Assembly (NCBI RefSeq): GCF_030388665.1
Contig: NZ_CP128846.1
Location: 2,768,001-2,832,000 of the forward strand
Length of the DNA stretch: 64,000 bases
Reading direction: 5' to 3'
Source of the DNA: Streptomyces flavofungini
GTDB taxonomy: Bacteria; Actinomycetota; Actinomycetes; Streptomycetales; Streptomycetaceae
Within the stretch, counting starts at the first letter, position 1. The number at the start of each line of letters is the position of its first letter. Position numbers and translations under genes: made by a program. Below, one piece after another: positions 1-64,000 of this stretch. The notes beneath the pieces are model-generated. The model had not been told where the DNA came from and made no database searches. It worked only from the letters and a program-made list of their open reading frames with translations.

Positions 1-2
1 TC

Positions 3-932
3 TGCTCCCGCCTGGCCGCGGGCTTCCCCGTGCGCCGCACGGGCGGCGGCATGGACGACCTCCTGGCCAGGGCGGGCGACCTGCGCGCGGGCCGCGCGGT
101 GGTCCTGTTCCCGGAGGGCACCCGCGCCCGGGCGGGCGAGCTGGGCGCGTTCCACAAGGGCGCCCTGGTCCTGGCGAGGGAGGCCAACGTCCCCGTGGTC
201 CCGGTGGGCATCGCGGGCACGGACCGCCTCCTGCCGAAGCACGGCCCCTTGCGCCCGGCCCTGGTACGCGTCCGCATCGGCACCCCGCTCCCGCCGACGG
301 CGACCCCGGAGGAGGCCCGCGACGCGGTGTCGGCACTGCACCGCCGTACGACCGAGGAGCCCCTGAAGGACTCCCGCGTCCGCAAGCGCGTCGCCCGCGT
401 CCTCACGAGCCGCTGGGCCCTCCCGCTGGCGTTCGCCTGGGCGTTCGCGGAGGCCCTGAGCTGGCCGCTGATGCCGGAGCTGCTGCTTGCGATCGTGTGC
501 GTGGCGGTACCGCGCCGCGCCCTGAAGCTGTCCCTCGCGGCCCTTGCGGGAACGCTGGCGGGCGGCGTCCTCGCCCTCCAACTCGCCACGTCCGGCGTGC
601 AGTTGCCACAGCCGCTCACCACGGACCGGATGCGGGCGGAAGTGCGCGCGGAGCTGGCCCGGGAGGGGGCGGCGGCGGTCCGCGACCAGCCGTGGAACGG
701 CATCCCCTTCAAGGTGTACGCGGCCGGGGCGGGCAAGGCCGACGTCCCGGCCCCGGACTGGCTGGCCCAGTCGGCCCTCGCGCGCGGATCACGCACCCTC
801 ACGGTGGGCCTGGCGTGCGGCGCGTTCGGCTTCCTCGCCCACCGCCTGCGCCGCCACTACGGCCTGTATCTGGCCCTGCTCGGCACCGGATTCACGATCG
901 GCCTCTCGCTGATCGTACGGAGCTGGAGCTGA
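3..932 (+). CDS. PlsC-type lysophospholipid acyltransferase with C-terminal membrane domain, 5' partial
   Basis: The frame is open from the window edge, so the N-terminus, including the expected H(X4)D catalytic motif, lies outside. The visible part has the PlsC glycerophosphate-binding motif FPEGTR (bases 109-126) and the downstream VPVVPVG motif, which identify the LPLAT family that acylates lysophospholipids at the cytoplasmic membrane. About 135 residues in, the protein leaves the acyltransferase fold. It continues with hydrophobic stretches (WALPLAFAWAFAEALSW, LAALAGTLAGGVLAL and a final TM) around the motif WNGIPFKVYAAGAG, reminiscent of the YqaA/DedA small membrane domain. It is thus probably a fusion of acyltransferase and membrane domain. 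The first family assignment is firm; the second is my reading of a short motif. The stop codon lies inside a 20-bp tandem repeat. Confidence 0.8.
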   Translation, partial: CSRLAAGFPVRRTGGGMDDLLARAGDLRAGRAVVLFPEGTRARAGELGAFHKGALVLAREANVPVVPVGIAGTDRLLPKHGPLRPALVRVRIGTPLPPTATPEEARDAVSALHRRTTEEPLKDSRVRKRVARVLTSRWALPLAFAWAFAEALSWPLMPELLLAIVCVAVPRRALKLSLAALAGTLAGGVLALQLATSGVQLPQPLTTDRMRAEVRAELAREGAAAVRDQPWNGIPFKVYAAGAGKADVPAPDWLAQSALARGSRTLTVGLACGAFGFLAHRLRRHYGLYLALLGTGFTIGLSLIVRSWS

Positions 933-970
933 TCGTACGGAGCTGGAGCTGACCGCGCGGAGCCGAGCCG
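911..970. repeat. 20-bp tandem repeat spanning the stop codon of the acyltransferase gene
   Basis: Two perfect copies of GATCGTACGGAGCTGGAGCT (911-930, 931-950) and a degenerate third (951-970). The TGA stop at 930-932 bridges copies one and two, so the second copy would re-encode the same C-terminal residues in another frame. Confidence 0.9.
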
Positions 971-1093
971 GCCGCGGGCATCCGGAGCCGACCGGCACCC
1001 ATCCGAAGGAGCCGACGCTCCGAGACCCGCCCCGCCCCCGAAACCCGCCACCGCCCCCTGTCCGCCCCGCCCCCCGCGCGGCACACTCGGCTC

Positions 1094-1825
1094 ATGCCTG
1101 ATACCGAACAGAGCAAGCCGGAGACCGGACACCCCGAAGAGCGCTGGACCCCCATCCACGGGCAGCCCTACCGCTCCGTCCCCTACCGCCCGGCCCGCAT
1201 GCCGGAGGCCGAATCCCTCAGCCAGGCAGCGGAGTTGAGGGACCGCATGCGGGAGCGCCGCACGGTGCGGCAGTTCTCGTCGGACCCGGTGCCCACACAG
1301 GTGGTGCGGGACGCCATCGCCTGCGCGGCCACCGCGCCGTCGGGCGCGCACCAGCAGCCGTGGACGTTCGTCCTCGTACAGGATCCGGAGATACGCCGCC
1401 GGATCCGCGAGGCCGCCGAGCACGAGGAGCGCATCTCCTACCACGGGCGGCTCGGCGAGGAGTGGCTGGCCGCGCTGCGCCCGCTCGGCACGGACGAGGT
1501 GAAGCGGCACCTGACGGACGCGCCCGCACTGATCGTCGTCTTCCAGCAGCGTTACTGGCTGGGCGAGGACGGCACCAAGCACAAGCACTACTACGTGGAC
1601 GAGTCCGTCGGCATCGCCGTCGGCATGCTGCTCTCCGCGCTGCACCTGTCGGGCCTGGCCGCGCTGGTGCACACGCCGAGCCCGATGCGGTTCCTGTCGG
1701 AGGTGCTCGGCCGCCCGGCGAACGAGAAGGCGTTCGCGGTGGTCCCCGTCGGCTACCCGGCCCCGGACTGCCAGGTCCCCGACCTGGTACGGAAGTCGCT
1801 GGACCAGGTCCTCGTGGAGGTCTGA
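1094..1825 (+). CDS. Nitroreductase-family flavoprotein of the iodotyrosine deiodinase (halotyrosine dehalogenase) type
   Basis: A 243-residue FMN enzyme of the nitroreductase fold. The N-terminal FMN motif RRTVRQF (55-61) and APSGAHQQPW (81-90) are standard for the superfamily. The diagnostic feature is the lid: E112, Y116 and K137 sit 4 and 21 residues apart. These are the spacings of the substrate-zwitterion-binding Glu-Tyr-Lys triad of mammalian iodotyrosine deiodinase (E157, Y161, K182). The context EHEERISY...W...K and the following APALIVVF and VGYPAPD stretches also match that subfamily. The likely chemistry is reductive dehalogenation of iodo-, bromo- or chlorotyrosine, but ordinary nitro or quinone reduction cannot be excluded. 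It stands alone between the acyltransferase gene and a convergent OYE gene 13 bp away. The ATG at 1094 is the only sensible start. Confidence 0.85.
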   Translation: MPDTEQSKPETGHPEERWTPIHGQPYRSVPYRPARMPEAESLSQAAELRDRMRERRTVRQFSSDPVPTQVVRDAIACAATAPSGAHQQPWTFVLVQDPEIRRRIREAAEHEERISYHGRLGEEWLAALRPLGTDEVKRHLTDAPALIVVFQQRYWLGEDGTKHKHYYVDESVGIAVGMLLSALHLSGLAALVHTPSPMRFLSEVLGRPANEKAFAVVPVGYPAPDCQVPDLVRKSLDQVLVEV

Positions 1826-1838
1826 CCGTTCCCGGCGG

Positions 1839-2933
1839 CTACGCCGACGCCCTGGCCAGCGCCGGGTAGTCGGTGTAGCCCTCGGCCCCGTGCGTATAGA
1901 GGTGCGCCTCGTCGATGTCCTGGAGGGCCGCGCCGGCCGCGAACCGCTCGGGCAGGTCGGCGTTGGAGATGAACGCCCGCCCGTACGAGACGAGGTCGGC
2001 GCGGCCGGACGCGAGGACGGCCTCGCCGGCCTCGCGCGTCGTCGGGTCGCCGTTCTCGCCGACGTTCCCGATGAGCACACCGTGCCAGCGGGGGCGCAGG
2101 TCGGCGAGAGCGGGATAGGTGTCGTTGTCGGTGAGGTGGAGGTAGGCGAGGCCGAGGCCGTCGATCTCGTCGAGCAGCGCGCGGTAGACGGGGCCGGGGT
2201 CGGCCTCGTACATGCCGAACTGCGGGTTGCCGGGCGAGAGCCGCAGCCCGAGCCGCCGGGCGCCGATGGCGTCGGCGACGGCGCGCACGACCTCCACGGC
2301 GAACCGGATGCGGTCGGCGATCGAGCCCCTGCCGTACGCGTCGTCGCGCAGGTTGGTGTTGTCGGCGAGGAACTGGTGGATCAAGTAGCTGTTGGCGCCG
2401 TGCAGTTCGACGCCGTCGAATCCGGCCTCGATGGCGTTGCGGGCGGCGTCCACGAAGCCCTGGACCGCCGTGCGGATGTCGTCGAGGCTCATCTCGCGCG
2501 GGGCGAGGTAGTCGGGCTTGCTGCCGTCGGGGCCGTGCGCATGGCCGGGCGGGGTCACGGCGGACGGGGCGAGCGGCAGGTCGCCGTCGATGCGGGCCAG
2601 CGGGTGGCCGTTGCGGCCACCGTGCATCAACTGCGCGTAGATGCGGCCCCCCGCGGCGTGCACGGCGTCGGTCACGTGCCGCCAGCCCTCGATGTGCGCG
2701 GCGGTTTCGAGCCCGGGGAAGCGCCAGCCGCTCTGGCCCCGGCTGCTGGGCCAGATGCCTTCGGTGACGATGAGGCCCGCGCTCGCGCGCTGGGCGTAGT
2801 GGTCGGCGACGACGGGCAACGGCGTGCCGTCCTCGGCGGCGCGGGCGCGGGTCATGGGAGCCATGACGATGCGGTTGGGCAGGAGGCCGAGGTGGCCTGC
2901 GGAGTACGGGGCGAGAAGCGAGGTGTTCGTCAT
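1839..2933 (-). CDS. Old yellow enzyme family NADH:flavin oxidoreductase (alkene reductase)
   Basis: A 364-residue TIM-barrel FMN enzyme of the NemA/OYE family, which reduces activated C=C bonds (enones, nitroesters) with NAD(P)H. It has the N-terminal NRIVMAPMTRARA, the AQLMHGGRNGHP segment (usually QLWHxGRxxHP) and GVELHGANSYLIHQFL with the active-site Tyr, followed by NLRDDAYGRGS. The ATG at 2933 starts the family domain directly. Upstream codons remain open but run through the promoter and an inverted repeat, so I reject that extension. The gene is divergent from an alpha/beta hydrolase gene; the 175-bp gap carries palindromes typical of a small-molecule-responsive repressor whose gene is not in view. 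It ends 13 bp from the nitroreductase gene, convergently. Confidence 0.92.
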   Translation of the reverse strand: MTNTSLLAPYSAGHLGLLPNRIVMAPMTRARAAEDGTPLPVVADHYAQRASAGLIVTEGIWPSSRGQSGWRFPGLETAAHIEGWRHVTDAVHAAGGRIYAQLMHGGRNGHPLARIDGDLPLAPSAVTPPGHAHGPDGSKPDYLAPREMSLDDIRTAVQGFVDAARNAIEAGFDGVELHGANSYLIHQFLADNTNLRDDAYGRGSIADRIRFAVEVVRAVADAIGARRLGLRLSPGNPQFGMYEADPGPVYRALLDEIDGLGLAYLHLTDNDTYPALADLRPRWHGVLIGNVGENGDPTTREAGEAVLASGRADLVSYGRAFISNADLPERFAAGAALQDIDEAHLYTHGAEGYTDYPALARASA

Positions 2934-2949
2934 GCCGGAACCGTAGAAG

Positions 2950-2965
2950 TTGACGCCGGTGTCAA
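2950..2965. promoter_or_regulatory. Inverted repeat TTGAC-N6-GTCAA in front of the OYE gene
   Basis: TTGAC (2950-2954) and GTCAA (2961-2965) form a 16-bp palindrome 17 bp upstream of the OYE start. This is a plausible repressor operator at the OYE promoter. The regulator is unknown. Confidence 0.5.
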
Positions 2966-3019
2966 TTTCAAGTGCGACGAGCACGAGGGCGCGGGGAGAG
3001 CCGACCGAAACCCCGAGAC

Positions 3020-3106
3020 CTAACCCTTGAAACCACATTGACCGGTTAGCCGTGAGCGTGCTCTACTCACCCCATCGCAACCATCAAAGCGAACTTGAGA
3101 GGTTAG
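3020..3106. promoter_or_regulatory. Three GGTTAG boxes in the divergent OYE/hydrolase promoter
   Basis: CTAACC (3020-3025) faces GGTTAG (3044-3049) as an inverted pair, and a third GGTTAG lies at 3101-3106, just before the hydrolase ATG. The last two share the longer form TTGANNGGTTAG (3038-3049, 3095-3106). The TTGACC at 3038-3043 could also serve as a -35 box for the hydrolase gene. Confidence 0.4.
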
Positions 3107-3108
3107 AT

Positions 3109-3978
3109 ATGAGCGCCCAGGTGCACTACCGGTCCATCGAGGTCCGCGGCCAGGAGGTCTTCTACCGCGAGGCGGGCCCCGCCGACGCCCCCGCCCTGCT
3201 GCTCCTGCACGGCTTCCCGACCAGCTCGCACATGTTCCGCGACCTCATCCCGCGCCTCGCCGGGCGCTATCGCGTCATCGCGCCGGACCACATCGGCTTC
3301 GGCCGCTCGGCGACGCCCGCCGCCACGGACTTCCCGTACACCTTCGCCGAACTGGCGCTCGTCACCGCCGAGTTCACCGAGGCGATCGGCCTGACCCGGT
3401 TCGCGCTGTACGTGCAGGACTACGGCGCCCCGATCGGCCTGCGGCTCGCGCTCGCCCACCCGGACCGGGTCACGGCGATCGTCACACAGAACGGCAACGC
3501 CTACGAGGAAGGGCTCGGAAAGGAGGCGTGGGCGCCCGTGTTCGCGTACATCGCGGCGCCGAGCGAGGAGACCGCCGGGCCCGTGCGCGAGATCCGCTCC
3601 CCCGAGGGCATCAAGTGGCAGTACACACACGGCGTCCCGGACCCGAGCGCGGTCAGCCCGGACGCCTGGGACCACGACGCGGCCCTGATGGCACGCCCGG
3701 GACAGGACGAGATCCAGCTCGCCCTCATGGGCGACTACGGCAGCAACATCGACCTCTACCCGGACTTCCAGGCGTACTTCCGCGCGAGCCGGGTGCCGGT
3801 GCTCGCCGTGTGGGGCGGCCACGACGAGATCTTCGTGCCCGCGGGGGCCCTCGCCTTCCAGCGCGACCTGCCCGAGGCGGAGATCCACCTGCTGCCGACG
3901 GGCCACTTCGCCCTGGAGACGCACGCCGAGCAGATCGCGGGCCTGATGGACGACTTCCTCAGCCGGCGGGTGCGGTAG
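3109..3978 (+). CDS. Alpha/beta hydrolase with Asp nucleophile (haloalkane dehalogenase / epoxide hydrolase type)
   Basis: A 289-residue alpha/beta-hydrolase. HGFPTS (34-39) forms the oxyanion turn. The nucleophile elbow reads VQDYG, with Asp104 in place of Ser. WGGHDEIF supplies the acid and LPTGHFALE the histidine, giving an Asp-His-Asp triad as in haloalkane dehalogenases and epoxide hydrolases. I chose the ATG at 3109 because GAGAGG lies 6 bases upstream and the family domain starts there; a GTG at 3052 in frame lacks a ribosome site. It is divergent from the OYE gene, and the pair probably share control and handle the same reactive compound. The exact substrate cannot be read from the sequence. 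Confidence 0.85.
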   Translation: MSAQVHYRSIEVRGQEVFYREAGPADAPALLLLHGFPTSSHMFRDLIPRLAGRYRVIAPDHIGFGRSATPAATDFPYTFAELALVTAEFTEAIGLTRFALYVQDYGAPIGLRLALAHPDRVTAIVTQNGNAYEEGLGKEAWAPVFAYIAAPSEETAGPVREIRSPEGIKWQYTHGVPDPSAVSPDAWDHDAALMARPGQDEIQLALMGDYGSNIDLYPDFQAYFRASRVPVLAVWGGHDEIFVPAGALAFQRDLPEAEIHLLPTGHFALETHAEQIAGLMDDFLSRRVR

Positions 3979-4038
3979 TCCGGACACGTCACCGCCCCCG
4001 GCCGGGGTGGGGCCCGGGCCGGGGGCGGGGGTCGGGGT

Positions 4039-4068
4039 GGCGTCGGGCCGCGGGCCGGGCCCGACGCC
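4039..4068. terminator. GC-rich hairpin between the convergent hydrolase and pruA genes
   Basis: An 11-bp perfect stem, GGCGTCGGGCC (4039-4049) with its complement (4058-4068), between converging genes. It probably ends both transcripts. There is no T-tract, as usual in Streptomyces. Confidence 0.65.
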
Positions 4069-4077
4069 GGTCGGGGG

Positions 4078-5709
4078 TCAGCCCATGTGCGGGTAGGTGT
4101 AGTCGGTGGGCGGGACCAGCGTCTCCTTGATGGCGCGGGTCAGGGTCCAGCGCTGCAGGTTCTGCGGGGCGCCGGCCTTGTCGTTGGTGCCGGAGGCGCG
4201 GCCGCCGCCGAAGGGCTGCTGGCCGACGACGGCGCCGGTCGACTTGTCGTTGATGTAGAAGTTGCCCGCGGCGTAGCGGAGCTTCTCCATCGTGTACGCG
4301 GCGGCGGCGCGGTCGCCCGCGATGACCGAGCCGGTGAGCGCGTAGTCGGACGCCGACTCCATCTGGGTCAGCATCTCCTCGTACTTGTCGTCCTCGTAGA
4401 CGTGCACGGCGAGGAACGGGCCGAAGTACTCGGTCGTGAAGACCTCGTTGGCCGGGTCGGTGCACTCGACGACGGTCGGGCGCACGAAGTAGCCGACGGA
4501 GTCGTCGTAGGTGCCGCCCGCGACGATCGTGCAGGTCTCGTCGGCCTTGGCGCGGTCGATGGCCGCCTTGTTCTTGGCGAACGCGCGCTCGTCGATGACG
4601 GCGCCGATGAAGTTCGACAGGTCGGTGACGTCACCCATCTTGATGCCGTCGACCTCGGCCGCGAACTCCTCCTTGAAGCCGTCGTTCCAGATCGAGGCCG
4701 GGATGTACGCGCGCGAGGTCGCGGAGCACTTCTGGCCCTGGAACTCGAAGGAGCCGCGGGTCAGCGCGGTCTTCAGGATCGCGCGGTCGGCGCTCGGGTG
4801 CGCGACGACGAAGTCCTTGCCGCCGGTCTCGCCGACCAGACGCGGGTACGAGCGGTACTTCTCGATGTTGGCGCCGACGGTCTTCCACAGGTACTGGAAG
4901 GTCTTCGTCGAGCCCGTGAAGTGGATGCCCGCGAGGTCGCGGTGGTTCAGGGCCACCTCGGAGACGGCGATGCCGTCGCCGGTCACCAGGTTGATGACGC
5001 CCTTGGGCAGCCCGGCCTCCTCCAGGAGCTGCATGAGCAGCACGGCGGCGTGCGTCTGCGTCGGGGACGGCTTCCACACGACCACGTTGCCCATCAGGGC
5101 CGGGGCGGTGGGCAGGTTGCCCGCGATGGCCGTGAAGTTGAACGGCGTGATCGCGTAGACGAAGCCCTCCAGCGGGCGGTGGTCCAGGCGGTTCCAGACG
5201 CCCGTGGAGTTCGCCGGGGGCTGCTCGGCGAGCAGGTCGCGGGCGTACTTCACGTTGAAGCGCCAGAAGTCGACGAGCTCACAGGGAGTGTCGATCTCGG
5301 CCTGCTGGGCGGTCTTGGACTGGCCGAGCATGGTGGAGGCGGCCAGCGTCTCGCGCCACGTCGTGGACAGCAGCTCGGCGGCGCGCAGGATGATCGCGGC
5401 GCGGTCGTCGAAGGACATCGCACGCCACGCCGGAGCGGCGGCCAGGGCCGCGTCGATCGCGTCCTGGGCGTCCTGCTTCGTGGCGCCGCGGCCGGTGCCG
5501 ATGACGGCCTTGTGGTTGTGCGGCTGCACGACCTGGAAGGGCTCGCCGCCACCGAGGCGCTTCACGCCGCCGATCGTCATCGGCAGCTCGATCGGGTTCT
5601 CGGACAGCTCCTTGAGCTTGGTCTCGAGCCGGGCGCGCTCCGGGGAGCCGGGGGCGTAGCCGTGGACCGGCTCGTTGACCGGGGTGGGGACCTGGGTCAC
5701 AGCGTCCAT
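4078..5709 (-). CDS. pruA: L-glutamate gamma-semialdehyde (1-pyrroline-5-carboxylate) dehydrogenase
   Basis: A 543-residue aldehyde dehydrogenase that oxidises glutamate semialdehyde to glutamate with NAD, the second step of proline breakdown. Visible are the oxyanion Asn191 (TPFNFTAIAGN), the general base Glu294 (GETGGKDF) and the catalytic Cys328 (FQGQKCSATSRAYIP). The C-terminal QQPFGGGRASGTNDKAG stretch is typical of stand-alone P5C dehydrogenases. The length is normal for actinobacterial PruA. It follows the proline dehydrogenase gene by about 50 bp on the same strand, so the two form an operon that passes the unstable P5C intermediate from one enzyme to the next. Confidence 0.96.
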   Translation of the reverse strand: MDAVTQVPTPVNEPVHGYAPGSPERARLETKLKELSENPIELPMTIGGVKRLGGGEPFQVVQPHNHKAVIGTGRGATKQDAQDAIDAALAAAPAWRAMSFDDRAAIILRAAELLSTTWRETLAASTMLGQSKTAQQAEIDTPCELVDFWRFNVKYARDLLAEQPPANSTGVWNRLDHRPLEGFVYAITPFNFTAIAGNLPTAPALMGNVVVWKPSPTQTHAAVLLMQLLEEAGLPKGVINLVTGDGIAVSEVALNHRDLAGIHFTGSTKTFQYLWKTVGANIEKYRSYPRLVGETGGKDFVVAHPSADRAILKTALTRGSFEFQGQKCSATSRAYIPASIWNDGFKEEFAAEVDGIKMGDVTDLSNFIGAVIDERAFAKNKAAIDRAKADETCTIVAGGTYDDSVGYFVRPTVVECTDPANEVFTTEYFGPFLAVHVYEDDKYEEMLTQMESASDYALTGSVIAGDRAAAAYTMEKLRYAAGNFYINDKSTGAVVGQQPFGGGRASGTNDKAGAPQNLQRWTLTRAIKETLVPPTDYTYPHMG

Positions 5710-5759
5710 GAGTTCCGTAACTCCTTTGTGCGGGGGAAATCTGGCGGCCGGGGGCGGGC

Positions 5760-6740
5760 TCAGCCCTTGGTGAGGACCGACCGGGCGAAGAACAGCAGGT
5801 TCGCCGGCTTCTCCGCGAGACGGCGCATGAAGTAGCCGTACCAGTCGGTGCCGTAGGCGGTGTACACGCGCATCCGGTGGCCTTCGGCGGCGAGCCGCAG
5901 GTGCTCGTCGCTGCGGATGCCGTAGAGCATCTGGAATTCGTACTCGTCCAGTTTGCGCCCGGCGCGGCGCGCGAGCTCCTGGGTGATGGCGATGAGCCGC
6001 GGGTCGTGGGACCCGATCATGGGGTAGCCGGAGCCCTCCATGAGGATCTTCAGGATCCGGACGTACGCCTTGTCGATCTCGGCCTTGTCCTGGTACGCGA
6101 CGGAGGCGGGCTCCTTGTAGGCGCCCTTCACGATGCGCACGCGGCTGCCGTTCGCGGCCAGGCGGCGGGCGTCGTCCTCGGTGCGGAACAGGTACGACTG
6201 GATCACGCAGCCCGTCTGCGGGAAGTCCTTCCGCAGCTCCTCGTGGATGGCGAACATCGAGTCGAGGGTGGTGTGGTCCTCGGCGTCGAGGGTGACGGTG
6301 GTGCCGATGGCGGCGGCGGCCTCGACCACGGGGCGGACGTTCGCGAGGGCGAGCTCGTGGCCACCCTGGAATTGTTCCGCGGGCCCGGAGGGCCCCCCGT
6401 CGGGGGTGGCGGTGGGAGACGGGAGGGCCTGGCCGAACATCGACAGCTTCACGGACATCTCGGCCTTGGCGCCGAGGCCGAGGTCCTTGAGCCGGTCGAT
6501 CAGCTCCAGGTAGGCGTCGCGCGCGGCGTACGACTGCTCCACCGTGGTGATGTCCTCGCCCACCACGTCCAGGGTGACCTCGAGGCCCTTGTCGGCGGCG
6601 TCGACGACGATCGGGACCACCTGGTCGACCGTCTCACCGGCGATGAACCGGTCGACGACCTGCTTGGTGCCCGGCGCCGCCGACACGAAACGGCGCATCT
6701 GGTCACTGCGCGACGCGGCAAGGATCACGGGACCCAGCAC
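5760..6740 (-). CDS. Proline dehydrogenase (FAD)
   Basis: A 326-residue proline dehydrogenase TIM barrel that oxidises proline to P5C and passes electrons to the quinone pool. TVTLDAEDHTTLDS, QSYLFRTEDDARRL, RIVKGAYKEPASVAYQDK and GIRSDEHLRLAAEGHRMRVYTAYGTDWYGYFMRRLAEKP (in parts) match the PutA/PRODH barrel strands and the C-terminal RRxxE motif. I chose GTG 6740 because a perfect GGAGGT sits 4 bases upstream; the frame stays open further but without a ribosome site. An Ala/Pro/Gly-rich stretch at about 6363-6432 (SPTATPDGGPSG..) looks inserted relative to the family. The likely regulator gene is divergent. Confidence 0.94.
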   Translation of the reverse strand: MLGPVILAASRSDQMRRFVSAAPGTKQVVDRFIAGETVDQVVPIVVDAADKGLEVTLDVVGEDITTVEQSYAARDAYLELIDRLKDLGLGAKAEMSVKLSMFGQALPSPTATPDGGPSGPAEQFQGGHELALANVRPVVEAAAAIGTTVTLDAEDHTTLDSMFAIHEELRKDFPQTGCVIQSYLFRTEDDARRLAANGSRVRIVKGAYKEPASVAYQDKAEIDKAYVRILKILMEGSGYPMIGSHDPRLIAITQELARRAGRKLDEYEFQMLYGIRSDEHLRLAAEGHRMRVYTAYGTDWYGYFMRRLAEKPANLLFFARSVLTKG

Positions 6741-6771
6741 GGGCACCTCCACGGGAGTACGAGCGAGTGCC

Positions 6772-6801
6772 GTACCGACAATTTTGCGACAAAACCGGTA
6801 C
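6772..6801. promoter_or_regulatory. Nested palindrome in the proline operon / PucR regulator intergenic region
   Basis: GTACCG (6772-6777) pairs with CGGTAC (6796-6801) around a perfect TTTTG-CGA-CAAAA core (6782-6794). It lies 32-61 bp upstream of the proline dehydrogenase start, where an activator or repressor of the operon would bind. The divergent PucR-type protein is the natural candidate. Confidence 0.6.
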
Positions 6802-7010
6802 GACACGGAGAACCACCGTGAAACTTATGGATCCCTCCGACCGTGGGCCATCGACACCTGTCACGCATCCGTGGGCTGGATCTCAGACATATGTATGAGG
6901 GCCGGTCCTGCCTGCGTGACAATGGGCTGCGTACGGGTGGGATGCGTACGGCACGGGCTGCCTACGGGGTGGCCTTCCCACGGAGTGGCGCGGGCGAAGG
7001 GCGGCAGCGG

Positions 7011-8234
7011 GTGAAGGGCGACTACCAGGAACTGGTCGACGAGATCTCGACCCTGCTCGGCGCGCCCGCCACGCTGGAGAACCGCGACTTCGAGCTGATC
7101 GCCTTCGGCGCGCACGACGGCGGCGACGGCCTCGACGCCCCCGACCTCGACCCGGTCAGGACCCGCTCGATCCTCACCCGCCGCTCCACCGCCCAGGTCC
7201 GCGCCTGGTTCGAGAGCTTCGGCATCACCCGTGCCACCAGGCCGGTCCGGATCCCGCCCACCCCGGAGGCGGGCGTGCACCGCGGCCGCGTCTGTCTTCC
7301 GGTACGCCATCGGGGGTTCGCCCTGGGCTACGTCTGGCTGCTCGACGACGAGCCGGGTCCCACGGACGCCCAGCTCACCGCCGCCATGGAGGTGGCCGCG
7401 CGGATCGGGGCCCTGCTCGCGGAGGAGGTCCAGGCGGGCGCCGACCTCACCCGGGAGTTCCGGGCGGCCCTGACGGCGGAGCGCGGCTGGCAGCGGGACA
7501 TGACGGTGGCGGCGCTGCACACGGCGCTCGGGCCGCGCGCGGACGGGCCGCACGCCCTGGTGTGCGTGGCGCCCTGGCACTCCCCCGGCTCCCGACGGCA
7601 CCCCGGCAACGGACCGGCGACCGCCGCCGCCCCGATCGCCGACCCGGACGACGCGCCCGCGCTGCGGACGGTGCCGGGCGCGGCGGCGCTGTGCACGGTG
7701 CCGTGGCCCACCGCGCCCGGCGTCCTCGGCCAGGCGCTGGCGGTCCTGGTGCGCCTGCGCTCGGCGGACGCCCTGACGCCCGCGCTCACGGCGGCCGCGC
7801 GCCTGGCCGAGTCGGCGGGGCAGGGCGCTGCGGCCGGGGTGGCGGAGGCCCGGCGGGGGCTCGACGACCTGGGGGCGGCGTGGGGCGAGGCGACGGCGGC
7901 GGCGCGGGCGGCGCTCGCCGAGCCGCGGTTCGCGCCGCTCGCGCGCTGGTCGGACATCGGGCCCTACCGGCTGCTGACGGCGCTGCCCCCGGAGGCCGCG
8001 CGGGACGCGGCGGCCCGCGAACTGCTCTCCCCCGCCCATCGCGAACTGGCCCGCACGGCCGAGGTGTTCCTCGACCGCGCGGGCCAGGCGGGCCGCGCGG
8101 CGGCCGAACTGGGCATCCACCGCCAGACCCTCTACTACCGCCTCTCGCGCGTGGAACAGCTCACGAAGCTCGACCTGGACGAGGGCGAGGACCGGCTCCT
8201 GCTGCACATGGTCCTCAAGGCGGCACGCCTGTAG
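7011..8234 (+). CDS. PucR-type helix-turn-helix regulator, probable proline-catabolism regulator
   Basis: A 407-residue regulator. The C-terminus ([16 protein letters not shown].., then [17 protein letters not shown]) is the PucR/CdaR HTH_30 domain. The middle resembles the GGDEF-like or GAF-like sensory part of this family, and the N-terminus shows no membrane segment. I prefer GTG 7011 to upstream in-frame starts because the residues before it are Arg/Gly-rich and overlap the promoter. Its divergence from the proline dehydrogenase-pruA operon suggests it responds to proline or P5C and controls that operon. This is inference from position; the family is secure. Confidence 0.85.
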
Positions 8235-8249
8235 CGGACGCCCGGCCGG

Positions 8250-8888
8250 TCAGGCCGTGATCAGGTCGTCCACCGTGGGCGCGACCCGGCCGAAGAGGTC
8301 GCCGATCGTGGCCAGCGCGGCGGTGTGCAGGACGGCCGCGGGCAGGGCGGTGCCGTCGGTGTCGGCGAGAGTGCGGGTGGCGGTGGCCTCGGCGACGACG
8401 GTGGGCCGGTAGCCGAGGTTGAAGGCCCCCTGGGCGGTGAAGGTGACGCACATGTGCGTCATGAACCCGGCGAGCACCAGCTCCGCGCCCGCCTCGACGC
8501 CCAGCTCACCGAGGACTTCCTGGAGCCGGGTCTCGTGGAAGGAGTCGGGGAACTGCTTGACCACGACGGGCTCCCCGTCGACGGGGGCGACCTCGTCGCA
8601 GATGGCGCCGATCTCCGCGCGGATGTCGTAGGGAGTGCCCTCGCCCCCGTCGTTCACGACGTGGACCACACGGATTCCGGCCGCGCGGGCGGCGCCGAGG
8701 AGCCGGGCACCGGCGGCGAGCGCCGCGCCCGCGCCCTCCAGCTCCATCACGCCGGTGGTGTAGGTGTTCTGGTAGTCGATCAGGACGAGGGTGGTGTCAC
8801 CGAGCCGGGGCAGCTCGGCCTCCAGGCCGATCACCTGACGGAGGGTGGCGGAAGGCTTCGTGGCGGAGGGCTTCGTGGCGGAGGTCAT
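8250..8888 (-). CDS. Isochorismatase-family cysteine hydrolase
   Basis: A 212-residue cysteine hydrolase with the Asp-Lys-Cys triad visible: D38 (VLIDYQNTY), K111 (VVVKQFPDSF) and C147 (GFMTHMCVTF). The family hydrolyses amides or vinyl ethers such as nicotinamide or isochorismate; the substrate here is unknown. The ATG at 8888 follows AAAGGAA by 8 bases. The N-terminus carries a small coding duplication, KPSAT repeated after TSAT, from a 15-bp tandem repeat. The GlxA-type regulator gene lies 184 bp upstream on the same strand, a frequent pairing for cysteine hydrolases, so co-regulation is likely. Confidence 0.88.
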   Translation of the reverse strand: MTSATKPSATKPSATLRQVIGLEAELPRLGDTTLVLIDYQNTYTTGVMELEGAGAALAAGARLLGAARAAGIRVVHVVNDGGEGTPYDIRAEIGAICDEVAPVDGEPVVVKQFPDSFHETRLQEVLGELGVEAGAELVLAGFMTHMCVTFTAQGAFNLGYRPTVVAEATATRTLADTDGTALPAAVLHTAALATIGDLFGRVAPTVDDLITA

Positions 8889-9042
8889 GACGGGGGTTCC
8901 TTTCGGTGCTGCGTGGATTCGCGGGGGGGGCGTACGGGCGGATGGGCGCATGGGCGTACTGGCGTGCGGGCACGGCGAAGCCGCACGGCTCGCGCGTGTG
9001 CCCGGGGCCCGGGGCCGGTCGGTGCCAGAAACGCCGGATCCG

Positions 9043-9092
9043 ACGGATCAGGCGGTGGTGGAGTACTACGGATCAGGCGGTGGTGGAGGAAC
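9043..9092. repeat. 25-bp tandem repeat spanning the stop codon of the first GlxA-type gene
   Basis: Copies start at 9043 and 9068; 21 bases are identical in both. The reverse-strand stop (TCA on the + strand, 9073-9075) is inside the second copy and also present in the first. Confidence 0.88.
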
Positions 9093-10158
9093 TGGTGGCG
9101 GTGGAGGTACGCGTGGAGGTGGTGCGGAAGCGGCGGCGATAGGCCGCGGGGGTCGTGTCGATCTGCTTGCGCATGGCCCGGTGCAGGGTCTCCACGGAGC
9201 CGAACCCGCTGTCGGCGGCGACCCGTTCCAGCGGCTCGTCGGTGCTCTCCAGGAGACGGCGGGCCGCCTCCACCCGGACGGCCTCGACGTAGGCGGCGGG
9301 TCCGGTGCCGGTCTCTTGGCGGAAGACCCGCGCGAAGTGCCGTTCGCTGAGGGCCATCCGCCCCGCGAGCGCCGCCGCCGACAGGTCGGCGTCGAGGTGC
9401 TCCGCGATGTACGTCCGCAGCTCCTCGATGTCCCGCCGGGACGCGGGCGGGCGGCTCAGCGGTACGGAGAACTGGCTCTGCCCGCCCTGGCGCTTGAGGT
9501 ACATGACCAGTTGCCTGGCCACCGTGAGGGCGACCTCCTCACCCAGGTCCTCGGCCACCAGGGCGAGCGCCAGATCCATGCAGGCGCTGATGCCCGCCCC
9601 GGTCCACACCCGCCCCGACCGCACGAAGATCGGGTCGGGATCGACCGTCACCGCCGGGTGCTCGGCCGCGAGTTGGGCGGCGGTCGACCAGTGGGTGGTC
9701 ACCCGCTTCCCGTCGAGCAGCCCCGCCGCGGCGAGGACGTGCGCGCCGACGCACACCGACGCGACCCGCCGGGCACCGGGCGCGGTCTCCTTGACCCACG
9801 CCACGACGTCCTGGTCGATCCGGGCGACCGGACCTTCGGGGAGCATGTCGACGGCGCCGGGAACGAGCAGCGTGTCGATGACACCACCACCCCCACGGCC
9901 CTCGCCGCTCCCACCGCCCCCTCTCTCCCCTCTCCCCGCTCCACGCCCGCCGACCTCGGCGAACGAGAGGTCGGCCACGAGCCGCACCCCGGCCGACGTG
10001 GTGACAGCGCCGCCGGTCGGCCCCGCCAACTGCACGTCGTAGCCCGCGCGGCCGCCGGTCTCCCGGTTGGCCAGCGCGAACACCTCGGCCGGACCGGTCA
10101 CGTCGAGAAGGTCGACGTCCGGGAAGACCGCGATGACGATGCGTCGGGAACGGGGCAT
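9073..10158 (-). CDS. GlxA-family regulator: DJ-1/PfpI-like domain plus AraC-type HTH
   Basis: A 361-residue regulator. The N-terminal domain (RRIVIAVFPDVDLLDVTGPAEVF, in parts) is a DJ-1/PfpI amidotransferase-like fold with VASVCVGAHVLAAAGLL, where the cysteine occupies the nucleophile-elbow position. The C-terminal third is a double AraC HTH (MALSERHFARVFRQETG). Such proteins usually sense small metabolites. A Gly/Arg-rich insert (about 9890-9950, GRGAGRGERGGG..) interrupts the first domain and is unusual. ATG 10158 is the domain start. Its upstream region shares a motif with the second GlxA gene of this window (see 10202-10222 and 51336-51357). Confidence 0.88.
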   Translation of the reverse strand: MPRSRRIVIAVFPDVDLLDVTGPAEVFALANRETGGRAGYDVQLAGPTGGAVTTSAGVRLVADLSFAEVGGRGAGRGERGGGGSGEGRGGGGVIDTLLVPGAVDMLPEGPVARIDQDVVAWVKETAPGARRVASVCVGAHVLAAAGLLDGKRVTTHWSTAAQLAAEHPAVTVDPDPIFVRSGRVWTGAGISACMDLALALVAEDLGEEVALTVARQLVMYLKRQGGQSQFSVPLSRPPASRRDIEELRTYIAEHLDADLSAAALAGRMALSERHFARVFRQETGTGPAAYVEAVRVEAARRLLESTDEPLERVAADSGFGSVETLHRAMRKQIDTTPAAYRRRFRTTSTRTSTATSSSTTA

Positions 10159-10201
10159 GCACTCATCCTCGCCCGTGCCCCGCGCCTCCACAATGACGGG
10201 C

Positions 10202-10222
10202 TTCTGTCACATCCGGCCACAC
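10202..10222. promoter_or_regulatory. TTCTGTCACAT-N2-GGCCA motif upstream of the first GlxA-type gene
   Basis: The same motif, with a spacer of 3 instead of 2, lies at 51336-51357 directly upstream of the second GlxA-type gene. It is a candidate operator shared by this regulator family. Confidence 0.5.
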
Positions 10223-10301
10223 GGAAGCCCGACGTCGGGCACCCACCGCACGGTCCGCAAGGGCAACCCACGCCTGGCACCGGCCACGCGCCACCCCCGT
10301 G

Positions 10302-10895
10302 TCAGCCGTCGGCCTCGGGCGCCCCCGCCCGCCCCATCACGCGCCGCAGCCCCTCCGTCAGCTGCGCCGCGTCCGTCGCCGATTCCGGGTCGAAGAGCCA
10401 CTGCACCATCAGGCCGTTGAGCAGCGTCGCGTAGAGCCGCCCCTCCGCGTCGAGGACGTCGTCGCCCAGCGTGTCCTCGTCGACGTCGAGCAGCACCGCG
10501 GAAAGACCCGCCCGCCCCTCCCGCTGCGCCTTGGCGACGAGTTCGCGCACCCCGGGCAGCCGGTCGCCGTGGGTGACGAACTCCAGGCTGAGCAGCCACA
10601 CCCCGCGCGCCTCGGGGAACGTGCGGATGACGTTGCCCCACACCTGCTGGAAGCGCTCCAGCGAGCCGCCGGGCGCCGCGCCCGCGTCGCCCGCCGGGTC
10701 GAAGGCGTCCCCGATGGACTCGATGAGCGCGATGTAGGCCTGCGCGAGCAGCGCGTCCTTCGAGCCGTAGTGGTAGCCGATCGACGCGAGATTCGTCCCC
10801 GACTCCTTGACGACGTCGCGGGCCGTGGTGCGCACGAACCCCTTCTCCAGCAGGCAGCGCTTGGCGCCTTCCAGCAGATCCTCACGGTGTCCCAT
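10302..10895 (-). CDS. TetR-family repressor divergent from an MFS exporter gene
   Basis: A 197-residue TetR protein. The N-terminal HTH is EDLLEGAKRCLLEKGF...TTARDVVKESGTNLASIGYHYGSKDAL, the canonical TetR signature ending in YHYGSK. The C-terminal part is a ligand-binding helical domain. ATG 10895 starts directly at the first HTH helix. It faces the MFS gene across a region with clear repeated boxes, so it probably represses that exporter and itself. If the exporter is dead, the regulator may be an orphan. Confidence 0.9.
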   Translation of the reverse strand: MGHREDLLEGAKRCLLEKGFVRTTARDVVKESGTNLASIGYHYGSKDALLAQAYIALIESIGDAFDPAGDAGAAPGGSLERFQQVWGNVIRTFPEARGVWLLSLEFVTHGDRLPGVRELVAKAQREGRAGLSAVLLDVDEDTLGDDVLDAEGRLYATLLNGLMVQWLFDPESATDAAQLTEGLRRVMGRAGAPEADG

Positions 10896-10929
10896 GCACC
10901 CACCCTACCCACGATCCAGACACTCGTCC

Positions 10930-10968
10930 TATACATCCGTACTAGACAGCTGTTTTATACGTCCGTAC
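10930..10968. promoter_or_regulatory. Direct repeats TATACRTCCGTAC and central palindrome, TetR operator region
   Basis: TATACATCCGTAC (10930-10942) and TATACGTCCGTAC (10956-10968) are repeated at a 26-bp spacing. They flank the palindrome ACAGCTGT (10946-10953). The position between TetR and MFS genes makes this the probable repressor-binding and promoter region. Confidence 0.65.
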
Positions 10969-11076
10969 AGTCCCGCTCGCGCCTACGAACCCGCCCCCAC
11001 AGCCGCCACCCCTGACCTCCGGCGCCCGTCCCCGACCGCGCGGGCCGCGAGGAGTGGGACGGCCCTGGCCGTCCCG

Positions 11077-12381
11077 ATGCTGCCGCTGCTGCTCGTCTCG
11101 ATGGACGTCTCGGTCCTCTGCTTCGCGGTCCTCTGCTTCGCGGTCCGCGCGATCAACGCCGACCTGGAGCCGACCGGCACCCAGCACCTGTGGATCTTCG
11201 ACATCCACGCCTTCGTGCTCGCCGGACTGCTCATGACCATGGGCGCGCTCGGCGGCCGCGTGGGCCGCCGCAAGCTGCTCCTGTGCGGCGCCGCCGCGTT
11301 CGGCGCGGCCTCCCTCACCGCCGCGTACGCCGACAGCGCCGAAATCCTCATCGCCGCCCGCGCCGTCCTCGGCATCGGCGGCGGCGCCACGCTGATGCCG
11401 TCCACGCTCGCCCTGGTGCGCACCCTGTTCCGCGATTCCGGGCAGCGGGCTCGGGCGATCGGCATCTGGTCCGGCGTGCTCGTCGCGGGTGTCGCCCTCG
11501 GCTCGGTGCTCAGCGGACTGCTCGGCGAGTTCTTCTGGTGGGGCCCGGTGTTCCTCGTGAACCTGCCCGCGATGGCACTGCTCCCGGCCCTCGCGCCGGT
11601 CCTGATCCCCGAGTCCAGGGACCCGGATCCGGGCCGCTTCGACGTCCTGAGCGTGCCCCTCTCGCTGACGGCGGTGCTCTCCGCCGTCTACGGCCTCAAG
11701 GAGATCCCCTCCGCGGGCCCGCACGCGGAGTACGCCGTGTCGTTCGCCGTGGGCCTCGTCTTCGCCGTCCTCTTCTTCGTACGCCGCCAGCGCACGGCCG
11801 CCTCACCGCTGATCTCGCCCACCCTGTTCCAGGGGGCGCGCGGCTTCGGCCCCGCCGTCCTGCTCAACCTCATCTCGTCGTTCGCGATGATGGGTTCGGC
11901 GTACTGCACGACGCGGTACCTGCAGTCCGTGCTCGGCAAGAGCACGCTGGAGGCGGCCCTGTGGGCGCTGCTCCCGTCGGTCCTCATCGGCTGCGCGGCG
12001 CCGGTCGCGACGGCGCTGGTGCGGCGCGGCACCGACCGGGCGCACGTGGTCGCGGGTGACTTCGCTTTCGCCGCGGGCGGGTACGGGCTGCTGTTCGTCG
12101 CGGACACCGACACCCTGTGGACGGTGCTCGCCGGGGCGGACGTGCTGGCCTGCGGCGCGGTCGTCGTCGGCGCCCGGTCGACCGACCTCGCGGTCGGGGC
12201 CGCGCCCCCGGAGAAGACCGGGGCGGCGTCTTCGCTCCTGGAGACGGGGCAGGAGTTCGGTGGGGCGCTCGGGATGGCGCTGCTCGGGTCGGTACGGCGG
12301 TGTACCGCGGCGAGATGCCCGCGGGGGCGCCGCGCGGGGCTGGCGTACGGCAGGACACTCTCCAGCCCGTCCGGTGCTTGA
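11077..12381 (+). pseudogene. DHA2-type MFS drug exporter, apparently decayed
   Basis: The translated frame is a 14-TM-type drug:proton antiporter: LWIFDIHAFVLAGLLMTMGALGGRVGRRKLLL is the motif A region and GSVLSGLLGEFFWWGPVFLVN the motif C region (both quoted in parts). Three faults are visible. No good start with a ribosome site exists before the first TM; ATG 11077 is the earliest in-frame codon and lies inside TM1. A 15-bp tandem duplication (11113-11142) repeats VLCFA within TM1. Near 12290 the frame changes: the expected C-terminus (GTAVYRGEMPAGAP) continues in another frame while this frame ends in Arg/Ser-rich residues, and a dispersed repeat follows at once, so the last TMs are missing. 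It could still make a truncated protein; sequencing error could explain one fault but hardly all three. Confidence 0.65.
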
Positions 12382-12490
12382 GGACGAGTCGCGAAGCGCC
12401 GATCCGGGGGCCCGTCCCCCTCGCACGGGACTCCCACCCCACCCGGGGGCCCGGGGGCGGCGCCCCCGGTTTCGGGAAGGGGTGGGACTG
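12365..12490. repeat. Dispersed Streptomyces-type repeat (CCCGTCCGG..TTGAGGACGAG) with hairpin
   Basis: The motif at 12365-12388 recurs near 52.4 kb and 63.8 kb. It is followed by GC-rich palindromes (GGGGGCGGCGCCCCC, about 12450-12464). The stretch sits between the truncated MFS gene and the end of serA and probably also acts as a terminator. Confidence 0.7.
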
Positions 12491-12510
12491 GGGAGAGCCC
12501 CCGCAGGGCC

Positions 12511-14115
12511 CTAGTCCGCCAGGTTCACCGACCGCGCCGAAGTCGCCCCGATCTCCTCGGACAGCTCCGCGAGGACCGGCTGCGGCACCGTGTCGTCGAC
12601 GGTGAGGACGGCAAGGGCCTCACCTCCGACATCGGCCCGGGCGACCTGCATGCCGGCGATGTTGATCCCGGCCTCGCCGAGGACTCGCCCGACGGTGCCG
12701 ACGACACCGGGCCGGTCCGCGTAGCGGAGGACGACCATGTGGTCGGCGAGCGCGAGATCGACGTCGTAGTCACCGACGGCCACGATCTTCTGGTGGTTCT
12801 TGGGTCCGGCGAGCGTGCCGGACACGGCGACCTCCTCGCCGTCGCCGAGCGTGCCGCGCACGGTGACGACGTTGCGGTGGTCGGGCGACTCGGAGGAGGT
12901 GGTGAGCCGCACCTCGACGCCGCGCTCCTGGGCGAAGAGCGGGGCGTTGACGTACGACACGGTCTCGTCGACGACGTCCTCGAACACGCCCTTGAGGGCG
13001 GAGAGTTCGAGCACCTTCACGTCGTGCTGGGTGATCTCGCCGTACACCTCGACGTCGAGCCGCGCGGCCACCTCGCCCGCGAGGGCGGTGAAGATCCGGC
13101 CGAGCTTCTCGGCGAGCGGGAGCCCGGGCCGCACGTCCTCGGCGATGACGCCGCCCTGGACGTTCACGGCGTCCGGCACCAGCTCACCGGCGAGCGCGAG
13201 CCGCACGGACTTGGCGACGGAGATGCCCGCCTTCTCCTGGGCCTCGTCGGTGGAGGCGCCGAGGTGCGGGGTGCAGACGACCTGGTCGAGCTCGAAGAGC
13301 GGGGAGTCGGTGCAGGGCTCCTTGGCGTACACGTCGAGTCCGGCGCCCGCGACGCGGCCCTCCTTGAGGGCGGAGTACAGCGCCTCCTCGTCGACGATGC
13401 CGCCACGCGCGGCGTTGACGATGCGGACGGACGGCTTCACCTTGTGCAGCGCGTCGTCGCCGATGAGGCCGAGGGTCTCGGGGGTCTTCGGCAGGTGCAC
13501 GGTGATGAAGTCGGAGACTTCGAGGAGCTCGTCGAGGGAGAGGACCTTCACGCCCATCTGGGCGGCGCGCGCGGGCTGCACGTACGGGTCGTAGGCGACG
13601 ACCTTCATGCCGAAGGCGCTCATGCGCTGGGCGACGAGCGCGCCGATGCGGCCGAGGCCGACGACGCCGAGCGTCTTCTCGGCCAGCTCCACGCCGGTGT
13701 ACTTGGAGCGCTTCCACTCGCCGTTCTTCAGGGCGGTGTTGGCCTGCGGGATGTTGCGCGCGGTGGCGACGAGCAGACCGCAGGCCAGCTCGGCGGCGGT
13801 GACGATGTTCGACGTCGGGGCGTTGACCACCATCACGCCGGCCTTCGTGGCGGCGGAGACGTCGACGTTGTCGAGGCCCACGCCCGCGCGGGCGACGACC
13901 TTCAGCCGGGGGGCGGCGGCGATGGCCTCGGCGTCGACCTTGGTCGCGGAGCGGACCAGGACGGCGTCGACGTCGGCGATGGCGGGCAGCAGCTCGGCGC
14001 GGTCCGCGCCGTTGCAGTGCCGGATCTCGAAGTCCGGGCCCAGGGCGTCGACGGTCGCGGGCGACAGCTCTTCAGCGATGAGTACGACCGGTTTGCCGTT
14101 GGCAGCGTTGCTCAC
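12511..14115 (-). CDS. serA: D-3-phosphoglycerate dehydrogenase
   Basis: A 534-residue type-1 PGDH, first step of serine synthesis (3-phosphoglycerate to 3-phosphohydroxypyruvate, NAD). Domains in order: substrate and NAD domain with VVGLGRIGALVAQRM, the catalytic NAARGGIVDEEAL and CTPHLGASTDEAQ segments; the intervening ASB domain; and a C-terminal ACT domain (YADRPGVVGTVGRVLGEAG) that in homologues binds serine for feedback control. GTG 14115 is preferred over the ATG four codons upstream because GAGGA lies 5 bases before it. The start codon lies in a perfect CTCACGTGAG palindrome (14111-14120). Separate promoter: ilvC upstream ends in its own terminator. Confidence 0.96.
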   Translation of the reverse strand: MSNAANGKPVVLIAEELSPATVDALGPDFEIRHCNGADRAELLPAIADVDAVLVRSATKVDAEAIAAAPRLKVVARAGVGLDNVDVSAATKAGVMVVNAPTSNIVTAAELACGLLVATARNIPQANTALKNGEWKRSKYTGVELAEKTLGVVGLGRIGALVAQRMSAFGMKVVAYDPYVQPARAAQMGVKVLSLDELLEVSDFITVHLPKTPETLGLIGDDALHKVKPSVRIVNAARGGIVDEEALYSALKEGRVAGAGLDVYAKEPCTDSPLFELDQVVCTPHLGASTDEAQEKAGISVAKSVRLALAGELVPDAVNVQGGVIAEDVRPGLPLAEKLGRIFTALAGEVAARLDVEVYGEITQHDVKVLELSALKGVFEDVVDETVSYVNAPLFAQERGVEVRLTTSSESPDHRNVVTVRGTLGDGEEVAVSGTLAGPKNHQKIVAVGDYDVDLALADHMVVLRYADRPGVVGTVGRVLGEAGINIAGMQVARADVGGEALAVLTVDDTVPQPVLAELSEEIGATSARSVNLAD

Positions 14116-14302
14116 GTGAGTCCTCACTAGTCCAATGCGGACGGCCGTCCCGACGGCCGCAGGCGGTGGAGGTGGCTACCGCGTGGAAGACGCACGACGC
14201 TGTGGGCCTGACGCGAATGTGGTTTGCAGTGTAGTGGCGCGTCCGGGCGCCATATGCGCCTCACTGGAAGGATCACCCGGACGTGGCTGGACGCGACGGA
14301 CA
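14116..14302. promoter_or_regulatory. serA leader and promoter region
   Basis: On the reverse strand a -10-like TACACT (14233-14228) sits about 110 bp before the serA start. The leader also holds inverted GGCCGTC/GACGGCC units around 14140-14160. No open frame of note is present. Confidence 0.4.
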
Positions 14303-14338
14303 ACGTCGGGGCCGGGGCGCTCGCCCCGGCCCCGACGT
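14303..14338 (-). terminator. ilvC terminator hairpin
   Basis: A 16-bp perfect stem (14303-14318 with 14323-14338) and a 4-base loop GCTC start 5 bases after the ilvC stop. It separates the ilv operon from serA. Confidence 0.88.
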
Positions 14339-14343
14339 GCTGC

Positions 14344-15475
<1,132 letters not shown>

Positions 15476-15480
15476 GCGCG

Positions 15481-16023
15481 CTACGCGGAGCGGTCGAGCG
15501 CGCGCAGGCTGCGGTCGGTGATGGAGCGCGAGCCGCGGCCGATCGCGATGGTGCCGGACTGCACCAGCTCCTTGATGCCGAAGGGTTCCAGCATCTTGAG
15601 CATGGCCTCCAGCTTGTCGCTGCTGCCGGTGGCCTCGATGGTGACGGCCTCCGGGGAGACGTCCACGGTCTTGGCGCGGAACAGCTGGACGATCTCGACG
15701 ATCTGGGAGCGGGTCTCGTTGTCGGCGCGCACCTTGGCGAGGACCAGCTCGCGCTGCACGGCCGCACCCGGCTCGAGTTCGACGATCTTCAGGACGTTGA
15801 CCAGCTTGTTGAGCTGCTTGGTGACCTGTTCGAGCGGGAGTTCCTCGACATTCACGACGATGGTGATGCGGGAGATGTCGGGGTGCTCGGTGACGCCGAC
15901 GGCGAGGGAGTCGATGTTGAAGCCGCGGCGGGAGAAGAGGGCGGCGATCCTGGCCAGGATGCCGGGGGTGTTCTCGACGAGGACCGAGAGCGTGTGCTTC
16001 GACATGGGGGTCATGGCGGTCAT
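15481..16023 (-). CDS. ilvN: Acetolactate synthase small (regulatory) subunit
   Basis: About 174-180 residues. The N-terminal ACT domain (HTLSVLVENTPGILARIAALFSRRGFNIDSLAVG, in parts) binds valine in homologues and confers feedback inhibition on IlvB. The C-terminal half (VDVSPEAVTIEATGSSDKLEAML) stimulates catalysis. Three nearby ATGs (16023, 16014, 16005) are possible. GGAAGAGGA directly precedes 16023 and is 9 bases from 16014, so one of these two is likelier than 16005. It starts 17 bp after the ilvB stop, consistent with coupled expression of the two subunits. Confidence 0.95.
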   Translation of the reverse strand: MTAMTPMSKHTLSVLVENTPGILARIAALFSRRGFNIDSLAVGVTEHPDISRITIVVNVEELPLEQVTKQLNKLVNVLKIVELEPGAAVQRELVLAKVRADNETRSQIVEIVQLFRAKTVDVSPEAVTIEATGSSDKLEAMLKMLEPFGIKELVQSGTIAIGRGSRSITDRSLRALDRSA

Positions 16024-16040
16024 TCCTCTTCCTGCTGCTC

Positions 16041-17900
16041 TCAGTCGTCTTCGTTGTCGCCGAAGTCGGGGCGCACGCCCCGGGCGGCCATGACCTCGTC
16101 GTTGGAGGTGCCCGCGGCGACCATCGGCCACACCTGGGCGTCCTCGTGGACGATGAAGTCGATCACGACGGGGCGGTCGTTGATGGAGTTGGCCTCTTCG
16201 ATGACCTTGTCCAGGTCGGCCGGGTCCTCGCAGCGGATCGCGTAGCAGCCCATCGCCTCGGACAGCTTGACGAAGTCCGGGACCCGGGTGCCCGCGCTCG
16301 GCTGCTTGCCGTCCGCCTCCGGGCCGCTGTGCAGCACGGTGTTGGAGTAGCGCTGGTTGTAGAACAGCGTCTGCCACTGGCGGACCATGCCGAGGGCGCC
16401 GTTGTTGATGATGGCGACCTTGACCGGGATGTTGTTCAGGGCGCAGGTGGTCAGTTCCTGGTTGGTCATCTGGAAGCAGCCGTCGCCGTCGATCGCCCAG
16501 ACCGTGCGCTCGGGCCGGCCCGCCTTCGCGCCCATCGCGGCCGGGACGGCGTAGCCCATGGTCCCGGCGCCGCCGGAGTTGAGCCAGGTCGCGGGCTGCT
16601 CGTACTGGATGAAGTGCGCGGCCCACATCTGGTGCTGGCCGACGCCCGCGGCGAAGATCGTGCCCTCCGGGGCCAGCCGGCCGATCCGCTCGATGACCTG
16701 CTGCGGGGAGAGCTGGCCGTTGTCCGGGTGGTCGTAGCCGAGCGGGTAGGTCTCGCGCCAGCGGTTGAGGTCGGCCCACCACGCGGCGTAGTCACCGGTG
16801 TGGCCGGCCGTGTGCTCGGCCTGGATGGCCTGCACCAGGTCGGCGATGACCTCGCGGGCGTCGCCGACGATCGGGACGTCGGCGGCGCGGTTCTTGCCGA
16901 TCTCGGCGGGGTCGATGTCGGCGTGCACGACCTTCGCGTACGGGGCGAAGCTGTCCAGCTTGCCGGTGACGCGGTCGTCGAAGCGGGCTCCGAGGGCGAC
17001 GATCAGGTCGGCCTTCTGCAGCGCGGTGACGGCGGTGACCGCACCGTGCATGCCCGGCATTCCCACGTGCAGCGGGTGGCTGTCGGGGAACGCGCCGAGC
17101 GCCATCAGGGTGGTGGTGACGGGCGCCCCGGTGAGTTCGGCGAGGACCTTCAGCTCGGCGGTGGCGCCGGACTTGATGACGCCGCCGCCGACGTACAGGA
17201 CGGGGCGCTTGGCGGCGGTGATGAGCTTCGCGGCCTCGCGGATCTGCTTGGCGTGCGGCTTGGTCACCGGGCGGTAGCCGGGCAGTTCCTGCTGGGGCGG
17301 CCAGGAGAACGTGGTGCGCGCCTGCAGGGCGTCCTTGGCGATGTCGACGAGGACCGGGCCCGGGCGGCCCGTGGAGGCGATGTGGAAGGCCTCCGCGATG
17401 GTGCGCGGGATGTCCTCGGCCTTGGTGACCAGGAAGTTGTGCTTGGTGATCGGCATCGTGATGCCGACGATGTCCGCCTCCTGGAAGGCGTCCGTGCCGA
17501 TCGCCTTGGACGCCACCTGACCGGTGATCGCGACCAGCGGGACGGAGTCCATGTGGGCGTCCGCGATGGGCGTGACCAGGTTGGTGGCGCCGGGGCCCGA
17601 GGTCGCCATGCAGACGCCGACCTTGCCGGTGGCCTGCGCGTACCCGGTCGCCGCGTGGCCCGCGCCCTGCTCGTGGCGGACCAGGATGTGACGCACCCGG
17701 GTGGAGTCCATCATCGGGTCGTACGCGGGGAGGATGGCTCCTCCGGGAATGCCGAATACCGTGTCGGCCCCGACTTCCTCGAGAGAACGGATCAGCGACT
17801 GCGCACCCGTGACGTGCTCGACGGAGACGGACTGCGGTGCTGAGGATCGGGGCCGGGGCTGCGGATGGTGGGCCCCGGAGGCCTGCTCGGTCATCGGCAT
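16041..17900 (-). CDS. ilvB: Acetolactate synthase large (catalytic) subunit
   Basis: A 619-residue TPP enzyme that condenses pyruvate to acetolactate or acetohydroxybutyrate. It has [14 protein letters not shown], the cofactor-activating glutamate in [25 protein letters not shown], and the TPP/Mg motif [14 protein letters not shown]. The ATG at 17900 (or 17894, two codons later) follows GAGAAGAGA. The frame stays open far upstream, but that region is the attenuation leader, so I reject a longer product. It is first gene of ilvB-ilvN-ilvC. Confidence 0.97.
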
Positions 17901-17983
17901 TCTCTTCTCGAAGCTGAGGGTCTTTGCTGAGGATTCTGCGGGGGTGGCGCGGGGTTTTTGCCAGGGTTTGGCAGGTGCCAGTG

Positions 17984-18021
17984 CAACAAAAAACCCCTCG
18001 TGCCGTGAGGCAAGCGAGGGG
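17984..18021 (-). terminator. ilvB attenuator terminator
   Basis: On the reverse strand CCCCTCG..CGAGGGG (18021-18015 with 18000-17994) closes a hairpin with an inner GCC/GGC pair and is followed by six T residues (17993-17988). This is the only textbook U-tract terminator in the window. It sits between the leader peptide gene and ilvB, as an attenuator should. A second inverted repeat, TGCCA-N5-TGGCA (17959-17973), lies between it and ilvB. Confidence 0.9.
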
Positions 18022-18078
18022 AGCGCGCCGGGTGCGGTCGCTGGGGGTCTCCGGTGTCCGGACCGGGGCGTCCCAGCT

Positions 18079-18120
18079 TCAGCCGACGCGCTTTCCAAGT
18101 ACGAGAATTCGGGTGCGCAT
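18079..18120 (-). CDS. ilvB leader peptide [13 protein letters not shown]
   Basis: A 13-residue frame with ATG at 18120 and TGA at 18081-18079, preceded by GGGAGGG. Five of its 13 residues are Ile, Leu or Val (ILVL and a later V). Its stop lies about 58 bases before the attenuator stem. Ribosome stalling at these codons when branched-chain aminoacyl-tRNAs are scarce would allow an antiterminator (the CCGGTCCGGACACCGG-like repeats between peptide and terminator) and read-through into ilvB. Comparable ilv leaders have been described in actinobacteria. Confidence 0.88.
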
Positions 18121-18153
18121 GGCTCTGACCCTCCCCCTGGCGCGCCACACCTG

Positions 18154-21100
18154 TCAAGTAGGTGGGACGGGCGTCTCATTATGTGAGCGCCCATAGGAGG
18201 GAGATCCGGCCGCGAGGGCCGCCCCCGCCGCGCCGAAGGACGTCGTGGGCCCGCCGAAGGGCGTCGGCGACTCGCCGTACGCCGTGGGGGCGCCCTTGAA
18301 GACGGGCGCACCCTCTCCGTAGACAGCGGGCTCGGGGGCCGGGGCGCCCACGCACACCGGCTCCACGGCGCCGTGCGGCACGGGATACTCCCCGGCCGCG
18401 AGCGCCCGGCGCAGCCGGTACTCGTCGAGGGGGCCCGAGAAGGCCATGCCGTACCCGTGCGTGCAGCCCATCGCGCGCAGGGCGATGACCTGTTCGGGCA
18501 GGTCGACGCCCTCGGCGACGGAGCACAGGCCGAGGTCGCCCGCGATCCGCAGCAGCCCCGAGGTGATCTTGTGAAGCCGCGCGGACTCCACGACGCCCTC
18601 GACCAGGCCGCGGTCCAGTTTCAGTACGTCCACGGGGAGCCGGCGCAGCGCCGTGATCGCCGCGCTGCCGCTGCCGAATCCGTCGAGGGAGACGCGGACG
18701 CCGAGGCGGCGCAGGGACGCCAGGCGGCGCTCCAGGTCGTCGACGGACACCCGCGGGTCACTGTCGGCCAGCTCGATGATGAGCCCGCCGGAGGGCAGGC
18801 CGTGCCGGGTGAGCAGCGCCTCGATGGAGCCGAGCGGCATGGAGCGGTCCACCAGGCGGCGGGCGCCGACCCGCACGCACACGGGCACCGCGTGGCCCGC
18901 CCTGCCGCGCTCGGCGGCCTGCTCGATGGCTTCCTCCAGGAGCCAGCGGCCCAGCTCGGCGGCGCGGTCGCCGCCGTCCGCGGTGCGCAGGAACTCGGCG
19001 GGCGTGAAGAGGATGCCCTGGGCGGAGCGCCAGCGCGCCTGAGCCGCGACGGAGGTGATCCGGCCGGTCTCCAAGGACACCACCGGCTGGTGCAGGAGCA
19101 CGAACTCGCCGTCGTGCAGGGCGCTGCGCAGCCGCGTGGCCAGTTCGGCCTTGCGGGCCACGTCGGCCTGCATCTGGGGTTTGTACAGCTCGACGCGGCC
19201 CTTGCCCGCGGCCTTCGCGCGGTACATCGCGAGGTCGGCGTTGCGCAGCAGTTCGCCCGCGCCGACGCCCGGTTCGGCGAAGGCCACGCCGATGGACGCG
19301 GCGACCCGGACGTCGTTGCCGTCGATGTCGTAGGGCTGGGAGAGGCGGATTCTCAGGCGGTCGGCCAGTTCGAAGATGTGCCGTTCGCGGGCGGCCTGGT
19401 CGCGGGTGCCGTCCCCGACGATGAGGGCGGCGAACTCGTCACCGCCGAGCCGGGACGCGGTGTCCGAGGCGCGGACGGCCTCCTGGAGCCGCTGGGCGGC
19501 CTGCACCAGCAGAGTGTCGCCCGCCTGGTGCCCGATGGTGTCGTTGACGGCCTTGAATCCGTCGAGGTCGATGAAGAGGACTGCGGTGCCCCGGTCGGTG
19601 ACTCTGCGACCGCCGAGCGCGGAGGCGACTCGGCGGGTGAAGAGCGCCCGGTTGGGCAGGTCGGTGAGCGGATCGTGCTCGGCGTTGTGCTGCAACTGCG
19701 CCTGGAGGCGTACGCGTTCGGTGACGTCACGGCTGTTGAAGATGAGGCCGCCGTGGTGGCGGTTGACGGTGGACTCGACGTTGAGCCAGTCGCCGCAGCC
19801 GGACTTGAAGCGGCATTCGATGCGGGTGGTGGGCTCCTCCACGGGGTTGGCGGCGAGGAAGCGGCGCACTTCGTGGACGACGCGGCCGAGGTCCTCGGGG
19901 TGGATGAGCGCGGCCAGTTCGGACCCCACGAGGTCGTCGGCCTCGCGGCCGTAGACCCCGGCGGCGGCCGGGCTCACGTAGCGCAGGATGCCGCTGGGCG
20001 CGGCGATCATGATGACGTCGCTCGACCCCTGGACCAGGGACCTGAAGTGGTTCTCCTTCTGGGCCAGTTCCTGGGTGAGCGTGATGTTGTCGAGCAGCAT
20101 GATGCCCTGGCGCACCACGAGCGCGAGGACGACCGTGCCCGCGGTGAACAGCACGACTTCGTCGACGCTGCGGCCGTTCAGGACGTTGTAGAGGATCCCC
20201 AGGGTGCAGACGGCCGCGGCCAGGTAGGGCGTGAGGGCGGCGAGCGATCCGGCGATGGGGCGGGTGGTGGCGTACCGTGCGCGGCCCTCGGGGCGCTCGC
20301 CGGGTCGGCCGTCGCGGTCACAGCGCTCGTCCTGTGCGCGGGGGCCGCGGCCGTCGGCGGGACGGACCCTGCCGTACGCCCGGTACGCCGCGCGCACCGG
20401 GCTCTCGTCGCCGCGGGCGGACCCGGCGTCGCCGAGGCCGCGTCCGGACGCCGCCCACGGTGCGTAGGCGAGCAGGAGCGAACCGGCGAACCAGCCCGCG
20501 TCGAGGAGCTGACCCGAGCGGTAACTGGCATGCAGCATCGGCGAGGTGAACAGCGCGTCGCACATCACCGTGAGCGCGAGGGCGCCGATGGCGGTGTTCA
20601 CAGCGGTGCGGTTCGCCGACGATCGCCTGAAGTGCAGCGCGAGGACCATGCTGACGAGCGCGATGTCCAGGAGCGGATACGCGAGCGACAGCGCGGCGTG
20701 CGCGACGCTGGGGCCCTCGAACTGCGCGTTGTGCGCGAGGGCGAGGCTCCAGGACAACGTGAGCAGGGAGCCGCCGATGAGCCAGGCGTCGAGGGCGAGG
20801 CACACCCAACCGGCCTTCGTGACCGGCCGCTTGGCGAGCACGAGCAACCCGATGATGGCGGGCGGCGCGAAGCACAGGAAGAACAGGTCCGCGTAGCCCG
20901 GGCTGGGCACGGGGCGGGCGAGCACGACCTCGTACCATCCCCAGACGGCGTTGCCGCAGGCTGCCATCGCCGAGGAGAGCGCGAACAGCAGCCAGGCGGG
21001 TCGAAAGCGGCTGCGGCGGGTGCGGGAGTAGCGGAAGCAGGAGACCGCGGCGAGGGCGGCCGCGGCGCTGAGCCCGAAGTCGCCCATGATGAGCGCGAGG

Positions 21101-21279
21101 CGGTCCGATCCCCAGCCGAGCGCCGACCCGGTCGCGTATCCCCCACAGACCAGCAGCAGAACGACCTGCGAGAGCAGTCCGGAGCCGGAGGCCGGGCGCC
21201 GGGCCAGCGGCGCCCTCGGCGGCGCGGGCGGCCCGATCCTGCTCTCCAGGACGGTCGCGGAAGCCGACTGCCCGCTCAC
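18154..21279 (-). CDS. Membrane GGDEF protein with PAS and degenerate EAL domain (diguanylate cyclase candidate)
   Basis: About 1041 residues. Domains in order: around nine TM segments (roughly residues 30-320), a second hydrophobic patch near 390-430, a PAS domain ([21 protein letters not shown]), a GGDEF domain with intact GGDEF at 612-616, and a C-terminal EAL-type domain. The EAL motif reads AQARW near 745 instead of EALVRW, and DDFGTG is DGFGSG near 866, so phosphodiesterase activity is probably lost while cyclase activity is kept. The start is uncertain: the frame extends to 21534 through 85 Pro/Arg-rich residues. I favour GTG 21279. As I recall the S. coelicolor counterpart is SCO5511, next to ilvB. 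It likely makes c-di-GMP to control development. Confidence 0.88.
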
Positions 21280-21634
21280 CGGCCCGCCCCGCTCCTCGGG
21301 GTGGCGCCCCGGCCAGGGGCGCCACGTCCACGGACCAGGCCCGGTGCGGGGCCGCGACAGGGCGGGCCCGTGCGGGACGGAGGGGTGCGCTGCGGTCCCC
21401 GGCGGCCGTCGGCCGGGCACGGGCCGCCGGAGCGGCACAGCGGTCGGTGACGCCGCGTGGTGACCCGGCGTCTGCGGATCGGTGTGCGCGAGAGTCGTCG
21501 GCGGTGGTCCCGCCGCGTCGGATCGTTCGCCCATAGGCCGTACATCGCCCGTCGCCCCCCTCGCAGTCCTGTTGCCACATCCCCGGCGCCGAACGGTTCA
21601 CGGCGCGTCCCCAGTCGGGACGATACACCAGTCT
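21280..21634 (-). other. Long leader of the GGDEF gene or an unrecognised N-terminal extension
   Basis: In-frame codons continue to an ATG at 21534 but encode Pro, Arg, Gly and His in low-complexity order and match no domain. No other credible frame, RNA gene or repeat is seen. Either a long 5' leader or a disordered N-terminus. Confidence 0.45.
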
Positions 21635-21635
21635 C

Positions 21636-21650
21636 GTCACTCAGGGACAG
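21636..21650. promoter_or_regulatory. BldD-box-like palindrome at the GGDEF gene promoter
   Basis: On the reverse strand CTGTCCCTGAGTGAC fits the BldD consensus as I remember it (TNAC-NCWGN-GTNA) at all but one fixed position. It lies just downstream of the predicted -10, where a repressor would block initiation. BldD with c-di-GMP is known to repress several c-di-GMP genes in Streptomyces. Confidence 0.5.
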
Positions 21651-21654
21651 GGTT

Positions 21655-21683
21655 GCTCTACTCTCCGTGACTGCCAGCGTCAA
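21655..21683 (-). promoter_or_regulatory. Predicted promoter of the GGDEF gene
   Basis: -35 TTGACG (21683-21678), 17-bp spacer, -10 TAGAGC (21660-21655) on the reverse strand. Confidence 0.5.
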
Positions 21684-21756
21684 TGCGGACACGCGGCGCA
21701 CGCGGGTGGGTGCGGAGCGTGCACGGAACGTTCCCTACCGCTTCTGCGCCCCTTGG

Positions 21757-22707
21757 CTACGCGGTCGTCAGGACGACGTTGGCGAGCGGCTCCCCGGCCG
21801 CGTACCGGTTCAACTGGCCGGAGAGCAGGCGCTTGGCGCGGGGCAGGAACGCGGACGTCGGGCCGCCCACGTGCGGGCTGATGAGCACGCCGGGGGCCTG
21901 CCACAAGGGGTGACCGGGAGGCAGCGGCTCCGGATCGGTGACGTCGAGGGCCGCGGTGAGGCGGCCGCTCTCCAGCTCGGCAAGGAGCGCCTTGGTGTCG
22001 ACGACGGAGCCGCGGGCCACGTTCACCAGGAGCGCGCCGTCCTTCATGTGCGCGAGGAAATCGGCGTTCACCATGCCCCGCGTGGAGTCGGTCAGCGGCG
22101 TGGAGAGGATCACGACATCGGCTTCGGGCAGCAGCCCGGGCAGTTCGGAGAGCGGAAGCACAGGGCCGCGCTCCGTGGCACGCTCGGAGCGCGCAACGCG
22201 CGCCACCCGCGCACACTCGAAGCCCGTGAGCCGGTCTTCGATCGCCGAACCGATCGCTCCGTAGCCCACGATGAGGACGGACTTGTCGGCGAGGGCCGGA
22301 TTGAACCCCTGGCGCCACTCCTCCACCCGCTGTCCCTCCACAAAACGCGGGATGCCCCGCAAGGAGGCGAGGGTCAGTGTCAGGGCGAGCTCGGCGGTGC
22401 TGGCTTCGTGCACCCCGCGCGCGTTGCACAACTGAATGCCCGGAGCGAGGCGTTCGACGGCCGGCAGCACGTGGTCGACGCCCGCGGTCAGGGTCTGGAC
22501 CACGCGCAGGGACGTCATCCTGGACAGCGGGCGCGCGCACACCGCGGGGTCGATCATGTACGGGACCCCGTAGAAGACACAGTCGGCGGGGTCGGCGGGA
22601 TAGTCACCGGCGCCGTCCCAGAATCGGTAGGTGAAGCCCTCGTCCTGGGTGGCCGGCAGGCCCTCGATCTCGGACGCTGCCACGGGCAGCCATACATCGG
22701 TCGTCAT
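21757..22707 (-). CDS. NAD-binding D-2-hydroxyacid dehydrogenase
   Basis: A 316-residue member of the D-isomer-specific 2-hydroxyacid dehydrogenase family. VLIVGYGAIGSAIEDRL is the nucleotide-binding motif. NVARGSVVDTKALLAEL holds the catalytic Arg region, DVTDPEPLPPGHPLW the Glu region, and SPHVGG the catalytic His. It is shorter than SerA and lacks ACT or ASB domains, so a role in reducing a keto acid (glyoxylate or hydroxypyruvate type) is more likely than serine synthesis. ATG 22707 starts the family domain; upstream in-frame residues are Pro-rich leader. It is divergent from an aldo/keto reductase gene. Confidence 0.9.
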   Translation of the reverse strand: MTTDVWLPVAASEIEGLPATQDEGFTYRFWDGAGDYPADPADCVFYGVPYMIDPAVCARPLSRMTSLRVVQTLTAGVDHVLPAVERLAPGIQLCNARGVHEASTAELALTLTLASLRGIPRFVEGQRVEEWRQGFNPALADKSVLIVGYGAIGSAIEDRLTGFECARVARVARSERATERGPVLPLSELPGLLPEADVVILSTPLTDSTRGMVNADFLAHMKDGALLVNVARGSVVDTKALLAELESGRLTAALDVTDPEPLPPGHPLWQAPGVLISPHVGGPTSAFLPRAKRLLSGQLNRYAAGEPLANVVLTTA

Positions 22708-22813
22708 GCCCAGGAGGCTAATGCGCACAGGCCGCACGCGGCGGGCTCCTGGGCAGAGGTTACGTTGGGGGCCGCCCGGACGAAGATCACCGGACAGGGG
22801 AGGGTACGGCCAG

Positions 22814-23812
22814 GTGGAGCGCAGGACGATCGGTGCGGGGGCGCTCGGGGTGGGTGCCGTCGGACTCGGCTGCATGCCGATGAGCTGGGCCTACACCAGC
22901 TCCCGACAGCGCGGTGAGGCCTCGATGCGGACCGTGCACGCGGCGCTCGACGAGGGTTCGACGCTCCTCGACACGGCGGACATGTACGGTCCCTTCACCA
23001 ATGAGCTGCTGATCGGCCGGGTGCTCAGGGAGCGTCGCGCGGAGGCCTTCGTGTCCACGAAGTGCGGGCTGCTCGTCGGCGAGCAGCACATCGTCGCCAA
23101 CGGCCGCCCCGGCTATGTGAAGCGGGCCTGCGACGCGTCGCTGCGGCGCCTGCAGACGGACACCATCGACCTGTACCAACTGCACCGCGCCGACCCCGAG
23201 GTGCCCGTCGAGGAGACCTGGGGCGCGATGGCCGAGCTGGTGTCGGCGGGGAAGGTGCGCGCGCTCGGGCTGTGCGCGGTGGGCGCGCGTGCGGGCCGCC
23301 GCGCGGGGGCGGTCACGGGTCTGTACGACGCCACGATCCGGCAGTTGGAGCGCGTCCAGCAGGTCTTCCCGGTGGCGGCGGTGCAGGCCGAGCTCTCGGT
23401 GTGGTCGCCGGAGGCACTGGCGACGCTCCTGCCGTGGTGCGCCGCGCGCGGGGTGGGGCTGCTCGCGGCGATGCCGCTCGGCAACGGCTTCCTCACCGGC
23501 ACGCTGACGCCGGGGCAGGGCTTCGAGCCGGACGACCTGCGGGCCCGGCATCCCCGGTTCACGGCCGAGATGATGGCGGCCAACCAGCCGCTGGTGGTGG
23601 GCCTGCGGCGGGTCGCCCAACGGCACGGCGCGACGCCCGCGCAGGTCGCGCTCGCGTGGGTGCTCGCGCAGGGGCCGCAGGTGGTGCCGGTGCCCGGCGC
23701 CAAGCGGGAGCGCTGGGCGCGGGAGAACGCCGGGGCGGCTCAGGTGTCGCTGACGCGCGCGGACCTGGCGGAGCTGGCGGCGCTGCCTCCGGCGCAGGGG
23801 TCGTGGGACTGA
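22814..23812 (+). CDS. Aldo/keto reductase
   Basis: A 332-residue NADPH-dependent aldo/keto reductase with the full tetrad: D53 (LLDTADMYG), Y58, K83 (VSTKCG) and H124 (LYQLHRAD). LGLCAVGARAGRR is Arg-rich compared with the usual LGVSN. The C-terminal VPVPGAKR binds the NADPH 2'-phosphate. GTG 22814 has GGGGAGGG about 8 bases upstream. Substrate unknown. It shares a 106-bp divergent promoter region with the hydroxyacid dehydrogenase gene. Its stop codon is part of an 18-bp tandem duplication. Confidence 0.92.
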   Translation: MERRTIGAGALGVGAVGLGCMPMSWAYTSSRQRGEASMRTVHAALDEGSTLLDTADMYGPFTNELLIGRVLRERRAEAFVSTKCGLLVGEQHIVANGRPGYVKRACDASLRRLQTDTIDLYQLHRADPEVPVEETWGAMAELVSAGKVRALGLCAVGARAGRRAGAVTGLYDATIRQLERVQQVFPVAAVQAELSVWSPEALATLLPWCAARGVGLLAAMPLGNGFLTGTLTPGQGFEPDDLRARHPRFTAEMMAANQPLVVGLRRVAQRHGATPAQVALAWVLAQGPQVVPVPGAKRERWARENAGAAQVSLTRADLAELAALPPAQGSWD

Positions 23813-23868
23813 CAGGGGTCGCGGGACGGACGGGTCCCGGTCGGACGGACGGGTCCCGGTCGGCCGGA
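23795..23868. repeat. 18-bp then 19-bp tandem repeats across the aldo/keto reductase stop codon
   Basis: Units 23795-23812 and 23813-23830 (CAGGGGTCGYGGGACKGA) flank the TGA. Units 23831-23849 and 23850-23868 (CGGGTCCCGGTCGGMCGGA) follow directly. Confidence 0.88.
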
Positions 23869-23961
23869 AGCCGGTCGGAAAATGACGCGCGCTGGATGGG
23901 AACCTGCGGGACGGCTGCGGTGTATGAACAGTAGAAGCTCCGCGTCGAAGGGATCCTGACC

Positions 23962-25140
23962 GTGCTGAGTGCTCACCCTCCCCGTCGTGCCACCGCGACG
24001 GCCGTGCTGGCCGCCGCCGCGCTCCTGCTGGCGACCGGGTGCTCGTCGGACGACGACGGCCCTTCGGGCGACAAGAGCGCGGAGTCCAGCTCCGCGGACA
24101 CGGGCGCGTCGCCTTCGGGCGACGCCGCCGACGCGCCGCCGGAGAAGGGCTCGGCCGAGGTCACCAAGACGCTCGCCACGGGCCTGAAGTCCCCTTGGGG
24201 CCTGGCCCCGCTGCCGGGCGGCGACCTGCTCGTGTCCTCGCGCGACGAGGGGACGATCACCCGCGTCGACGGCCAGAGCGGCAAGAAGACCGAGGTCGGC
24301 TCGGTCCCCGGGGTCGCCGCCGCGGGCGAGGGCGGCCTGATGGGCCTCGCCCTCTCCCCCACGTACGCCTCGGACCACCAGGTGTACGCCTACTTCACCA
24401 CGGAGTCCGACAACCGCATCGCCCGCATGCTGTACGACGAGAAGAAGCCCTCCGGCCAGCAACTGGGCGCCCCCGACACGGTGTTCAAGGACATCCCGAA
24501 GGGCGTGATCCACAACGGCGGCCGGATCGCCTTCGGCCCGGACAAGATGTTGTACGCGGGCACGGGCGAGACGGGTGAGACGGACCTGGCGCAGGACAAG
24601 AAGTCCCTGGGCGGCAAGATCCTGCGCCTGACCCCGGACGGCGAGCCGGCCCCGGGCAACCCCTTCGACGACTCCCCCGTGTATTCGTACGGCCACCGCA
24701 ACGTCCAGGGCCTGGACTGGGACGAGGACAAGCGCCTGTGGGCCTCGGAGTTCGGGCAGGACACCTGGGACGAGCTGAACGAGATCAAGGCAGGCGACAA
24801 CTACGGCTGGCCGGAGGCCGAGGGCAAGGACGACTCCGACGACGCCTTCCACGCACCCGTCGCCCAGTGGAAGACGTCCGAGGCCTCACCGAGCGGGGTT
24901 GCCTACGCGAAGGGTTCGGTGTGGATGGCGGGCCTGCGCGGCGAGCGGCTGTGGCGGATCCCGGTGCGGGGCGTGACCGGCGAGCCGAAGACGGAGGCTT
25001 TCCTCACGGAGAAGTACGGACGGTTGCGCACGGTGGTCGCGGCGGGCGGCGACAAGCTGTGGCTGATGACCAGCGAGACGGACTCCCGGGGGACGCCGGA
25101 GAAGGGGGACGACCGGATTCTGGAGGTGCGTGTGAAGTAG
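23962..25140 (+). CDS. Secreted lipoprotein, PQQ-dependent sugar dehydrogenase (glucose/sorbosone dehydrogenase) family
   Basis: A 392-residue beta-propeller. The signal peptide ends in a lipobox (LLLATGCSS, lipidated Cys27), followed by a Ser/Asp-rich linker and six-bladed GSDH propeller motifs: SPWGLAPLPGGDLLVSSRDEGTI, GEGGLMGLALSP, YGHRNVQGLDWDED and GDNYGWPEAEG (each quoted in part). Homologues oxidise aldose sugars with PQQ, but many actinobacterial members are of unknown activity. The start is GTG 23962 with GAAGGGAT upstream. It acts on the outer face of the membrane. The 149-bp upstream gap holds tandem repeats and a TATGAA -10-like box. The stop lies in a 19-bp repeat array. Confidence 0.9.
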   Translation: MLSAHPPRRATATAVLAAAALLLATGCSSDDDGPSGDKSAESSSADTGASPSGDAADAPPEKGSAEVTKTLATGLKSPWGLAPLPGGDLLVSSRDEGTITRVDGQSGKKTEVGSVPGVAAAGEGGLMGLALSPTYASDHQVYAYFTTESDNRIARMLYDEKKPSGQQLGAPDTVFKDIPKGVIHNGGRIAFGPDKMLYAGTGETGETDLAQDKKSLGGKILRLTPDGEPAPGNPFDDSPVYSYGHRNVQGLDWDEDKRLWASEFGQDTWDELNEIKAGDNYGWPEAEGKDDSDDAFHAPVAQWKTSEASPSGVAYAKGSVWMAGLRGERLWRIPVRGVTGEPKTEAFLTEKYGRLRTVVAAGGDKLWLMTSETDSRGTPEKGDDRILEVRVK

Positions 25141-25220
25141 AGAGGTGCGCGTGAAGTAGAGAGGTGCGCGTGAAGTAAAAGGGCTGCGCGTGAAGGAGGA
25201 GGGGTGCGCGGGAAGCAGGA
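25123..25220. repeat. 19-bp tandem array (about five copies) across the sugar dehydrogenase stop codon
   Basis: Units GAGGTGCGYGTGAAGTAGA begin at 25123, 25142 and 25161; two degenerate units follow. Each early copy carries the TAG stop. The array fills most of the gap to the next gene. Confidence 0.9.
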
Positions 25221-25228
25221 GCCGGACG

Positions 25229-25552
25229 TCAGGCCTCGGGATCGCCTTCGGGATCCGGGCGTTCGGTGGGGTCGGCAGCCGTAGCCCGTTCAGTGCGGGC
25301 AGCCTGTTCGCTGGTGTCGGCCCGTCCGGTCCCTCTGGTCCCTCCGGTCCGTTCGCTGGGGTCGGTCCGTTCGGTGCCGTCCTTGGGCGCCTGCTGCGGC
25401 ACCCGCACCACGACCTTGCCGGAGGACAGGTCTATGGGGCCACGGCCGGGGTCCCCGTCGTCCACGTCGACCCGCGTCAGCTCCAGGCGTTTGTTCTCGT
25501 CGTCCGTGTGCTTGCGCCCCGGGGCGAAGAGCTGCTCGAACACGTTGAACAC
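25229..25552 (-). CDS. DUF6191-type small protein
   Basis: A 107-residue protein. The first half (VFNVFEQLFAPGRKHTDDE..., then LELTRVDVDDGDPGRGPIDL and SGKVVVRVP) matches a small protein family widespread in Streptomyces that I know as DUF6191. The second half is a disordered Thr/Arg/Glu/Pro tail (about residues 53-107), longer than usual, with TERT/SERT repeats. Start GTG 25552 has GGAGG 4 bases upstream. Function unknown; no signal peptide or TM. Confidence 0.8.
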   Translation of the reverse strand: MFNVFEQLFAPGRKHTDDENKRLELTRVDVDDGDPGRGPIDLSSGKVVVRVPQQAPKDGTERTDPSERTGGTRGTGRADTSEQAARTERATAADPTERPDPEGDPEA

Positions 25553-25659
25553 TGCGCCTCCAAGGCCGGACGGTGGTCCTGCCCTTCCCAGCGTAAGCGA
25601 CGCCACCGGAAACGATCCGAGGTGGGCGCCCCGCCGAGGGCGCGGGGCGCCGCGGGCCC

Positions 25660-28600
25660 CTAGGGTGCGCTCGCCGCGGTGTCGGCCGCCTGTGCCCCGT
25701 CGCCCGGGAAGAGCCGCAGGCGGTGGGCGAGGGCGGCCGCCTCGCCGCGGCCGGAGACGCCGAGCTTGCCGAGGATGTTGGAGACGTGGACGCTCGCCGT
25801 CTTCGGGGAGATGAACAGTTCCTCGGCGATCTGGCGGTTGGTGCGTCCCGCGGTGACCAGGCGCAGGACGTCCCGTTCGCGGGAGGTCAGGCCGAGGGCG
25901 TCGGCGGGGTCGGCGGGCGCGGTCGGGGGCGCGCCGGTGAGGGAGAGCCGGGTGCGCTGCGCGAGGCGTTCGACGCTCTCGGCGAGGGGGCGGGCGCCCA
26001 GGTGCTCGGCGACGGCTCCGGCCTGGCGGAGGAGTTCGGCGGCCCGGTCCCGGTCGGCGTCACCGGCTCCGGAGCCGGCGCCCGCTCCGGCCGTGAGCAG
26101 GGCGTCGGCCAGCCGGTGCCGGACGCGGGCGAGGTCGTAGGGCCGCTCAAGGGGGCCGACGGCGGTGAGGGCGGCCAGCCAGTCCTCGGCGGTGGCGCGG
26201 CCCTCGGCGCGCAGGAGTTCGGCGCGGACCCAGAGTTCGTACGCCTGCCAGACCGGGGCGGTCGTGGGCAGGGACTTGGCGGTGGTGCGGATGAGGTGGA
26301 GGGTGTCGGCGCGGCCGGGGGCGGCGATGGGCAGGCCGCGGGCGTCGGCCTCGGCGGTGGCGGCGGCGAGGAGCAGCGGCCAGCCGTAGCGCTGGGTGCC
26401 GGGCGGGAAGCCCTCGGCGACGGCCCGGTCGAGTTCGGAGCGGGCGTCGAGGAGGCGGCCCTCGCCCGCGGCGACGCCGATGGCGACGCGGTGCAGCGGC
26501 AGGGAGTTCTGCGGCATCGGGTCGTGGGTGCCGAAGTGCTCGCGGGCCTGGGCGAGTTGGTGGGCGGCCTCGGCGATGTCGCCGCGGGCGAGCGCGAGGT
26601 GGGCCAGGCGCAGGCAGGCGCCGCCGCGCGGCTTGGCGCTCAGGCCCGCGCGGCGGGCCGCTTCGACTGCTTCCGTCCAGCGGCCGAGGGCGTAGAGGGA
26701 CTCGGCCTTGTTGGCCCACATCCAGGGCTCGGACTCGAGGAGGCCGTAGCGCTGGGCGAGACGGATGCCCTCGTCGAGGAGTTCGGCGGCCTCGCGGGAG
26801 CGGCCGATGCCTTCGAGGACGGACGGCAGGTTGATGAAGGTGCGGCCGACCGGGCCGGCGCTGCCCCCGGCGAGGACCTGCTCGCGCACCGCGAACATCT
26901 CGGCGAGCCCGGCGTCGATGTCGCCCGCGTCGACCATCAGGCCGCCGAGGGTGAGGCGGGCGGACAGTTCGATGTCGCTGGCGCCGACCATGCGGGCGTA
27001 CTCGACGGCCTGTTCGGCGGCGGCGAAGGCCTCGGGGCCTGGCTCGTGGAGCATCGACCACCCGGCGACCATGGCGAGCACCTCGGCGTGCACGACGGAC
27101 GGCGGCAGGCCGCGGACGAGGTCCTGCGCGGTGGCGAGCTCCTTCCACCCGTCGCCGCGGGCGAGGGTCTGCACGAGCCGGGAGCGCTGTACCCAGAACC
27201 AGGCGGCGCGCATCGCGTCGGGCTCGTCGTCCAGGAGCCGCAGGGCCCGCTTGGTGATCTTCAGGGCGCGTTCGCGTTCGCCGCACAGGCGGCCCGCGAC
27301 GGCGGCCTCGGCCATCAGGTCGAGGTAGCGCAGCGGGGTGGTCTCGGGGTCGCAGCCGCCGGGGGTCCCCCCACGCCCTTGAGGCAGTGGGGGCGGGTAG
27401 ACCTCGGTGTAGTCGACGGGGCGCAGTTGGACACGGACGTCGTCGGGGGCGGCGTCCCACAGCTCCATCGCCCGCTCCAGGAGCCGCAGTTGCTCGGCGT
27501 AGGCGTGTCTGCGGCGGGCTTCGACGGAGGCGTTGAGGACGGCGGGCAGGGCCTTGGCGGCGTCGTGGGCGTGGTACCAGTAGCTGGCGAGGCGGGTGGT
27601 GCGCTGGTCGGGGGCGACGAGTGCGGGGTCGGCCTCCAGGGCGGTGGCGAAGCGGCGGTTGATGCGGGAGCGCTCGCCGGGCAGCAGGTCGTCGCCGACG
27701 GCCTCGCGGACCAGGGAGTGCCGGAAGCGGTAGCCGTCGCCGCCGGGCGAGGGGATCAGGATGTTGGCGCCGACGGCCGCGCGCAGGGCGTCGATGAGGT
27801 CGTCCTCACCGAGGCCGCTGACCTCGGCGAGCAGGTCGTACTCGACGGTGGAGCCGCCCTCGGCGACGGTCCGCGCCACCCGCTGGGCGTCCTCCGGCAG
27901 GTCCTCGACGCGGACGAGCAGCAGGTCGCGCAGCGAGTCGGTGAGGGTGGCGCAGCTGCTGCCGTGGGAGGAGGCGACGGCGAGTTCCTCGACGAAGAAG
28001 GCGTTGCCGTCGGAGCGCGCGAAGATGTCGTCGATCAGTTTCGGCGCGGGCTCGGCGCCGAGGATCCCGGCCATCTGGCGCCCGACCTCGTCACGGGTGA
28101 AGCGGGACACCTCGACGCGGCGGACCGTGCGCAGGCGGTCGAGCTCGGCGAGCAGGGGGCGCAGCGGGTGGCGGCGGTGGATGTCGTCGGCGCGGTAGGT
28201 GGCGAGGACGACGAGGTGGCCGCGGCGCAGCGTGCGGAAGAGGTAGGCGAGGAGGTGGCGGGTGGAGGCGTCGGCCCAGTGCAGGTCTTCGAGGACGAGG
28301 ACGACGGTCTGCTCGGCGGCGAGGGCTTCCAGGAGGCGCGCGGTCAGCTCGAAGAGCCTGGCGGTGGCCTCTTCGCCGCTCCGCCCCTCGGTGCCGCGGA
28401 GCGGGGCCGCGTCGCACAACTCGGGCAGCAGCCGGGCCAGTTCCTCCTCCTGGCCCGCGGCCGCGGCGGCGAACTGGCCGGGCAGGGTGCGGCGCAGGGT
28501 GCGCAGGGCGGTGGAGAAGGGTGCGAAGGGCAGTCCGTCGGCGCCGATCTCGACGCAGCCGCCGACGGCGACGACCGCGCCGCGCGCGCAGGCCACGGCC

Positions 28601-28779
28601 GCGAACTCCTCCAGGAGCCGGGTCTTGCCGACGCCCGCCTCACCGCCGAGCAGCAATGCCTGCGGCTCGCCCGCGGCCGGATCGGCGGCGCGGGCGAGCG
28701 CGTCCTCTAGGGCGCCCAATTCGTCGGTCCGGCCGACGAAAACCGGGCTGACGGACCTGGTCTCCATGGCGGTGAGCAT
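25660..28779 (-). CDS. Large LuxR-family (LAL-type) transcriptional regulator with AAA ATPase domain
   Basis: About 1039 residues. The N-terminal ATPase has Walker A GGEAGVGKT and Walker B-like VVLVLEDLHWAD, followed by a long helical TPR-like middle (repeated WxxAxxxARRAG, LAxARGDIAEAA units). The LuxR HTH at the C-terminus reads LTSRERDVLRLVTAGRTNRQ..AEELFISPKTASVHVSNIL. This is the large ATP-binding LuxR (MalT-like) architecture; such proteins are pathway activators. The start is ATG 28779 (AGGT upstream) or 28767. A 33-bp palindromic element (27361-27393) is inserted in frame and encodes PPLPQGRGGTPG. No target is evident nearby. Confidence 0.92.
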   Translation of the reverse strand: MLTAMETRSVSPVFVGRTDELGALEDALARAADPAAGEPQALLLGGEAGVGKTRLLEEFAAVACARGAVVAVGGCVEIGADGLPFAPFSTALRTLRRTLPGQFAAAAAGQEEELARLLPELCDAAPLRGTEGRSGEEATARLFELTARLLEALAAEQTVVLVLEDLHWADASTRHLLAYLFRTLRRGHLVVLATYRADDIHRRHPLRPLLAELDRLRTVRRVEVSRFTRDEVGRQMAGILGAEPAPKLIDDIFARSDGNAFFVEELAVASSHGSSCATLTDSLRDLLLVRVEDLPEDAQRVARTVAEGGSTVEYDLLAEVSGLGEDDLIDALRAAVGANILIPSPGGDGYRFRHSLVREAVGDDLLPGERSRINRRFATALEADPALVAPDQRTTRLASYWYHAHDAAKALPAVLNASVEARRRHAYAEQLRLLERAMELWDAAPDDVRVQLRPVDYTEVYPPPLPQGRGGTPGGCDPETTPLRYLDLMAEAAVAGRLCGERERALKITKRALRLLDDEPDAMRAAWFWVQRSRLVQTLARGDGWKELATAQDLVRGLPPSVVHAEVLAMVAGWSMLHEPGPEAFAAAEQAVEYARMVGASDIELSARLTLGGLMVDAGDIDAGLAEMFAVREQVLAGGSAGPVGRTFINLPSVLEGIGRSREAAELLDEGIRLAQRYGLLESEPWMWANKAESLYALGRWTEAVEAARRAGLSAKPRGGACLRLAHLALARGDIAEAAHQLAQAREHFGTHDPMPQNSLPLHRVAIGVAAGEGRLLDARSELDRAVAEGFPPGTQRYGWPLLLAAATAEADARGLPIAAPGRADTLHLIRTTAKSLPTTAPVWQAYELWVRAELLRAEGRATAEDWLAALTAVGPLERPYDLARVRHRLADALLTAGAGAGSGAGDADRDRAAELLRQAGAVAEHLGARPLAESVERLAQRTRLSLTGAPPTAPADPADALGLTSRERDVLRLVTAGRTNRQIAEELFISPKTASVHVSNILGKLGVSGRGEAAALAHRLRLFPGDGAQAADTAASAP
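27361..27393. repeat. 33-bp palindromic element inserted in frame in the LuxR-type gene
   Basis: + strand layout: GGGGGTCCCCCC, then CCTTGAG in the centre, then GTGGGGG. It shares GGGGGTCCCCC, CCTTRAG and TGGGG in the same order with the element at 49485-49519. Here 33 bp keeps the reading frame and adds a Pro/Gly-rich loop. Confidence 0.75.
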
Positions 28780-28869
28780 CGCACAGACCTGCGACTTCGC
28801 GGCAGGGCGTTTCCCGGTGGGCGAAACCGGGGCGGCCGGTTGCGGTGCGGCCCCGGCGGCCTCGGGCGC

Positions 28870-28900
28870 GGTGCCCGGGGCGGGGTTCACCCCGGGCACC
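28870..28900 (-). terminator. Hairpin after the 63-residue protein gene
   Basis: An 11-bp perfect stem GGTGCCCGGGG (28870-28880) with CCCCGGGCACC (28890-28900), 28 bp downstream of the small gene's stop and upstream of the LuxR-type gene. Confidence 0.7.
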
Positions 28901-28927
28901 GGGTGCGGGGCGGGCACGCCCGGCCTC

Positions 28928-29119
28928 TCAGGCGGCGTGGGTGAAGCGGTCCGTGATCCGTTCCGCTACGCGCCCGGGGCTCACCCGCCCCTCGGCCTCG
29001 TTGCCGCCTCGGCCCCGGCGGCCCGCGCGGGCCTTGCGGGCCTCCCGCACGAGGCGGTCGCGCTGGGCGACCTGAGCGAGTTCGGCGGTCCGCTGCTGGT
29101 GGAGTTCGTATTCGAACAC
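28928..29119 (-). CDS. Small conserved Streptomyces protein, unknown function
   Basis: A 63-residue basic, helical protein beginning FEYELHQQRTAELAQVAQ. Small FEYE..H..R..EL..-type proteins are common in Streptomyces genomes, as I recall, and have no assigned function. GTG 29119 is preferred because GGGAGAA lies upstream; an in-frame GTG at 29185 would add 22 Lys/Glu/Pro-rich residues without a good ribosome site. No signal peptide or TM. Confidence 0.65.
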   Translation of the reverse strand: MFEYELHQQRTAELAQVAQRDRLVREARKARAGRRGRGGNEAEGRVSPGRVAERITDRFTHAA

Positions 29120-29246
29120 GGTGTTCTCCCTGGCTTCTCGGTGGTGCTCGGTGGGTTTCGCCTTCTCTTTCGGCGATGACTCCACTTTCGGCTGCCAGGG
29201 GGGTGCGGCACATCGGGAGAGTGCCGCATCTTGGGGCGGGTGGGGG

Positions 29247-29299
29247 CCTTAGGGCAGGGGTGAGGAGGTCCTTAGGGCAGGTGAGGGCTTAGGCAGGGG
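29247..29299. repeat. Tandem CCTTAGGGCAGG units across a stop codon
   Basis: Copies near 29247, 29270 and a shorter one at 29287; each contains TTA, which on the reverse strand is the TAA stop used by the winged-helix regulator gene (29289-29291). Confidence 0.75.
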
Positions 29300-29876
29300 G
29301 CCGGTGGGCCCGGTTCCGTGCCTGGGACGGGGTGTCGCCCCCGCTCGGCGGGCCCTCCACGGGGAACACGATGGGGCTCAGGAGGTGGCGGGTGCGGTGC
29401 GGCGTGGGTTCGTTGGTCGCCCTGGCCACGATCACCTCGCGCAGCTCGGCGATCATCTCCGCGAGCTCGTCGGGGCTGAGCCAGAGCGAGTACTGGCGAA
29501 AGCCCACCAGGTCGGCGACGGGGGCGGCGTCGCCCCGCTCGAGGTACATGTTGAACTCGGCCATGAGGGTCGCGGTCGCGACCGCGAAGGCGCGCCGGAA
29601 GTCGTCCAGGGACAGCGACGCGGCCGCCTCGGGGTCGAGCACCACGCGTCCCCGGTGCAGCCGGTAGTGGCGCTCCACGGAGCCGCGCACCGGCTGCTCG
29701 TCGGCCACGACCAGGAGCCCGGCCTCGGCCAGGAGGCTCGTGTGCCGGTACAGGGTGGCCTTGGAGACGTCGGGCAGCAGCGAGCGGAGCTCCGTGGTCG
29801 TGCGGGTACGTCCGTCGTACATCGCGTGGACGATGCGTATCCGTACGGGGTGCAGCAGGAGTTCGACCGTTTCCAT
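29289..29876 (-). CDS. Winged-helix (ArsR-like) transcriptional regulator
   Basis: A 195-residue protein whose first 75 residues form a winged HTH: LLLHPVRIRIVHAMYDGR, TTTELRSLLPDVSKATLYRHTSLLAEAGLLVV and the wing QPVRGSVERHYRLHRG (in parts). The rest is an alpha-helical effector part with YSLWLSPDELAEMIAELREV. The recognisable relatives are HTH_20-type regulators often located beside exporters; here the neighbours are an acidic membrane protein and the 63-residue protein. No metal-binding Cys cluster is seen. ATG 29876 starts just before the first helix. Confidence 0.82.
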   Translation of the reverse strand: METVELLLHPVRIRIVHAMYDGRTRTTTELRSLLPDVSKATLYRHTSLLAEAGLLVVADEQPVRGSVERHYRLHRGRVVLDPEAAASLSLDDFRRAFAVATATLMAEFNMYLERGDAAPVADLVGFRQYSLWLSPDELAEMIAELREVIVARATNEPTPHRTRHLLSPIVFPVEGPPSGGDTPSQARNRAHRPPA

Positions 29877-29990
29877 GGGCCGATGTTCTCACCCTCGCAA
29901 AGACCGCGGGCCTCGCCCCCGCGTCCTCGTCGGACGGGAAAAGGCGAGGCCGGACGGGAGTTGACGGCGCGGCAGCGGCACGGCGCGCCG

Positions 29991-30035
29991 ACTCGTCGTA
30001 CGCCAACTCGTCGTGCGCTAACTCGTCGACGGCAG
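29991..30035. repeat. 15-bp tandem repeat across the stop codon of the acidic membrane protein gene
   Basis: ACTCGTCGTACGCCA (29991-30005), ACTCGTCGTGCGCTA (30006-30020) and a third unit inside the gene (30021-30035). The stop (CTA on the + strand, 30018-30020) arises in the middle unit. Confidence 0.8.
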
Positions 30036-30671
30036 TCCCAGAATGATGTTCGTGTACTTCGCGATCGCCAGCACCAGGCCGATCACGCCGAGCGCGACTC
30101 CGGCCCACGCCACCGACTTGATCCACGGCGCCTGCGTCCGCCCCGGATCGCCGAACGCGGGCCGAAGCAGCACGCCGACGCCGACCACCAGGGCCGCGAG
30201 CGCGAAGAGACCACCGACCAGGGCGGTGGTCTTCCACGAGTCGCCGTAGACCTGCTCCACCTGCTGGGCCACGCTCGCGCCCTGGGAGGTCTTGAGCTGT
30301 CCCATCAGCGACTCGCGCGCGGACGCGACGGTGCCGAGCCAGCCGCCGGAGAGCCCGACCACGCCGAGGGCGGCCGCGACGACGGCGCCGGCGCCCTGGC
30401 CGACCCCGGCGGACGAGGCGGCGTCGTCGGCCGCGGTGCCCTCGAACTCGTCGTCCAGGTCGTCCTCGTCGACATCCGCGTCCGCGTCGGCGTCGGCGTC
30501 GGCCGTCACGGCGGCCTCGGACTTCCCCGCCTCGTCGGCGTCCGCGTCGGCCGTCACGGCGGCGTCCGCCCTCTCGGCCTCTCCGGCCGCCTCGGACTTC
30601 TTGAGGTCGACCTCCGCCTCGGCCCCGGTCTCAGAGGTTTCTGCGGACTCGTCAACTGCCTTGGTTCCCAT
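30018..30671 (-). CDS. Acidic-tailed membrane protein, unknown function
   Basis: A 217-residue protein. The first about 85 residues are an acidic Ala/Asp/Glu repeat region (TADADADEAGKSEAAVTADADA, in parts) without structure. Three hydrophobic segments follow: GAVVAAALGVVGLSGGWLG, ALVGGLFALAALVVGVGVLL and AGVALGVIGLVLAIAKYTNIIL (in parts). The alternating Asp-Ala region suggests an unstructured cytoplasmic tail. ATG 30671 starts at MGTKAVDES. I do not recognise a domain. Its stop codon lies in a 15-bp tandem repeat. Confidence 0.75.
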   Translation of the reverse strand: MGTKAVDESAETSETGAEAEVDLKKSEAAGEAERADAAVTADADADEAGKSEAAVTADADADADADVDEDDLDDEFEGTAADDAASSAGVGQGAGAVVAAALGVVGLSGGWLGTVASARESLMGQLKTSQGASVAQQVEQVYGDSWKTTALVGGLFALAALVVGVGVLLRPAFGDPGRTQAPWIKSVAWAGVALGVIGLVLAIAKYTNIILGLPSTS

Positions 30672-30768
30672 GCCCCGCACCGTACGGACGCAGTATGAGA
30701 ACTCCCTTACGGAGAAGACCCGTTTATGAGAACCGGCTTAATGCCGAGCGACACCGGCAGGCACCGCC

Positions 30769-31362
30769 CTACCCCTGGGCCTCTGCCGCCGCGGTGTCCG
30801 CCGCCTCCCGAGCGGCCCGCGCCTCTCGCCACTCCGGCGCGAGCACCGACCACACCTCCATGTCGTGCCGGATCCCCTGCCAGGGGAAGCTCTCCCGCAG
30901 CACCCCGTCGCGCACGAAGCCGAGCCGCTTCGCCACGCCCTTGCTGCGTTCGTTGCGGGAGGAGACCAGCCACTCCACGCGGTGCATGCCGCGCTGGTCG
31001 ACGGCCCAGTCGATGATGACCCGCGACGCGGCGGTGACGAGCCCGCGCCCGGCGGCCGAGGGCTCCAGCCACACCCCGACCTCGCACGACTCGACGGCCG
31101 TGTCGAAGATCCGGAAGAGGACGCCGCCGACGAGCGTCCCGTCGAGCCAGATGCCGTAGAGGCGCCCGGTGTCGGCGGCCTGCCGCTCGGCGAAGCGCTG
31201 GAGGTGGGCCCGCGCCGACTCCACGTCCTTGACCTTGACGGTGAAGGGGACCCAGGGGCCCGCGTACTCACGCGCCCGCTCCACATGGGCGAACAGTTCC
31301 TCGGCCTGCCAGGGCTCGATCGGCCGCAGCTCGGCTCCTTCGCCCACGGATATCGCGAACAT
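30769..31362 (-). CDS. GNAT-family (RimJ/RimL-like) N-acetyltransferase
   Basis: A 197-residue acetyltransferase. ELRPIEPWQAEELFAHVERAREY opens the RimL-like fold. EVGVWLEPSAAGRGLVTAASR is the acetyl-CoA motif A (Q/R-x-x-G-x-G/A), and MHRVEWLVSSRNERSKGVAKRLGF the motif B region (quoted in parts). RimJ/RimL relatives acetylate ribosomal proteins or small amines. ATG 31362 has GAGGAG 4 bases upstream and is preferred over ATGs at 31374 and 31386. It is followed on the same strand by the acidic membrane protein gene. Confidence 0.88.
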   Translation of the reverse strand: MFAISVGEGAELRPIEPWQAEELFAHVERAREYAGPWVPFTVKVKDVESARAHLQRFAERQAADTGRLYGIWLDGTLVGGVLFRIFDTAVESCEVGVWLEPSAAGRGLVTAASRVIIDWAVDQRGMHRVEWLVSSRNERSKGVAKRLGFVRDGVLRESFPWQGIRHDMEVWSVLAPEWREARAAREAADTAAAEAQG

Positions 31363-31397
31363 CCCGCTCCTCATACGTTCGGGCACGCCCGCGCGCC

Positions 31398-33641
31398 CTA
31401 CCGCGCGCCCCCGTGCCGCTCAGCCGTCATGTCCTCCAGCGTGAGCGGAGCATCCTCCGTGGCACGCTGTCCGGGGATCGTCGCACGCACGCGCGTTTCG
31501 GGCACCTCAATACTGATGCGGGGCAGCCAGCGGTCCAGGCGCTCGGGCAGCCACCAGTTGGCGCCGCCGAGCATGTGCATCAGCGCGGGCACCAGGAGCG
31601 TACGCAGTACGAACGCGTCGAGCGCGACGGCCGCCGCCAGCGCGATGCCGAACATCGCGATCACCCGGTCCCCGCTGAGCACGAACGCCAGGAAGACCGA
31701 AATCATGATCACGGCCGCGGAGTTGATCACGCGGCTGGTCTCGGCGAGGCCCACCCGGACGGCGACGCGGTTGTCGCCGGTCTCCAGCCACTCCTCGTAC
31801 ATCCTGCTGACCAGGAACACCTGGTAGTCCATGGAGAGGCCGAAGAGGACCGAGACCATGATCACGGGCAGGAAGGGCTCGATCGGCCCGGCCCGGCCGA
31901 GGCCCATCAGCTCGCTCCCCCAGCCCCACTGGAACACCGCCACCACGACGCCGAACGCCGCCGCCACCGCCGCCACGTTCATCACGGCGGCCTTGAGCGG
32001 GATGCCGACCGAGCGGAAGGCGAGCAGCAGCAGGACGCAGCCGAGGCCGATCACGACGCCCACGAACAGCGGGAGCTTGCCGACGATGATCTCCGCGAAG
32101 TCGTCGTACCCGGCCGTCACACCGCCGACGTGCACGTCGAGGGAGGTGCCGGTCTGGGCCTTCGGCAGCACGTCGGAGCGGAGCCGGTCGACCAGGTCGC
32201 TGGTCTGCTGCGACTGGGGCGCGGAGTCCGGCACGACGGTGAGGAAGGCCGCGTTGCCGCCGTCGTCGTACGTCACCGGGCTCACGGAGGCGACGCCCTG
32301 CGTGGACTTCAGGGTGGTGCCGAGGTTGTCGAGGGCGAGCCGGTCGGCGGCGCCGTTGACCTCGGTGACGAGGGTGAGGGGGCCGTTCACGCCGGGGCCG
32401 AAGCCGTCGGCGAGGAGGTCGTAGGCCTGCCGGGTGGTGGCCGAGGAGGGGTTGTTGCCCTGGTCGGAGGTGCCGAGGTGGAGGGAGAGGGTGGGGATGA
32501 CGAGCAGCGCGATCACGGCCACGGCGACGCCGCCGAGCAGCTTGGGGTGCCGCTCCACGAACGCCGACCAGCGGGCGGCGAGCCCCGTCGGCACCTCGGG
32601 CTCGGGCCCGTGCTCGGCCAGCCTGCGCCGCTCGCGGCGGCTGAGGGCGCGGGGCCCGATGAAGGAGAGCAGCGCGGGCAGCAGGGTCACCGAGGCGGCC
32701 ACGGTCAGGATGACGGTGAGGGACGCGGCGATGGCGACGCCGTTGAGGAAGCTCAGGCGCAGGATCAGCATGCCGAGCAGGGCGATGCAGACGGTGGCGC
32801 CCGCGAAGACGACGGCGCGGCCGGTGGTGGCGACGGCCCGTTCGGCGGCCTCGGCGACCGGCAGGCCGCGTTTGAGGCCCTTGCGGTGCCGGGTCACGAT
32901 GAACAGCGCGTAGTCGATGCCGACGCCGAGCCCGATGAGGGTGCCGAGCATCGGTGCGAAGTCGGCGACGGTCATGAAGTGGCCGAGCAGCACGATGCCC
33001 GCGTACGCCGTGCCGACGGAGACGAGCGCCGTGGCGATGGGAAGCAGCGAGGCGACCAGCGAGCCGAAGGCCAGGAAGAGCACGACGGCGGCGACGGCCA
33101 CGCCGACGATCTCGGCGGTCTTGGCGCTCTTGGACTCGGTGAGGCTGATCGCGGCGCCGCCGAGTTCGATGTCGAGGCCGTCGCTCTCGGCGGCCTTGGC
33201 GGTGTCGACGACGGCCCGGGCCTCGGCCCGGTCGACGGAGTCGATCTGCTCACGGAAGGTGACGGTGGCGTACGCGGTCCGGCCGTCCGCGCTGATCTGG
33301 GCGGCGCCCCGCTCGGCGTAGGGGCTGGTGACGGAGGCGACGCCGGGGAGTTCCGCGATCTTGTCGAGGGTCTCCGTCATCGTCTGCTCGACGGCGGCGG
33401 AGCGGGCCTTCTGGTCCCCGGAGGCGTGCCAGACGACGGTGTCGCTGTCGCCGCCGAGGTCGGGGAAGCCTTCACCGAGGAGCTTCGTGGCGCGGTCGGA
33501 CTCGGTGCCGGGCACTTCGTAGTTGTTCGAGTACGCGGAGCCGACGGCGCCGGCAGCGGCGGCCGTGCCGCCGAGTGCGAGAAGCCAGAGCAGTACGGCG
33601 ACTAGGCGGTGCCGGACGCACCACCGGGCGAGTGCTGCCAC
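31398..33641 (-). CDS. MMPL-family RND transporter
   Basis: A 747-residue integral membrane protein with the MMPL layout: TM1, a large extracytoplasmic loop (about residues 40-170), TMs 2-6, a cytoplasmic link, TM7, a second loop, then TMs 8-12. Diagnostic pieces are GLGVGIDYALFIVTRHRKGLKRG and, in the second half, VLFGLSMDYQVFLVSRMYEEW; the paired Asp-Tyr residues (GIDYALF, SMDYQVF) are the proton relay of this family. Likely export of lipids or a hydrophobic metabolite. GTG 33641 has GGGAG 8 bases upstream. It is monocistronic or precedes the GNAT gene. Confidence 0.94.
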   Translation of the reverse strand: MAALARWCVRHRLVAVLLWLLALGGTAAAAGAVGSAYSNNYEVPGTESDRATKLLGEGFPDLGGDSDTVVWHASGDQKARSAAVEQTMTETLDKIAELPGVASVTSPYAERGAAQISADGRTAYATVTFREQIDSVDRAEARAVVDTAKAAESDGLDIELGGAAISLTESKSAKTAEIVGVAVAAVVLFLAFGSLVASLLPIATALVSVGTAYAGIVLLGHFMTVADFAPMLGTLIGLGVGIDYALFIVTRHRKGLKRGLPVAEAAERAVATTGRAVVFAGATVCIALLGMLILRLSFLNGVAIAASLTVILTVAASVTLLPALLSFIGPRALSRRERRRLAEHGPEPEVPTGLAARWSAFVERHPKLLGGVAVAVIALLVIPTLSLHLGTSDQGNNPSSATTRQAYDLLADGFGPGVNGPLTLVTEVNGAADRLALDNLGTTLKSTQGVASVSPVTYDDGGNAAFLTVVPDSAPQSQQTSDLVDRLRSDVLPKAQTGTSLDVHVGGVTAGYDDFAEIIVGKLPLFVGVVIGLGCVLLLLAFRSVGIPLKAAVMNVAAVAAAFGVVVAVFQWGWGSELMGLGRAGPIEPFLPVIMVSVLFGLSMDYQVFLVSRMYEEWLETGDNRVAVRVGLAETSRVINSAAVIMISVFLAFVLSGDRVIAMFGIALAAAVALDAFVLRTLLVPALMHMLGGANWWLPERLDRWLPRISIEVPETRVRATIPGQRATEDAPLTLEDMTAERHGGAR

Positions 33642-33894
33642 GAACAGGCTCCCTGAGTGATTCCTGGATCTTCAGCGGGAGCAGCCGGGAAGCGTCGAGT
33701 GACCCGTAAAGACACATGAGCGACATGAGCGGGGAAATGGATCACGATCATCGCTTATGCGACGAGATGACCCGTGCGCAGACACTCTGACAGTCCCTGG
33801 AGATCCTTAGTCCTTTTCGTGGCCTTACTCACAAGATCACAAGGGGGGCCGCGGAGGGCTTCGCCGCACACGAAACCCTCCACGGCACAAGGCG
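33642..33894. promoter_or_regulatory. MMPL promoter region with direct repeats
   Basis: A 253-bp gap. It holds ACATGAGCG twice (33714-33722, 33724-33732) and TCACAAG twice (33829-33835, 33837-33843). Unlike its surroundings it is relatively A/T-rich. No gene or terminator is evident; it is a probable regulatory region. Confidence 0.4.
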
Positions 33895-35991
33895 TCAGCC
33901 CGAGACGCTCGCGCGACCGTTCTCGATGTGTCCCATCAGGCGCCGCCGGAAGCCCTTGTCTCCCTCGGCGGTGACCTCGATGTCGTACCAGCCGCGCTCG
34001 CCGCCCGTCTGCCAGGCGATGGTGCGGCTGCTCCCTGCCTTGATCCGTACCGTGCGGGTGCGCCGCCGGACGTCCGCCTCCTCCACGTATCCGAGCGGCT
34101 TGACCGTGAAGACGAGGTGCCCCTTGCCCCGGTTGGCCAGCGTGAGGTGGATCTCGCGCCGGGTGATCGCCGAGGAGAGGGCGGCCGCGCCTTCTCTCTG
34201 TCCTACGAATTCGCGGCGGAATCCGTTCGGCCCGGTGACGGTGAAGTGATACGCGTCACTTTTCTCGGGCAGGGTCCAGGAGCCGTCGTGCGCCACGTCC
34301 TGGTGCTGCGGAACGGGGAACTCGCCCGCGTACGGGTACAGCGCGAAGTGCGCGGCACGCCGTCCGCCGTTGCGCAGCCGTACCTTCAGGGCGCCGTCCT
34401 TGGTGCGCTTCAGGTCGGCGTCCGGCTGGTAGGGCAGCGGGCGGGCGCGGCGCACGCCGGGCTCCTGCGCGGGCATCGACTGCTTCTCCGGCGGCTTCGG
34501 CTGCCAGCGGCCGCTGAACACCGGGATGGCGCCGGGCTTGTCGACCTCGGGCTGGCGGTGGCCGCGGTGGAAGTCGAAGGCGCTGGTGAGGTCGCCGACG
34601 ACCTTGCGGCGCCAGGGGCCGATGTTGGGCTCGCGCACGCCCGTCCACCGCTCCAGGAAGCGCACGACGGAGGTGTGGTCGAAGACCTCGGAGCACACGT
34701 AGCCGCCGACGGTCCACGGCGACACCACGAGCATCGGCACCCGCGCCCCGAGCCCGGTCGGCCGTCCCTGCCAGCGCTCCTCCCGCTCCTCGGGGGAGTC
34801 CCCGCCCGGCACGGGCGGCGGCACGTGGTCGAAGAAGCCGTCGTTCTCGTCGTAGTTGATGAAGACGGCCGTGCGCCGCCACACCTCGGGGTGCCGGGCG
34901 AGCGCGTCCAGGACCTTGTAGACGATGGTGGCGCTGTGCACCGGCGAGGACACCGACGGGTGCTCGGAGTCCAGGGCGGACGGCACCAGGTAGTTCACCT
35001 TCGCCAGCCTGCCGCGCGCGACGTCCTTGGCGAACCGGTCGGCCAGCGTGCCGGTGGGCACCCGCCGCAGCCCCCGCTCGAACAGGGACCGCTCCCGCTT
35101 GCTGAGCGTCTTGACGCCCTCGTCGAGCGCGGCGAGCAGCTTGCCCCGCTCCACCTCGTCCTTGGCGTCGCGCACCTTGGCGTAGAACGCCTCCATGAAG
35201 GTGTCGCCGGTCTTGGCGAGGACCTTGCGCGCGATGGCCTTGAAGGTGGTGAAGAACTCGATCTGGTTGTCGGTGAAGTTCTCCCACTCGGTGTACGTCT
35301 GCCAGCTGATCCCGGCCTTCTCCAGGCGCTCCGCGTACGTCCCCCAGTCGTAGCCGGGGTGCGTGCCCTCGGCGTACGCGTCGTTCTCGACGGCGCGCTT
35401 GCCGTTCGCCTCGAAGCCCGTCTTGCCGCTCCACAGGTGGTTGCGGTTGGGGCTGGTGGAGGTGTGGATGGAGGAGTGGTAGGCGTCGCAGACGGTGAAG
35501 GTGTCGGCGAGTTCGTAGTGCAGCGGGATGTCCTCGCGCGTGTAGTACGCCATCGTGGCCGCCGTCTTCGCGGTGATCCAGCCGTCCATCCAGCCGTCGT
35601 GCCAGGCCTTGGCGCCGCCGCTCCAGGAGTGGTCGAGGGCGCCGATGTACTGGAGGTCCTTCTGCTGCGCGGCGGCCGCCTCGCGCACCGGGAAGGGCAG
35701 CACCGAACGCAGCGGGCCGGGCTGCTCGAACACGCTCTTGCCGCCGGGCAGTTGGATCGCGTTGCGGTCGGAGAAGCCGCGCACGCCGCGCAGCGTCCCG
35801 AAGTAGTGGTCGAAGGACCGGTTCTCCTGCATCAGGATCACCACGTGCTCGATGGCGCCGAGCCCGCCCTTCGGCGGCTCCTTGGCGAGCGCCTGCTGGA
35901 GGGACGGCGGCAGGAACGAACCCACGGTGGCGGCGCCCAGGGCACCACCGCCCACAGCCATCAGCCGTCTGCGCGATATCTCCGCTGCCAC
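33895..35991 (-). CDS. Tat-exported phosphocholine-specific phospholipase C / phosphoesterase
   Basis: A 698-residue secreted enzyme. The N-terminus SRRRLMAVGGGALGAATVG is a twin-arginine signal. The phosphoesterase domain follows: VVILMQENRSFDHYFG, HTSTSPNRNHLWSG, INYDENDGFFDHVPPPVPG and FDHTSVVRFLERW hold the metal and nucleophile region of the bacterial PLC/AcpA superfamily. Two C-terminal beta domains (DUF756-type; residues about 500-690) complete the phospholipase C architecture. It cleaves phosphatidylcholine or sphingomyelin outside the cell. GTG 35991 is chosen because GGAGGT lies 6 bases upstream. These enzymes are often phosphate-regulated, but I see no clear Pho box. Confidence 0.93.
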   Translation of the reverse strand: MAAEISRRRLMAVGGGALGAATVGSFLPPSLQQALAKEPPKGGLGAIEHVVILMQENRSFDHYFGTLRGVRGFSDRNAIQLPGGKSVFEQPGPLRSVLPFPVREAAAAQQKDLQYIGALDHSWSGGAKAWHDGWMDGWITAKTAATMAYYTREDIPLHYELADTFTVCDAYHSSIHTSTSPNRNHLWSGKTGFEANGKRAVENDAYAEGTHPGYDWGTYAERLEKAGISWQTYTEWENFTDNQIEFFTTFKAIARKVLAKTGDTFMEAFYAKVRDAKDEVERGKLLAALDEGVKTLSKRERSLFERGLRRVPTGTLADRFAKDVARGRLAKVNYLVPSALDSEHPSVSSPVHSATIVYKVLDALARHPEVWRRTAVFINYDENDGFFDHVPPPVPGGDSPEEREERWQGRPTGLGARVPMLVVSPWTVGGYVCSEVFDHTSVVRFLERWTGVREPNIGPWRRKVVGDLTSAFDFHRGHRQPEVDKPGAIPVFSGRWQPKPPEKQSMPAQEPGVRRARPLPYQPDADLKRTKDGALKVRLRNGGRRAAHFALYPYAGEFPVPQHQDVAHDGSWTLPEKSDAYHFTVTGPNGFRREFVGQREGAAALSSAITRREIHLTLANRGKGHLVFTVKPLGYVEEADVRRRTRTVRIKAGSSRTIAWQTGGERGWYDIEVTAEGDKGFRRRLMGHIENGRASVSG

Positions 35992-36011
35992 GCCCAACCT
36001 CCAGTCGACAC

Positions 36012-36037
36012 CCAATGGTTGTCCTTTGATCCATTGG
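36012..36037. promoter_or_regulatory. Inverted repeat CCAATGG-N12-CCATTGG upstream of phospholipase C
   Basis: CCAATGG (36012-36018) and CCATTGG (36031-36037) lie 20-46 bp before the start codon, overlapping the likely transcription start. Operator or leader hairpin. Confidence 0.5.
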
Positions 36038-36115
36038 TCTGCTGAGCTGGGACGGTAGTGACTCCTGATGGCTCATGGAAGACCGATGACCGAAGTCGGC
36101 GTGAACGTCGCCGCC

Positions 36116-36160
36116 ACGCGAAGGGGCGCCGCACCTTCACGGTGCGGCGCCCCTTCGCGT
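36116..36160 (-). terminator. gatB terminator
   Basis: A 20-bp perfect stem (36116-36135 with 36141-36160) around loop TTCAC, 17 bp after the gatB stop. Confidence 0.9.
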
Positions 36161-36177
36161 ACGGGAACGAGTCGGCG

Positions 36178-37695
36178 TCAGCCCTCGACGCCCAGCTGCT
36201 CCAGGATCAGTTCCTTGACGCGGGCCGCGTCGGCCTGGCCCCGGGTGGCCTTCATGACGGCGCCGACCAGCGCGCCGGCCGCCGCCACCTTGCCGCCGCG
36301 AATCTTGTCCGCGATGGCAGGGTTGCCGGCGATGGCCTCCTCGACGGCCGCCGTCAGCGCGCCCTCGTCGGAGACGACCTTCAGGCCGCGCTTCTCGACG
36401 ACCTCGTCGGGCGTGCCCTCGCCCTTGAGGACGCCGTCGATGACCTGGCGGGCCAGCTTGTCGTTCAGCTCACCGGCGGTGACGAGCGCGGAGATCCGCG
36501 CCACGTGCTCCGGGGTGATCGGCAGCGAACCGAGGTCCACGCCCTGCTCGTTGGCGTTGCGGGCCAGCTCGCCCATCCACCACTTGCGGGCGGAGACGGC
36601 GTCCGCGCCCGCGTTGATCGTGGCGACGATCGGGCCGATGGCACCGGCGTTGAGGATCGACTGCATGTCGTGGGCGGAGACGCCCCACTCCTCGCGCAGC
36701 CGGTTGCGCTGGGCGAGCGGCAGCTCGGGCAGGGTGGCGCGCAGGGCCTCGACCCACTCGCGGGACGGGGCGACCGGCACCAGGTCGGGCTCCGGGAAGT
36801 AGCGGTAGTCCTCCGCCTCTTCCTTCACCCGGCCCGACGTGGTCGAACCGTCGTCCTCGTGGAAGTGCCGGGTCTCCTGGACGATCGTCCCGCCCGCGCC
36901 GAGGACGGCGGCGTGGCGCTGGATCTCGAAGCGGGCGGCCCGCTCCACGGAGCGCAGCGAGTTGACGTTCTTCGTCTCGGAGCGGGTGCCGAACTTCTCC
37001 TGGCCCTTGGGGCGCAGCGAGAGGTTCACGTCGCAGCGCATCTGCCCCTGCTCCATGCGGGCCTCGGAGACGCCGAGGGCCTTGATCAGCTCGCGCAGCT
37101 CGGCGACGTACGCCTTGGCGACCTCGGGGGCGCGCTCACCGGCGCCGACGATCGGCTTGGTGACGATCTCGATGAGCGGGATGCCCGCGCGGTTGTAGTC
37201 GAGCAGCGAGTGCGAGGCGCCGTGGATGCGGCCCGTCGCGCCGCCGACGTGCGTCGACTTGCCGGTGTCCTCCTCCATGTGGGCGCGCTCGATCTCCACG
37301 CGGAAGACCTCGCCGTCCTCCAGCTGGACGTCCAGATAGCCGTTGAAGGCGATCGGCTCGTCGTACTGGGAGGTCTGGAAGTTCTTCGGCATGTCCGGAT
37401 AGAAGTAGTTCTTCCGGGCGAAGCGGCACCACTCGGCGATCTCGCAGTGCAGCGCGAGGCCGATCTTGATGGCGGACTCCACGCCGATCTCGTTGACGAC
37501 CGGCAGCGCGCCGGGCAGGCCGAGACAGGTGGGGCAGGTCTGCGTGTTGGCGTCCTGCTTCAGCTCCGTGGAGCAGCCGCAGAACATCTTGGTCTTCGTG
37601 CCGAGCTCGACATGGACCTCAAGGCCCATGACCGGGTCGTACGTCGCGAGCGCGTCCTCGTACGACACCAGCTCGGGGGTGGTCGTGGCAGTCAC
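36178..37695 (-). CDS. gatB: Asp/Glu-tRNA(Asn/Gln) amidotransferase subunit B
   Basis: A 505-residue tRNA-binding and kinase subunit of GatCAB, which converts Glu-tRNA(Gln) and Asp-tRNA(Asn) to the amide forms. [19 protein letters not shown] with the later CPTCLGLPG gives the cradle-domain Cys4 zinc site. [27 protein letters not shown] and [16 protein letters not shown] are invariant GatB segments. The C-terminal YqeY-like tail ends [21 protein letters not shown] (in parts). Start GTG 37695. It is the last gene of gatC-gatA-small protein-gatB and is closed by a strong hairpin. Confidence 0.97.
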
Positions 37696-37713
37696 GGTGT
37701 TGGAACTTCCCTC

Positions 37714-37964
37714 TCAGCCGAGCAGAACGTCGTCGTCGCCGATGCGCTTCAGCTCACGCACCAGGATGGCGATGCCCGTGACGATGGCGGCGGCGGAGAC
37801 GACCGCGTCGACGAGCTTGAGCGTGTCGTGCTCGGCACGGGCCTTCTTGACCTGCTTGAGCGTGCTGAGCGCGCCGAACGCGGTGGTACCGATGGACAGA
37901 TACGTGCCGGTCTTGGACTTCTTGAAGCCCTTGGCCTTGGTCAGTGTTTTCGACGGCTTGTTGC

Positions 37965-37968
<4 letters not shown>
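37714..37968 (-). CDS. Small membrane-associated protein between gatA and gatB
   Basis: An 84-residue basic protein: a Lys-rich N-terminus ([20 protein letters not shown]), then two hydrophobic helices ([15 protein letters not shown] and [19 protein letters not shown]). Its GTG start overlaps the gatA stop as GTGA (37968-37965) with GGAGG 8 bases upstream, so it is translationally coupled to gatA. It lies 18 bp before gatB. Position inside the gat operon suggests conserved co-expression, but I know no function; a membrane tether for the amidotransferase is only a guess. Confidence 0.85.
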
Positions 37969-39464
<1,496 letters not shown>

Positions 39465-39469
39465 GACTT

Positions 39470-39766
39470 TTAGTCCTCCCCCAGGATCTGCGGCACCTTG
39501 AAACGCTGCTGCTCCTGTGCCGGGGCTCCGGAGAGCGCCTGCTCGGGGGTGAGCGACGGACGGACCTCGTCCGCGCGCATGACGTTCGTCAGCGGCAGCG
39601 GGTGGGAGGTCGGCGGTACGTCTTGGTCGGCGACCTCCGAGACGCGTGCGACCGCGCCGATGATGTCGTCGAGCTGTCCGGCGAAGTGGTCGAGCTCTTC
39701 GTCCTTCAGCTCCAGACGTGCAAGGCGGGCGAGGTGGGCGACCTCCTCGCGCGTGATGCCAGGCAT
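39470..39766 (-). CDS. gatC: Asp/Glu-tRNA(Asn/Gln) amidotransferase subunit C
   Basis: A 98-residue GatC, which wraps GatA and GatB together. [17 protein letters not shown] is the signature N-terminal helix; the C-terminal [26 protein letters not shown] region is typical (here [11 protein letters not shown]). ATG 39766 has GAGGAT about 8 bases upstream. First gene of the gat operon; its promoter must lie in the 216-bp gap shared with the divergent mannosyltransferase-like gene. Confidence 0.95.
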
Positions 39767-39982
39767 GCAGCGATCCTCAGGGGTGAGTGTGATGGTTTCG
39801 CCCCCAATCCTATGGGGCTGGCCGCGCTGCCCGCGCCCGAGTTCCCTCCGACCCCTCGCGAGCGCTCCGGCAACGGATCCCGACCGCAGCCGTTGCGCCA
39901 CCCGGCGGACTGTTCTCACGCTGCCCGGTGAGCCGCCGGTGAGCTGCCCGGACGGGGGCGGGGCGGGGCCGAGCATGCGTGC

Positions 39983-41515
39983 ATGGGACTGCGTCAGGCT
40001 GGCTGGGGAACGGGGCGGGCTCGCACGGGGCCGCGGGGTGGCGAGGGGCGACGGGGGCTCGCACTCGCCGTGCCCCTCGGCGGCGTGGTCCTCCTCGCCG
40101 CTTCGCTGATCGCCTGGTGGTACGTCGTGACGGACCCGGCGTACACGGGGGCGCGCAGCCCGGCCGATCTGAGCGTGTACCTGGACGCCGCGGACGCGCC
40201 GGACCAGGGGCTGTACGAGGGCAAGTACGGGATCCACGGGCTGCCGTACCTCTATCCGCCGTTCGCCCTGCTGCCGTTCCGCGCCTTCGCGGGGGCGGAT
40301 CTGACGGTGGCGGTGCGGGTGATGGCGGGGGTGTCGGTGGTGGCGATGGTGCTCGTCGCGTGGGCGGCGGTGCGGGTGGGGGCCGGGGCGCGGGCGGAGC
40401 CGCGGGCGGCGGGCGAGACGGTGGCGCGGGCGGGGATCCGGTGGTCGGCCGGGCCGGTCGCCGCCGGGTGCGCGTGCGCCGTCACCGGGGTCGCGCTGTG
40501 GACCGAGCCGGTGCTGCAGAACCTGGACTTCGGCCAGGTGAACCTCGTCCTCCTCGCGCTGGTCGTCACGGACCTCGCGACGGCCGACCGGCGGCCGTGG
40601 AAGGGGCTCGGCGTCGGTATCGCGGCGGGCCTGAAGCTGACGCCCGGCCTGTTCGTCGTGTACCTCCTCCTCACCCGGCGGTTCCGGGCGGCCGGCGTCG
40701 CGACGGCGGCGTTCGCGGGCACCGTGCTCGGCGGCTGGCTCGCGCTGCCGAAGGCCTCGGCGGACTTCTGGGGCGGGGCCCTCGCGGGCAGTCCCGGCGG
40801 CCGCGACTATCTGGCGAACCAGTCCCTGAACGGCGTCTTCGTCCGCCTCGGCTTCGGCGGCGACGGGGTCGGCGGGCCGGTGTGGGGCGCGGCCTGCGGG
40901 CTGCTGGTGGTGGCGGGGCTCGCCGCGGCGGCGGTGGCCTCGCGGCGGGGCCGCGAACTGGTGGCGATCTGCGTCGTCGGAGCGCTGACCCTGCTGTGCT
41001 CGCCGCTGTCGTGGACCCACCACTGGGTCTGGATCGTGCCGGCCCTCGTCCTCGCGGCCGACGCGGCGGCCCGGCGGGCCACGGCGCGCGCCTGGCTGTG
41101 GGTGGCTGGCCTGTTCGCGCTGTTCGCGGCGTGGCCGATCCGCATCGACGGCTTCGGCACCTGGGACCCGGCCCGCCCACTGCTCCCGTACGGACTCCTC
41201 TGGTACACCCCCCACTGGCACCGCGAACAGGACTGGGACCCCTTCCACTTCCTGTCGGGGAACTTCTATGTGTGGGTGGGGCTGGGATTCGTGGTGTGGG
41301 CGGTGTGGGCGTTCGGGGGGTGGGGGCGCGCGGTGCGGCCCGGAGGGGGTGCGCGGGCGGCGCGGACGGTGCGGGGTGCGCCCGGCGCGCGGGACGCCGG
41401 GGCGGGAGCGGGGGCTTCGGTGCCGGGGCCCGGAGGTGGGGGCGAGGTCGGGGTCGCGGCGGAAGTCCGGGAGGGAGTGGCTGCGGAGCAGGGGGGTGGG
41501 CGGGGCACTTCCTAG
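39983..41515 (+). CDS. GT87-type membrane mannosyltransferase (PimE-like)
   Basis: A 510-residue polytopic membrane protein. [19 protein letters not shown] with [14 protein letters not shown] is the first-loop Asp and proline motif of GT87 (DUF2029) polyprenyl-phosphate-mannose-dependent enzymes. About ten TMs follow, with VNLVLLALV and [14 protein letters not shown] in late helices. It probably transfers mannose onto a lipid or glycan at the outer membrane face. The last about 70 residues (after 41310) are a Gly/Ala/Arg low-complexity tail not seen in the catalytic core. Start ATG 39983; divergent from gatC. Confidence 0.88.
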
Positions 41516-41767
41516 GCAGGCCGGGGTGGGGTGGGGTGGGCAGCGCGCGCACGGGCGGGGCACGCGCTGTGCAGGACCGGGACGCGAGCGGGTGCCCCCC
41601 TTCGTGTCGGGGCGGGATCAGGTCCTGTACGACGGGTCGGCGTGAGTTCGAGGTGCTGAACGCGTACGGCGCCGGGGCGCGGGGGCACGGACCGAGGGCT
41701 CCGAAGTACAAGGGCGGGCCCGCCTCGCCGGAGTACGGGTCGGGCCCGGGGCGGGGCGGCCGCTACG
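41516..41767. other. Gap between converging mannosyltransferase-like and GGDEF-EAL genes
   Basis: 252 bp, very GC-rich, with short palindromes such as GGGCGGGCCCGCC near 41712-41724. No credible gene or RNA is seen; probably terminator sequence. Confidence 0.5.
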
Positions 41768-44700
41768 TCACTTGGCCGCGCGGGTCGGGGACGGGTCCGG
41801 GGTCTCCGGGGCGGGCGTGGACGGGGGGTCCACCGCGCGGTGCCAGCCGCGTTCGCCGCGGGTGCGCAGCCACGCCGTCGTCTCGTTCGGCGGCATCGCG
41901 GCGGCGACCAGCCAGCCCTGGACGGCGTCGCAGCCCAGGTCGCGCAGGCGCTCCCAGGTCTCGTCGTCCTCGACGCCCTCGGCGACGACGAGCAGGCCGA
42001 GGGAGTGCGCGAGGTCGACCGTGCAGCGCACGATCTCGGCGTCCTCGTTGTCCACGGCGAGGCGGGCCACGAACGACCGGTCGATCTTCAGCTCGCTGAC
42101 GGGCAGGCGGCGCAGGTGCACCAGCGAGGAGTAGCCCGTGCCGAAGTCGTCGAGGGACATCTTCACGCCGTGGCCGGTGAGCCCGGCGAGGGTGTCGGCG
42201 GCGCGCTGCGGGTCCTCCAGGAGTACGTGCTCCGTTATTTCCAGCTGGAGCGCCCCCGCGGGCACCCCGTGCCGGGCCAGGCGCGCGGCGACGGCGCCCG
42301 CGAAGCCGGGGGTGTGCACGTCGCGCGGCGACACGTTCACCGCGACCGGGACCTTCAGGCCCTGCGCCCGCCACCTGGCGACCTGGGCGAGGGCGGACTC
42401 CAGGACGTACTCCGTGAGGTGCGGCATCAGGCCGGACGACTCGGCGATGGCGATGAACTCGTCCGGTGGCACCTTGCCCCGCTCCGGGTGCACCCAGCGC
42501 ACCAGCGCCTCCAGGCCCGCGACCTGCCCGTCGAAGCGGACCTTCGGCTGGTAGTGCAGTTCCACGTCGCCCGCGTCGAGGGCGCGGCGCAGGTCGCCGA
42601 GGAGGCCGAGCCGGTCGGGGGTGTTGGAGTCGCGCTTGGACTCGTACACCTCCACGCCCGTGCGGTCCCGCTTGGCCTGGTACATCGCCACGTCCGCGCG
42701 CCGGAGCAGCCCTTCGGCGTCGAGCGCGTGGTCGGGGAAGACGGCGAGACCGGCGCTCGCCTCCAGGACGAGGGTGAGGCCGTCCAGGTCCAGGGGCGAG
42801 CCGAGGGCGGCGACCAGGGAGCGGGCGACACGCGTGGCCGACGTGGTGGAGTCGGCGACCGGGAGCAGCACCGCGAACTCGTCGCCGCCGAGCCGGGCCG
42901 CCTCCGCGCCGCGCGGCAGCGCGAGCCGCAGCCGGTCGGCGATCTGCAGCAGCAGGCGGTCACCCGCGAGGTGGCCGAGGGTGTCGTTGACCGAGCGGAA
43001 GCGGTCCATGTCGATCAGCATCAGGGCGGAGCGCGCGCCGATGCGCTCGGCGTCGTCGAGGGCCGTCCAGGTCCGCTCCAGGAGCCACTGCCGGTTGGGC
43101 AGTCCGGTCAGCGGGTCCCGCAGCTGCTCCTCGGCTCTGGCGCGCGCGATCCACAGCGTCGAGTCCAGGGCGACGAGGGGGATGGTGAACAGCGGCAGGA
43201 GCAGCGGCAGGGACATCGCGACGACGCAGATGAGCGGCGCGATGCCGAGCAGGGCCACGCCGAGCAGGCCCTGTCTGACCAGCGCGGTGCGGGTGACCGT
43301 GGGCAGCGCGCCGGTGCGCGGGGCGTGCACGTACCAGAGCAGGACGCGGGTGACGGCGAGGTACGCGACGGCGACGAGGGCGACCTCGGGCGCCGTGTAG
43401 AGGTCCCAGCTCTCCGGGTTCCAGGGGGCGTCGGCGGTCGGCGCGGTGCCGAACGCCGCGAGGGTGAGGGCGCCCGCGCCGATGCCGAGGATGTCGACGG
43501 CGCCGTGCAGCACGCCTTGTCGCCAGCGGTGGCGGCGGGCGACGCCGACGAGGACGACGACGGTCAGGCTGACCATGCCCGCGGGCATCCAGCCGTACAG
43601 CAGGAGCACGGCGACGGTCAGCGCGCCGCCGGAGCCGGTGCCGCCCCACCAGCGGTCGCGGCCGAGCGCGACGAGGTGGCCGACGATGAGGCCGGTCAGG
43701 ACGGCGAGGGACCAGCCGACGGTGCCGGAGGGGAAGAGCGGGTGGCCGCCGGTGAACGCGTGGAAGAAGCCCGTGCCGAGGACGACGGCGGCCGCCGCGA
43801 CGACGGCCGCGGGCAACAGCTGCCAGCCCCCGCGCTCCTCGGCCTCGTCCGCGCCCCCGTCCACCCCGGACCCGTCGAGGGCGCCCTGGCCCCGCACGCC
43901 GGTTGCGCGCCCGCCGCGCCACAGCCCGCGCCGCGTGCCGCCGCCCGAGGAGTCCGCCCCGCCTGCGCCACGCAGGGCTTCCCGCGCGGTCGGGGCGTCC
44001 CCGCCGGCGGCAGGGCCTCCGACGGCACCACCTCCGCCCCCTCCGCTCGCGACCCCGCCGGTCCCGACACCACCGGCACCGGTCTCCACGCCTCCGGTGC
44101 CCACACCGCCAGTCCCCACGCCGCTGGCGCCTCCGGCACCCTCGGAGCCACCCGCGACGCCCCGTACGCCCGCAGGACCCGCTCCGTCGCCGAATCCGGC
44201 GCCACCGGCCGCGAGGACGGTCGGACTCCCGCCACCGGCAGCGGTCACCGCACCCGACGTCGCCACACCTGCCGTCACCACGCCCGAAGTCGCCAGGGCA
44301 CCCGAAGCCGTCACCGCGCCCGACGCCGTCACCGCGCCCGACGCCGTCACCGGGCCGGAAGCCGCCACGGAGCCCGAAGCCGTCGCCGGACCCGAAGCCA
44401 CTGCCTGACCCGACGTCACGACCGCCCCGGAAGCGCTCACCGCGCCCCGCGCCACCGCCGCGGCCTCCACGAGACCCGCACCCGACGGAGCGTCAACTCC
44501 CGCTGCCCGTAAGGCCGGTGCGACGGCGGACGACACGCCGCCCACCGTGGGGTCCGTCTCGTCCTTGTCGGGCCAGGGCGCACCGTGGCCACCCGCTCCC
44601 CGCCGTTCGTCCTCGGCATTCGCCGTCACACCAGCCTCCGCCGGGACCGCAGTTCCGTGACCGCCGGTTCCCCGCACAGGCGCCCGTCGTCCGCCCGGCT

Positions 44701-44986
44701 CCGGTCCCTCACCAACTGACCTACCCCGTATGCCCGTTACTTCCTCCTGCTGAGCCGCATCGGGGCCGGAAACGGCCGCCCGGCCGAGGATCGCGTCCGG
44801 GTCCGCGCCGCCCGAGGTCCAGGCCCGCTCGCGGGGGCGGAAGCCGGGCGCCTCCTCGGCCCGCGCGGCCGCCGCGTCATTCGGGTCGCGCACCGCGCCG
44901 CGCGCGGGCCCACGCCGGGCGCCGAGCACACGTCGCAGGCGCGACCGCAGCCATGAGTCCGGGGCGACGCTCTCGGTCGGTTCCAT
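41768..44986 (-). CDS. rmdB: RmdB-like membrane GGDEF-EAL protein (c-di-GMP turnover)
   Basis: About 1072 residues. Order: a roughly 385-residue disordered N-terminus with a hexapeptide minisatellite (ASGAVT-type, about 44240-44450), then about seven TMs (from LLPAAVVAAAAVVLGTG), a GGDEF domain with intact GGDEF at 700-704, and a full EAL domain with E826-A-L-VRW, NVSPRDV, EITEH, DDFGTGYSSL and VVAEGVED. All catalytic motifs of both activities are present. Next to ligA, this is the position of S. coelicolor RmdB (SCO5495, as I recall), a c-di-GMP phosphodiesterase affecting development. ATG 44986 has GAGGGACGGGA upstream. The expanded N-terminus is the unusual part. Confidence 0.88.
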   Translation of the reverse strand: MEPTESVAPDSWLRSRLRRVLGARRGPARGAVRDPNDAAAARAEEAPGFRPRERAWTSGGADPDAILGRAAVSGPDAAQQEEVTGIRGRSVGEGPEPGGRRAPVRGTGGHGTAVPAEAGVTANAEDERRGAGGHGAPWPDKDETDPTVGGVSSAVAPALRAAGVDAPSGAGLVEAAAVARGAVSASGAVVTSGQAVASGPATASGSVAASGPVTASGAVTASGAVTASGALATSGVVTAGVATSGAVTAAGGGSPTVLAAGGAGFGDGAGPAGVRGVAGGSEGAGGASGVGTGGVGTGGVETGAGGVGTGGVASGGGGGGAVGGPAAGGDAPTAREALRGAGGADSSGGGTRRGLWRGGRATGVRGQGALDGSGVDGGADEAEERGGWQLLPAAVVAAAAVVLGTGFFHAFTGGHPLFPSGTVGWSLAVLTGLIVGHLVALGRDRWWGGTGSGGALTVAVLLLYGWMPAGMVSLTVVVLVGVARRHRWRQGVLHGAVDILGIGAGALTLAAFGTAPTADAPWNPESWDLYTAPEVALVAVAYLAVTRVLLWYVHAPRTGALPTVTRTALVRQGLLGVALLGIAPLICVVAMSLPLLLPLFTIPLVALDSTLWIARARAEEQLRDPLTGLPNRQWLLERTWTALDDAERIGARSALMLIDMDRFRSVNDTLGHLAGDRLLLQIADRLRLALPRGAEAARLGGDEFAVLLPVADSTTSATRVARSLVAALGSPLDLDGLTLVLEASAGLAVFPDHALDAEGLLRRADVAMYQAKRDRTGVEVYESKRDSNTPDRLGLLGDLRRALDAGDVELHYQPKVRFDGQVAGLEALVRWVHPERGKVPPDEFIAIAESSGLMPHLTEYVLESALAQVARWRAQGLKVPVAVNVSPRDVHTPGFAGAVAARLARHGVPAGALQLEITEHVLLEDPQRAADTLAGLTGHGVKMSLDDFGTGYSSLVHLRRLPVSELKIDRSFVARLAVDNEDAEIVRCTVDLAHSLGLLVVAEGVEDDETWERLRDLGCDAVQGWLVAAAMPPNETTAWLRTRGERGWHRAVDPPSTPAPETPDPSPTRAAK
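44240..44450. repeat. 18-bp minisatellite in the N-terminal coding region of the RmdB-like gene
   Basis: Degenerate 18-bp units encode ASGxVT hexapeptides about ten times (ASGPVT, ASGAVT, ASGAVT, ASGALA ...). Neighbouring codons encode further GTGGV/GVGTGG repeats down to about 43,980. Confidence 0.85.
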
Positions 44987-45198
44987 TCCCGTCCCTCTCA
45001 CAGCCGGCGGTGCCCACGCCACGCGGAGCCACGCGGACTTGAAGATCCCTGGACAGCCGCGTCCGAAAACCCCGCCCCGGCTCTCGGCGAGCAGGGGGGA
45101 CCCCATCCGCAGCGGGGCACGGCAGGCGCACACCTCAACAGTAGGCCGCAGAAGGCTTCCACGGGCAGCGGTCGTCTACGGTTGCCCGAATGCGACCC

Positions 45199-45238
45199 GG
45201 CCACCCGTATGCATCTGATATGCGCTGAACGGGTGGCC
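45199..45238 (-). terminator. ligA terminator hairpin
   Basis: A 10-bp stem GGCCACCCGT (45199-45208) with ACGGGTGGCC (45229-45238) and a 20-base loop, 9 bp after the ligA stop. Confidence 0.75.
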
Positions 45239-45246
45239 TTCAACCG

Positions 45247-47451
<2,205 letters not shown>

Positions 47452-47471
47452 TCAGACCCAGTTGCTCAGCG

Positions 47472-48491
47472 TTACTCAGGAGAGTCCGCGAGTGATCTCG
47501 CCGCCCGGGCGCAGTGGGCGAGCGCCGCGCGGGCATATGCGGGCGAAGCGCCCGCGAGACCGCACGACGGCGTGACCGTGACCGACTCCGCGAGTGACCC
47601 CGGATTCAGCCCCAGCCTGCGCCACAGCGTCCTGACACCCATGACGCTACCGGCAGGGTCTGACAATGGACCGTCCGTGCCCGGTACGACACCGGCGAAC
47701 AGCTTCGTGCCGGCCTCGACGGCCTCTCCCAGTACCTCGTCATCACGCTCGGTGAGCAGCGAGAAGTCGAACGACACGGCGTCGGCGCCCGCCCTGCGCA
47801 GCAGCGCGAACGGTACGTCGGGCGCGCAGGAGTGGACCAGCGAGGGTCCTTCGTGGACGGCGAGGACGTCGCGCAGCGCGCTCTCGACGAGCTGCCGGTC
47901 CACGGCACGGTGCGTGCGGTACTGGCTCGCGGTCCTGATCCGTCCGCGCAGCACCGCGGTGAGCGAGGGCTCGTCGAGCTGGAGGACGAGGTCCGCTCCC
48001 GGTACCCGCCGCTTGACCTCCGCGAGGTGGCCGCGCAGTCCTTCCGTGAGTGATCCGGCCAGGTCACGGCAGGCGCCGGGGTCGGAGAGCGCGGCCTCGC
48101 CGTTGCGCAGCTCCAGGGCGGCCGCGAGCGTCCAGGGGCCGACGGCCTGGACCTTCAGCGGGCCCGTGTAGCCCTGGGTGAACTCCTCCAGGGCGTCCAG
48201 GTCCTCGCCGAGCCAGGACGCCGCGCGGCGCGTGTCGCGTCCCGGCCGGTCGCCGAGGCGCCAGCCGCTGGGCTCCACGCGCGCGTACAGCTCGACGAGC
48301 AGCCCGGCCGTGCGGCCGATCATGTCGGCGCCGGGTCCGCGCGCGGGCAGCTCGGCCAGGTACGGCATGCCCTCATCGGCACCGTCGAACGTGCCGGTCA
48401 CCGTCTTCGCCGTCTCGCGGGCGTCGCCGCCGGGCATCGATCCGACGCCGGTGGCGCCGCCCCACCGCATCACGCTCACCGCCTCGCTCAC
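47472..48491 (-). CDS. Cobalamin-independent methionine synthase-like protein (MetE C-terminal domain only)
   Basis: A 339-residue stand-alone version of the MetE catalytic (UROD/MetE-like) barrel. The expected zinc ligands are visible as LVHSCAPDV (His-x-Cys) and TPSCGLAG (Cys). VLQLDEPSL and VSFDFSLL match barrel strands. Full MetE enzymes are over 750 residues; this half-length form is common in Streptomyces and its methyl donor is uncertain. The GTG start at 48491 overlaps the SDR stop as GTGA, so translation is coupled. It sits directly before ligA. Confidence 0.88.
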   Translation of the reverse strand: MSEAVSVMRWGGATGVGSMPGGDARETAKTVTGTFDGADEGMPYLAELPARGPGADMIGRTAGLLVELYARVEPSGWRLGDRPGRDTRRAASWLGEDLDALEEFTQGYTGPLKVQAVGPWTLAAALELRNGEAALSDPGACRDLAGSLTEGLRGHLAEVKRRVPGADLVLQLDEPSLTAVLRGRIRTASQYRTHRAVDRQLVESALRDVLAVHEGPSLVHSCAPDVPFALLRRAGADAVSFDFSLLTERDDEVLGEAVEAGTKLFAGVVPGTDGPLSDPAGSVMGVRTLWRRLGLNPGSLAESVTVTPSCGLAGASPAYARAALAHCARAARSLADSPE

Positions 48492-49177
48492 CGTCCGGGC
48501 CGCACCGTGAGGTCGTTGACCTCGGCGTCGCGCGGCAGGTCGAGGGCCATCAGGATCGTGGTGGCGACCGACTCGGGGTCGATCCACCGCGCGGCGTCGT
48601 ACTCCTTGCCCTCCTGCTGGTGCACCTTGGCCTGCATGGGGCTCGCCGTGCGCCCGGGGTAGACGGAGGTGACGCGCACGCCGTTGCCGTGCTCCTCGTT
48701 GCGCAGGGAGTCGGCGAGTGCCTTCAGGCCGTGCTTGGAGGCCGCGTACGCCGACCACTCGGCGCTCGCGCGCAGGCCCGCGCCGGAGTTCACGAAGATC
48801 ACGTGACCTTCGGCGACGCGGAGTTGGGGCAGGAAGTGCCGGGTCAGCTCGGCGGGCGCGATCAGGTTGACGTTCAGCTGGTGGCGCCAGGTCTTGGGGG
48901 TGAGGTCGCCGACGGGGCCGAGGTCGACGACGCCCGCGATGTGCAGGAGCGAGTCCACGCGGTCCGGGAGGCTCTGGTGCGAGAAGGCCCAGGAGAGCCT
49001 GTCGGGGTCGGCGAGGTCGCCGACGAGGGTGCTCGCGCCCGGGAACTCGGCGGCGAGCTCCTTGGCGCGGCCCGCGTCGCGCGCGTGCAGCACGAGGGTG
49101 TCCCCGCGCGCGTGGAGGCGGCGGGCGACGGCCGCGCCGATGCCGGAGCCCGCCCCGGTGATCACATGAGTTGCCAT
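48488..49177 (-). CDS. Short-chain dehydrogenase/reductase
   Basis: A 229-residue classical SDR: TGAGSGIG cofactor motif at residues 7-14, an NSG active-site Ser region (FVNSGAGL) and YAASK with the catalytic Tyr and Lys. The C-terminus is short. Substrate unknown. ATG 49177. It overlaps the downstream MetE-like gene by four bases, so the two form an operon leading to ligA. Confidence 0.92.
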   Translation of the reverse strand: MATHVITGAGSGIGAAVARRLHARGDTLVLHARDAGRAKELAAEFPGASTLVGDLADPDRLSWAFSHQSLPDRVDSLLHIAGVVDLGPVGDLTPKTWRHQLNVNLIAPAELTRHFLPQLRVAEGHVIFVNSGAGLRASAEWSAYAASKHGLKALADSLRNEEHGNGVRVTSVYPGRTASPMQAKVHQQEGKEYDAARWIDPESVATTILMALDLPRDAEVNDLTVRPGR

Positions 49178-49202
49178 GTGCCCATCGTCGCATTGCGCCC
49201 GG

Positions 49203-49771
49203 TCAGCGCGTGCCCATGGCCTCCTCCAGGTACGCGAGGGCGCCCACCGGCTCCTCCGCGAAGAAGACCAGGTCGGTCAGCGGCACCGGCAGGAAGCCCT
49301 CGTCCTCCATGCGGCGGAACCGCTCCTTCAACCCGTCGTAGAACCCGCCGGAGTTGAGCAGCACCACCGGCTTGCTGGTGCGGCCGTGCTTCTTCAGCTC
49401 CAGGATCTCGGTGGCCTCGTCGAGGGTGCCGGTGCCGCCCACCATGATCACGACCGCGTCGGCCTTCTCCAGGAGCAGCGCCTTGCTCCCCAAGGTCTTA
49501 AGGACCAGGGGGACCCCCTGGCGAGGTCCTTGGCGCTCACCATGTCGTCGACGCCGGGCCTGGCCTTGGCGGCGAGGAAGTCGACCGAGCCGCCCATGAG
49601 GCGGCCGTCGGCCTCCTGCACGCCGTCCGCGACGACCTTCATCAGGCCCACGTCCGAACCTCCCCACACCGGCGTGTGACCACCCTTGCCGAGCAGCTCG
49701 GCGAACTCGCGGGCGGGGCGGGTGCAGGTCTCGGGCAGGTCGGCGGCGGAGAGGAAGACACAGATGTTCAT
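49203..49771 (-). pseudogene. LOG/TIGR00730-family Rossmann protein, frameshifted by an inserted palindromic element
   Basis: The N-terminal half (ATG 49771: NICVFLSAADLPETCTRP, GGHTPVWGGSDVGLM, then VDDMVSAKDLA) and the C-terminal half (KALLLEKADAVVIMVGGTGTLDEATEILELKKHG) are both clear LOG-type (cytokinin riboside phosphoribohydrolase-like) sequence, but in different frames. Between them lies a 35-bp palindromic element (49485-49519). PGGxGTxxE survives as GGTGTLDE. Without the insertion the protein would be about 180 residues, normal for the family. The gene probably makes no full product unless frameshifting occurs. It is divergent from the DUF427 gene. Confidence 0.85.
49485..49519. repeat. 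35-bp palindromic element disrupting the LOG-type gene
   Basis: Reverse-strand order: GGGGGTCCCCC, then TGGTCCTTAAGACC (self-complementary GGTC/GACC arms), then TTGGGG. The same order of blocks occurs at 27361-27393. The length of 35 is not a multiple of three, which explains the frame change. Confidence 0.8.
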
Positions 49772-49894
49772 GGCGTCCACCGTGCGTTTCGGCTCCGGCG
49801 CTCCGGCAGCGCCCGGAACCGGGAAGAACGATCCCCGCGGGCGTGCTGAACCAGGAAGACGACTCCTACGGAGACTCAACGGAAGGGCACCACC

Positions 49895-50227
49895 GTGACC
49901 CAGGGACACCTCATCACCGTCGAGCAGGGCACCCAGCACGTGCGCGTGACACAGGACGGCCAGGTCGTGGCCGAGAGCACGCGCCCGCTGCTGCTGCGCG
50001 AGACGGGCTTCCCGGTGCGCTACTACCTGCCTCCGGAGGATGTGCGCACCGACCTCCTCACGCCGTCCGACACGCACACGTACTGCCCCTTCAAGGGGAC
50101 GGCGTCCTACTGGTCGCTGCCGGGAACCCCGGACGCCGTGTGGGCGTACCCGGAGCCGAAGCCCGACGTGGCTCAGATCAAGGACCACTTCTGCTTCTAC
50201 GAGGTCACGGAGGTGACCCCGAACTGA
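49895..50227 (+). CDS. DUF427 domain protein
   Basis: A 110-residue beta-barrel protein: VRVTQDGQVVAESTRPLLLRETGFPVRYYLP, DTHTYCPFKGTASYWSL and a C-terminal DHFCFYEVTEV (in parts) match the DUF427 family, whose function is not established. GTG 49895 has GGAAGG upstream. It is divergent from the LOG-type pseudogene. Confidence 0.92.
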   Translation: MTQGHLITVEQGTQHVRVTQDGQVVAESTRPLLLRETGFPVRYYLPPEDVRTDLLTPSDTHTYCPFKGTASYWSLPGTPDAVWAYPEPKPDVAQIKDHFCFYEVTEVTPN

Positions 50228-50345
50228 CCGACGGGGGCGCGGGGAGTCCCCGGAGGGGCGCGGAACTGCGCGACAAGCCCCTTCCGCCCCGCGGGACAAC
50301 CCCCCACCGGCCCGCGGGCACCCCTCCTCCGCACCGAGCGGAGCG
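50228..50345. repeat. Dispersed Streptomyces intergenic repeat (GGGGCGCGGAACTGCGCGAC type)
   Basis: A 118-bp gap between converging genes. The core near 50256-50275 resembles an intergenic repeat I know to be frequent in Streptomyces; the flanking GGGAGTCCCC is palindromic. Probably part of a terminator. No gene seen. Confidence 0.55.
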
Positions 50346-51326
50346 CTACGCGGCGGCCGCCGTGAACGTCCTGCGGTAGGCGGCCGGAGAGACGCCGAGT
50401 ACGGACCGCATGTGCTGGCGCAGCGAGTTGGCGGTGCCGAAGCCCGCGCGGTGGGCGACCAGGTCGATGGGCAGGTCGCTGGTCTCCAGGAGGTGGCGGG
50501 CCAGTTCGAGGCGCTGAGCCGTGAGCCACCGGCCCGGCGTGGTGCCCACCTCGTCGCGGAAGCGGCGCGTGAACGTGCGCAGGCTCATGCGCGCGTGGTC
50601 GGCCATCTCGCCCAGCGTCAGCGGCTCCTGGAGCCGCTGCAGCGCCCACGCGCGCGTGTTCGCGGTGGTGGCGAGGGTCGCCTCGGGGACGGGCCGCTCG
50701 ATGTACTGCGCCTGCCCGCCGTCGCGCCAGGGCGGCACGACGCAGGTGCGGGCGACGTGGTTGGCGACGGCGCTGCCGTGGTCGCGGCGCACCAGGTGCA
50801 GACACAGGTCGACCCCGGCGGCCACCCCGGCGGAGGTGAGGATGTCGCCGTCGTCCACGAAGAGCACGTCCTCGTCCACGCGCACGCGCGGGTAGGTGCG
50901 CTGGAAGTGCGGGGCGACGTGCCAGTGGGTCGTCGCGGGGCGGCCGTCGAGGAGCCCGGCGGCGGCCAGGACGTAGGAGGCGCTGCAGAACGACACCAGG
51001 CGGGCGCCGGTCCTGATCCGGCCGAGCGCGGCGGCGACCGGCTCCGGGAGCAGGCCGCCGGCCAGGCCCTTGTCGAGTTCGCTCGTCGGCGGGATCACGA
51101 CCGTGTCGGCGCTCTCCAGGGCCTCGGATCCGTGCTCGACGGCTACGGAGAAGCCCGCTTCCGTCCGCACGGGGCGGCCGTCCACGGTGCACACCACGAT
51201 GTCGTACAGCGGGTGTCCCGCCTCGTCCCGCGCGGTGCCGAAGACACGCGAGGCGATGCCCAGCTCGAAGGCGTACACACCCTCCAGGGCGAGGACGACG
51301 ACGCGGTGCGTGCTCCGAGATGCCAT
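50346..51326 (-). CDS. Second GlxA-family regulator (DJ-1/PfpI plus AraC HTH)
   Basis: A 326-residue regulator with the same architecture as the gene at 9073-10158. The N-terminal DJ-1 fold has LVSFCSASYVLAAAGLL with Cys at the elbow. The C-terminal AraC unit has GEMADHARMSLRTFTRRFRDEVG and IDLVAHRAGFGTANSLRQHM. It lacks the Gly/Arg insert of the first copy. ATG 51326. It is divergent from an NADP-dependent oxidoreductase gene, its likely target, across a 94-bp gap with two TGGCCA sites. Confidence 0.9.
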   Translation of the reverse strand: MASRSTHRVVVLALEGVYAFELGIASRVFGTARDEAGHPLYDIVVCTVDGRPVRTEAGFSVAVEHGSEALESADTVVIPPTSELDKGLAGGLLPEPVAAALGRIRTGARLVSFCSASYVLAAAGLLDGRPATTHWHVAPHFQRTYPRVRVDEDVLFVDDGDILTSAGVAAGVDLCLHLVRRDHGSAVANHVARTCVVPPWRDGGQAQYIERPVPEATLATTANTRAWALQRLQEPLTLGEMADHARMSLRTFTRRFRDEVGTTPGRWLTAQRLELARHLLETSDLPIDLVAHRAGFGTANSLRQHMRSVLGVSPAAYRRTFTAAAA

Positions 51327-51327
51327 G

Positions 51328-51357
51328 GCCAGATTCTGTCACATGATGGCCAAACTG
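51328..51357. promoter_or_regulatory. Operator candidate between the second GlxA-type gene and the oxidoreductase
   Basis: Two self-complementary TGGCCA boxes (51328-51333, 51349-51354) lie 21 bp apart, two helical turns. TTCTGTCACAT lies between them. TTCTGTCACAT-N3-GGCCA (51336-51354) is shared with the first GlxA-type gene. Confidence 0.6.
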
Positions 51358-51420
51358 CCAGCACCGCGCGTGGTCCCGCGGGCGCACCCTGGTGGTCGCT
51401 CAACAGAAAGGACCAGATCG

Positions 51421-52380
51421 ATGAGCTCCCGTACGACCGCCACCATGCGTGCCGTCAGCCCGCGCGCGTGGGGCGCCCCCGACGTCCTCGTCCCCGTCGA
51501 GGTGGACCGGCCCGAGCCAGGGATCACCGAGATCCTGGTGAAGGTGCACGCGGCCGGGGTGAATCCGGTGGACTGGAAGACGCGGGCCGCGGGCGAGTTC
51601 GGGACGTGGGGGGACACCCCGATCCTCGGCTACGACGTGTCCGGCACGGTCGAGGCCGTGGGCCCCGGGGTGACGCTGTTCGCCCCCGGGGACGAGGTGT
51701 TCGGCATGCCGCGCTTCCCGGAGCAGGCGGGCGGCTACGCCGAGTACGTCGTCGCCCCGGCCCGGCGCTTCGCCCGCAAGCCCGCGAACATCGACCACGT
51801 GGAGGCCGCCGCGCTGCCCCTGGCGGCGCTCACCGCCTGGCAGGGCCTGATCGAGACGGCGGGGCTGCGCGCGGGCCAGCGCGTCCTGATCCACGCGGCG
51901 GCCGGGGGCGTCGGCCACCTCGCCGTGCAGATCGCCAAGGCGCAGGGCGCGTACGTCATCGGGACGGCGCGCGCCGACAAGCACGACTTCCTGCGCTCCC
52001 TCGGCGCGGACGAGCTGATCGACTACACGACGACGGACTTCGCCGAGGCCGTACGGGACGTGGACGTGGTCCTCGACGGCGTCGGCGGGGCGTACGGCGA
52101 CCGCTCACTGCCCGTGCTGCGGCGCGGCGGCCACCTGGTGACGCTGCCCGACCCGGGCGGCCTGCCGGACGCCGCGCGGGCACGGGAGGCGGGCGTCCAC
52201 GCGGGCTGGACCATCGTGGAGCCGGACCGGCACGGGATGCTGGAGATCGCCCGGCTGGTGGAGGAGGGGCGCCTGCGCGCGGAGGTCGCCGAGACGTTCC
52301 CGCTGGAGCGGGCGGCCGAGGCGCACGCCTTGGGCGAACTCTCCCGCACCCAGGGCAAGCTGGTCCTCACGGTGGCGTGA
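51421..52380 (+). CDS. NADP-dependent oxidoreductase of the quinone oxidoreductase / MDR family
   Basis: A 319-residue medium-chain dehydrogenase without zinc ligands. GVNPVDWKTRAAGEF and GYDVSGTVEAVG form the catalytic domain. ALTAWQGLI and VLIHAAAGGVGHLAVQIAK give the nucleotide-binding AAGGVG motif, followed by VIGTARADKHDFLRSLGADELIDY (quoted in parts). Typical reaction: NADPH-dependent reduction of quinones or enals. ATG 51421 has AAAGGA upstream. It is divergent from the GlxA-type regulator that probably controls it. Confidence 0.92.
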   Translation: MSSRTTATMRAVSPRAWGAPDVLVPVEVDRPEPGITEILVKVHAAGVNPVDWKTRAAGEFGTWGDTPILGYDVSGTVEAVGPGVTLFAPGDEVFGMPRFPEQAGGYAEYVVAPARRFARKPANIDHVEAAALPLAALTAWQGLIETAGLRAGQRVLIHAAAGGVGHLAVQIAKAQGAYVIGTARADKHDFLRSLGADELIDYTTTDFAEAVRDVDVVLDGVGGAYGDRSLPVLRRGGHLVTLPDPGGLPDAARAREAGVHAGWTIVEPDRHGMLEIARLVEEGRLRAEVAETFPLERAAEAHALGELSRTQGKLVLTVA

Positions 52381-52406
52381 CGCGTAGGGGTTGCGCCCCT
52401 CTCCCC

Positions 52407-52541
52407 CGCATCGCCGCTCCGCGGCTCGTCCTCGATCGCCGGACGGGCCGAATACCCTCGGCCGACGTCCGGCGAGGATCTCAGCCCGTCCGGCGTTTGA
52501 GGACGAGGCGCGGAGCGCCGATCAGGGGGAAAGGGGCGCCG
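52407..52541. repeat. Long inverted pair of dispersed repeats between converging genes
   Basis: Arms CTCGTCCTCGATCGCCGG.. (52425-52448) and its near complement (52484-52507) enclose 35 bp. Outer CATCGCCGCTCCGCG / GCGGAGCGCCGAT halves extend the pairing. A possible bidirectional terminator between the oxidoreductase gene and mnmA. Confidence 0.8.
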
Positions 52542-52571
52542 CCCCATAGCCCGGGCCGACCGAGCCCAGGC

Positions 52572-53714
52572 TCAGGCCGGCGCAGCGGCCCGCTCCGTCG
52601 CGGCGATGGTCGCCGAGCCGACCACACGCGTGCCGTCGTACAGGACGATCGCCTGCCCGGGGGCGACCCCCCGCACCGGCTCCTCGAAGGACACCCGCAG
52701 TTCGTCGCCCACCAGCTCCGCCGTCACCGGCGTCTCGCCGCCGTGGGCGCGCAGCTGCGCGGTGTAGGTGCCCGCCCCGGTGGGGGCGGCACCGCACCAG
52801 CGGGGCTTGATGGCCGTCAGGAACGTCACGTCGAGGGACGCGGCGGGGCCGACCGTCACGCGGTTGTCGACCGGGGAGATGTCCAGGACGTAGCGGGGCT
52901 TGCCGTCGGGCGCGGGCGTGCCGATGCGCAGGCCCTTGCGCTGGCCGATCGTGAAGCCGAAGGCGCCCTCGTGGCTGCCGACGACCGCGCCGGACTCGTC
53001 GACGATGTCGCCCTCCGCCTTGCCGAGGCGGGAGGCGAGGAAGCCCTGGGTGTCGCCGTCGGCGATGAAGCAGATGTCGTGCGAGTCCGGCTTCTTGGCG
53101 ACGGCGAGGCCCCGGCGCTCGGCCTCCGCGCGGATCTCGTCCTTCGTGGTGACGGTGTCGCCGAGCGGGAACATCGCGTGCGCGAGCTGCCGGTCGTCGA
53201 GCACCCCGAGGACGTAGCTCTGGTCCTTGGCCATGTCCGAGGCGCGGTGCAGCTCGCGCACCCCGTCCTCGCCCGTGACCACCTGGGCGTAGTGGCCGGT
53301 GCAGACCGCGTCGAAGCCGAGGGCCAGGGCCTTGTCCAGGAGCGCCGCGAACTTGATCTTCTCGTTGCAGCGCAGGCAGGGGTTCGGGGTGCGCCCGGCC
53401 TCGTACTCGGCGATGAAGTCCTCGACCACGTCCTCGCGGAAGCGCTCGGCGAGGTCCCACACGTAGAACGGGATGCCGATGACGTCCGCCGCGCGGCGGG
53501 CGTCGCGCGAGTCCTCGATGGTGCAGCAGCCGCGCGCGCCCGTGCGGAACGACTGCGGGTTCGCCGACAGCGCCAGGTGCACACCGGTCACGTCGTGCCC
53601 CGCTTCGGCGGCACGGGCGGCGGCGACGGCGGAATCCACCCCGCCGGACATGGCGGCGAGGACACGGAGCGGGCGGCTGGTGCGCGGCGGGGCCGACGGG
53701 ATCTGCGAAGTCAT
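52572..53714 (-). CDS. mnmA: tRNA-specific 2-thiouridylase
   Basis: A 380-residue enzyme that thiolates U34 of Lys, Glu and Gln tRNAs. It has the PP-loop SGGVDS (residues 23-28), the catalytic Cys pair C112 (NPCLRC) and C214 ([10 protein letters not shown]), and NEKIKF. GHYAQ and the C-terminal barrel ([15 protein letters not shown]) complete the family. ATG 53714. The sulfur donor is expected to be the cysteine desulfurase encoded at 54543-55721 on the same strand, with an amidase gene on the other strand between them. Confidence 0.96.
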
Positions 53715-53775
53715 AGCCCTAACAGGGTACGGGTCCGTGGGAACCCGGCGCCCCTGAGTATGCGTTGAGGATCAC

Positions 53776-54546
53776 ATGGGGGACGAGAAGGCGGAGAGCA
53801 CCGAGGACGGCGGCCAGGCCCCGTCCGAGCCCGAGCGCGCGGTCAGCCGGCGCGCGGTGCTGCTCGGCGGCACGGCACTCGTGGGCGTGGGCACCGCGGT
53901 GGTCGCCCGCGACGAGCTGGGGCGCCTGTGGTGGCGGGTCCCCGGAGTGGTGAAGAAGCGCGAGGAGGGCGTGGTCGACGCCCGGGGCGCGCAGTGGATA
54001 GCGGCGTCCTCCGCGAACTGGCGGCGGGCCGACCGCCCCGACGACTACGAGATCGACCGCGTCGTCATCCACGTCGTGCAGGGCGGGTACCGCACCGCCC
54101 TGAAGGTCTTCAAGGACCCCGGCCACGGCGCCGCCGCGCACTACGTGGTCCGCAAGGACGGCCACATCGCCCAGATGATCCGCGAGCTCGACGTGGCGTT
54201 CCACGCGGGCAACAGGAGCATGAACGAACGCAGTGTGGGCATCGAGCACGAGGGCTTCGTGGAGAAGAAGGAGTCGTTCACGGACGCGATGTACGAGGCG
54301 TCCGCGCGGCTCACGGCGGGGATCTGCGAGCGGTACGACATCCCGGTGGACCGGGAGCACATCATCGGGCACGTGGAGGTGGAGGGGACGGATCACACGG
54401 ATCCGGGGCCGCACTGGGACTGGGACCGGTATCTGCGGCTTGTGCGGCGGGAGCGGGATCGGCCCCGTCGGCCTGCGCGGACCGGGGCGCCTGCCCAGCG
54501 GAAAGGTGAGCGCGGGGAGAACCGCCCCGGAGCGGACAGCGCCTAG
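53776..54546 (+). CDS. N-acetylmuramoyl-L-alanine amidase (Amidase_2), exported
   Basis: A 256-residue peptidoglycan amidase. The N-terminus [21 protein letters not shown] is a Tat-like or signal-anchor segment. The amidase domain has [10 protein letters not shown] (first zinc His), [37 protein letters not shown] and [19 protein letters not shown] with the later zinc ligands (quoted in parts). A basic, disordered tail of about 30 residues ends the protein. It cleaves the amide between muramic acid and the stem peptide outside the cell. ATG 53776 with GAGGAT upstream. Its stop overlaps that of the converging gene in CTAG. Confidence 0.92.
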
Positions 54547-55721
54547 CTCAAGCCCGCCGTCCGCGCCCGCTCCACCGCCGGGCCGATCGCCGCCGCCACC
54601 GCGTCCACGTCCGCCTTCGTCGACGTGTGTCCGAGGGAGAACCGCAGGGTGCCGCGGGCCAGGTCCGGGTCGGTGCCGGTGGCGAGGAGGACGTGGCTGG
54701 GCTGGGCGACGCCCGCGGTGCACGCCGAGCCGGTGGAGCACTCGATGCCCTGCGCGTCCAGGAGCAGCAGGAGCGAGTCGCCCTCGCAGCCGGGGAAGGT
54801 GAAGTGGGCGTTGGCCGGAAGGCGCCCCGCGGGGTCGGGGTCGCCGCCGAGGATCGCGTCCGGGACGGCGGCGCGGACGGCCGCGACGAGTTGGTCGCGC
54901 AGCGCGCCGATCTCGCGGGCGAACCACTCGCGGCGCTCGGCGGCGAGCCGCCCGGCCACGGCGAACGCGGCGACCGCGGGCACGTCCAGGGTGCCGGAGC
55001 GCACGTGCCGCTCCTGGCCGCCGCCGTGCAGCACGGGCACGGGGCTGTGGGCGCGGCCGAGCAGCAGCGCGCCGATGCCGTAGGGGCCGCCGATCTTGTG
55101 CCCGGAGACGGTCATCGCGGCGAGCCCGGAGGCGCCGAAGTCGACGGGCACCTGACCGAAGGCCTGCACGGCGTCGGCGTGCAGCGGCACGTCGAACTCG
55201 GCGCAGACGTCGGCCAGTTCACGCACCGGCTGGAGCGTGCCGATCTCGTTGTTGGCCCACATGACGGTGGCGAGGGCGACGTCTTCGGGGTTGCGGACGA
55301 TGGCCTCGCGCAACGCCTCGGGGTGCACGCGGCCGTGCGCGTCCACGGGGAGGTACTCGACGGTGGCGCCCTCGTGCTCGCCGAGCCAGTCGACGGCGTC
55401 GAGGACGGCGTGGTGCTCGACGGGGCTGGCGAGGACCCGGGTGCGGGCGGGGCCGCCGTCCGCGCCGGAGCGCCGCGCCCAGTAGAGGCCCTTCACGGCC
55501 AGGTTGTCCGCCTCGGTGCCGCCCGAGGTCAGGACGACCTCACTGGGGCGCGCGCCGAGCGACTCGGCCAGCGTCTCGCGGGCCTCCTCGACGGTGCGGC
55601 GAGCCCGGCGGCCCGCCGCGTGCAGCGAGGAGGCGTTGCCGGTGACGGCGAGCTGGGCGGTCATCGCCGAGATCGCTTCCGGAAGCATCGGGGTGGTCGC
55701 GGCGTGGTCGAGGTAGGCCAT
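54543..55721 (-). CDS. Cysteine desulfurase (NifS/IscS family)
   Basis: A 392-residue PLP enzyme that removes sulfur from cysteine as a persulfide. YLDHAATTP at the N-terminus, the PLP lysine K209 ([11 protein letters not shown]) and the persulfide Cys C334 (STGSACTAG) are present. The short loop around the Cys is of the group I (NifS/IscS) kind. ATG 55721 is the usual start; a GTG three codons upstream is possible. It probably feeds MnmA for tRNA thiolation, given the neighbouring gene. Its TAG stop and the TAG of the converging amidase gene share the palindrome CTAG (54543-54546). Confidence 0.95.
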
Positions 55722-55785
55722 GGTGGGCACGATTCTACGAGCCGCGCCCGGCGGCCCCGACGCCGCGGTGGCGCGTCTGCGCCGG

Positions 55786-56163
55786 TCAGCCCGCGAAGCT
55801 CCAGGACACCGAGTTGTTCAGGGACATCAGTGTGCCGAGGACGACGAGATCGGCCACGCCGAGCCCGAGGCCGAGCAGCGCGCGGCCGCGTCGCGCGGTG
55901 CCGCGCCAGAGCGCGAGGGACGCGAGGACGATGGCGACGGGGCCGAGCACGATGTTCAGGACGAGCAGTCCGAGCAGGCCGAGGACGAAGGAGGCCACGG
56001 CCATGCCGTCGGTGTCACGGCGGCCGACGGGCCGGTTCCGCGACTCGCCGCCGGTCGGCTGCGAACCGGTGCCGGTCGACTGCGAACCGCCGTCGGTCGG
56101 CTGCGGACCGGTGCCGGTCGTCCGCGGCTCGCGGTCGGTGGGCGCCTGTGCGGTGAGTTCCAT
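55786..56163 (-). CDS. DUF4190-type small membrane protein with repeat-rich N-terminus
   Basis: A 125-residue protein. A Thr/Gly/Pro-rich N-terminus contains near-repeats [22 protein letters not shown]. Two TMs ([21 protein letters not shown].. and [19 protein letters not shown]) flank a short loop, the DUF4190 layout. Unknown function. ATG 56163. It lies 56 bp after the 50-residue protein gene and may be co-transcribed with it. Confidence 0.85.
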
Positions 56164-56219
56164 GGTGCGACTCCTCGGAGTGGTGGGAGGTCGTAGGGAG
56201 TCGGGCGGCCGTACGCCGG

Positions 56220-56372
56220 TCAGCGGTGGCGCGCGTGCCGCTCGCGCAGCGCGAACACCACGAGCCAGACGCCGATGACGGCGGCCAGGACGACGGAGAC
56301 GGACAGCGGGGCGTGCGCCACGGTGCCCATGGCGACGCCGAGGAGAAGGAGCGCGGCGACGAGGAACAGCAT
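56220..56372 (-). CDS. 50-residue membrane protein
   Basis: MLFLVAALLLLGVAMGTVAH, then APLSVSVVLAAVIGVWLVVF, then a basic tail ALRERHARHR: two closely spaced TMs with a positive C-terminus. ATG 56372 has GGAGGGG about 9 bases upstream, which makes this tiny gene credible; an ATG at 56396 lies before the ribosome site. It is divergent from the TetR gene and shares its operator region, so it is probably its target. Function unknown. Confidence 0.75.
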   Translation of the reverse strand: MLFLVAALLLLGVAMGTVAHAPLSVSVVLAAVIGVWLVVFALRERHARHR

Positions 56373-56450
56373 GAGAAGGACCCCTCCAGAATCCATACGG
56401 ATGACCGTGGACGGCCGGACAGCTGCCGAACCTTCGGTGAACGCTTGTGG

Positions 56451-56522
56451 TTACAACTGTTCACTGACTAGAGAGTCTACTCACTCCGCGGCTTTCAAAA
56501 CTCGGAGAACAGTTGTTAACTG
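56451..56522. promoter_or_regulatory. Paired TetR operators in the divergent promoter
   Basis: TTACAACTGTTC (56451-56462) and GAACAGTTGTTAA (56507-56519) form an inverted pair 44 bp apart; each contains an AAC-N-GTT palindrome. The right site also reads CAGTT-GTT-AACTG (56510-56522). Between them lie TAGAGA/TCTACT -10-like boxes for both directions. Confidence 0.7.
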
Positions 56523-56528
56523 CATGGC

Positions 56529-57179
56529 ATGAGTCACACCCTCGACGGCCCGGCCACGGGCGCCCGGCAGGCGCAGAAGCAGAAGACCCGGCAGGCCCTG
56601 CTCGACGCGGCGCTGCACCTGCTCGCGGAGCAGAGCCTGTCCAGCCTCGGCCTGCGCGAGGTGACCCGGGCCGCCGGGGTGGCCCCCACCGCCTTCTACC
56701 GGCACTTCCGCGACACGGCCGACCTGGGCGTGGCCCTGGTCGAGGAGGCCCTGGGCAGCCTGCACACCACGCTGGTCGCCACGCTCGCGGCGACCGGTGA
56801 CGGCGAGGAGCGCATCGCGGCCGCCGTGGACCTGATCGTCGCGTACGTCCGGACGTATCCCGCGCACGCCCGCTTCATCGCCCGTGAACAGCACGGCGGC
56901 GTGAAGGCGGTGCGGGAGGCGATAGGGGGCCAACTCGCGCTGTTCACCGAGGAGGTGGCGGCGCAGTTCGCCAAGGAGCCGGAGGCGGCGGGCTGGAGCG
57001 AGGCGGACCTGCTGATGCTCGCCCGGATGTACGTGGACCACATGGTGATGACCGCGTCCGCGCTCCTGGGGACCGACGACGAGGAGCCCGTGGCCGACCG
57101 GGCCCGCAGACAGCTGCGACTGCTCACCCTGGGGCGCCGGCACTGGCTGGACGCGACGACGGACAAGAACCACGGATGA
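56529..57179 (+). CDS. TetR-family regulator (FabR-like HTH)
   Basis: A 216-residue repressor. The HTH region LREVTRAAGVAPTAFYRHFRD closely resembles that of E. coli FabR, which controls unsaturated fatty acid synthesis, but the effector domain is not diagnostic. ATG 56529 sits within 10 bases of the right operator, indicating autoregulation; the divergent small membrane protein and DUF4190 genes are the likely targets. No lipid gene is adjacent, so a FabR role is speculative. The stop codon is in a 10-bp tandem repeat. Confidence 0.88.
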   Translation: MSHTLDGPATGARQAQKQKTRQALLDAALHLLAEQSLSSLGLREVTRAAGVAPTAFYRHFRDTADLGVALVEEALGSLHTTLVATLAATGDGEERIAAAVDLIVAYVRTYPAHARFIAREQHGGVKAVREAIGGQLALFTEEVAAQFAKEPEAAGWSEADLLMLARMYVDHMVMTASALLGTDDEEPVADRARRQLRLLTLGRRHWLDATTDKNHG

Positions 57180-57220
57180 CGGCGAATGACAGCGGATGAC
57201 AGCGAATGACAGCGGACCAG
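57171..57220. repeat. 10-bp tandem repeat across the TetR stop codon
   Basis: CACGGATGAC, GGCGAATGAC, AGCGGATGAC, AGCGAATGAC and a partial fifth copy; the first holds the TGA stop (57177-57179). Confidence 0.88.
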
Positions 57221-57269
57221 TCTGGCCGGTACTCGACGTTTCCGTAAGGGGCAACTAGCCTTCTCGGTC

Positions 57270-58136
57270 ATGACAGCCACGCACTCCGACTGGCCGCTCG
57301 ACCAGACCTTCGCCTCCTCGTCGGGCGCCGTCCGCTGGACCGCCCTCGGCCCGGCCGACGCGCCCCCCGTCGTCCTGGTCCACGGCACCCCGTTCTCGTC
57401 GTACGTCTGGCGGGGCGTCGCCAGGGCGCTCGCGGGCGGACACCGCGTGTACGTATGGGATCTGCCCGGGTACGGGGCGTCCGAGATGCGGGCCGGGCAG
57501 GACGTCTCGCTGGCCGCGCAGGCCCGCGTGTTCACCGAACTGCTCGCCCACTGGGGCCTGGACGGGCAGGAGCCCCCGGCCGTCCTCGCCCACGACTTCG
57601 GCGGCTGCGTGGCCCTGCGGGCGCACCTGCTGCACGGCGCGCGCTACGCCAGGCTCGCCGTGGTCGACCCGGTGGCCCTCGCGCCGTGGGGCTCGCCCAC
57701 GTACCGGCTGCTCGGCGCGCACGCGGACGTGTTCGCCCAGCTGCCGCCCGCGCTGCACGAGGCGCTGGTGCGGGAGTACGTCGGATCGGCGAGTCACCGG
57801 GGGCTGCACCCGGCCGTGCTCGACCGGCTCGTGGCGCCCTGGTGCACGGAAGCCGGCAGGCCCGCGTTCTACCGCCAGATCGCGCAGAACGACCAGCGCT
57901 TCACGGACGAGATCCAGGGCAGGTACGGCGAGTTGGCGCTGCCCGTCCTGGTCTGCTGGGGCACCGAGGACACCTGGATCCCGGTGGCGCGCGGCCACGA
58001 GTTCGCCGGTCTCGTCCCCGGCGCGGAGCTGCGCCTGATCGAGGGCGCGGGACATCTCGTACAGGAGGACGCGCCGGCGGAACTCACGGGGGAGCTCGCG
58101 CGTTTCCTCAATGCGGGCCCTCGTACAGTGCGCTGA
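57270..58136 (+). CDS. Alpha/beta hydrolase with Asp nucleophile
   Basis: A 288-residue hydrolase. HGTPFSS (39-45) is the oxyanion loop. The elbow AHDFGG places Asp109 as nucleophile, WGTEDTWIP gives the acid, and EGAGHLVQEDAP the histidine. This is again the haloalkane dehalogenase / epoxide hydrolase type, only distantly similar to the gene at 3109. Substrate unknown. ATG 57270. Its last 29 bases overlap the convergent WYL regulator gene. Confidence 0.87.
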   Translation: MTATHSDWPLDQTFASSSGAVRWTALGPADAPPVVLVHGTPFSSYVWRGVARALAGGHRVYVWDLPGYGASEMRAGQDVSLAAQARVFTELLAHWGLDGQEPPAVLAHDFGGCVALRAHLLHGARYARLAVVDPVALAPWGSPTYRLLGAHADVFAQLPPALHEALVREYVGSASHRGLHPAVLDRLVAPWCTEAGRPAFYRQIAQNDQRFTDEIQGRYGELALPVLVCWGTEDTWIPVARGHEFAGLVPGAELRLIEGAGHLVQEDAPAELTGELARFLNAGPRTVR

Positions 58137-59148
58137 CAGCCGCGGCGGCCCGCGCCAGCTCTTCGCGGATCTCCGGCGGCGAAAGGACCTCGACGGCGTC
58201 GGAGAAGGCGAGCAGGACGCGCGCCGCCCGCCGCTCCTCGACGACGAGGCGCACGGTCACCCACTCCCCCGTGCCCTCGGCGTCCCCGCCCCGCCGCCCC
58301 TCCCCGGCCTCGCGCTCCGCCCCGTCCCCCCGGTCCGCCCCGTCCTCCTCCACGATCTCCGTGACCGCGCCCCCGTGCAGCCGCAGAAAGCGCCCGTAGC
58401 GGTCCCTGCGCACCCGCGCGGTCACGTCGATGCCGCCGGTGCGCCGCTCCACCCACTGCTTCAACGCCTCCCACACCTCCGCGAGTTCGACGCCCGGGCG
58501 GCGCCGCACCGCCTCGTCCGTCAGGCTCGCCGAGCGCACCCGGTCCGCGCGGAAGAGCTTCGGCTCGCCGTCCCGGTCGGCGACGAGGTACCAGACGCCC
58601 GCCTTCGACACCAGGCCGTAGGGGTCGAGGGTGTAGTCGCGCCCGCTTTCCGATCCGCTGTGCACATAGTTCACGCGCACCCGCAGGTCGGCGAAGACCG
58701 CGTCCTGGAGCGTGCCCAGATGGTCCAGGGGCAGCCCGGAACCGGGGCCGCGCGTCCAGCGGGAGGAGTCGACGAGGATGCGGCGGCTGGTGAGCTCGGC
58801 GGCGGGCCGGTGCGGTGCGGGCAGCGCCGCCATCACCTTGCGCAGGGCCGAGCCGATGGCCGCGTCCAGGCCGAGCGCGGCGTGGGCGCCCTGCGCGGCG
58901 AGGACGAAGAGGGCGCGGGACTCGTCGGCGGTCAGGCCCGTGACGTCGGTGCGGTAGCCGGGCAGCAGCGTGATGCCGCCGTGCCGCCCGCGCTCGGCGT
59001 ACACCGGGACGCCCGCGGCGGACAGCGCGTCGACGTCGCGGTAGATGGTGCGGACGGACACCTCCAGGCGCTCGGCGAGTTCGGGCGCGGGCACGGTGCC
59101 ACGGGTCTGGAGCAGCAGCAGGATCGAGAGCAGCCGGTCGGACTTCAC
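58108..59148 (-). CDS. WYL-domain (YafY/DeoR-like) transcriptional regulator
   Basis: A 346-residue regulator. The N-terminal HTH_11 (DRLLSILLLLQTRGTVPAPELAERLEVSVRTIYRDVDAL, in parts) is followed by a WYL domain (VRVNYVHSGSESGRDYTLDPYGLVSKAGVWYLVA, with GVWYL as the WYL motif) and the C-terminal WCX extension. An acidic Gly/Glu/Asp insert (ADRGDGAEREAGEGRRGG) near residues 285-305 is unusual. GTG 59148 is the domain start. It converges with the hydrolase gene; a regulatory link is possible but unproven. Confidence 0.88.
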   Translation of the reverse strand: MKSDRLLSILLLLQTRGTVPAPELAERLEVSVRTIYRDVDALSAAGVPVYAERGRHGGITLLPGYRTDVTGLTADESRALFVLAAQGAHAALGLDAAIGSALRKVMAALPAPHRPAAELTSRRILVDSSRWTRGPGSGLPLDHLGTLQDAVFADLRVRVNYVHSGSESGRDYTLDPYGLVSKAGVWYLVADRDGEPKLFRADRVRSASLTDEAVRRRPGVELAEVWEALKQWVERRTGGIDVTARVRRDRYGRFLRLHGGAVTEIVEEDGADRGDGAEREAGEGRRGGDAEGTGEWVTVRLVVEERRAARVLLAFSDAVEVLSPPEIREELARAAAAVSALYEGPH

Positions 59149-59303
59149 ACGGCCAAGGATCGCGCACGCACCCGATCCGACCCGGCGCACCCGATCCGAA
59201 CCGGCCCGCTCGACCCGAACCGGCCCGCTCGACCCGGCTCAGGGCGGCCCGCCCCGCTCGCCGCGCGTCCAGAAGCGACGGAAAGGGACCGTCACTTGTT
59301 CCC

Positions 59304-59322
59304 AAATTCTGCTTATGATTCG
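59304..59322. promoter_or_regulatory. LysR-site candidate 1 over the LysR promoter, probable leaderless start
   Basis: AAATTCTGCTTATGATTCG. It overlaps a -10 hexamer TATGAT (59314-59319) that lies six bases before the GTG start, so the mRNA is probably leaderless and the gene autoregulated. The same motif, reversed, occurs at 60272-60290. Confidence 0.6.
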
Positions 59323-59325
59323 ACC

Positions 59326-60231
59326 GTGTTCGACTCCCGGCACATCAGGTCCTTCCACGAAGTGGTCCGCACCGGCTCGTACTCCGCCGCGGCCCGCTCG
59401 CTCGGCTATACGCAACCGGCGATCACCCAGCAGATGAAGGCGCTCGAACGGTCCGTGGGCACGGTCCTTTTCACCCGTGTCGGCCGCCGGATGCGGCTGA
59501 CGGAGGCGGGCGAGGCACTCTCCCGGCACGCCGGTGTGATCCTCGGCAACATCGACGCGGCCCAGCAGCAGATGAACGCGATCACGCGGCTGCGCACCGG
59601 CCGGGTCAGACTGTGCGCGTTCCCGAGCGCCACGGCCACGCTGATACCGGAGGCGCTGGCCCGCCTCGCCCGCGACCACCGCGGCATCCGCGTCGAACTG
59701 CAGGAGTACGAGCCGCCGGAGTCCCTGCAGCGCCTGGTGCACGGCGACGCCGACGTCACCCTCGCCTTCACCTATCCCGGCCTGCTCGAGGAGGTGCCGG
59801 ACGAGGTCGTCGAAGTACCGCTGATGGAAGACCAGTTGACGGTCCTGATGCCCACCAGGCACCCGATGGCGCGGCGCCGCTCGGTGCGGCTCGCCGACCT
59901 GTCCGAGGAGCGCTGGATCGCCGGGTGCCTGCGCTGCCGCGCCAACTTCCTGCACGAGTGCGCCGAGCAGGGCTTCGCCCCGGACATCGCCTTCACCACC
60001 GACGACAACCTCGTCATCCAGAGCCTGGTCTCCGAGGGCCTCGGCATCGCGATGATGCCGGGCCTCGTCCTGAACTTCCTGTGCCACCGCTCGGTCACGG
60101 GCCGCCCGCTCGACCCGGCGTCGCGGCGGCAGGTGTCGGCGTACGTCCTGCGGGAGCACCTGCGCATTCCGGCCACGGCACTCGTGCTCGACGAGCTGAA
60201 GGCGGTCGCGGCCAACCGCGTGGGCTGCTGA
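59326..60231 (+). CDS. LysR-type regulator of the cysteine dioxygenase / YeiH module
   Basis: A 301-residue LysR protein. The HTH reads FDSRHIRSFHEVVRTGSYSAAARSLGYTQPAITQQMKALER (in parts). The substrate-binding domain starts at VRLCAFPSATATLIPEAL. GTG 59326 is used, with no ribosome site; a -10 box six bases upstream suggests a leaderless transcript. It is followed in the same direction by genes for a cysteine dioxygenase-like enzyme and a YeiH-type exporter. In enterobacteria the sulfite-sensing LysR protein YeiE sits beside yeiH, so a sulfite or cysteine-derived inducer is a reasonable proposal. Confidence 0.9.
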   Translation: MFDSRHIRSFHEVVRTGSYSAAARSLGYTQPAITQQMKALERSVGTVLFTRVGRRMRLTEAGEALSRHAGVILGNIDAAQQQMNAITRLRTGRVRLCAFPSATATLIPEALARLARDHRGIRVELQEYEPPESLQRLVHGDADVTLAFTYPGLLEEVPDEVVEVPLMEDQLTVLMPTRHPMARRRSVRLADLSEERWIAGCLRCRANFLHECAEQGFAPDIAFTTDDNLVIQSLVSEGLGIAMMPGLVLNFLCHRSVTGRPLDPASRRQVSAYVLREHLRIPATALVLDELKAVAANRVGC

Positions 60232-60271
60232 CCGGACCGGCCACGGGCCACCGCGTCGGCCGTTGAACGGG

Positions 60272-60290
60272 CAAAACATAAGCACTTTTT
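60272..60290. promoter_or_regulatory. LysR-site candidate 2 upstream of the dioxygenase operon
   Basis: The reverse complement reads AAAAAGTGCTTATGTTTTG and matches candidate 1 at 14 of 19 positions, including the whole core TGCTTATG. It lies 61-79 bp before the start codon, the usual activator position. Confidence 0.6.
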
Positions 60291-60350
60291 GAGGTCACGC
60301 CAAAGAACTGTCGTTGGACGTGATGGATGGGGCGGGCCGACCCTGCCGGT

Positions 60351-60932
60351 ATGACCACCCCCACCGCGCACACCCGCACCGCGACCGCCCGCCCCTGTAC
60401 GACGCCGCGCCTCGACGCGCTCGTCGCGGAGATACGCGAGGCCGTCGGCCGCGGCCTCCCCCCGGACCTGACCGCGTACCTGGTGGGCGAGCGCCTCGCC
60501 CCGCACCTGGGCACCGCCGACCTGCTCACCCCCGAGCAGTGCGAGGGCGACCCCGACCGCTACCGCCAGCACCTCCTGCACGCCGAGAGCGACGGCAGCT
60601 TCTCCCTCGTCGGCCTGGTGTGGCTGCCCGGCCAGCGCACGTCCGTGCACGACCACGTGTCGTGGTGCGTGACCGGCGTGCACGAGGGCGAGGAGCACGA
60701 GCGGCGCTACCGGCTCGTGCCCGCCGAGGACGGCGTTCCCGCCCACCTCGTCGCCACGGAGGACGTGGTGAACCCGCAGGGCGCGGTGTGCGGCTTCGCG
60801 CCGCCCGGGGACATCCACCGGGTGTGGAACGCGGGCGCGGGACGCGCGATCTCCCTGCACGTCTACGGCGCGGACATCGGACGGCTCGGCAGCAGCGTGC
60901 GCCGGGTGTACGACCTCCCGGCCGACCGCTGA
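60351..60932 (+). CDS. Cysteine dioxygenase-family thiol dioxygenase
   Basis: A 193-residue cupin. The Fe ligands expected in CDO are present: H100 and H102 (SVHDHVSW) and H156 (PPGDIHRVWN). C106 lies four residues after the HxH, near the place of the crosslinked Cys of mammalian CDO. It would oxidise cysteine (or a related thiol such as 3-mercaptopropionate) to the sulfinate with O2. ATG 60351; no strong ribosome site. Its TGA shares one base with the ATG of the exporter gene, so the pair is translationally coupled. Confidence 0.88.
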   Translation: MTTPTAHTRTATARPCTTPRLDALVAEIREAVGRGLPPDLTAYLVGERLAPHLGTADLLTPEQCEGDPDRYRQHLLHAESDGSFSLVGLVWLPGQRTSVHDHVSWCVTGVHEGEEHERRYRLVPAEDGVPAHLVATEDVVNPQGAVCGFAPPGDIHRVWNAGAGRAISLHVYGADIGRLGSSVRRVYDLPADR

Positions 60933-61996
60933 TGGCCCTGCTCGGACAGCGCCCGCCGAGGACGGCGTCGGCGCCGCGTCCGCCTGTGCCCGTCACCGGC
61001 CCCTGGCCGGGCCTCGCCCTGGCCGCGGCGGGCGTCGCCGTCGCCTGGCTGACGCACCGGCTCGTGCCGGACGTGCCGATGCTGACGGTCGCCATCGTCC
61101 TCGGCCTCGCCGCCGCGCAGGTGCCGGGTTCCCGGGTGTGGGTACGCGGCTGGGCCAGGCCCGGCCTCACCTTCGCCGCGAAGCGCCTGATGCGGGTCGG
61201 CGTGGTGCTGCTCGGCCTGAAGCTCAGCCTGCGTGATGTGCTCGGGGTCGGCTGGGCGACCGTCGCGATGGTGCTCGTGGTGGTCGCGGCGACGTTCTTC
61301 GGCACCTGGTGGCTCGGCCGGAAGCTGGGCCTGCCCGGCGACCAGCCGCTCCTCATCGCCACCGGCTACTCGATCTGCGGGGCCTCGGCGATCGGCGCGG
61401 TCAGCGACGTCTCCCGCAGCGAGGAGCGCGACACGGCCGCGTCGGTGGCGGTGGTGACGCTCTGCGGGACGCTCGCCATCGCCGTGCTCCCCCTGCTCCA
61501 GGGGCCGTTGGGGCTCACCGACGCGGAGTTCGGGCGCTGGGTCGGGGCGAGCGTGCACGACGTGGGCCAGGTCGTCGCCACCGCGCAGACCGCGGGGGGC
61601 ACGGCCCTCGGCGAGGGCGTCCTCGTCAAGCTGATGCGGGTGGCGCTGCTCGCGCCGCTGGTCGCGGGCGTGGCGATCGCGGTACGGGCCCGGCGCGCGG
61701 CCTCGGCGGCCGGGACCCCCGACGCCGGTGAGCGGCGGCCGCCGCTGGTGCCGCTGTTCGTCGCGGGGTTCGTGGCGATGGTCGGCGTACGCAGCACCGG
61801 CTGGCTCCCGGACCCGGCGCTCGACGCGGCCGGGGTCGCCCAGGAACTGCTGCTCGCCGCCGCCCTGTTCGGCCTCGGCAGCGCGGTGGACCTGCGGACG
61901 CTGGTGCGCACCGGGGGCCGGGTGGGGCTCGTGGGGCTGTGCGCATGGGTGGTGGTCGGCGGGGTGTCGTACGCGGGGGTGTGCCTGACCGCGTGA
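60932..61996 (+). CDS. YeiH-family (UPF0324) putative sulfur-compound exporter
   Basis: A 354-residue polytopic protein with about ten TMs. GLKLSLRDVL and ATGYSICGASAIGAVS are the YeiH family signatures, with a second half GASVHDVGQVVATAQTAG. YeiH proteins are proposed to export sulfate, sulfite or organosulfonates. Coupling to a cysteine dioxygenase gene suggests that it removes the sulfite, sulfate or sulfinate produced from cysteine. ATG 60932 overlaps the preceding stop (TGATG). The stop is in a 22-bp tandem repeat. Confidence 0.9.
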   Translation: MALLGQRPPRTASAPRPPVPVTGPWPGLALAAAGVAVAWLTHRLVPDVPMLTVAIVLGLAAAQVPGSRVWVRGWARPGLTFAAKRLMRVGVVLLGLKLSLRDVLGVGWATVAMVLVVVAATFFGTWWLGRKLGLPGDQPLLIATGYSICGASAIGAVSDVSRSEERDTAASVAVVTLCGTLAIAVLPLLQGPLGLTDAEFGRWVGASVHDVGQVVATAQTAGGTALGEGVLVKLMRVALLAPLVAGVAIAVRARRAASAAGTPDAGERRPPLVPLFVAGFVAMVGVRSTGWLPDPALDAAGVAQELLLAAALFGLGSAVDLRTLVRTGGRVGLVGLCAWVVVGGVSYAGVCLTA

Positions 61997-62056
61997 GGCT
62001 GCCCGGACGACCGGGTGAGGCTGCCCGGACGACCGCGTGAGCGTGCCCGGACGCGC
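61993..62056. repeat. 22-bp tandem repeat across the YeiH-type gene stop codon
   Basis: Units starting GTGAGGCTGCCCGGACGACC at 61993 and 62015, plus a degenerate one at 62037; every unit contains TGA. Confidence 0.9.
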
Positions 62057-62104
62057 GCCGCCCGGGCCGCGGAGGTCGGCCCGGGCGGGGGGGGTGCGGC
62101 TCTG

Positions 62105-62974
62105 TCAGCGCAGGCGGGCGCGGGCGAGCTGGCGGGACTGTGCCACCAGGCGGTCCGCGGAGTCCCAGACCTCGGCGTCCTCCTCCAGGAAGCCGCCGGC
62201 GAGGTTGCGGGTGGTGATGGCGACGCGCAGCGGTCCGGGAGCGGGCCTGGCCCGCACGTGGACGGTGAGCTCGATGGTGGGCACCCAGCCGGAGAGGCCC
62301 ATCTCGAACGCCGTCGGCGGCAGCGCGTCCACGGCGAGCAGCAGCGACAGCGGATCCGCGTCGCGCCCGTCGGCGAGCCCGAACCACGCCCGCATCTCGC
62401 CCTTGCCCGACGGCCGGCCGAGCGCCCAGCCGAGCGTGGACGGGTCCAGCTTCAGCCACAGCCGGTCGGCGATCGCGGACGAGCCGGGCACCGCGCGCTG
62501 CTCGGCGGGGGCGTCGTCGGCGCCGAAGCACTGGTCGACCGGGGGCAGCTGCGGGGGCTCGGCGGTCGTGCGCACGTCGTCGGGCAGGGCGTCCAGGTCT
62601 CCGTACGAGGCGAGCACGCGCAGCCGCTCGACCTCGGTGCCGTCGGCCTCGAACTGCACCAGGGAGGCCTGTCCGGTGGAGAGGCCGCGTCCCGTGCGCA
62701 CGGTCTCGGTGCGGATCACGGCGGGACCCGGGTCGGACGCCGTCAGATAGTGCGCGGAGATCGTGAACGGGTCGGAGTGCGGCAGCGCGTCCGCGAGGGC
62801 GCGGCCGACGACGGCGAGGAGATAGCCGCCGTTGACGGCGTTGACGATGGTCCAGCCCGCGGAGAGGTCGATGTCGTAGACGCCGGGCTCCCGCCGGGCG
62901 ACCGCCGTGTCGCGGTCGAACTCGCTGTCCCCGACCGTGGCGCGCACCGTGGGCGCCGCTGCTGTGTCAGCCAT
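62105..62974 (-). CDS. TesB-type acyl-CoA thioesterase (double hot-dog)
   Basis: A 289-residue protein. The N-terminal hot-dog (SAGWTIVNAVNGGYLLAVVGRAL) and the C-terminal one (GWVPTIELTVHVRARP, FLEEDAEVWDSADRLVAQSRQLA) match the TesB-like thioesterase group common in actinobacteria, which hydrolyses acyl-CoAs. ATG 62974 gives MADTAAAP; no ribosome site is seen. A TACGTT -10-like box six bases upstream would allow a leaderless transcript, though the TRIC gene ends only 25 bp before it on the same strand. Substrate unknown. Confidence 0.88.
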   Translation of the reverse strand: MADTAAAPTVRATVGDSEFDRDTAVARREPGVYDIDLSAGWTIVNAVNGGYLLAVVGRALADALPHSDPFTISAHYLTASDPGPAVIRTETVRTGRGLSTGQASLVQFEADGTEVERLRVLASYGDLDALPDDVRTTAEPPQLPPVDQCFGADDAPAEQRAVPGSSAIADRLWLKLDPSTLGWALGRPSGKGEMRAWFGLADGRDADPLSLLLAVDALPPTAFEMGLSGWVPTIELTVHVRARPAPGPLRVAITTRNLAGGFLEEDAEVWDSADRLVAQSRQLARARLR

Positions 62975-62999
62975 ACCGGCAACGTACAACACAAAACTA

Positions 63000-63677
63000 C
63001 TAAGCGGTAGCTTTATGCTCTGGCTCCTCCGACGCCGAGGAGCGGCGGTTCCACGCGCGCGGCGCCCGCCAGTGGTAGTGCATCGCGAGCAGTCGCAGGA
63101 CGAACGCCGTGACGATGGCCAGCGCCGTCGTCAGGCCGTTCAGCGTGTCGAAGCGGATGCACAGGGCGACGATGGTGGCCCCCACGATGGCGGGGACCGC
63201 GTAGAGGTCGCGGTCCCAGCGCACCAGGGACGGGACCTCGTTGGCGATGATGTCGCGCAGCACGCCGCCGCCCACCGCCGTGGCCAGGCCCAGGGTCGCC
63301 GACGCGGTCAGGCCGAGCCCGTGGTCGTACGCCTTCGTGGTGCCCGTGACGCAGAACAGGCCGAGGCCCGCCGCGTCGAAGACGTTCACCGCGAACTGGG
63401 TGCGCTCGACCTGCGGGTGCAGGAAGAACACAAGGAGCGCGGCGAACAGCGGGGTGAGGAAGTAGCCGAGGTCCGTGAACGCGGCCGGAGGCACCGCGCC
63501 GATCACCAGGTCGCGGAAGAGGCCGCCGCCCAGGGCCGTGACCTCGGCGAGCACGGCGATGCCGAAGACGTCGAAGTTCTTGCGGACGGCGAGGAGGGCG
63601 CCGGAGATCGCGAAGACGAAGATGCCGACGATGTCCAGTGCGTGCTGGACCCCCGGACTGAACAGTTCCTGAAGCAC
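63000..63677 (-). CDS. TRIC-family (UPF0126) cation channel
   Basis: A 225-residue membrane protein made of two homologous three-TM repeats plus a seventh TM. Each repeat carries the family motif: GGGLFRD in the first and GGGVLRD in the second. Prokaryotic TRIC channels conduct K+. The C-terminus is a basic and acidic tail (RRSSASEEPEHKATA). GTG 63677. It precedes the thioesterase gene by 25 bp. Confidence 0.94.
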   Translation of the reverse strand: MLQELFSPGVQHALDIVGIFVFAISGALLAVRKNFDVFGIAVLAEVTALGGGLFRDLVIGAVPPAAFTDLGYFLTPLFAALLVFFLHPQVERTQFAVNVFDAAGLGLFCVTGTTKAYDHGLGLTASATLGLATAVGGGVLRDIIANEVPSLVRWDRDLYAVPAIVGATIVALCIRFDTLNGLTTALAIVTAFVLRLLAMHYHWRAPRAWNRRSSASEEPEHKATA

Positions 63678-63708
63678 GCCGCATTGTCCCCCGGCCGGGG
63701 GTCACCCC

Positions 63709-63925
63709 CGCATCGCCGGCTCCGCCGAGCTCGTCCTCAATCGCCGGACGGGCTTTCCCCCCGCCCATCCGCCCTTCGTCCGGCAAGCCGGGCATTCCCC
63801 CGCCCATCCGCCGTCACTTCCGGCGGGCCGGGCAAGCGGCGAAAGCCTCCCGCCCGCCCCTGAAACGGGGCGGGCGGGAAGAAGAGCCCGTCCGGCGATT
63901 GAGGACGAGGCCGCAGGCCGATCGG
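63709..63925. repeat. Dispersed repeats in a perfect 24-base inverted pair with an internal terminator hairpin
   Basis: Arms 63730-63753 and 63886-63909 are exact reverse complements (CTCGTCCTCAATCGCCGG.. / ..CCGGCGATTGAGGACGAG). The 132-bp interior holds CCGCCCATCCGCC direct repeats (63761-, 63801-) and the hairpin at 63848-63879. Confidence 0.85.
63848..63879 (-). terminator. Hairpin downstream of the right-edge gene
   Basis: A 13-bp perfect stem TCCCGCCCGCCCC (63848-63860) with 63867-63879, loop TGAAAC, about 54 bp after the stop of the partial gene. Confidence 0.8.
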
Positions 63926-63932
63926 CGTGAGG

Positions 63933-64000
63933 TCAGTCCTTCGTCGCGTCGGTCGCCTTGGCGGCAGGCTCCTCCTTCGCCGGGGCAGCGTCACCCTCGG
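63933..64000 (-). CDS. C-terminal end of an unidentified gene, partial
   Basis: The reverse strand is open from the window edge to a TGA at 63935-63933 and encodes EGDAAPAKEEPAAKATDATKD. This Ala/Lys/Glu-rich tail is a typical disordered C-terminus and does not identify the protein. Confidence 0.55.
   Translation of the reverse strand, partial: EGDAAPAKEEPAAKATDATKD

Follow-up and report, generated by a model that had tools for sequence, protein, structure and literature searches.

The window analysed here, a 64-kb stretch of the Streptomyces flavofungini genome, carries a three-gene module encoding a LysR-type regulator, a thiol dioxygenase and a predicted membrane exporter of the YeiH family (Table 1). 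The genes and the overlap reported for this module in a first-pass annotation were confirmed: the regulator possesses both the HTH_1 and the LysR_substrate domains, and the TGA stop codon of the dioxygenase gene overlaps the ATG start codon of yeiH within the sequence TGATG (60930-60934). The gene order LysR, thiol dioxygenase, YeiH is kept in 104 of the 110 loci examined, and a same-strand LysR orthologue lies upstream of the dioxygenase in 109 of them. YeiH was not found beside the dioxygenase in five of the 110 loci, four of which offer only ~1.5 kb of downstream sequence. The module is widespread in Streptomyces, the S. albus lineage (L068 and L070) included, and present in some Micromonospora; 13 distant loci (L169-L181) have no YeiH within ~1.5 kb, and five of these have no LysR relative either. 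No Rfam elements were detected in 59000-62200, and nothing on this LysR-dioxygenase-YeiH module was seen in our literature search.

Table 1. Genes and putative regulatory features of the module (positions within the 64-kb window).
Feature	Positions	Strand	Basis
Putative operator A, CCCAAATTCTGCTTATG, overlapping the LysR -10 box	59301..59317	+	GCTTATG conservation
Putative LysR -10 box, TATGAT	59314..59319	+	retained near the start when the operator moves
LysR-type regulator, 301 aa, GTG start	59326..60231	+	PF00126 and PF03466
Codons for Cys201-x2-Cys204-x7-Cys212, LysR effector domain	59926..59961	+	conservation, OxyR alignment
Putative operator B, CTCAAAAAGTGCTTATG on the minus strand	60277..60293	-	core conservation, TTGGAC spacing
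Conserved promoter-proximal block, AGAACTGTCGTTGGACGTGATGGA	60304..60327	+	GTTGGAC conservation, downstream of operator B
Thiol dioxygenase (cysteine/3-mercaptopropionate dioxygenase family), 193 aa	60351..60932	+	PF05995
YeiH/PSE-family membrane exporter (predicted), 354 aa	60932..61996	+	PF03601

The first-pass annotation had proposed that the word TGCTTATG, found upstream of the LysR gene and, reversed, upstream of the dioxygenase gene, is a shared operator. The two sites hold, but the putative operator is larger than this word, which constitutes the core of a 17-bp asymmetric inverted repeat, CCCAAnnTCnGCTTATG. Within the window, TGCTTATG occurs exactly twice (59310 on the plus strand and 60277 on the minus strand), as opposed to 0.11 occurrences expected from shuffled sequences, and the 9.36-Mb genome contains 14 occurrences. 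The conservation in orthologous loci that had been named as a check is indeed seen: among 102 non-redundant loci, exact GCTTATG precedes the LysR gene in 83 and its reversed form precedes the dioxygenase gene in 93, with the exact core on both sides in 77. The exact core is missing on the LysR side in 19 loci, on the dioxygenase side in nine and on both in three (L021, L061, L101), as well as in L169, which lies outside the set of 102. The spacing of the operators is mostly fixed across loci, and in an alignment of the LysR side of 65 anchored loci each of the first 24 positions carries less than 0.5 bit, the operator positions reaching up to 2.84. In order to account for this pattern we considered the -10 box alone; this was rejected because operator A is displaced to 21-40 nt upstream of the LysR start in 18 of the 83 loci, 17 of which keep a separate TATGAT-like box beside the start codon. 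Altogether, the data support a single predicted operator common to two promoters. Operator B spans positions -74 to -58 relative to the dioxygenase ATG, a usual place of a LysR recognition site.

A leaderless LysR transcript, as initially proposed, is plausible given that TATGAT ends 6 nt upstream of the GTG at 59326, but no canonical -35 element was seen for this promoter, and a strict sigma-70 scan of 59200-62200 returned no promoter at all, TATGAT included, and no terminator. A leaderless mRNA is likewise possible for the dioxygenase, whose ATG at 60351 follows a block with the consensus GACGCTGCC across 43 loci. Downstream of operator B lies a second conserved element, AGAACTGTCGTTGGACGTGATGGA, absent from the first-pass annotation. 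Its TTGGAC is located 29-30 nt past the core of operator B in 89 of 93 loci, GTTGGAC is present in 97 of the 102 LysR-dioxygenase intergenic regions, and a similar TTRGACG block was judged by eye to be present in most distant divergent LysR-CDO loci. It is possible that this block combines a -35 element (TTGGAC) with a second LysR contact. The original observation is both real and stronger than first stated.

The regulator itself had been likened to the enterobacterial YeiE. This analogy is not supported in the form given: the protein shares 26% identity with E. coli YeiE, scores 75.2 bits against the YeiE model NF040889 (cut-off 480), and has a cysteine trio that E. coli YeiE lacks; by these sequence comparisons it is not a YeiE orthologue. 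The trio, C-x2-C-x7-C, is common to this LysR, to a paralogous LysR linked to a MOSC-domain gene and to distant dioxygenase-linked LysRs; Cys201 and Cys204 are present in 151 of 151 proteins from these three subgroups and Cys212 in 150, and only two of the 30 LysRs examined in this genome share the pattern. At a third locus, L234, the cysteine motif is found in a 419-aa frame distinct from the 345-aa LysR frame, and the ORF picked as LysR at that locus does not contain it. Cys201 and Cys212 align with Cys199 and Cys208 of OxyR, likewise a LysR family member. However, they are 11 positions apart rather than 9, the third cysteine falls in a two-residue insertion, overall identity to OxyR is 25%, and the genes of the module are not peroxide genes. 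Considering this spacing and low identity, a metal-binding or structural role of the trio is possible.

Recognition helix and putative operator co-occur, which supports the best explanation of the sites, namely that the LysR binds them: QPA[IV][TS]QQ[MI]K is present in at least 103 of 110 module LysRs and in 34 of 34 sister proteins, which go with the operator, and seven LysRs of distant LysR-CDO pairs carrying QP[SA][VI]SHHL are without it. The sister is the MOSC-linked paralogue, which is also encoded in this genome and shares the operator along with a nearly identical recognition helix. A relaxed form of the motif occurs four times in the 9.36 Mb (twice for the reversed control), with two sites in the module, one before the paralogous LysR gene, which diverges from the MOSC-domain gene, and one elsewhere. 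Across 121 genomes of the genus, the exact full motif has 45 matches in 36 genomes, against six for the reversed control. By coordinates, 36 of the 45 lie at the dioxygenase module; five are at the sister LysR, and for the remaining four (G002, G006 C6, G024 and G082) the stretches examined contain nothing related to the three genes. A regulon scan of the S. flavofungini genome with a mismatch pattern gave 269 and 306 places, and operator B and the sister site (at most one mismatch) were not among the matches listed; nothing was inferred from it, and the exact pattern was used instead. Since the sister shares both helix and operator, the sites might chiefly serve this paralogue, which would then control both loci. 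We consider this improbable, as the module LysR lies just upstream in nearly every locus, operator A sits on that LysR's own promoter, and the sister is present in 113 of the 121 genomes, mostly without the dioxygenase module.

The dioxygenase belongs to the CDO_I superfamily (PF05995; 29.9 bits, cut-off 23), and the iron ligands reported in the first-pass annotation, His100, His102 and His156, are kept without exception in 111 of 111 close homologues, as are the Ser168-His170-Tyr172 triad, Gln73, Arg185 and Cys106. The name cysteine dioxygenase, however, does not stand as given. The carboxylate-binding position is defined by Gln63 of Av3MDO versus Arg in Arg-type enzymes (PMC8050391); here it is held by Gln73 in all 111 proteins and never by Arg. 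Arg185 would correspond to Arg168 of Av3MDO across a three-residue alignment gap, the phmmer alignment stopping short of this position. Among solved structures, 3-mercaptopropionate dioxygenases come closest, and two other CDO_I proteins of the genome outscore the module enzyme on the family model. With the enzymes of P. aeruginosa and A. vinelandii it shares Gln63, Arg168, the three histidines and the Ser-His-Tyr triad (PMC8050391), but it differs in a three-residue insertion before Arg185 and in a native Cys106, located where Av3MDO has Gly96 (Cys in chain 4wvz, Gly in 3uss). We therefore describe it as having 3-mercaptopropionate dioxygenase residues plus a native Cys, with the cysteine dioxygenase label unproven.

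Consequently, the circuit originally envisaged, in which a true cysteine dioxygenase relieves cysteine overflow upon induction by a sulfur oxide or by cysteine in excess, appears rather unlikely. It draws on the PF05995 match, on the naming of relatives as cysteine dioxygenase by NCBI, on the similar kcat of Av3MDO on cysteine and 3-mercaptopropionate, albeit with lower affinity for amino-bearing substrates (PMC8050391), and on the induction of cdo genes of Streptomyces SCUT-3 on cysteine-rich keratin (PMC7181669). Against it are the substitution of Gln for the carboxylate-binding Arg, the 3MDO-like position of Arg185, the structural matches, the two better-scoring CDO_I proteins, and some JGI records that name 75-83% identical relatives 3-mercaptopropionate dioxygenase. 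The same residues and structures favour catabolism of a thiol acid from the environment, such as 3-mercaptopropionate or mercaptosuccinate, that is sensed by the LysR. Such an arrangement is known from Advenella mimigardefordensis, where LysR genes adjoin the thiol dioxygenase genes mdo or msdo; a lysR single mutant does not grow on mercaptosuccinate, and the lysR beside mdo was tested only together with xre, the double mutant failing on dithiodipropionate (PMC5373536). In Advenella, however, the putative sulfate exporter Pse is encoded elsewhere in the genome and the mdo cluster contains a desulfinase (PMC5373536). Here, the seven proteins scanned between 57270 and 63677 include neither a desulfinase nor a CoA-transferase nor a protein for thiol-acid uptake. 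As the cysteine trio, moreover, suggests thiol chemistry over plain acid binding, we regard this reading too as doubtful.

The third protein matches PF03601 (212.1 bits, cut-off 24.5), lies below the cut-off of TIGR00698 (133.9 versus 232.6) and is 30% identical to E. coli YeiH; no solved relative was found by sequence. Salmonella YeiH confers sulfite resistance, and in Salmonella, E. coli and Cronobacter a LysR gene likewise adjoins a YeiH-family gene, the regulator being autoregulated (PMC12880088). The present genes differ in their tandem order with a thiol dioxygenase in between. A sulfur circuit including a sulfite-type exporter, as first suggested, is plausible (PMC12880088, PMC7181669); the cysteine dioxygenase identity and the YeiE analogy are not supported in the form given.

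We favour, with a probability of roughly 0.55, an autoregulated module for thiol stress and sulfite efflux, in which the LysR would sense thiols or reactive sulfur and activate both the oxidation of thiols and the efflux of sulfite. Gene order, active-site residues and the conservation of operators and cysteines are shown by the comparisons above; from these we infer the direction of regulation, the inducer, the substrate and the cargo as follows. Judging from its position over the LysR -10 box, operator A would allow the LysR to limit its own synthesis. Following the usual LysR geometry, the protein would also occupy operator B, whose centre lies near position -66 of the dioxygenase-yeiH operon, together with a second contact in the block around -35, and would activate the operon upon signal. 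A thiol or a reactive sulfur species is the probable signal, perceived via Cys201, Cys204 and Cys212, a trio located at the position of the OxyR redox cysteines. The dioxygenase would then convert a small carboxylated thiol, of the 3-mercaptopropionate type or cysteine, into a sulfinate. Sulfinates decay or are cleaved to sulfite, as is known from the chemistry of this dioxygenase family. YeiH, by analogy with its Salmonella counterpart, would export the sulfite.

Dermatophytes possess a eukaryotic pair of cysteine dioxygenase and Ssu1, in which the pump is unrelated to YeiH and no LysR is known to be involved. Its likeness to our module is the coupling of thiol oxidation with sulfite efflux by an Ssu-type pump (cited in PMC7181669). 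By extension, exported sulfite could serve for attack on keratin disulfides, a reading in line with the operon of a thiol dioxygenase and a sulfite-type exporter and with Streptomyces SCUT-3 on feather, where two cdo genes are up 8- and 50-fold and sulfite is released (PMC7181669). The SCUT-3 genome has two CDO_I genes, at 3496527 and 3837293 of its chromosome, one of them inside this module; the main text of that paper leaves the induced cdo genes without assigned loci and gives TauE, up about 2-fold, as the exporter (PMC7181669). In S. shaoguanensis, however, feather is degraded with only trace sulfite and two cdo genes are induced only at 96 h, and its authors favour a sulfite-independent mechanism (PMC12763843). 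For the thiol-stress and sulfite-efflux reading as well, the SCUT-3 data count in favour and those from S. shaoguanensis against. The module is also wide in Streptomyces and found in some Micromonospora with no reason to presume keratin degradation, and we hold a role in attack to be improbable.

The thiol-stress and sulfite-efflux reading bears on sulfite release by Streptomyces, for example on feathers, whose control is not worked out in the literature we found. The module offers a defined putative operator and a candidate sensor of thiol overload in this genus, and makes YeiH an exporter candidate beside TauE in module-bearing strains; the LysR-MOSC pair is a second locus, common in Streptomyces, with the same DNA word. 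More tentatively, and with the odds somewhat against it, an actinobacterial LysR family with a C-x2-C-x7-C thiol switch at the position used by OxyR might sense thiols or sulfane sulfur, two paralogues in one cell acting through one operator in a single sulfur circuit. If true, these two regulators would link the operon of thiol dioxygenase and sulfite exporter to a MOSC protein (molybdenum/sulfur).

The three genes of the module lie on the forward strand of the window (Table), in a locus that, among the best 80 of 373 genome-contig relatives, is closest to named relatives from Streptomyces. The coupling of the dioxygenase and YeiH genes proposed in the first-pass annotation was borne out: stop and start codons overlap in the window as TGATG, which is kept in 69 of 110 loci. 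This set comprises those best 80 relatives plus 30 loci out of 121 genus genomes; the genome of the window is itself included, as are some duplicates. The same-strand order LysR-dioxygenase-YeiH is found in 104/110 loci; in five YeiH was not found after LysR-dioxygenase (four of these cover only ~1.5 kb downstream), and a single locus, L026 of strain SCUT-3, has LysR beyond YeiH on the opposite strand. Occurrence of the dioxygenase is patchy, with matches in 41/121 genus genomes (E ≤ 0.001, five of the 41 weak) and in 21/296 class genomes (E ≤ 1e-20). A WYL-domain regulator (58108-59190) diverges from the LysR gene, and a minus-strand class-V aminotransferase (PF00266; 54543-55730), which resembles a NifS/IscS cysteine desulfurase, is found ~3.6 kb upstream of it.

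Genes of the module and their positions in the window
Gene	Position	Strand
LysR	59326-60231	+
Thiol dioxygenase, PF05995	60351-60932	+
YeiH-family protein, PF03601	60932-61996	+

That the LysR and dioxygenase promoters share one operator is well supported by its conservation in orthologous loci. The motif TGCTTATG occurs twice in the window, versus 0.11 expected, and 14 times in the 9.36-Mb genome. After removal of partial L001, L026, truncated L073 and six duplicates, 102 non-redundant loci remained (LysR identity 70-100%); exact GCTTATG precedes LysR in 83 of them and, reversed, the dioxygenase in 93, with both sides occupied in 77 and neither in 3, although kinship among the loci means that these counts are not independent events. 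The complete LysR-side site reads CCCAAatTCyGCTTATGrTT, with conservation of up to 2.84 bits inside it and <0.5 bit at each of the 24 preceding positions (n = 65 loci with enough sequence; the dioxygenase side was measured on 43). In 65/83 loci this site covers the -10 box, its end lying 8-9 nt upstream of the start codon, and in the other 18 it is displaced to 21-40 nt. Conservation of GCTTATG merely as part of the -10 is ruled out, because 17 of these 18 loci keep a separate TATGAT-like box in place; GCTTATG is thus conserved for itself. On the dioxygenase side, the core lies 29-30 nt from TTGGAC in 89/93 loci and, in the window, at -74 to -58 relative to the ATG, the customary recognition-site position for LysR activators. 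In six of the 102 loci (L015, L018, L021, L022, L025 and L046) GTTTATC replaces GCTTATG on the LysR side, and five of the six keep the dioxygenase-side GCTTATG.

Matches to the full motif in the 121 genus genomes led to a LysR paralogue, 45-49% identical, with the same operator in the same place in five genomes. This sister LysR has a best match at E ≤ 1e-100 in 113/121 genus genomes, and 117 pass 1e-70, four of them weakly or in part. At 33 of 34 sister loci examined it is accompanied by a divergent MOSC gene (L200 lacks a MOSC hit; Pfam confirmed MOSC identity for five loci), and a CTTATG core lies within 40 nt at 33/34, the exception being L204. In the window's genome the pair is located at C1 3740624-3741511 and bears CCAAGAGTCGCTTATG. 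Four copies of CAANNNNNGCTTATG are present in this genome (two module sites, the sister site and one elsewhere), versus two of the reversed control. By eye, the divergent pair has a single operator for both promoters and the tandem module one copy per promoter, the polarity of each copy relative to its own gene matching that of the divergent pair. The MOSC-divergent LysR, present in most Streptomyces genomes searched, carries both the operator and a cysteine trio (as in L208 and the window's genome); we know of no described function for it.

The recognition helix QPA[IV][TS]QQ[MI]K is found in at least 103/110 LysRs of the module group and in 34/34 sister LysRs. All seven more distant LysRs diverging from a dioxygenase have QP[SA][VI]SHHL, and the intergenic regions of these seven loci are devoid of GCTTATG and appear by eye to bear another site. 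This co-variation of helix and operator argues that the module LysR reads the operator, and that it may cross-talk with its sister. Among 13 wider loci (L169-L181, dioxygenase <65% identical), LysR diverges from the dioxygenase in seven and lies upstream in tandem in one (L169), no LysR relative was found in five, and YeiH was found within ~1.5 kb in none; the LysR-dioxygenase pair would therefore predate the link to YeiH. Most of the distant actinobacterial loci with LysR divergent from a CDO-family gene and without the module operator (L170-L174, L176, L181) bear, as judged by eye, a TTRGACG block resembling that of the module.

The designation of the enzyme as a cysteine dioxygenase was not supported in that form: its three His iron ligands are invariant in 111 close homologues, but its Gln73/Arg185 pattern and closest relatives of solved structure are of the 3-mercaptopropionate dioxygenase type (4wvz, 6xb9 and 3uss). 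Next in rank comes 4qma, mercaptosuccinate dioxygenase is a weaker match, and mammalian CDO was absent among the solved relatives found. Although deposited as cysteine dioxygenase type I, 6xb9 is the Azotobacter vinelandii enzyme (Av3MDO) of PMC8050391. It shares the three His and the equally invariant Ser-His-Tyr, as well as Gln73 (its Gln63) and, across a three-residue gap, Arg185 (its Arg168), both likewise invariant in the 111 homologues; invariant Cys106 is replaced by Gly96. PMC8050391 describes Gln as marking Gln-type enzymes, Arg168 as the carboxylate ligand, and a similar kcat of Av3MDO on 3-mercaptopropionate and cysteine; by analogy, cysteine may therefore be a substrate here too. 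Arg occupies the Gln73 position in 6/12 more distant homologues and, seemingly, by eye, in both other CDO_I proteins of the genome, which outscore the module enzyme on the family model (E 1.2e-45 and 1.4e-18 vs 2.6e-6). A gene with a rhodanese domain (PF00581) comes after that of the top-scoring paralogue (L122).

None of the 151 LysRs surveyed (110 module, 34 sister, 7 distant) lacks Cys201 or Cys204, and 150 of them also have Cys212. The redox switch of OxyR consists of Cys199 and Cys208, onto which Cys201 and Cys212 align in the E. coli protein; Cys204 is extra, within a two-residue insertion, and E. coli YeiE has no Cys in the corresponding region. Of the 49 PF03466 matches in the genome, 30 were examined, and among these only the module LysR and its sister have C..C.{7}C in the LysR frame. 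Since overall identity to OxyR is 25%, we only infer a redox or persulfide switch from this alignment; metal binding by the trio is the alternative.

According to PMC7181669, Streptomyces SCUT-3 on feather medium induces cdo1 50.2-fold, cdo2 8.3-fold and tauE ~2-fold, and releases sulfite. Two CDO_I genes are present in its genome. One of them is the L026 module gene, with CCATAAGC and GTCGTTGGAC retained in its promoter; the module dioxygenase is therefore probably among the two that are induced. Data for S. shaoguanensis speak, at the level of cdo genes, against a sulfite role being general: two cdo genes are induced at 96 h only, sulfite is at trace level and the authors propose a sulfite-independent mechanism (PMC12763843). 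Mutation of yeiH renders Salmonella sulfite-sensitive, and the gene is controlled there by YeiE (PMC12880088). Since the YeiH of the window shares 30% identity with the E. coli protein and scores under the TIGR00698 cut-off, we can only infer its cargo. No description of the circuit was found in the portion of the open-licence PMC literature covered. We read the circuit as a new variation on LysR-controlled sulfur oxidation plus efflux, its surprising parts being the cysteine-bearing regulator and the paralogue on the same operator.
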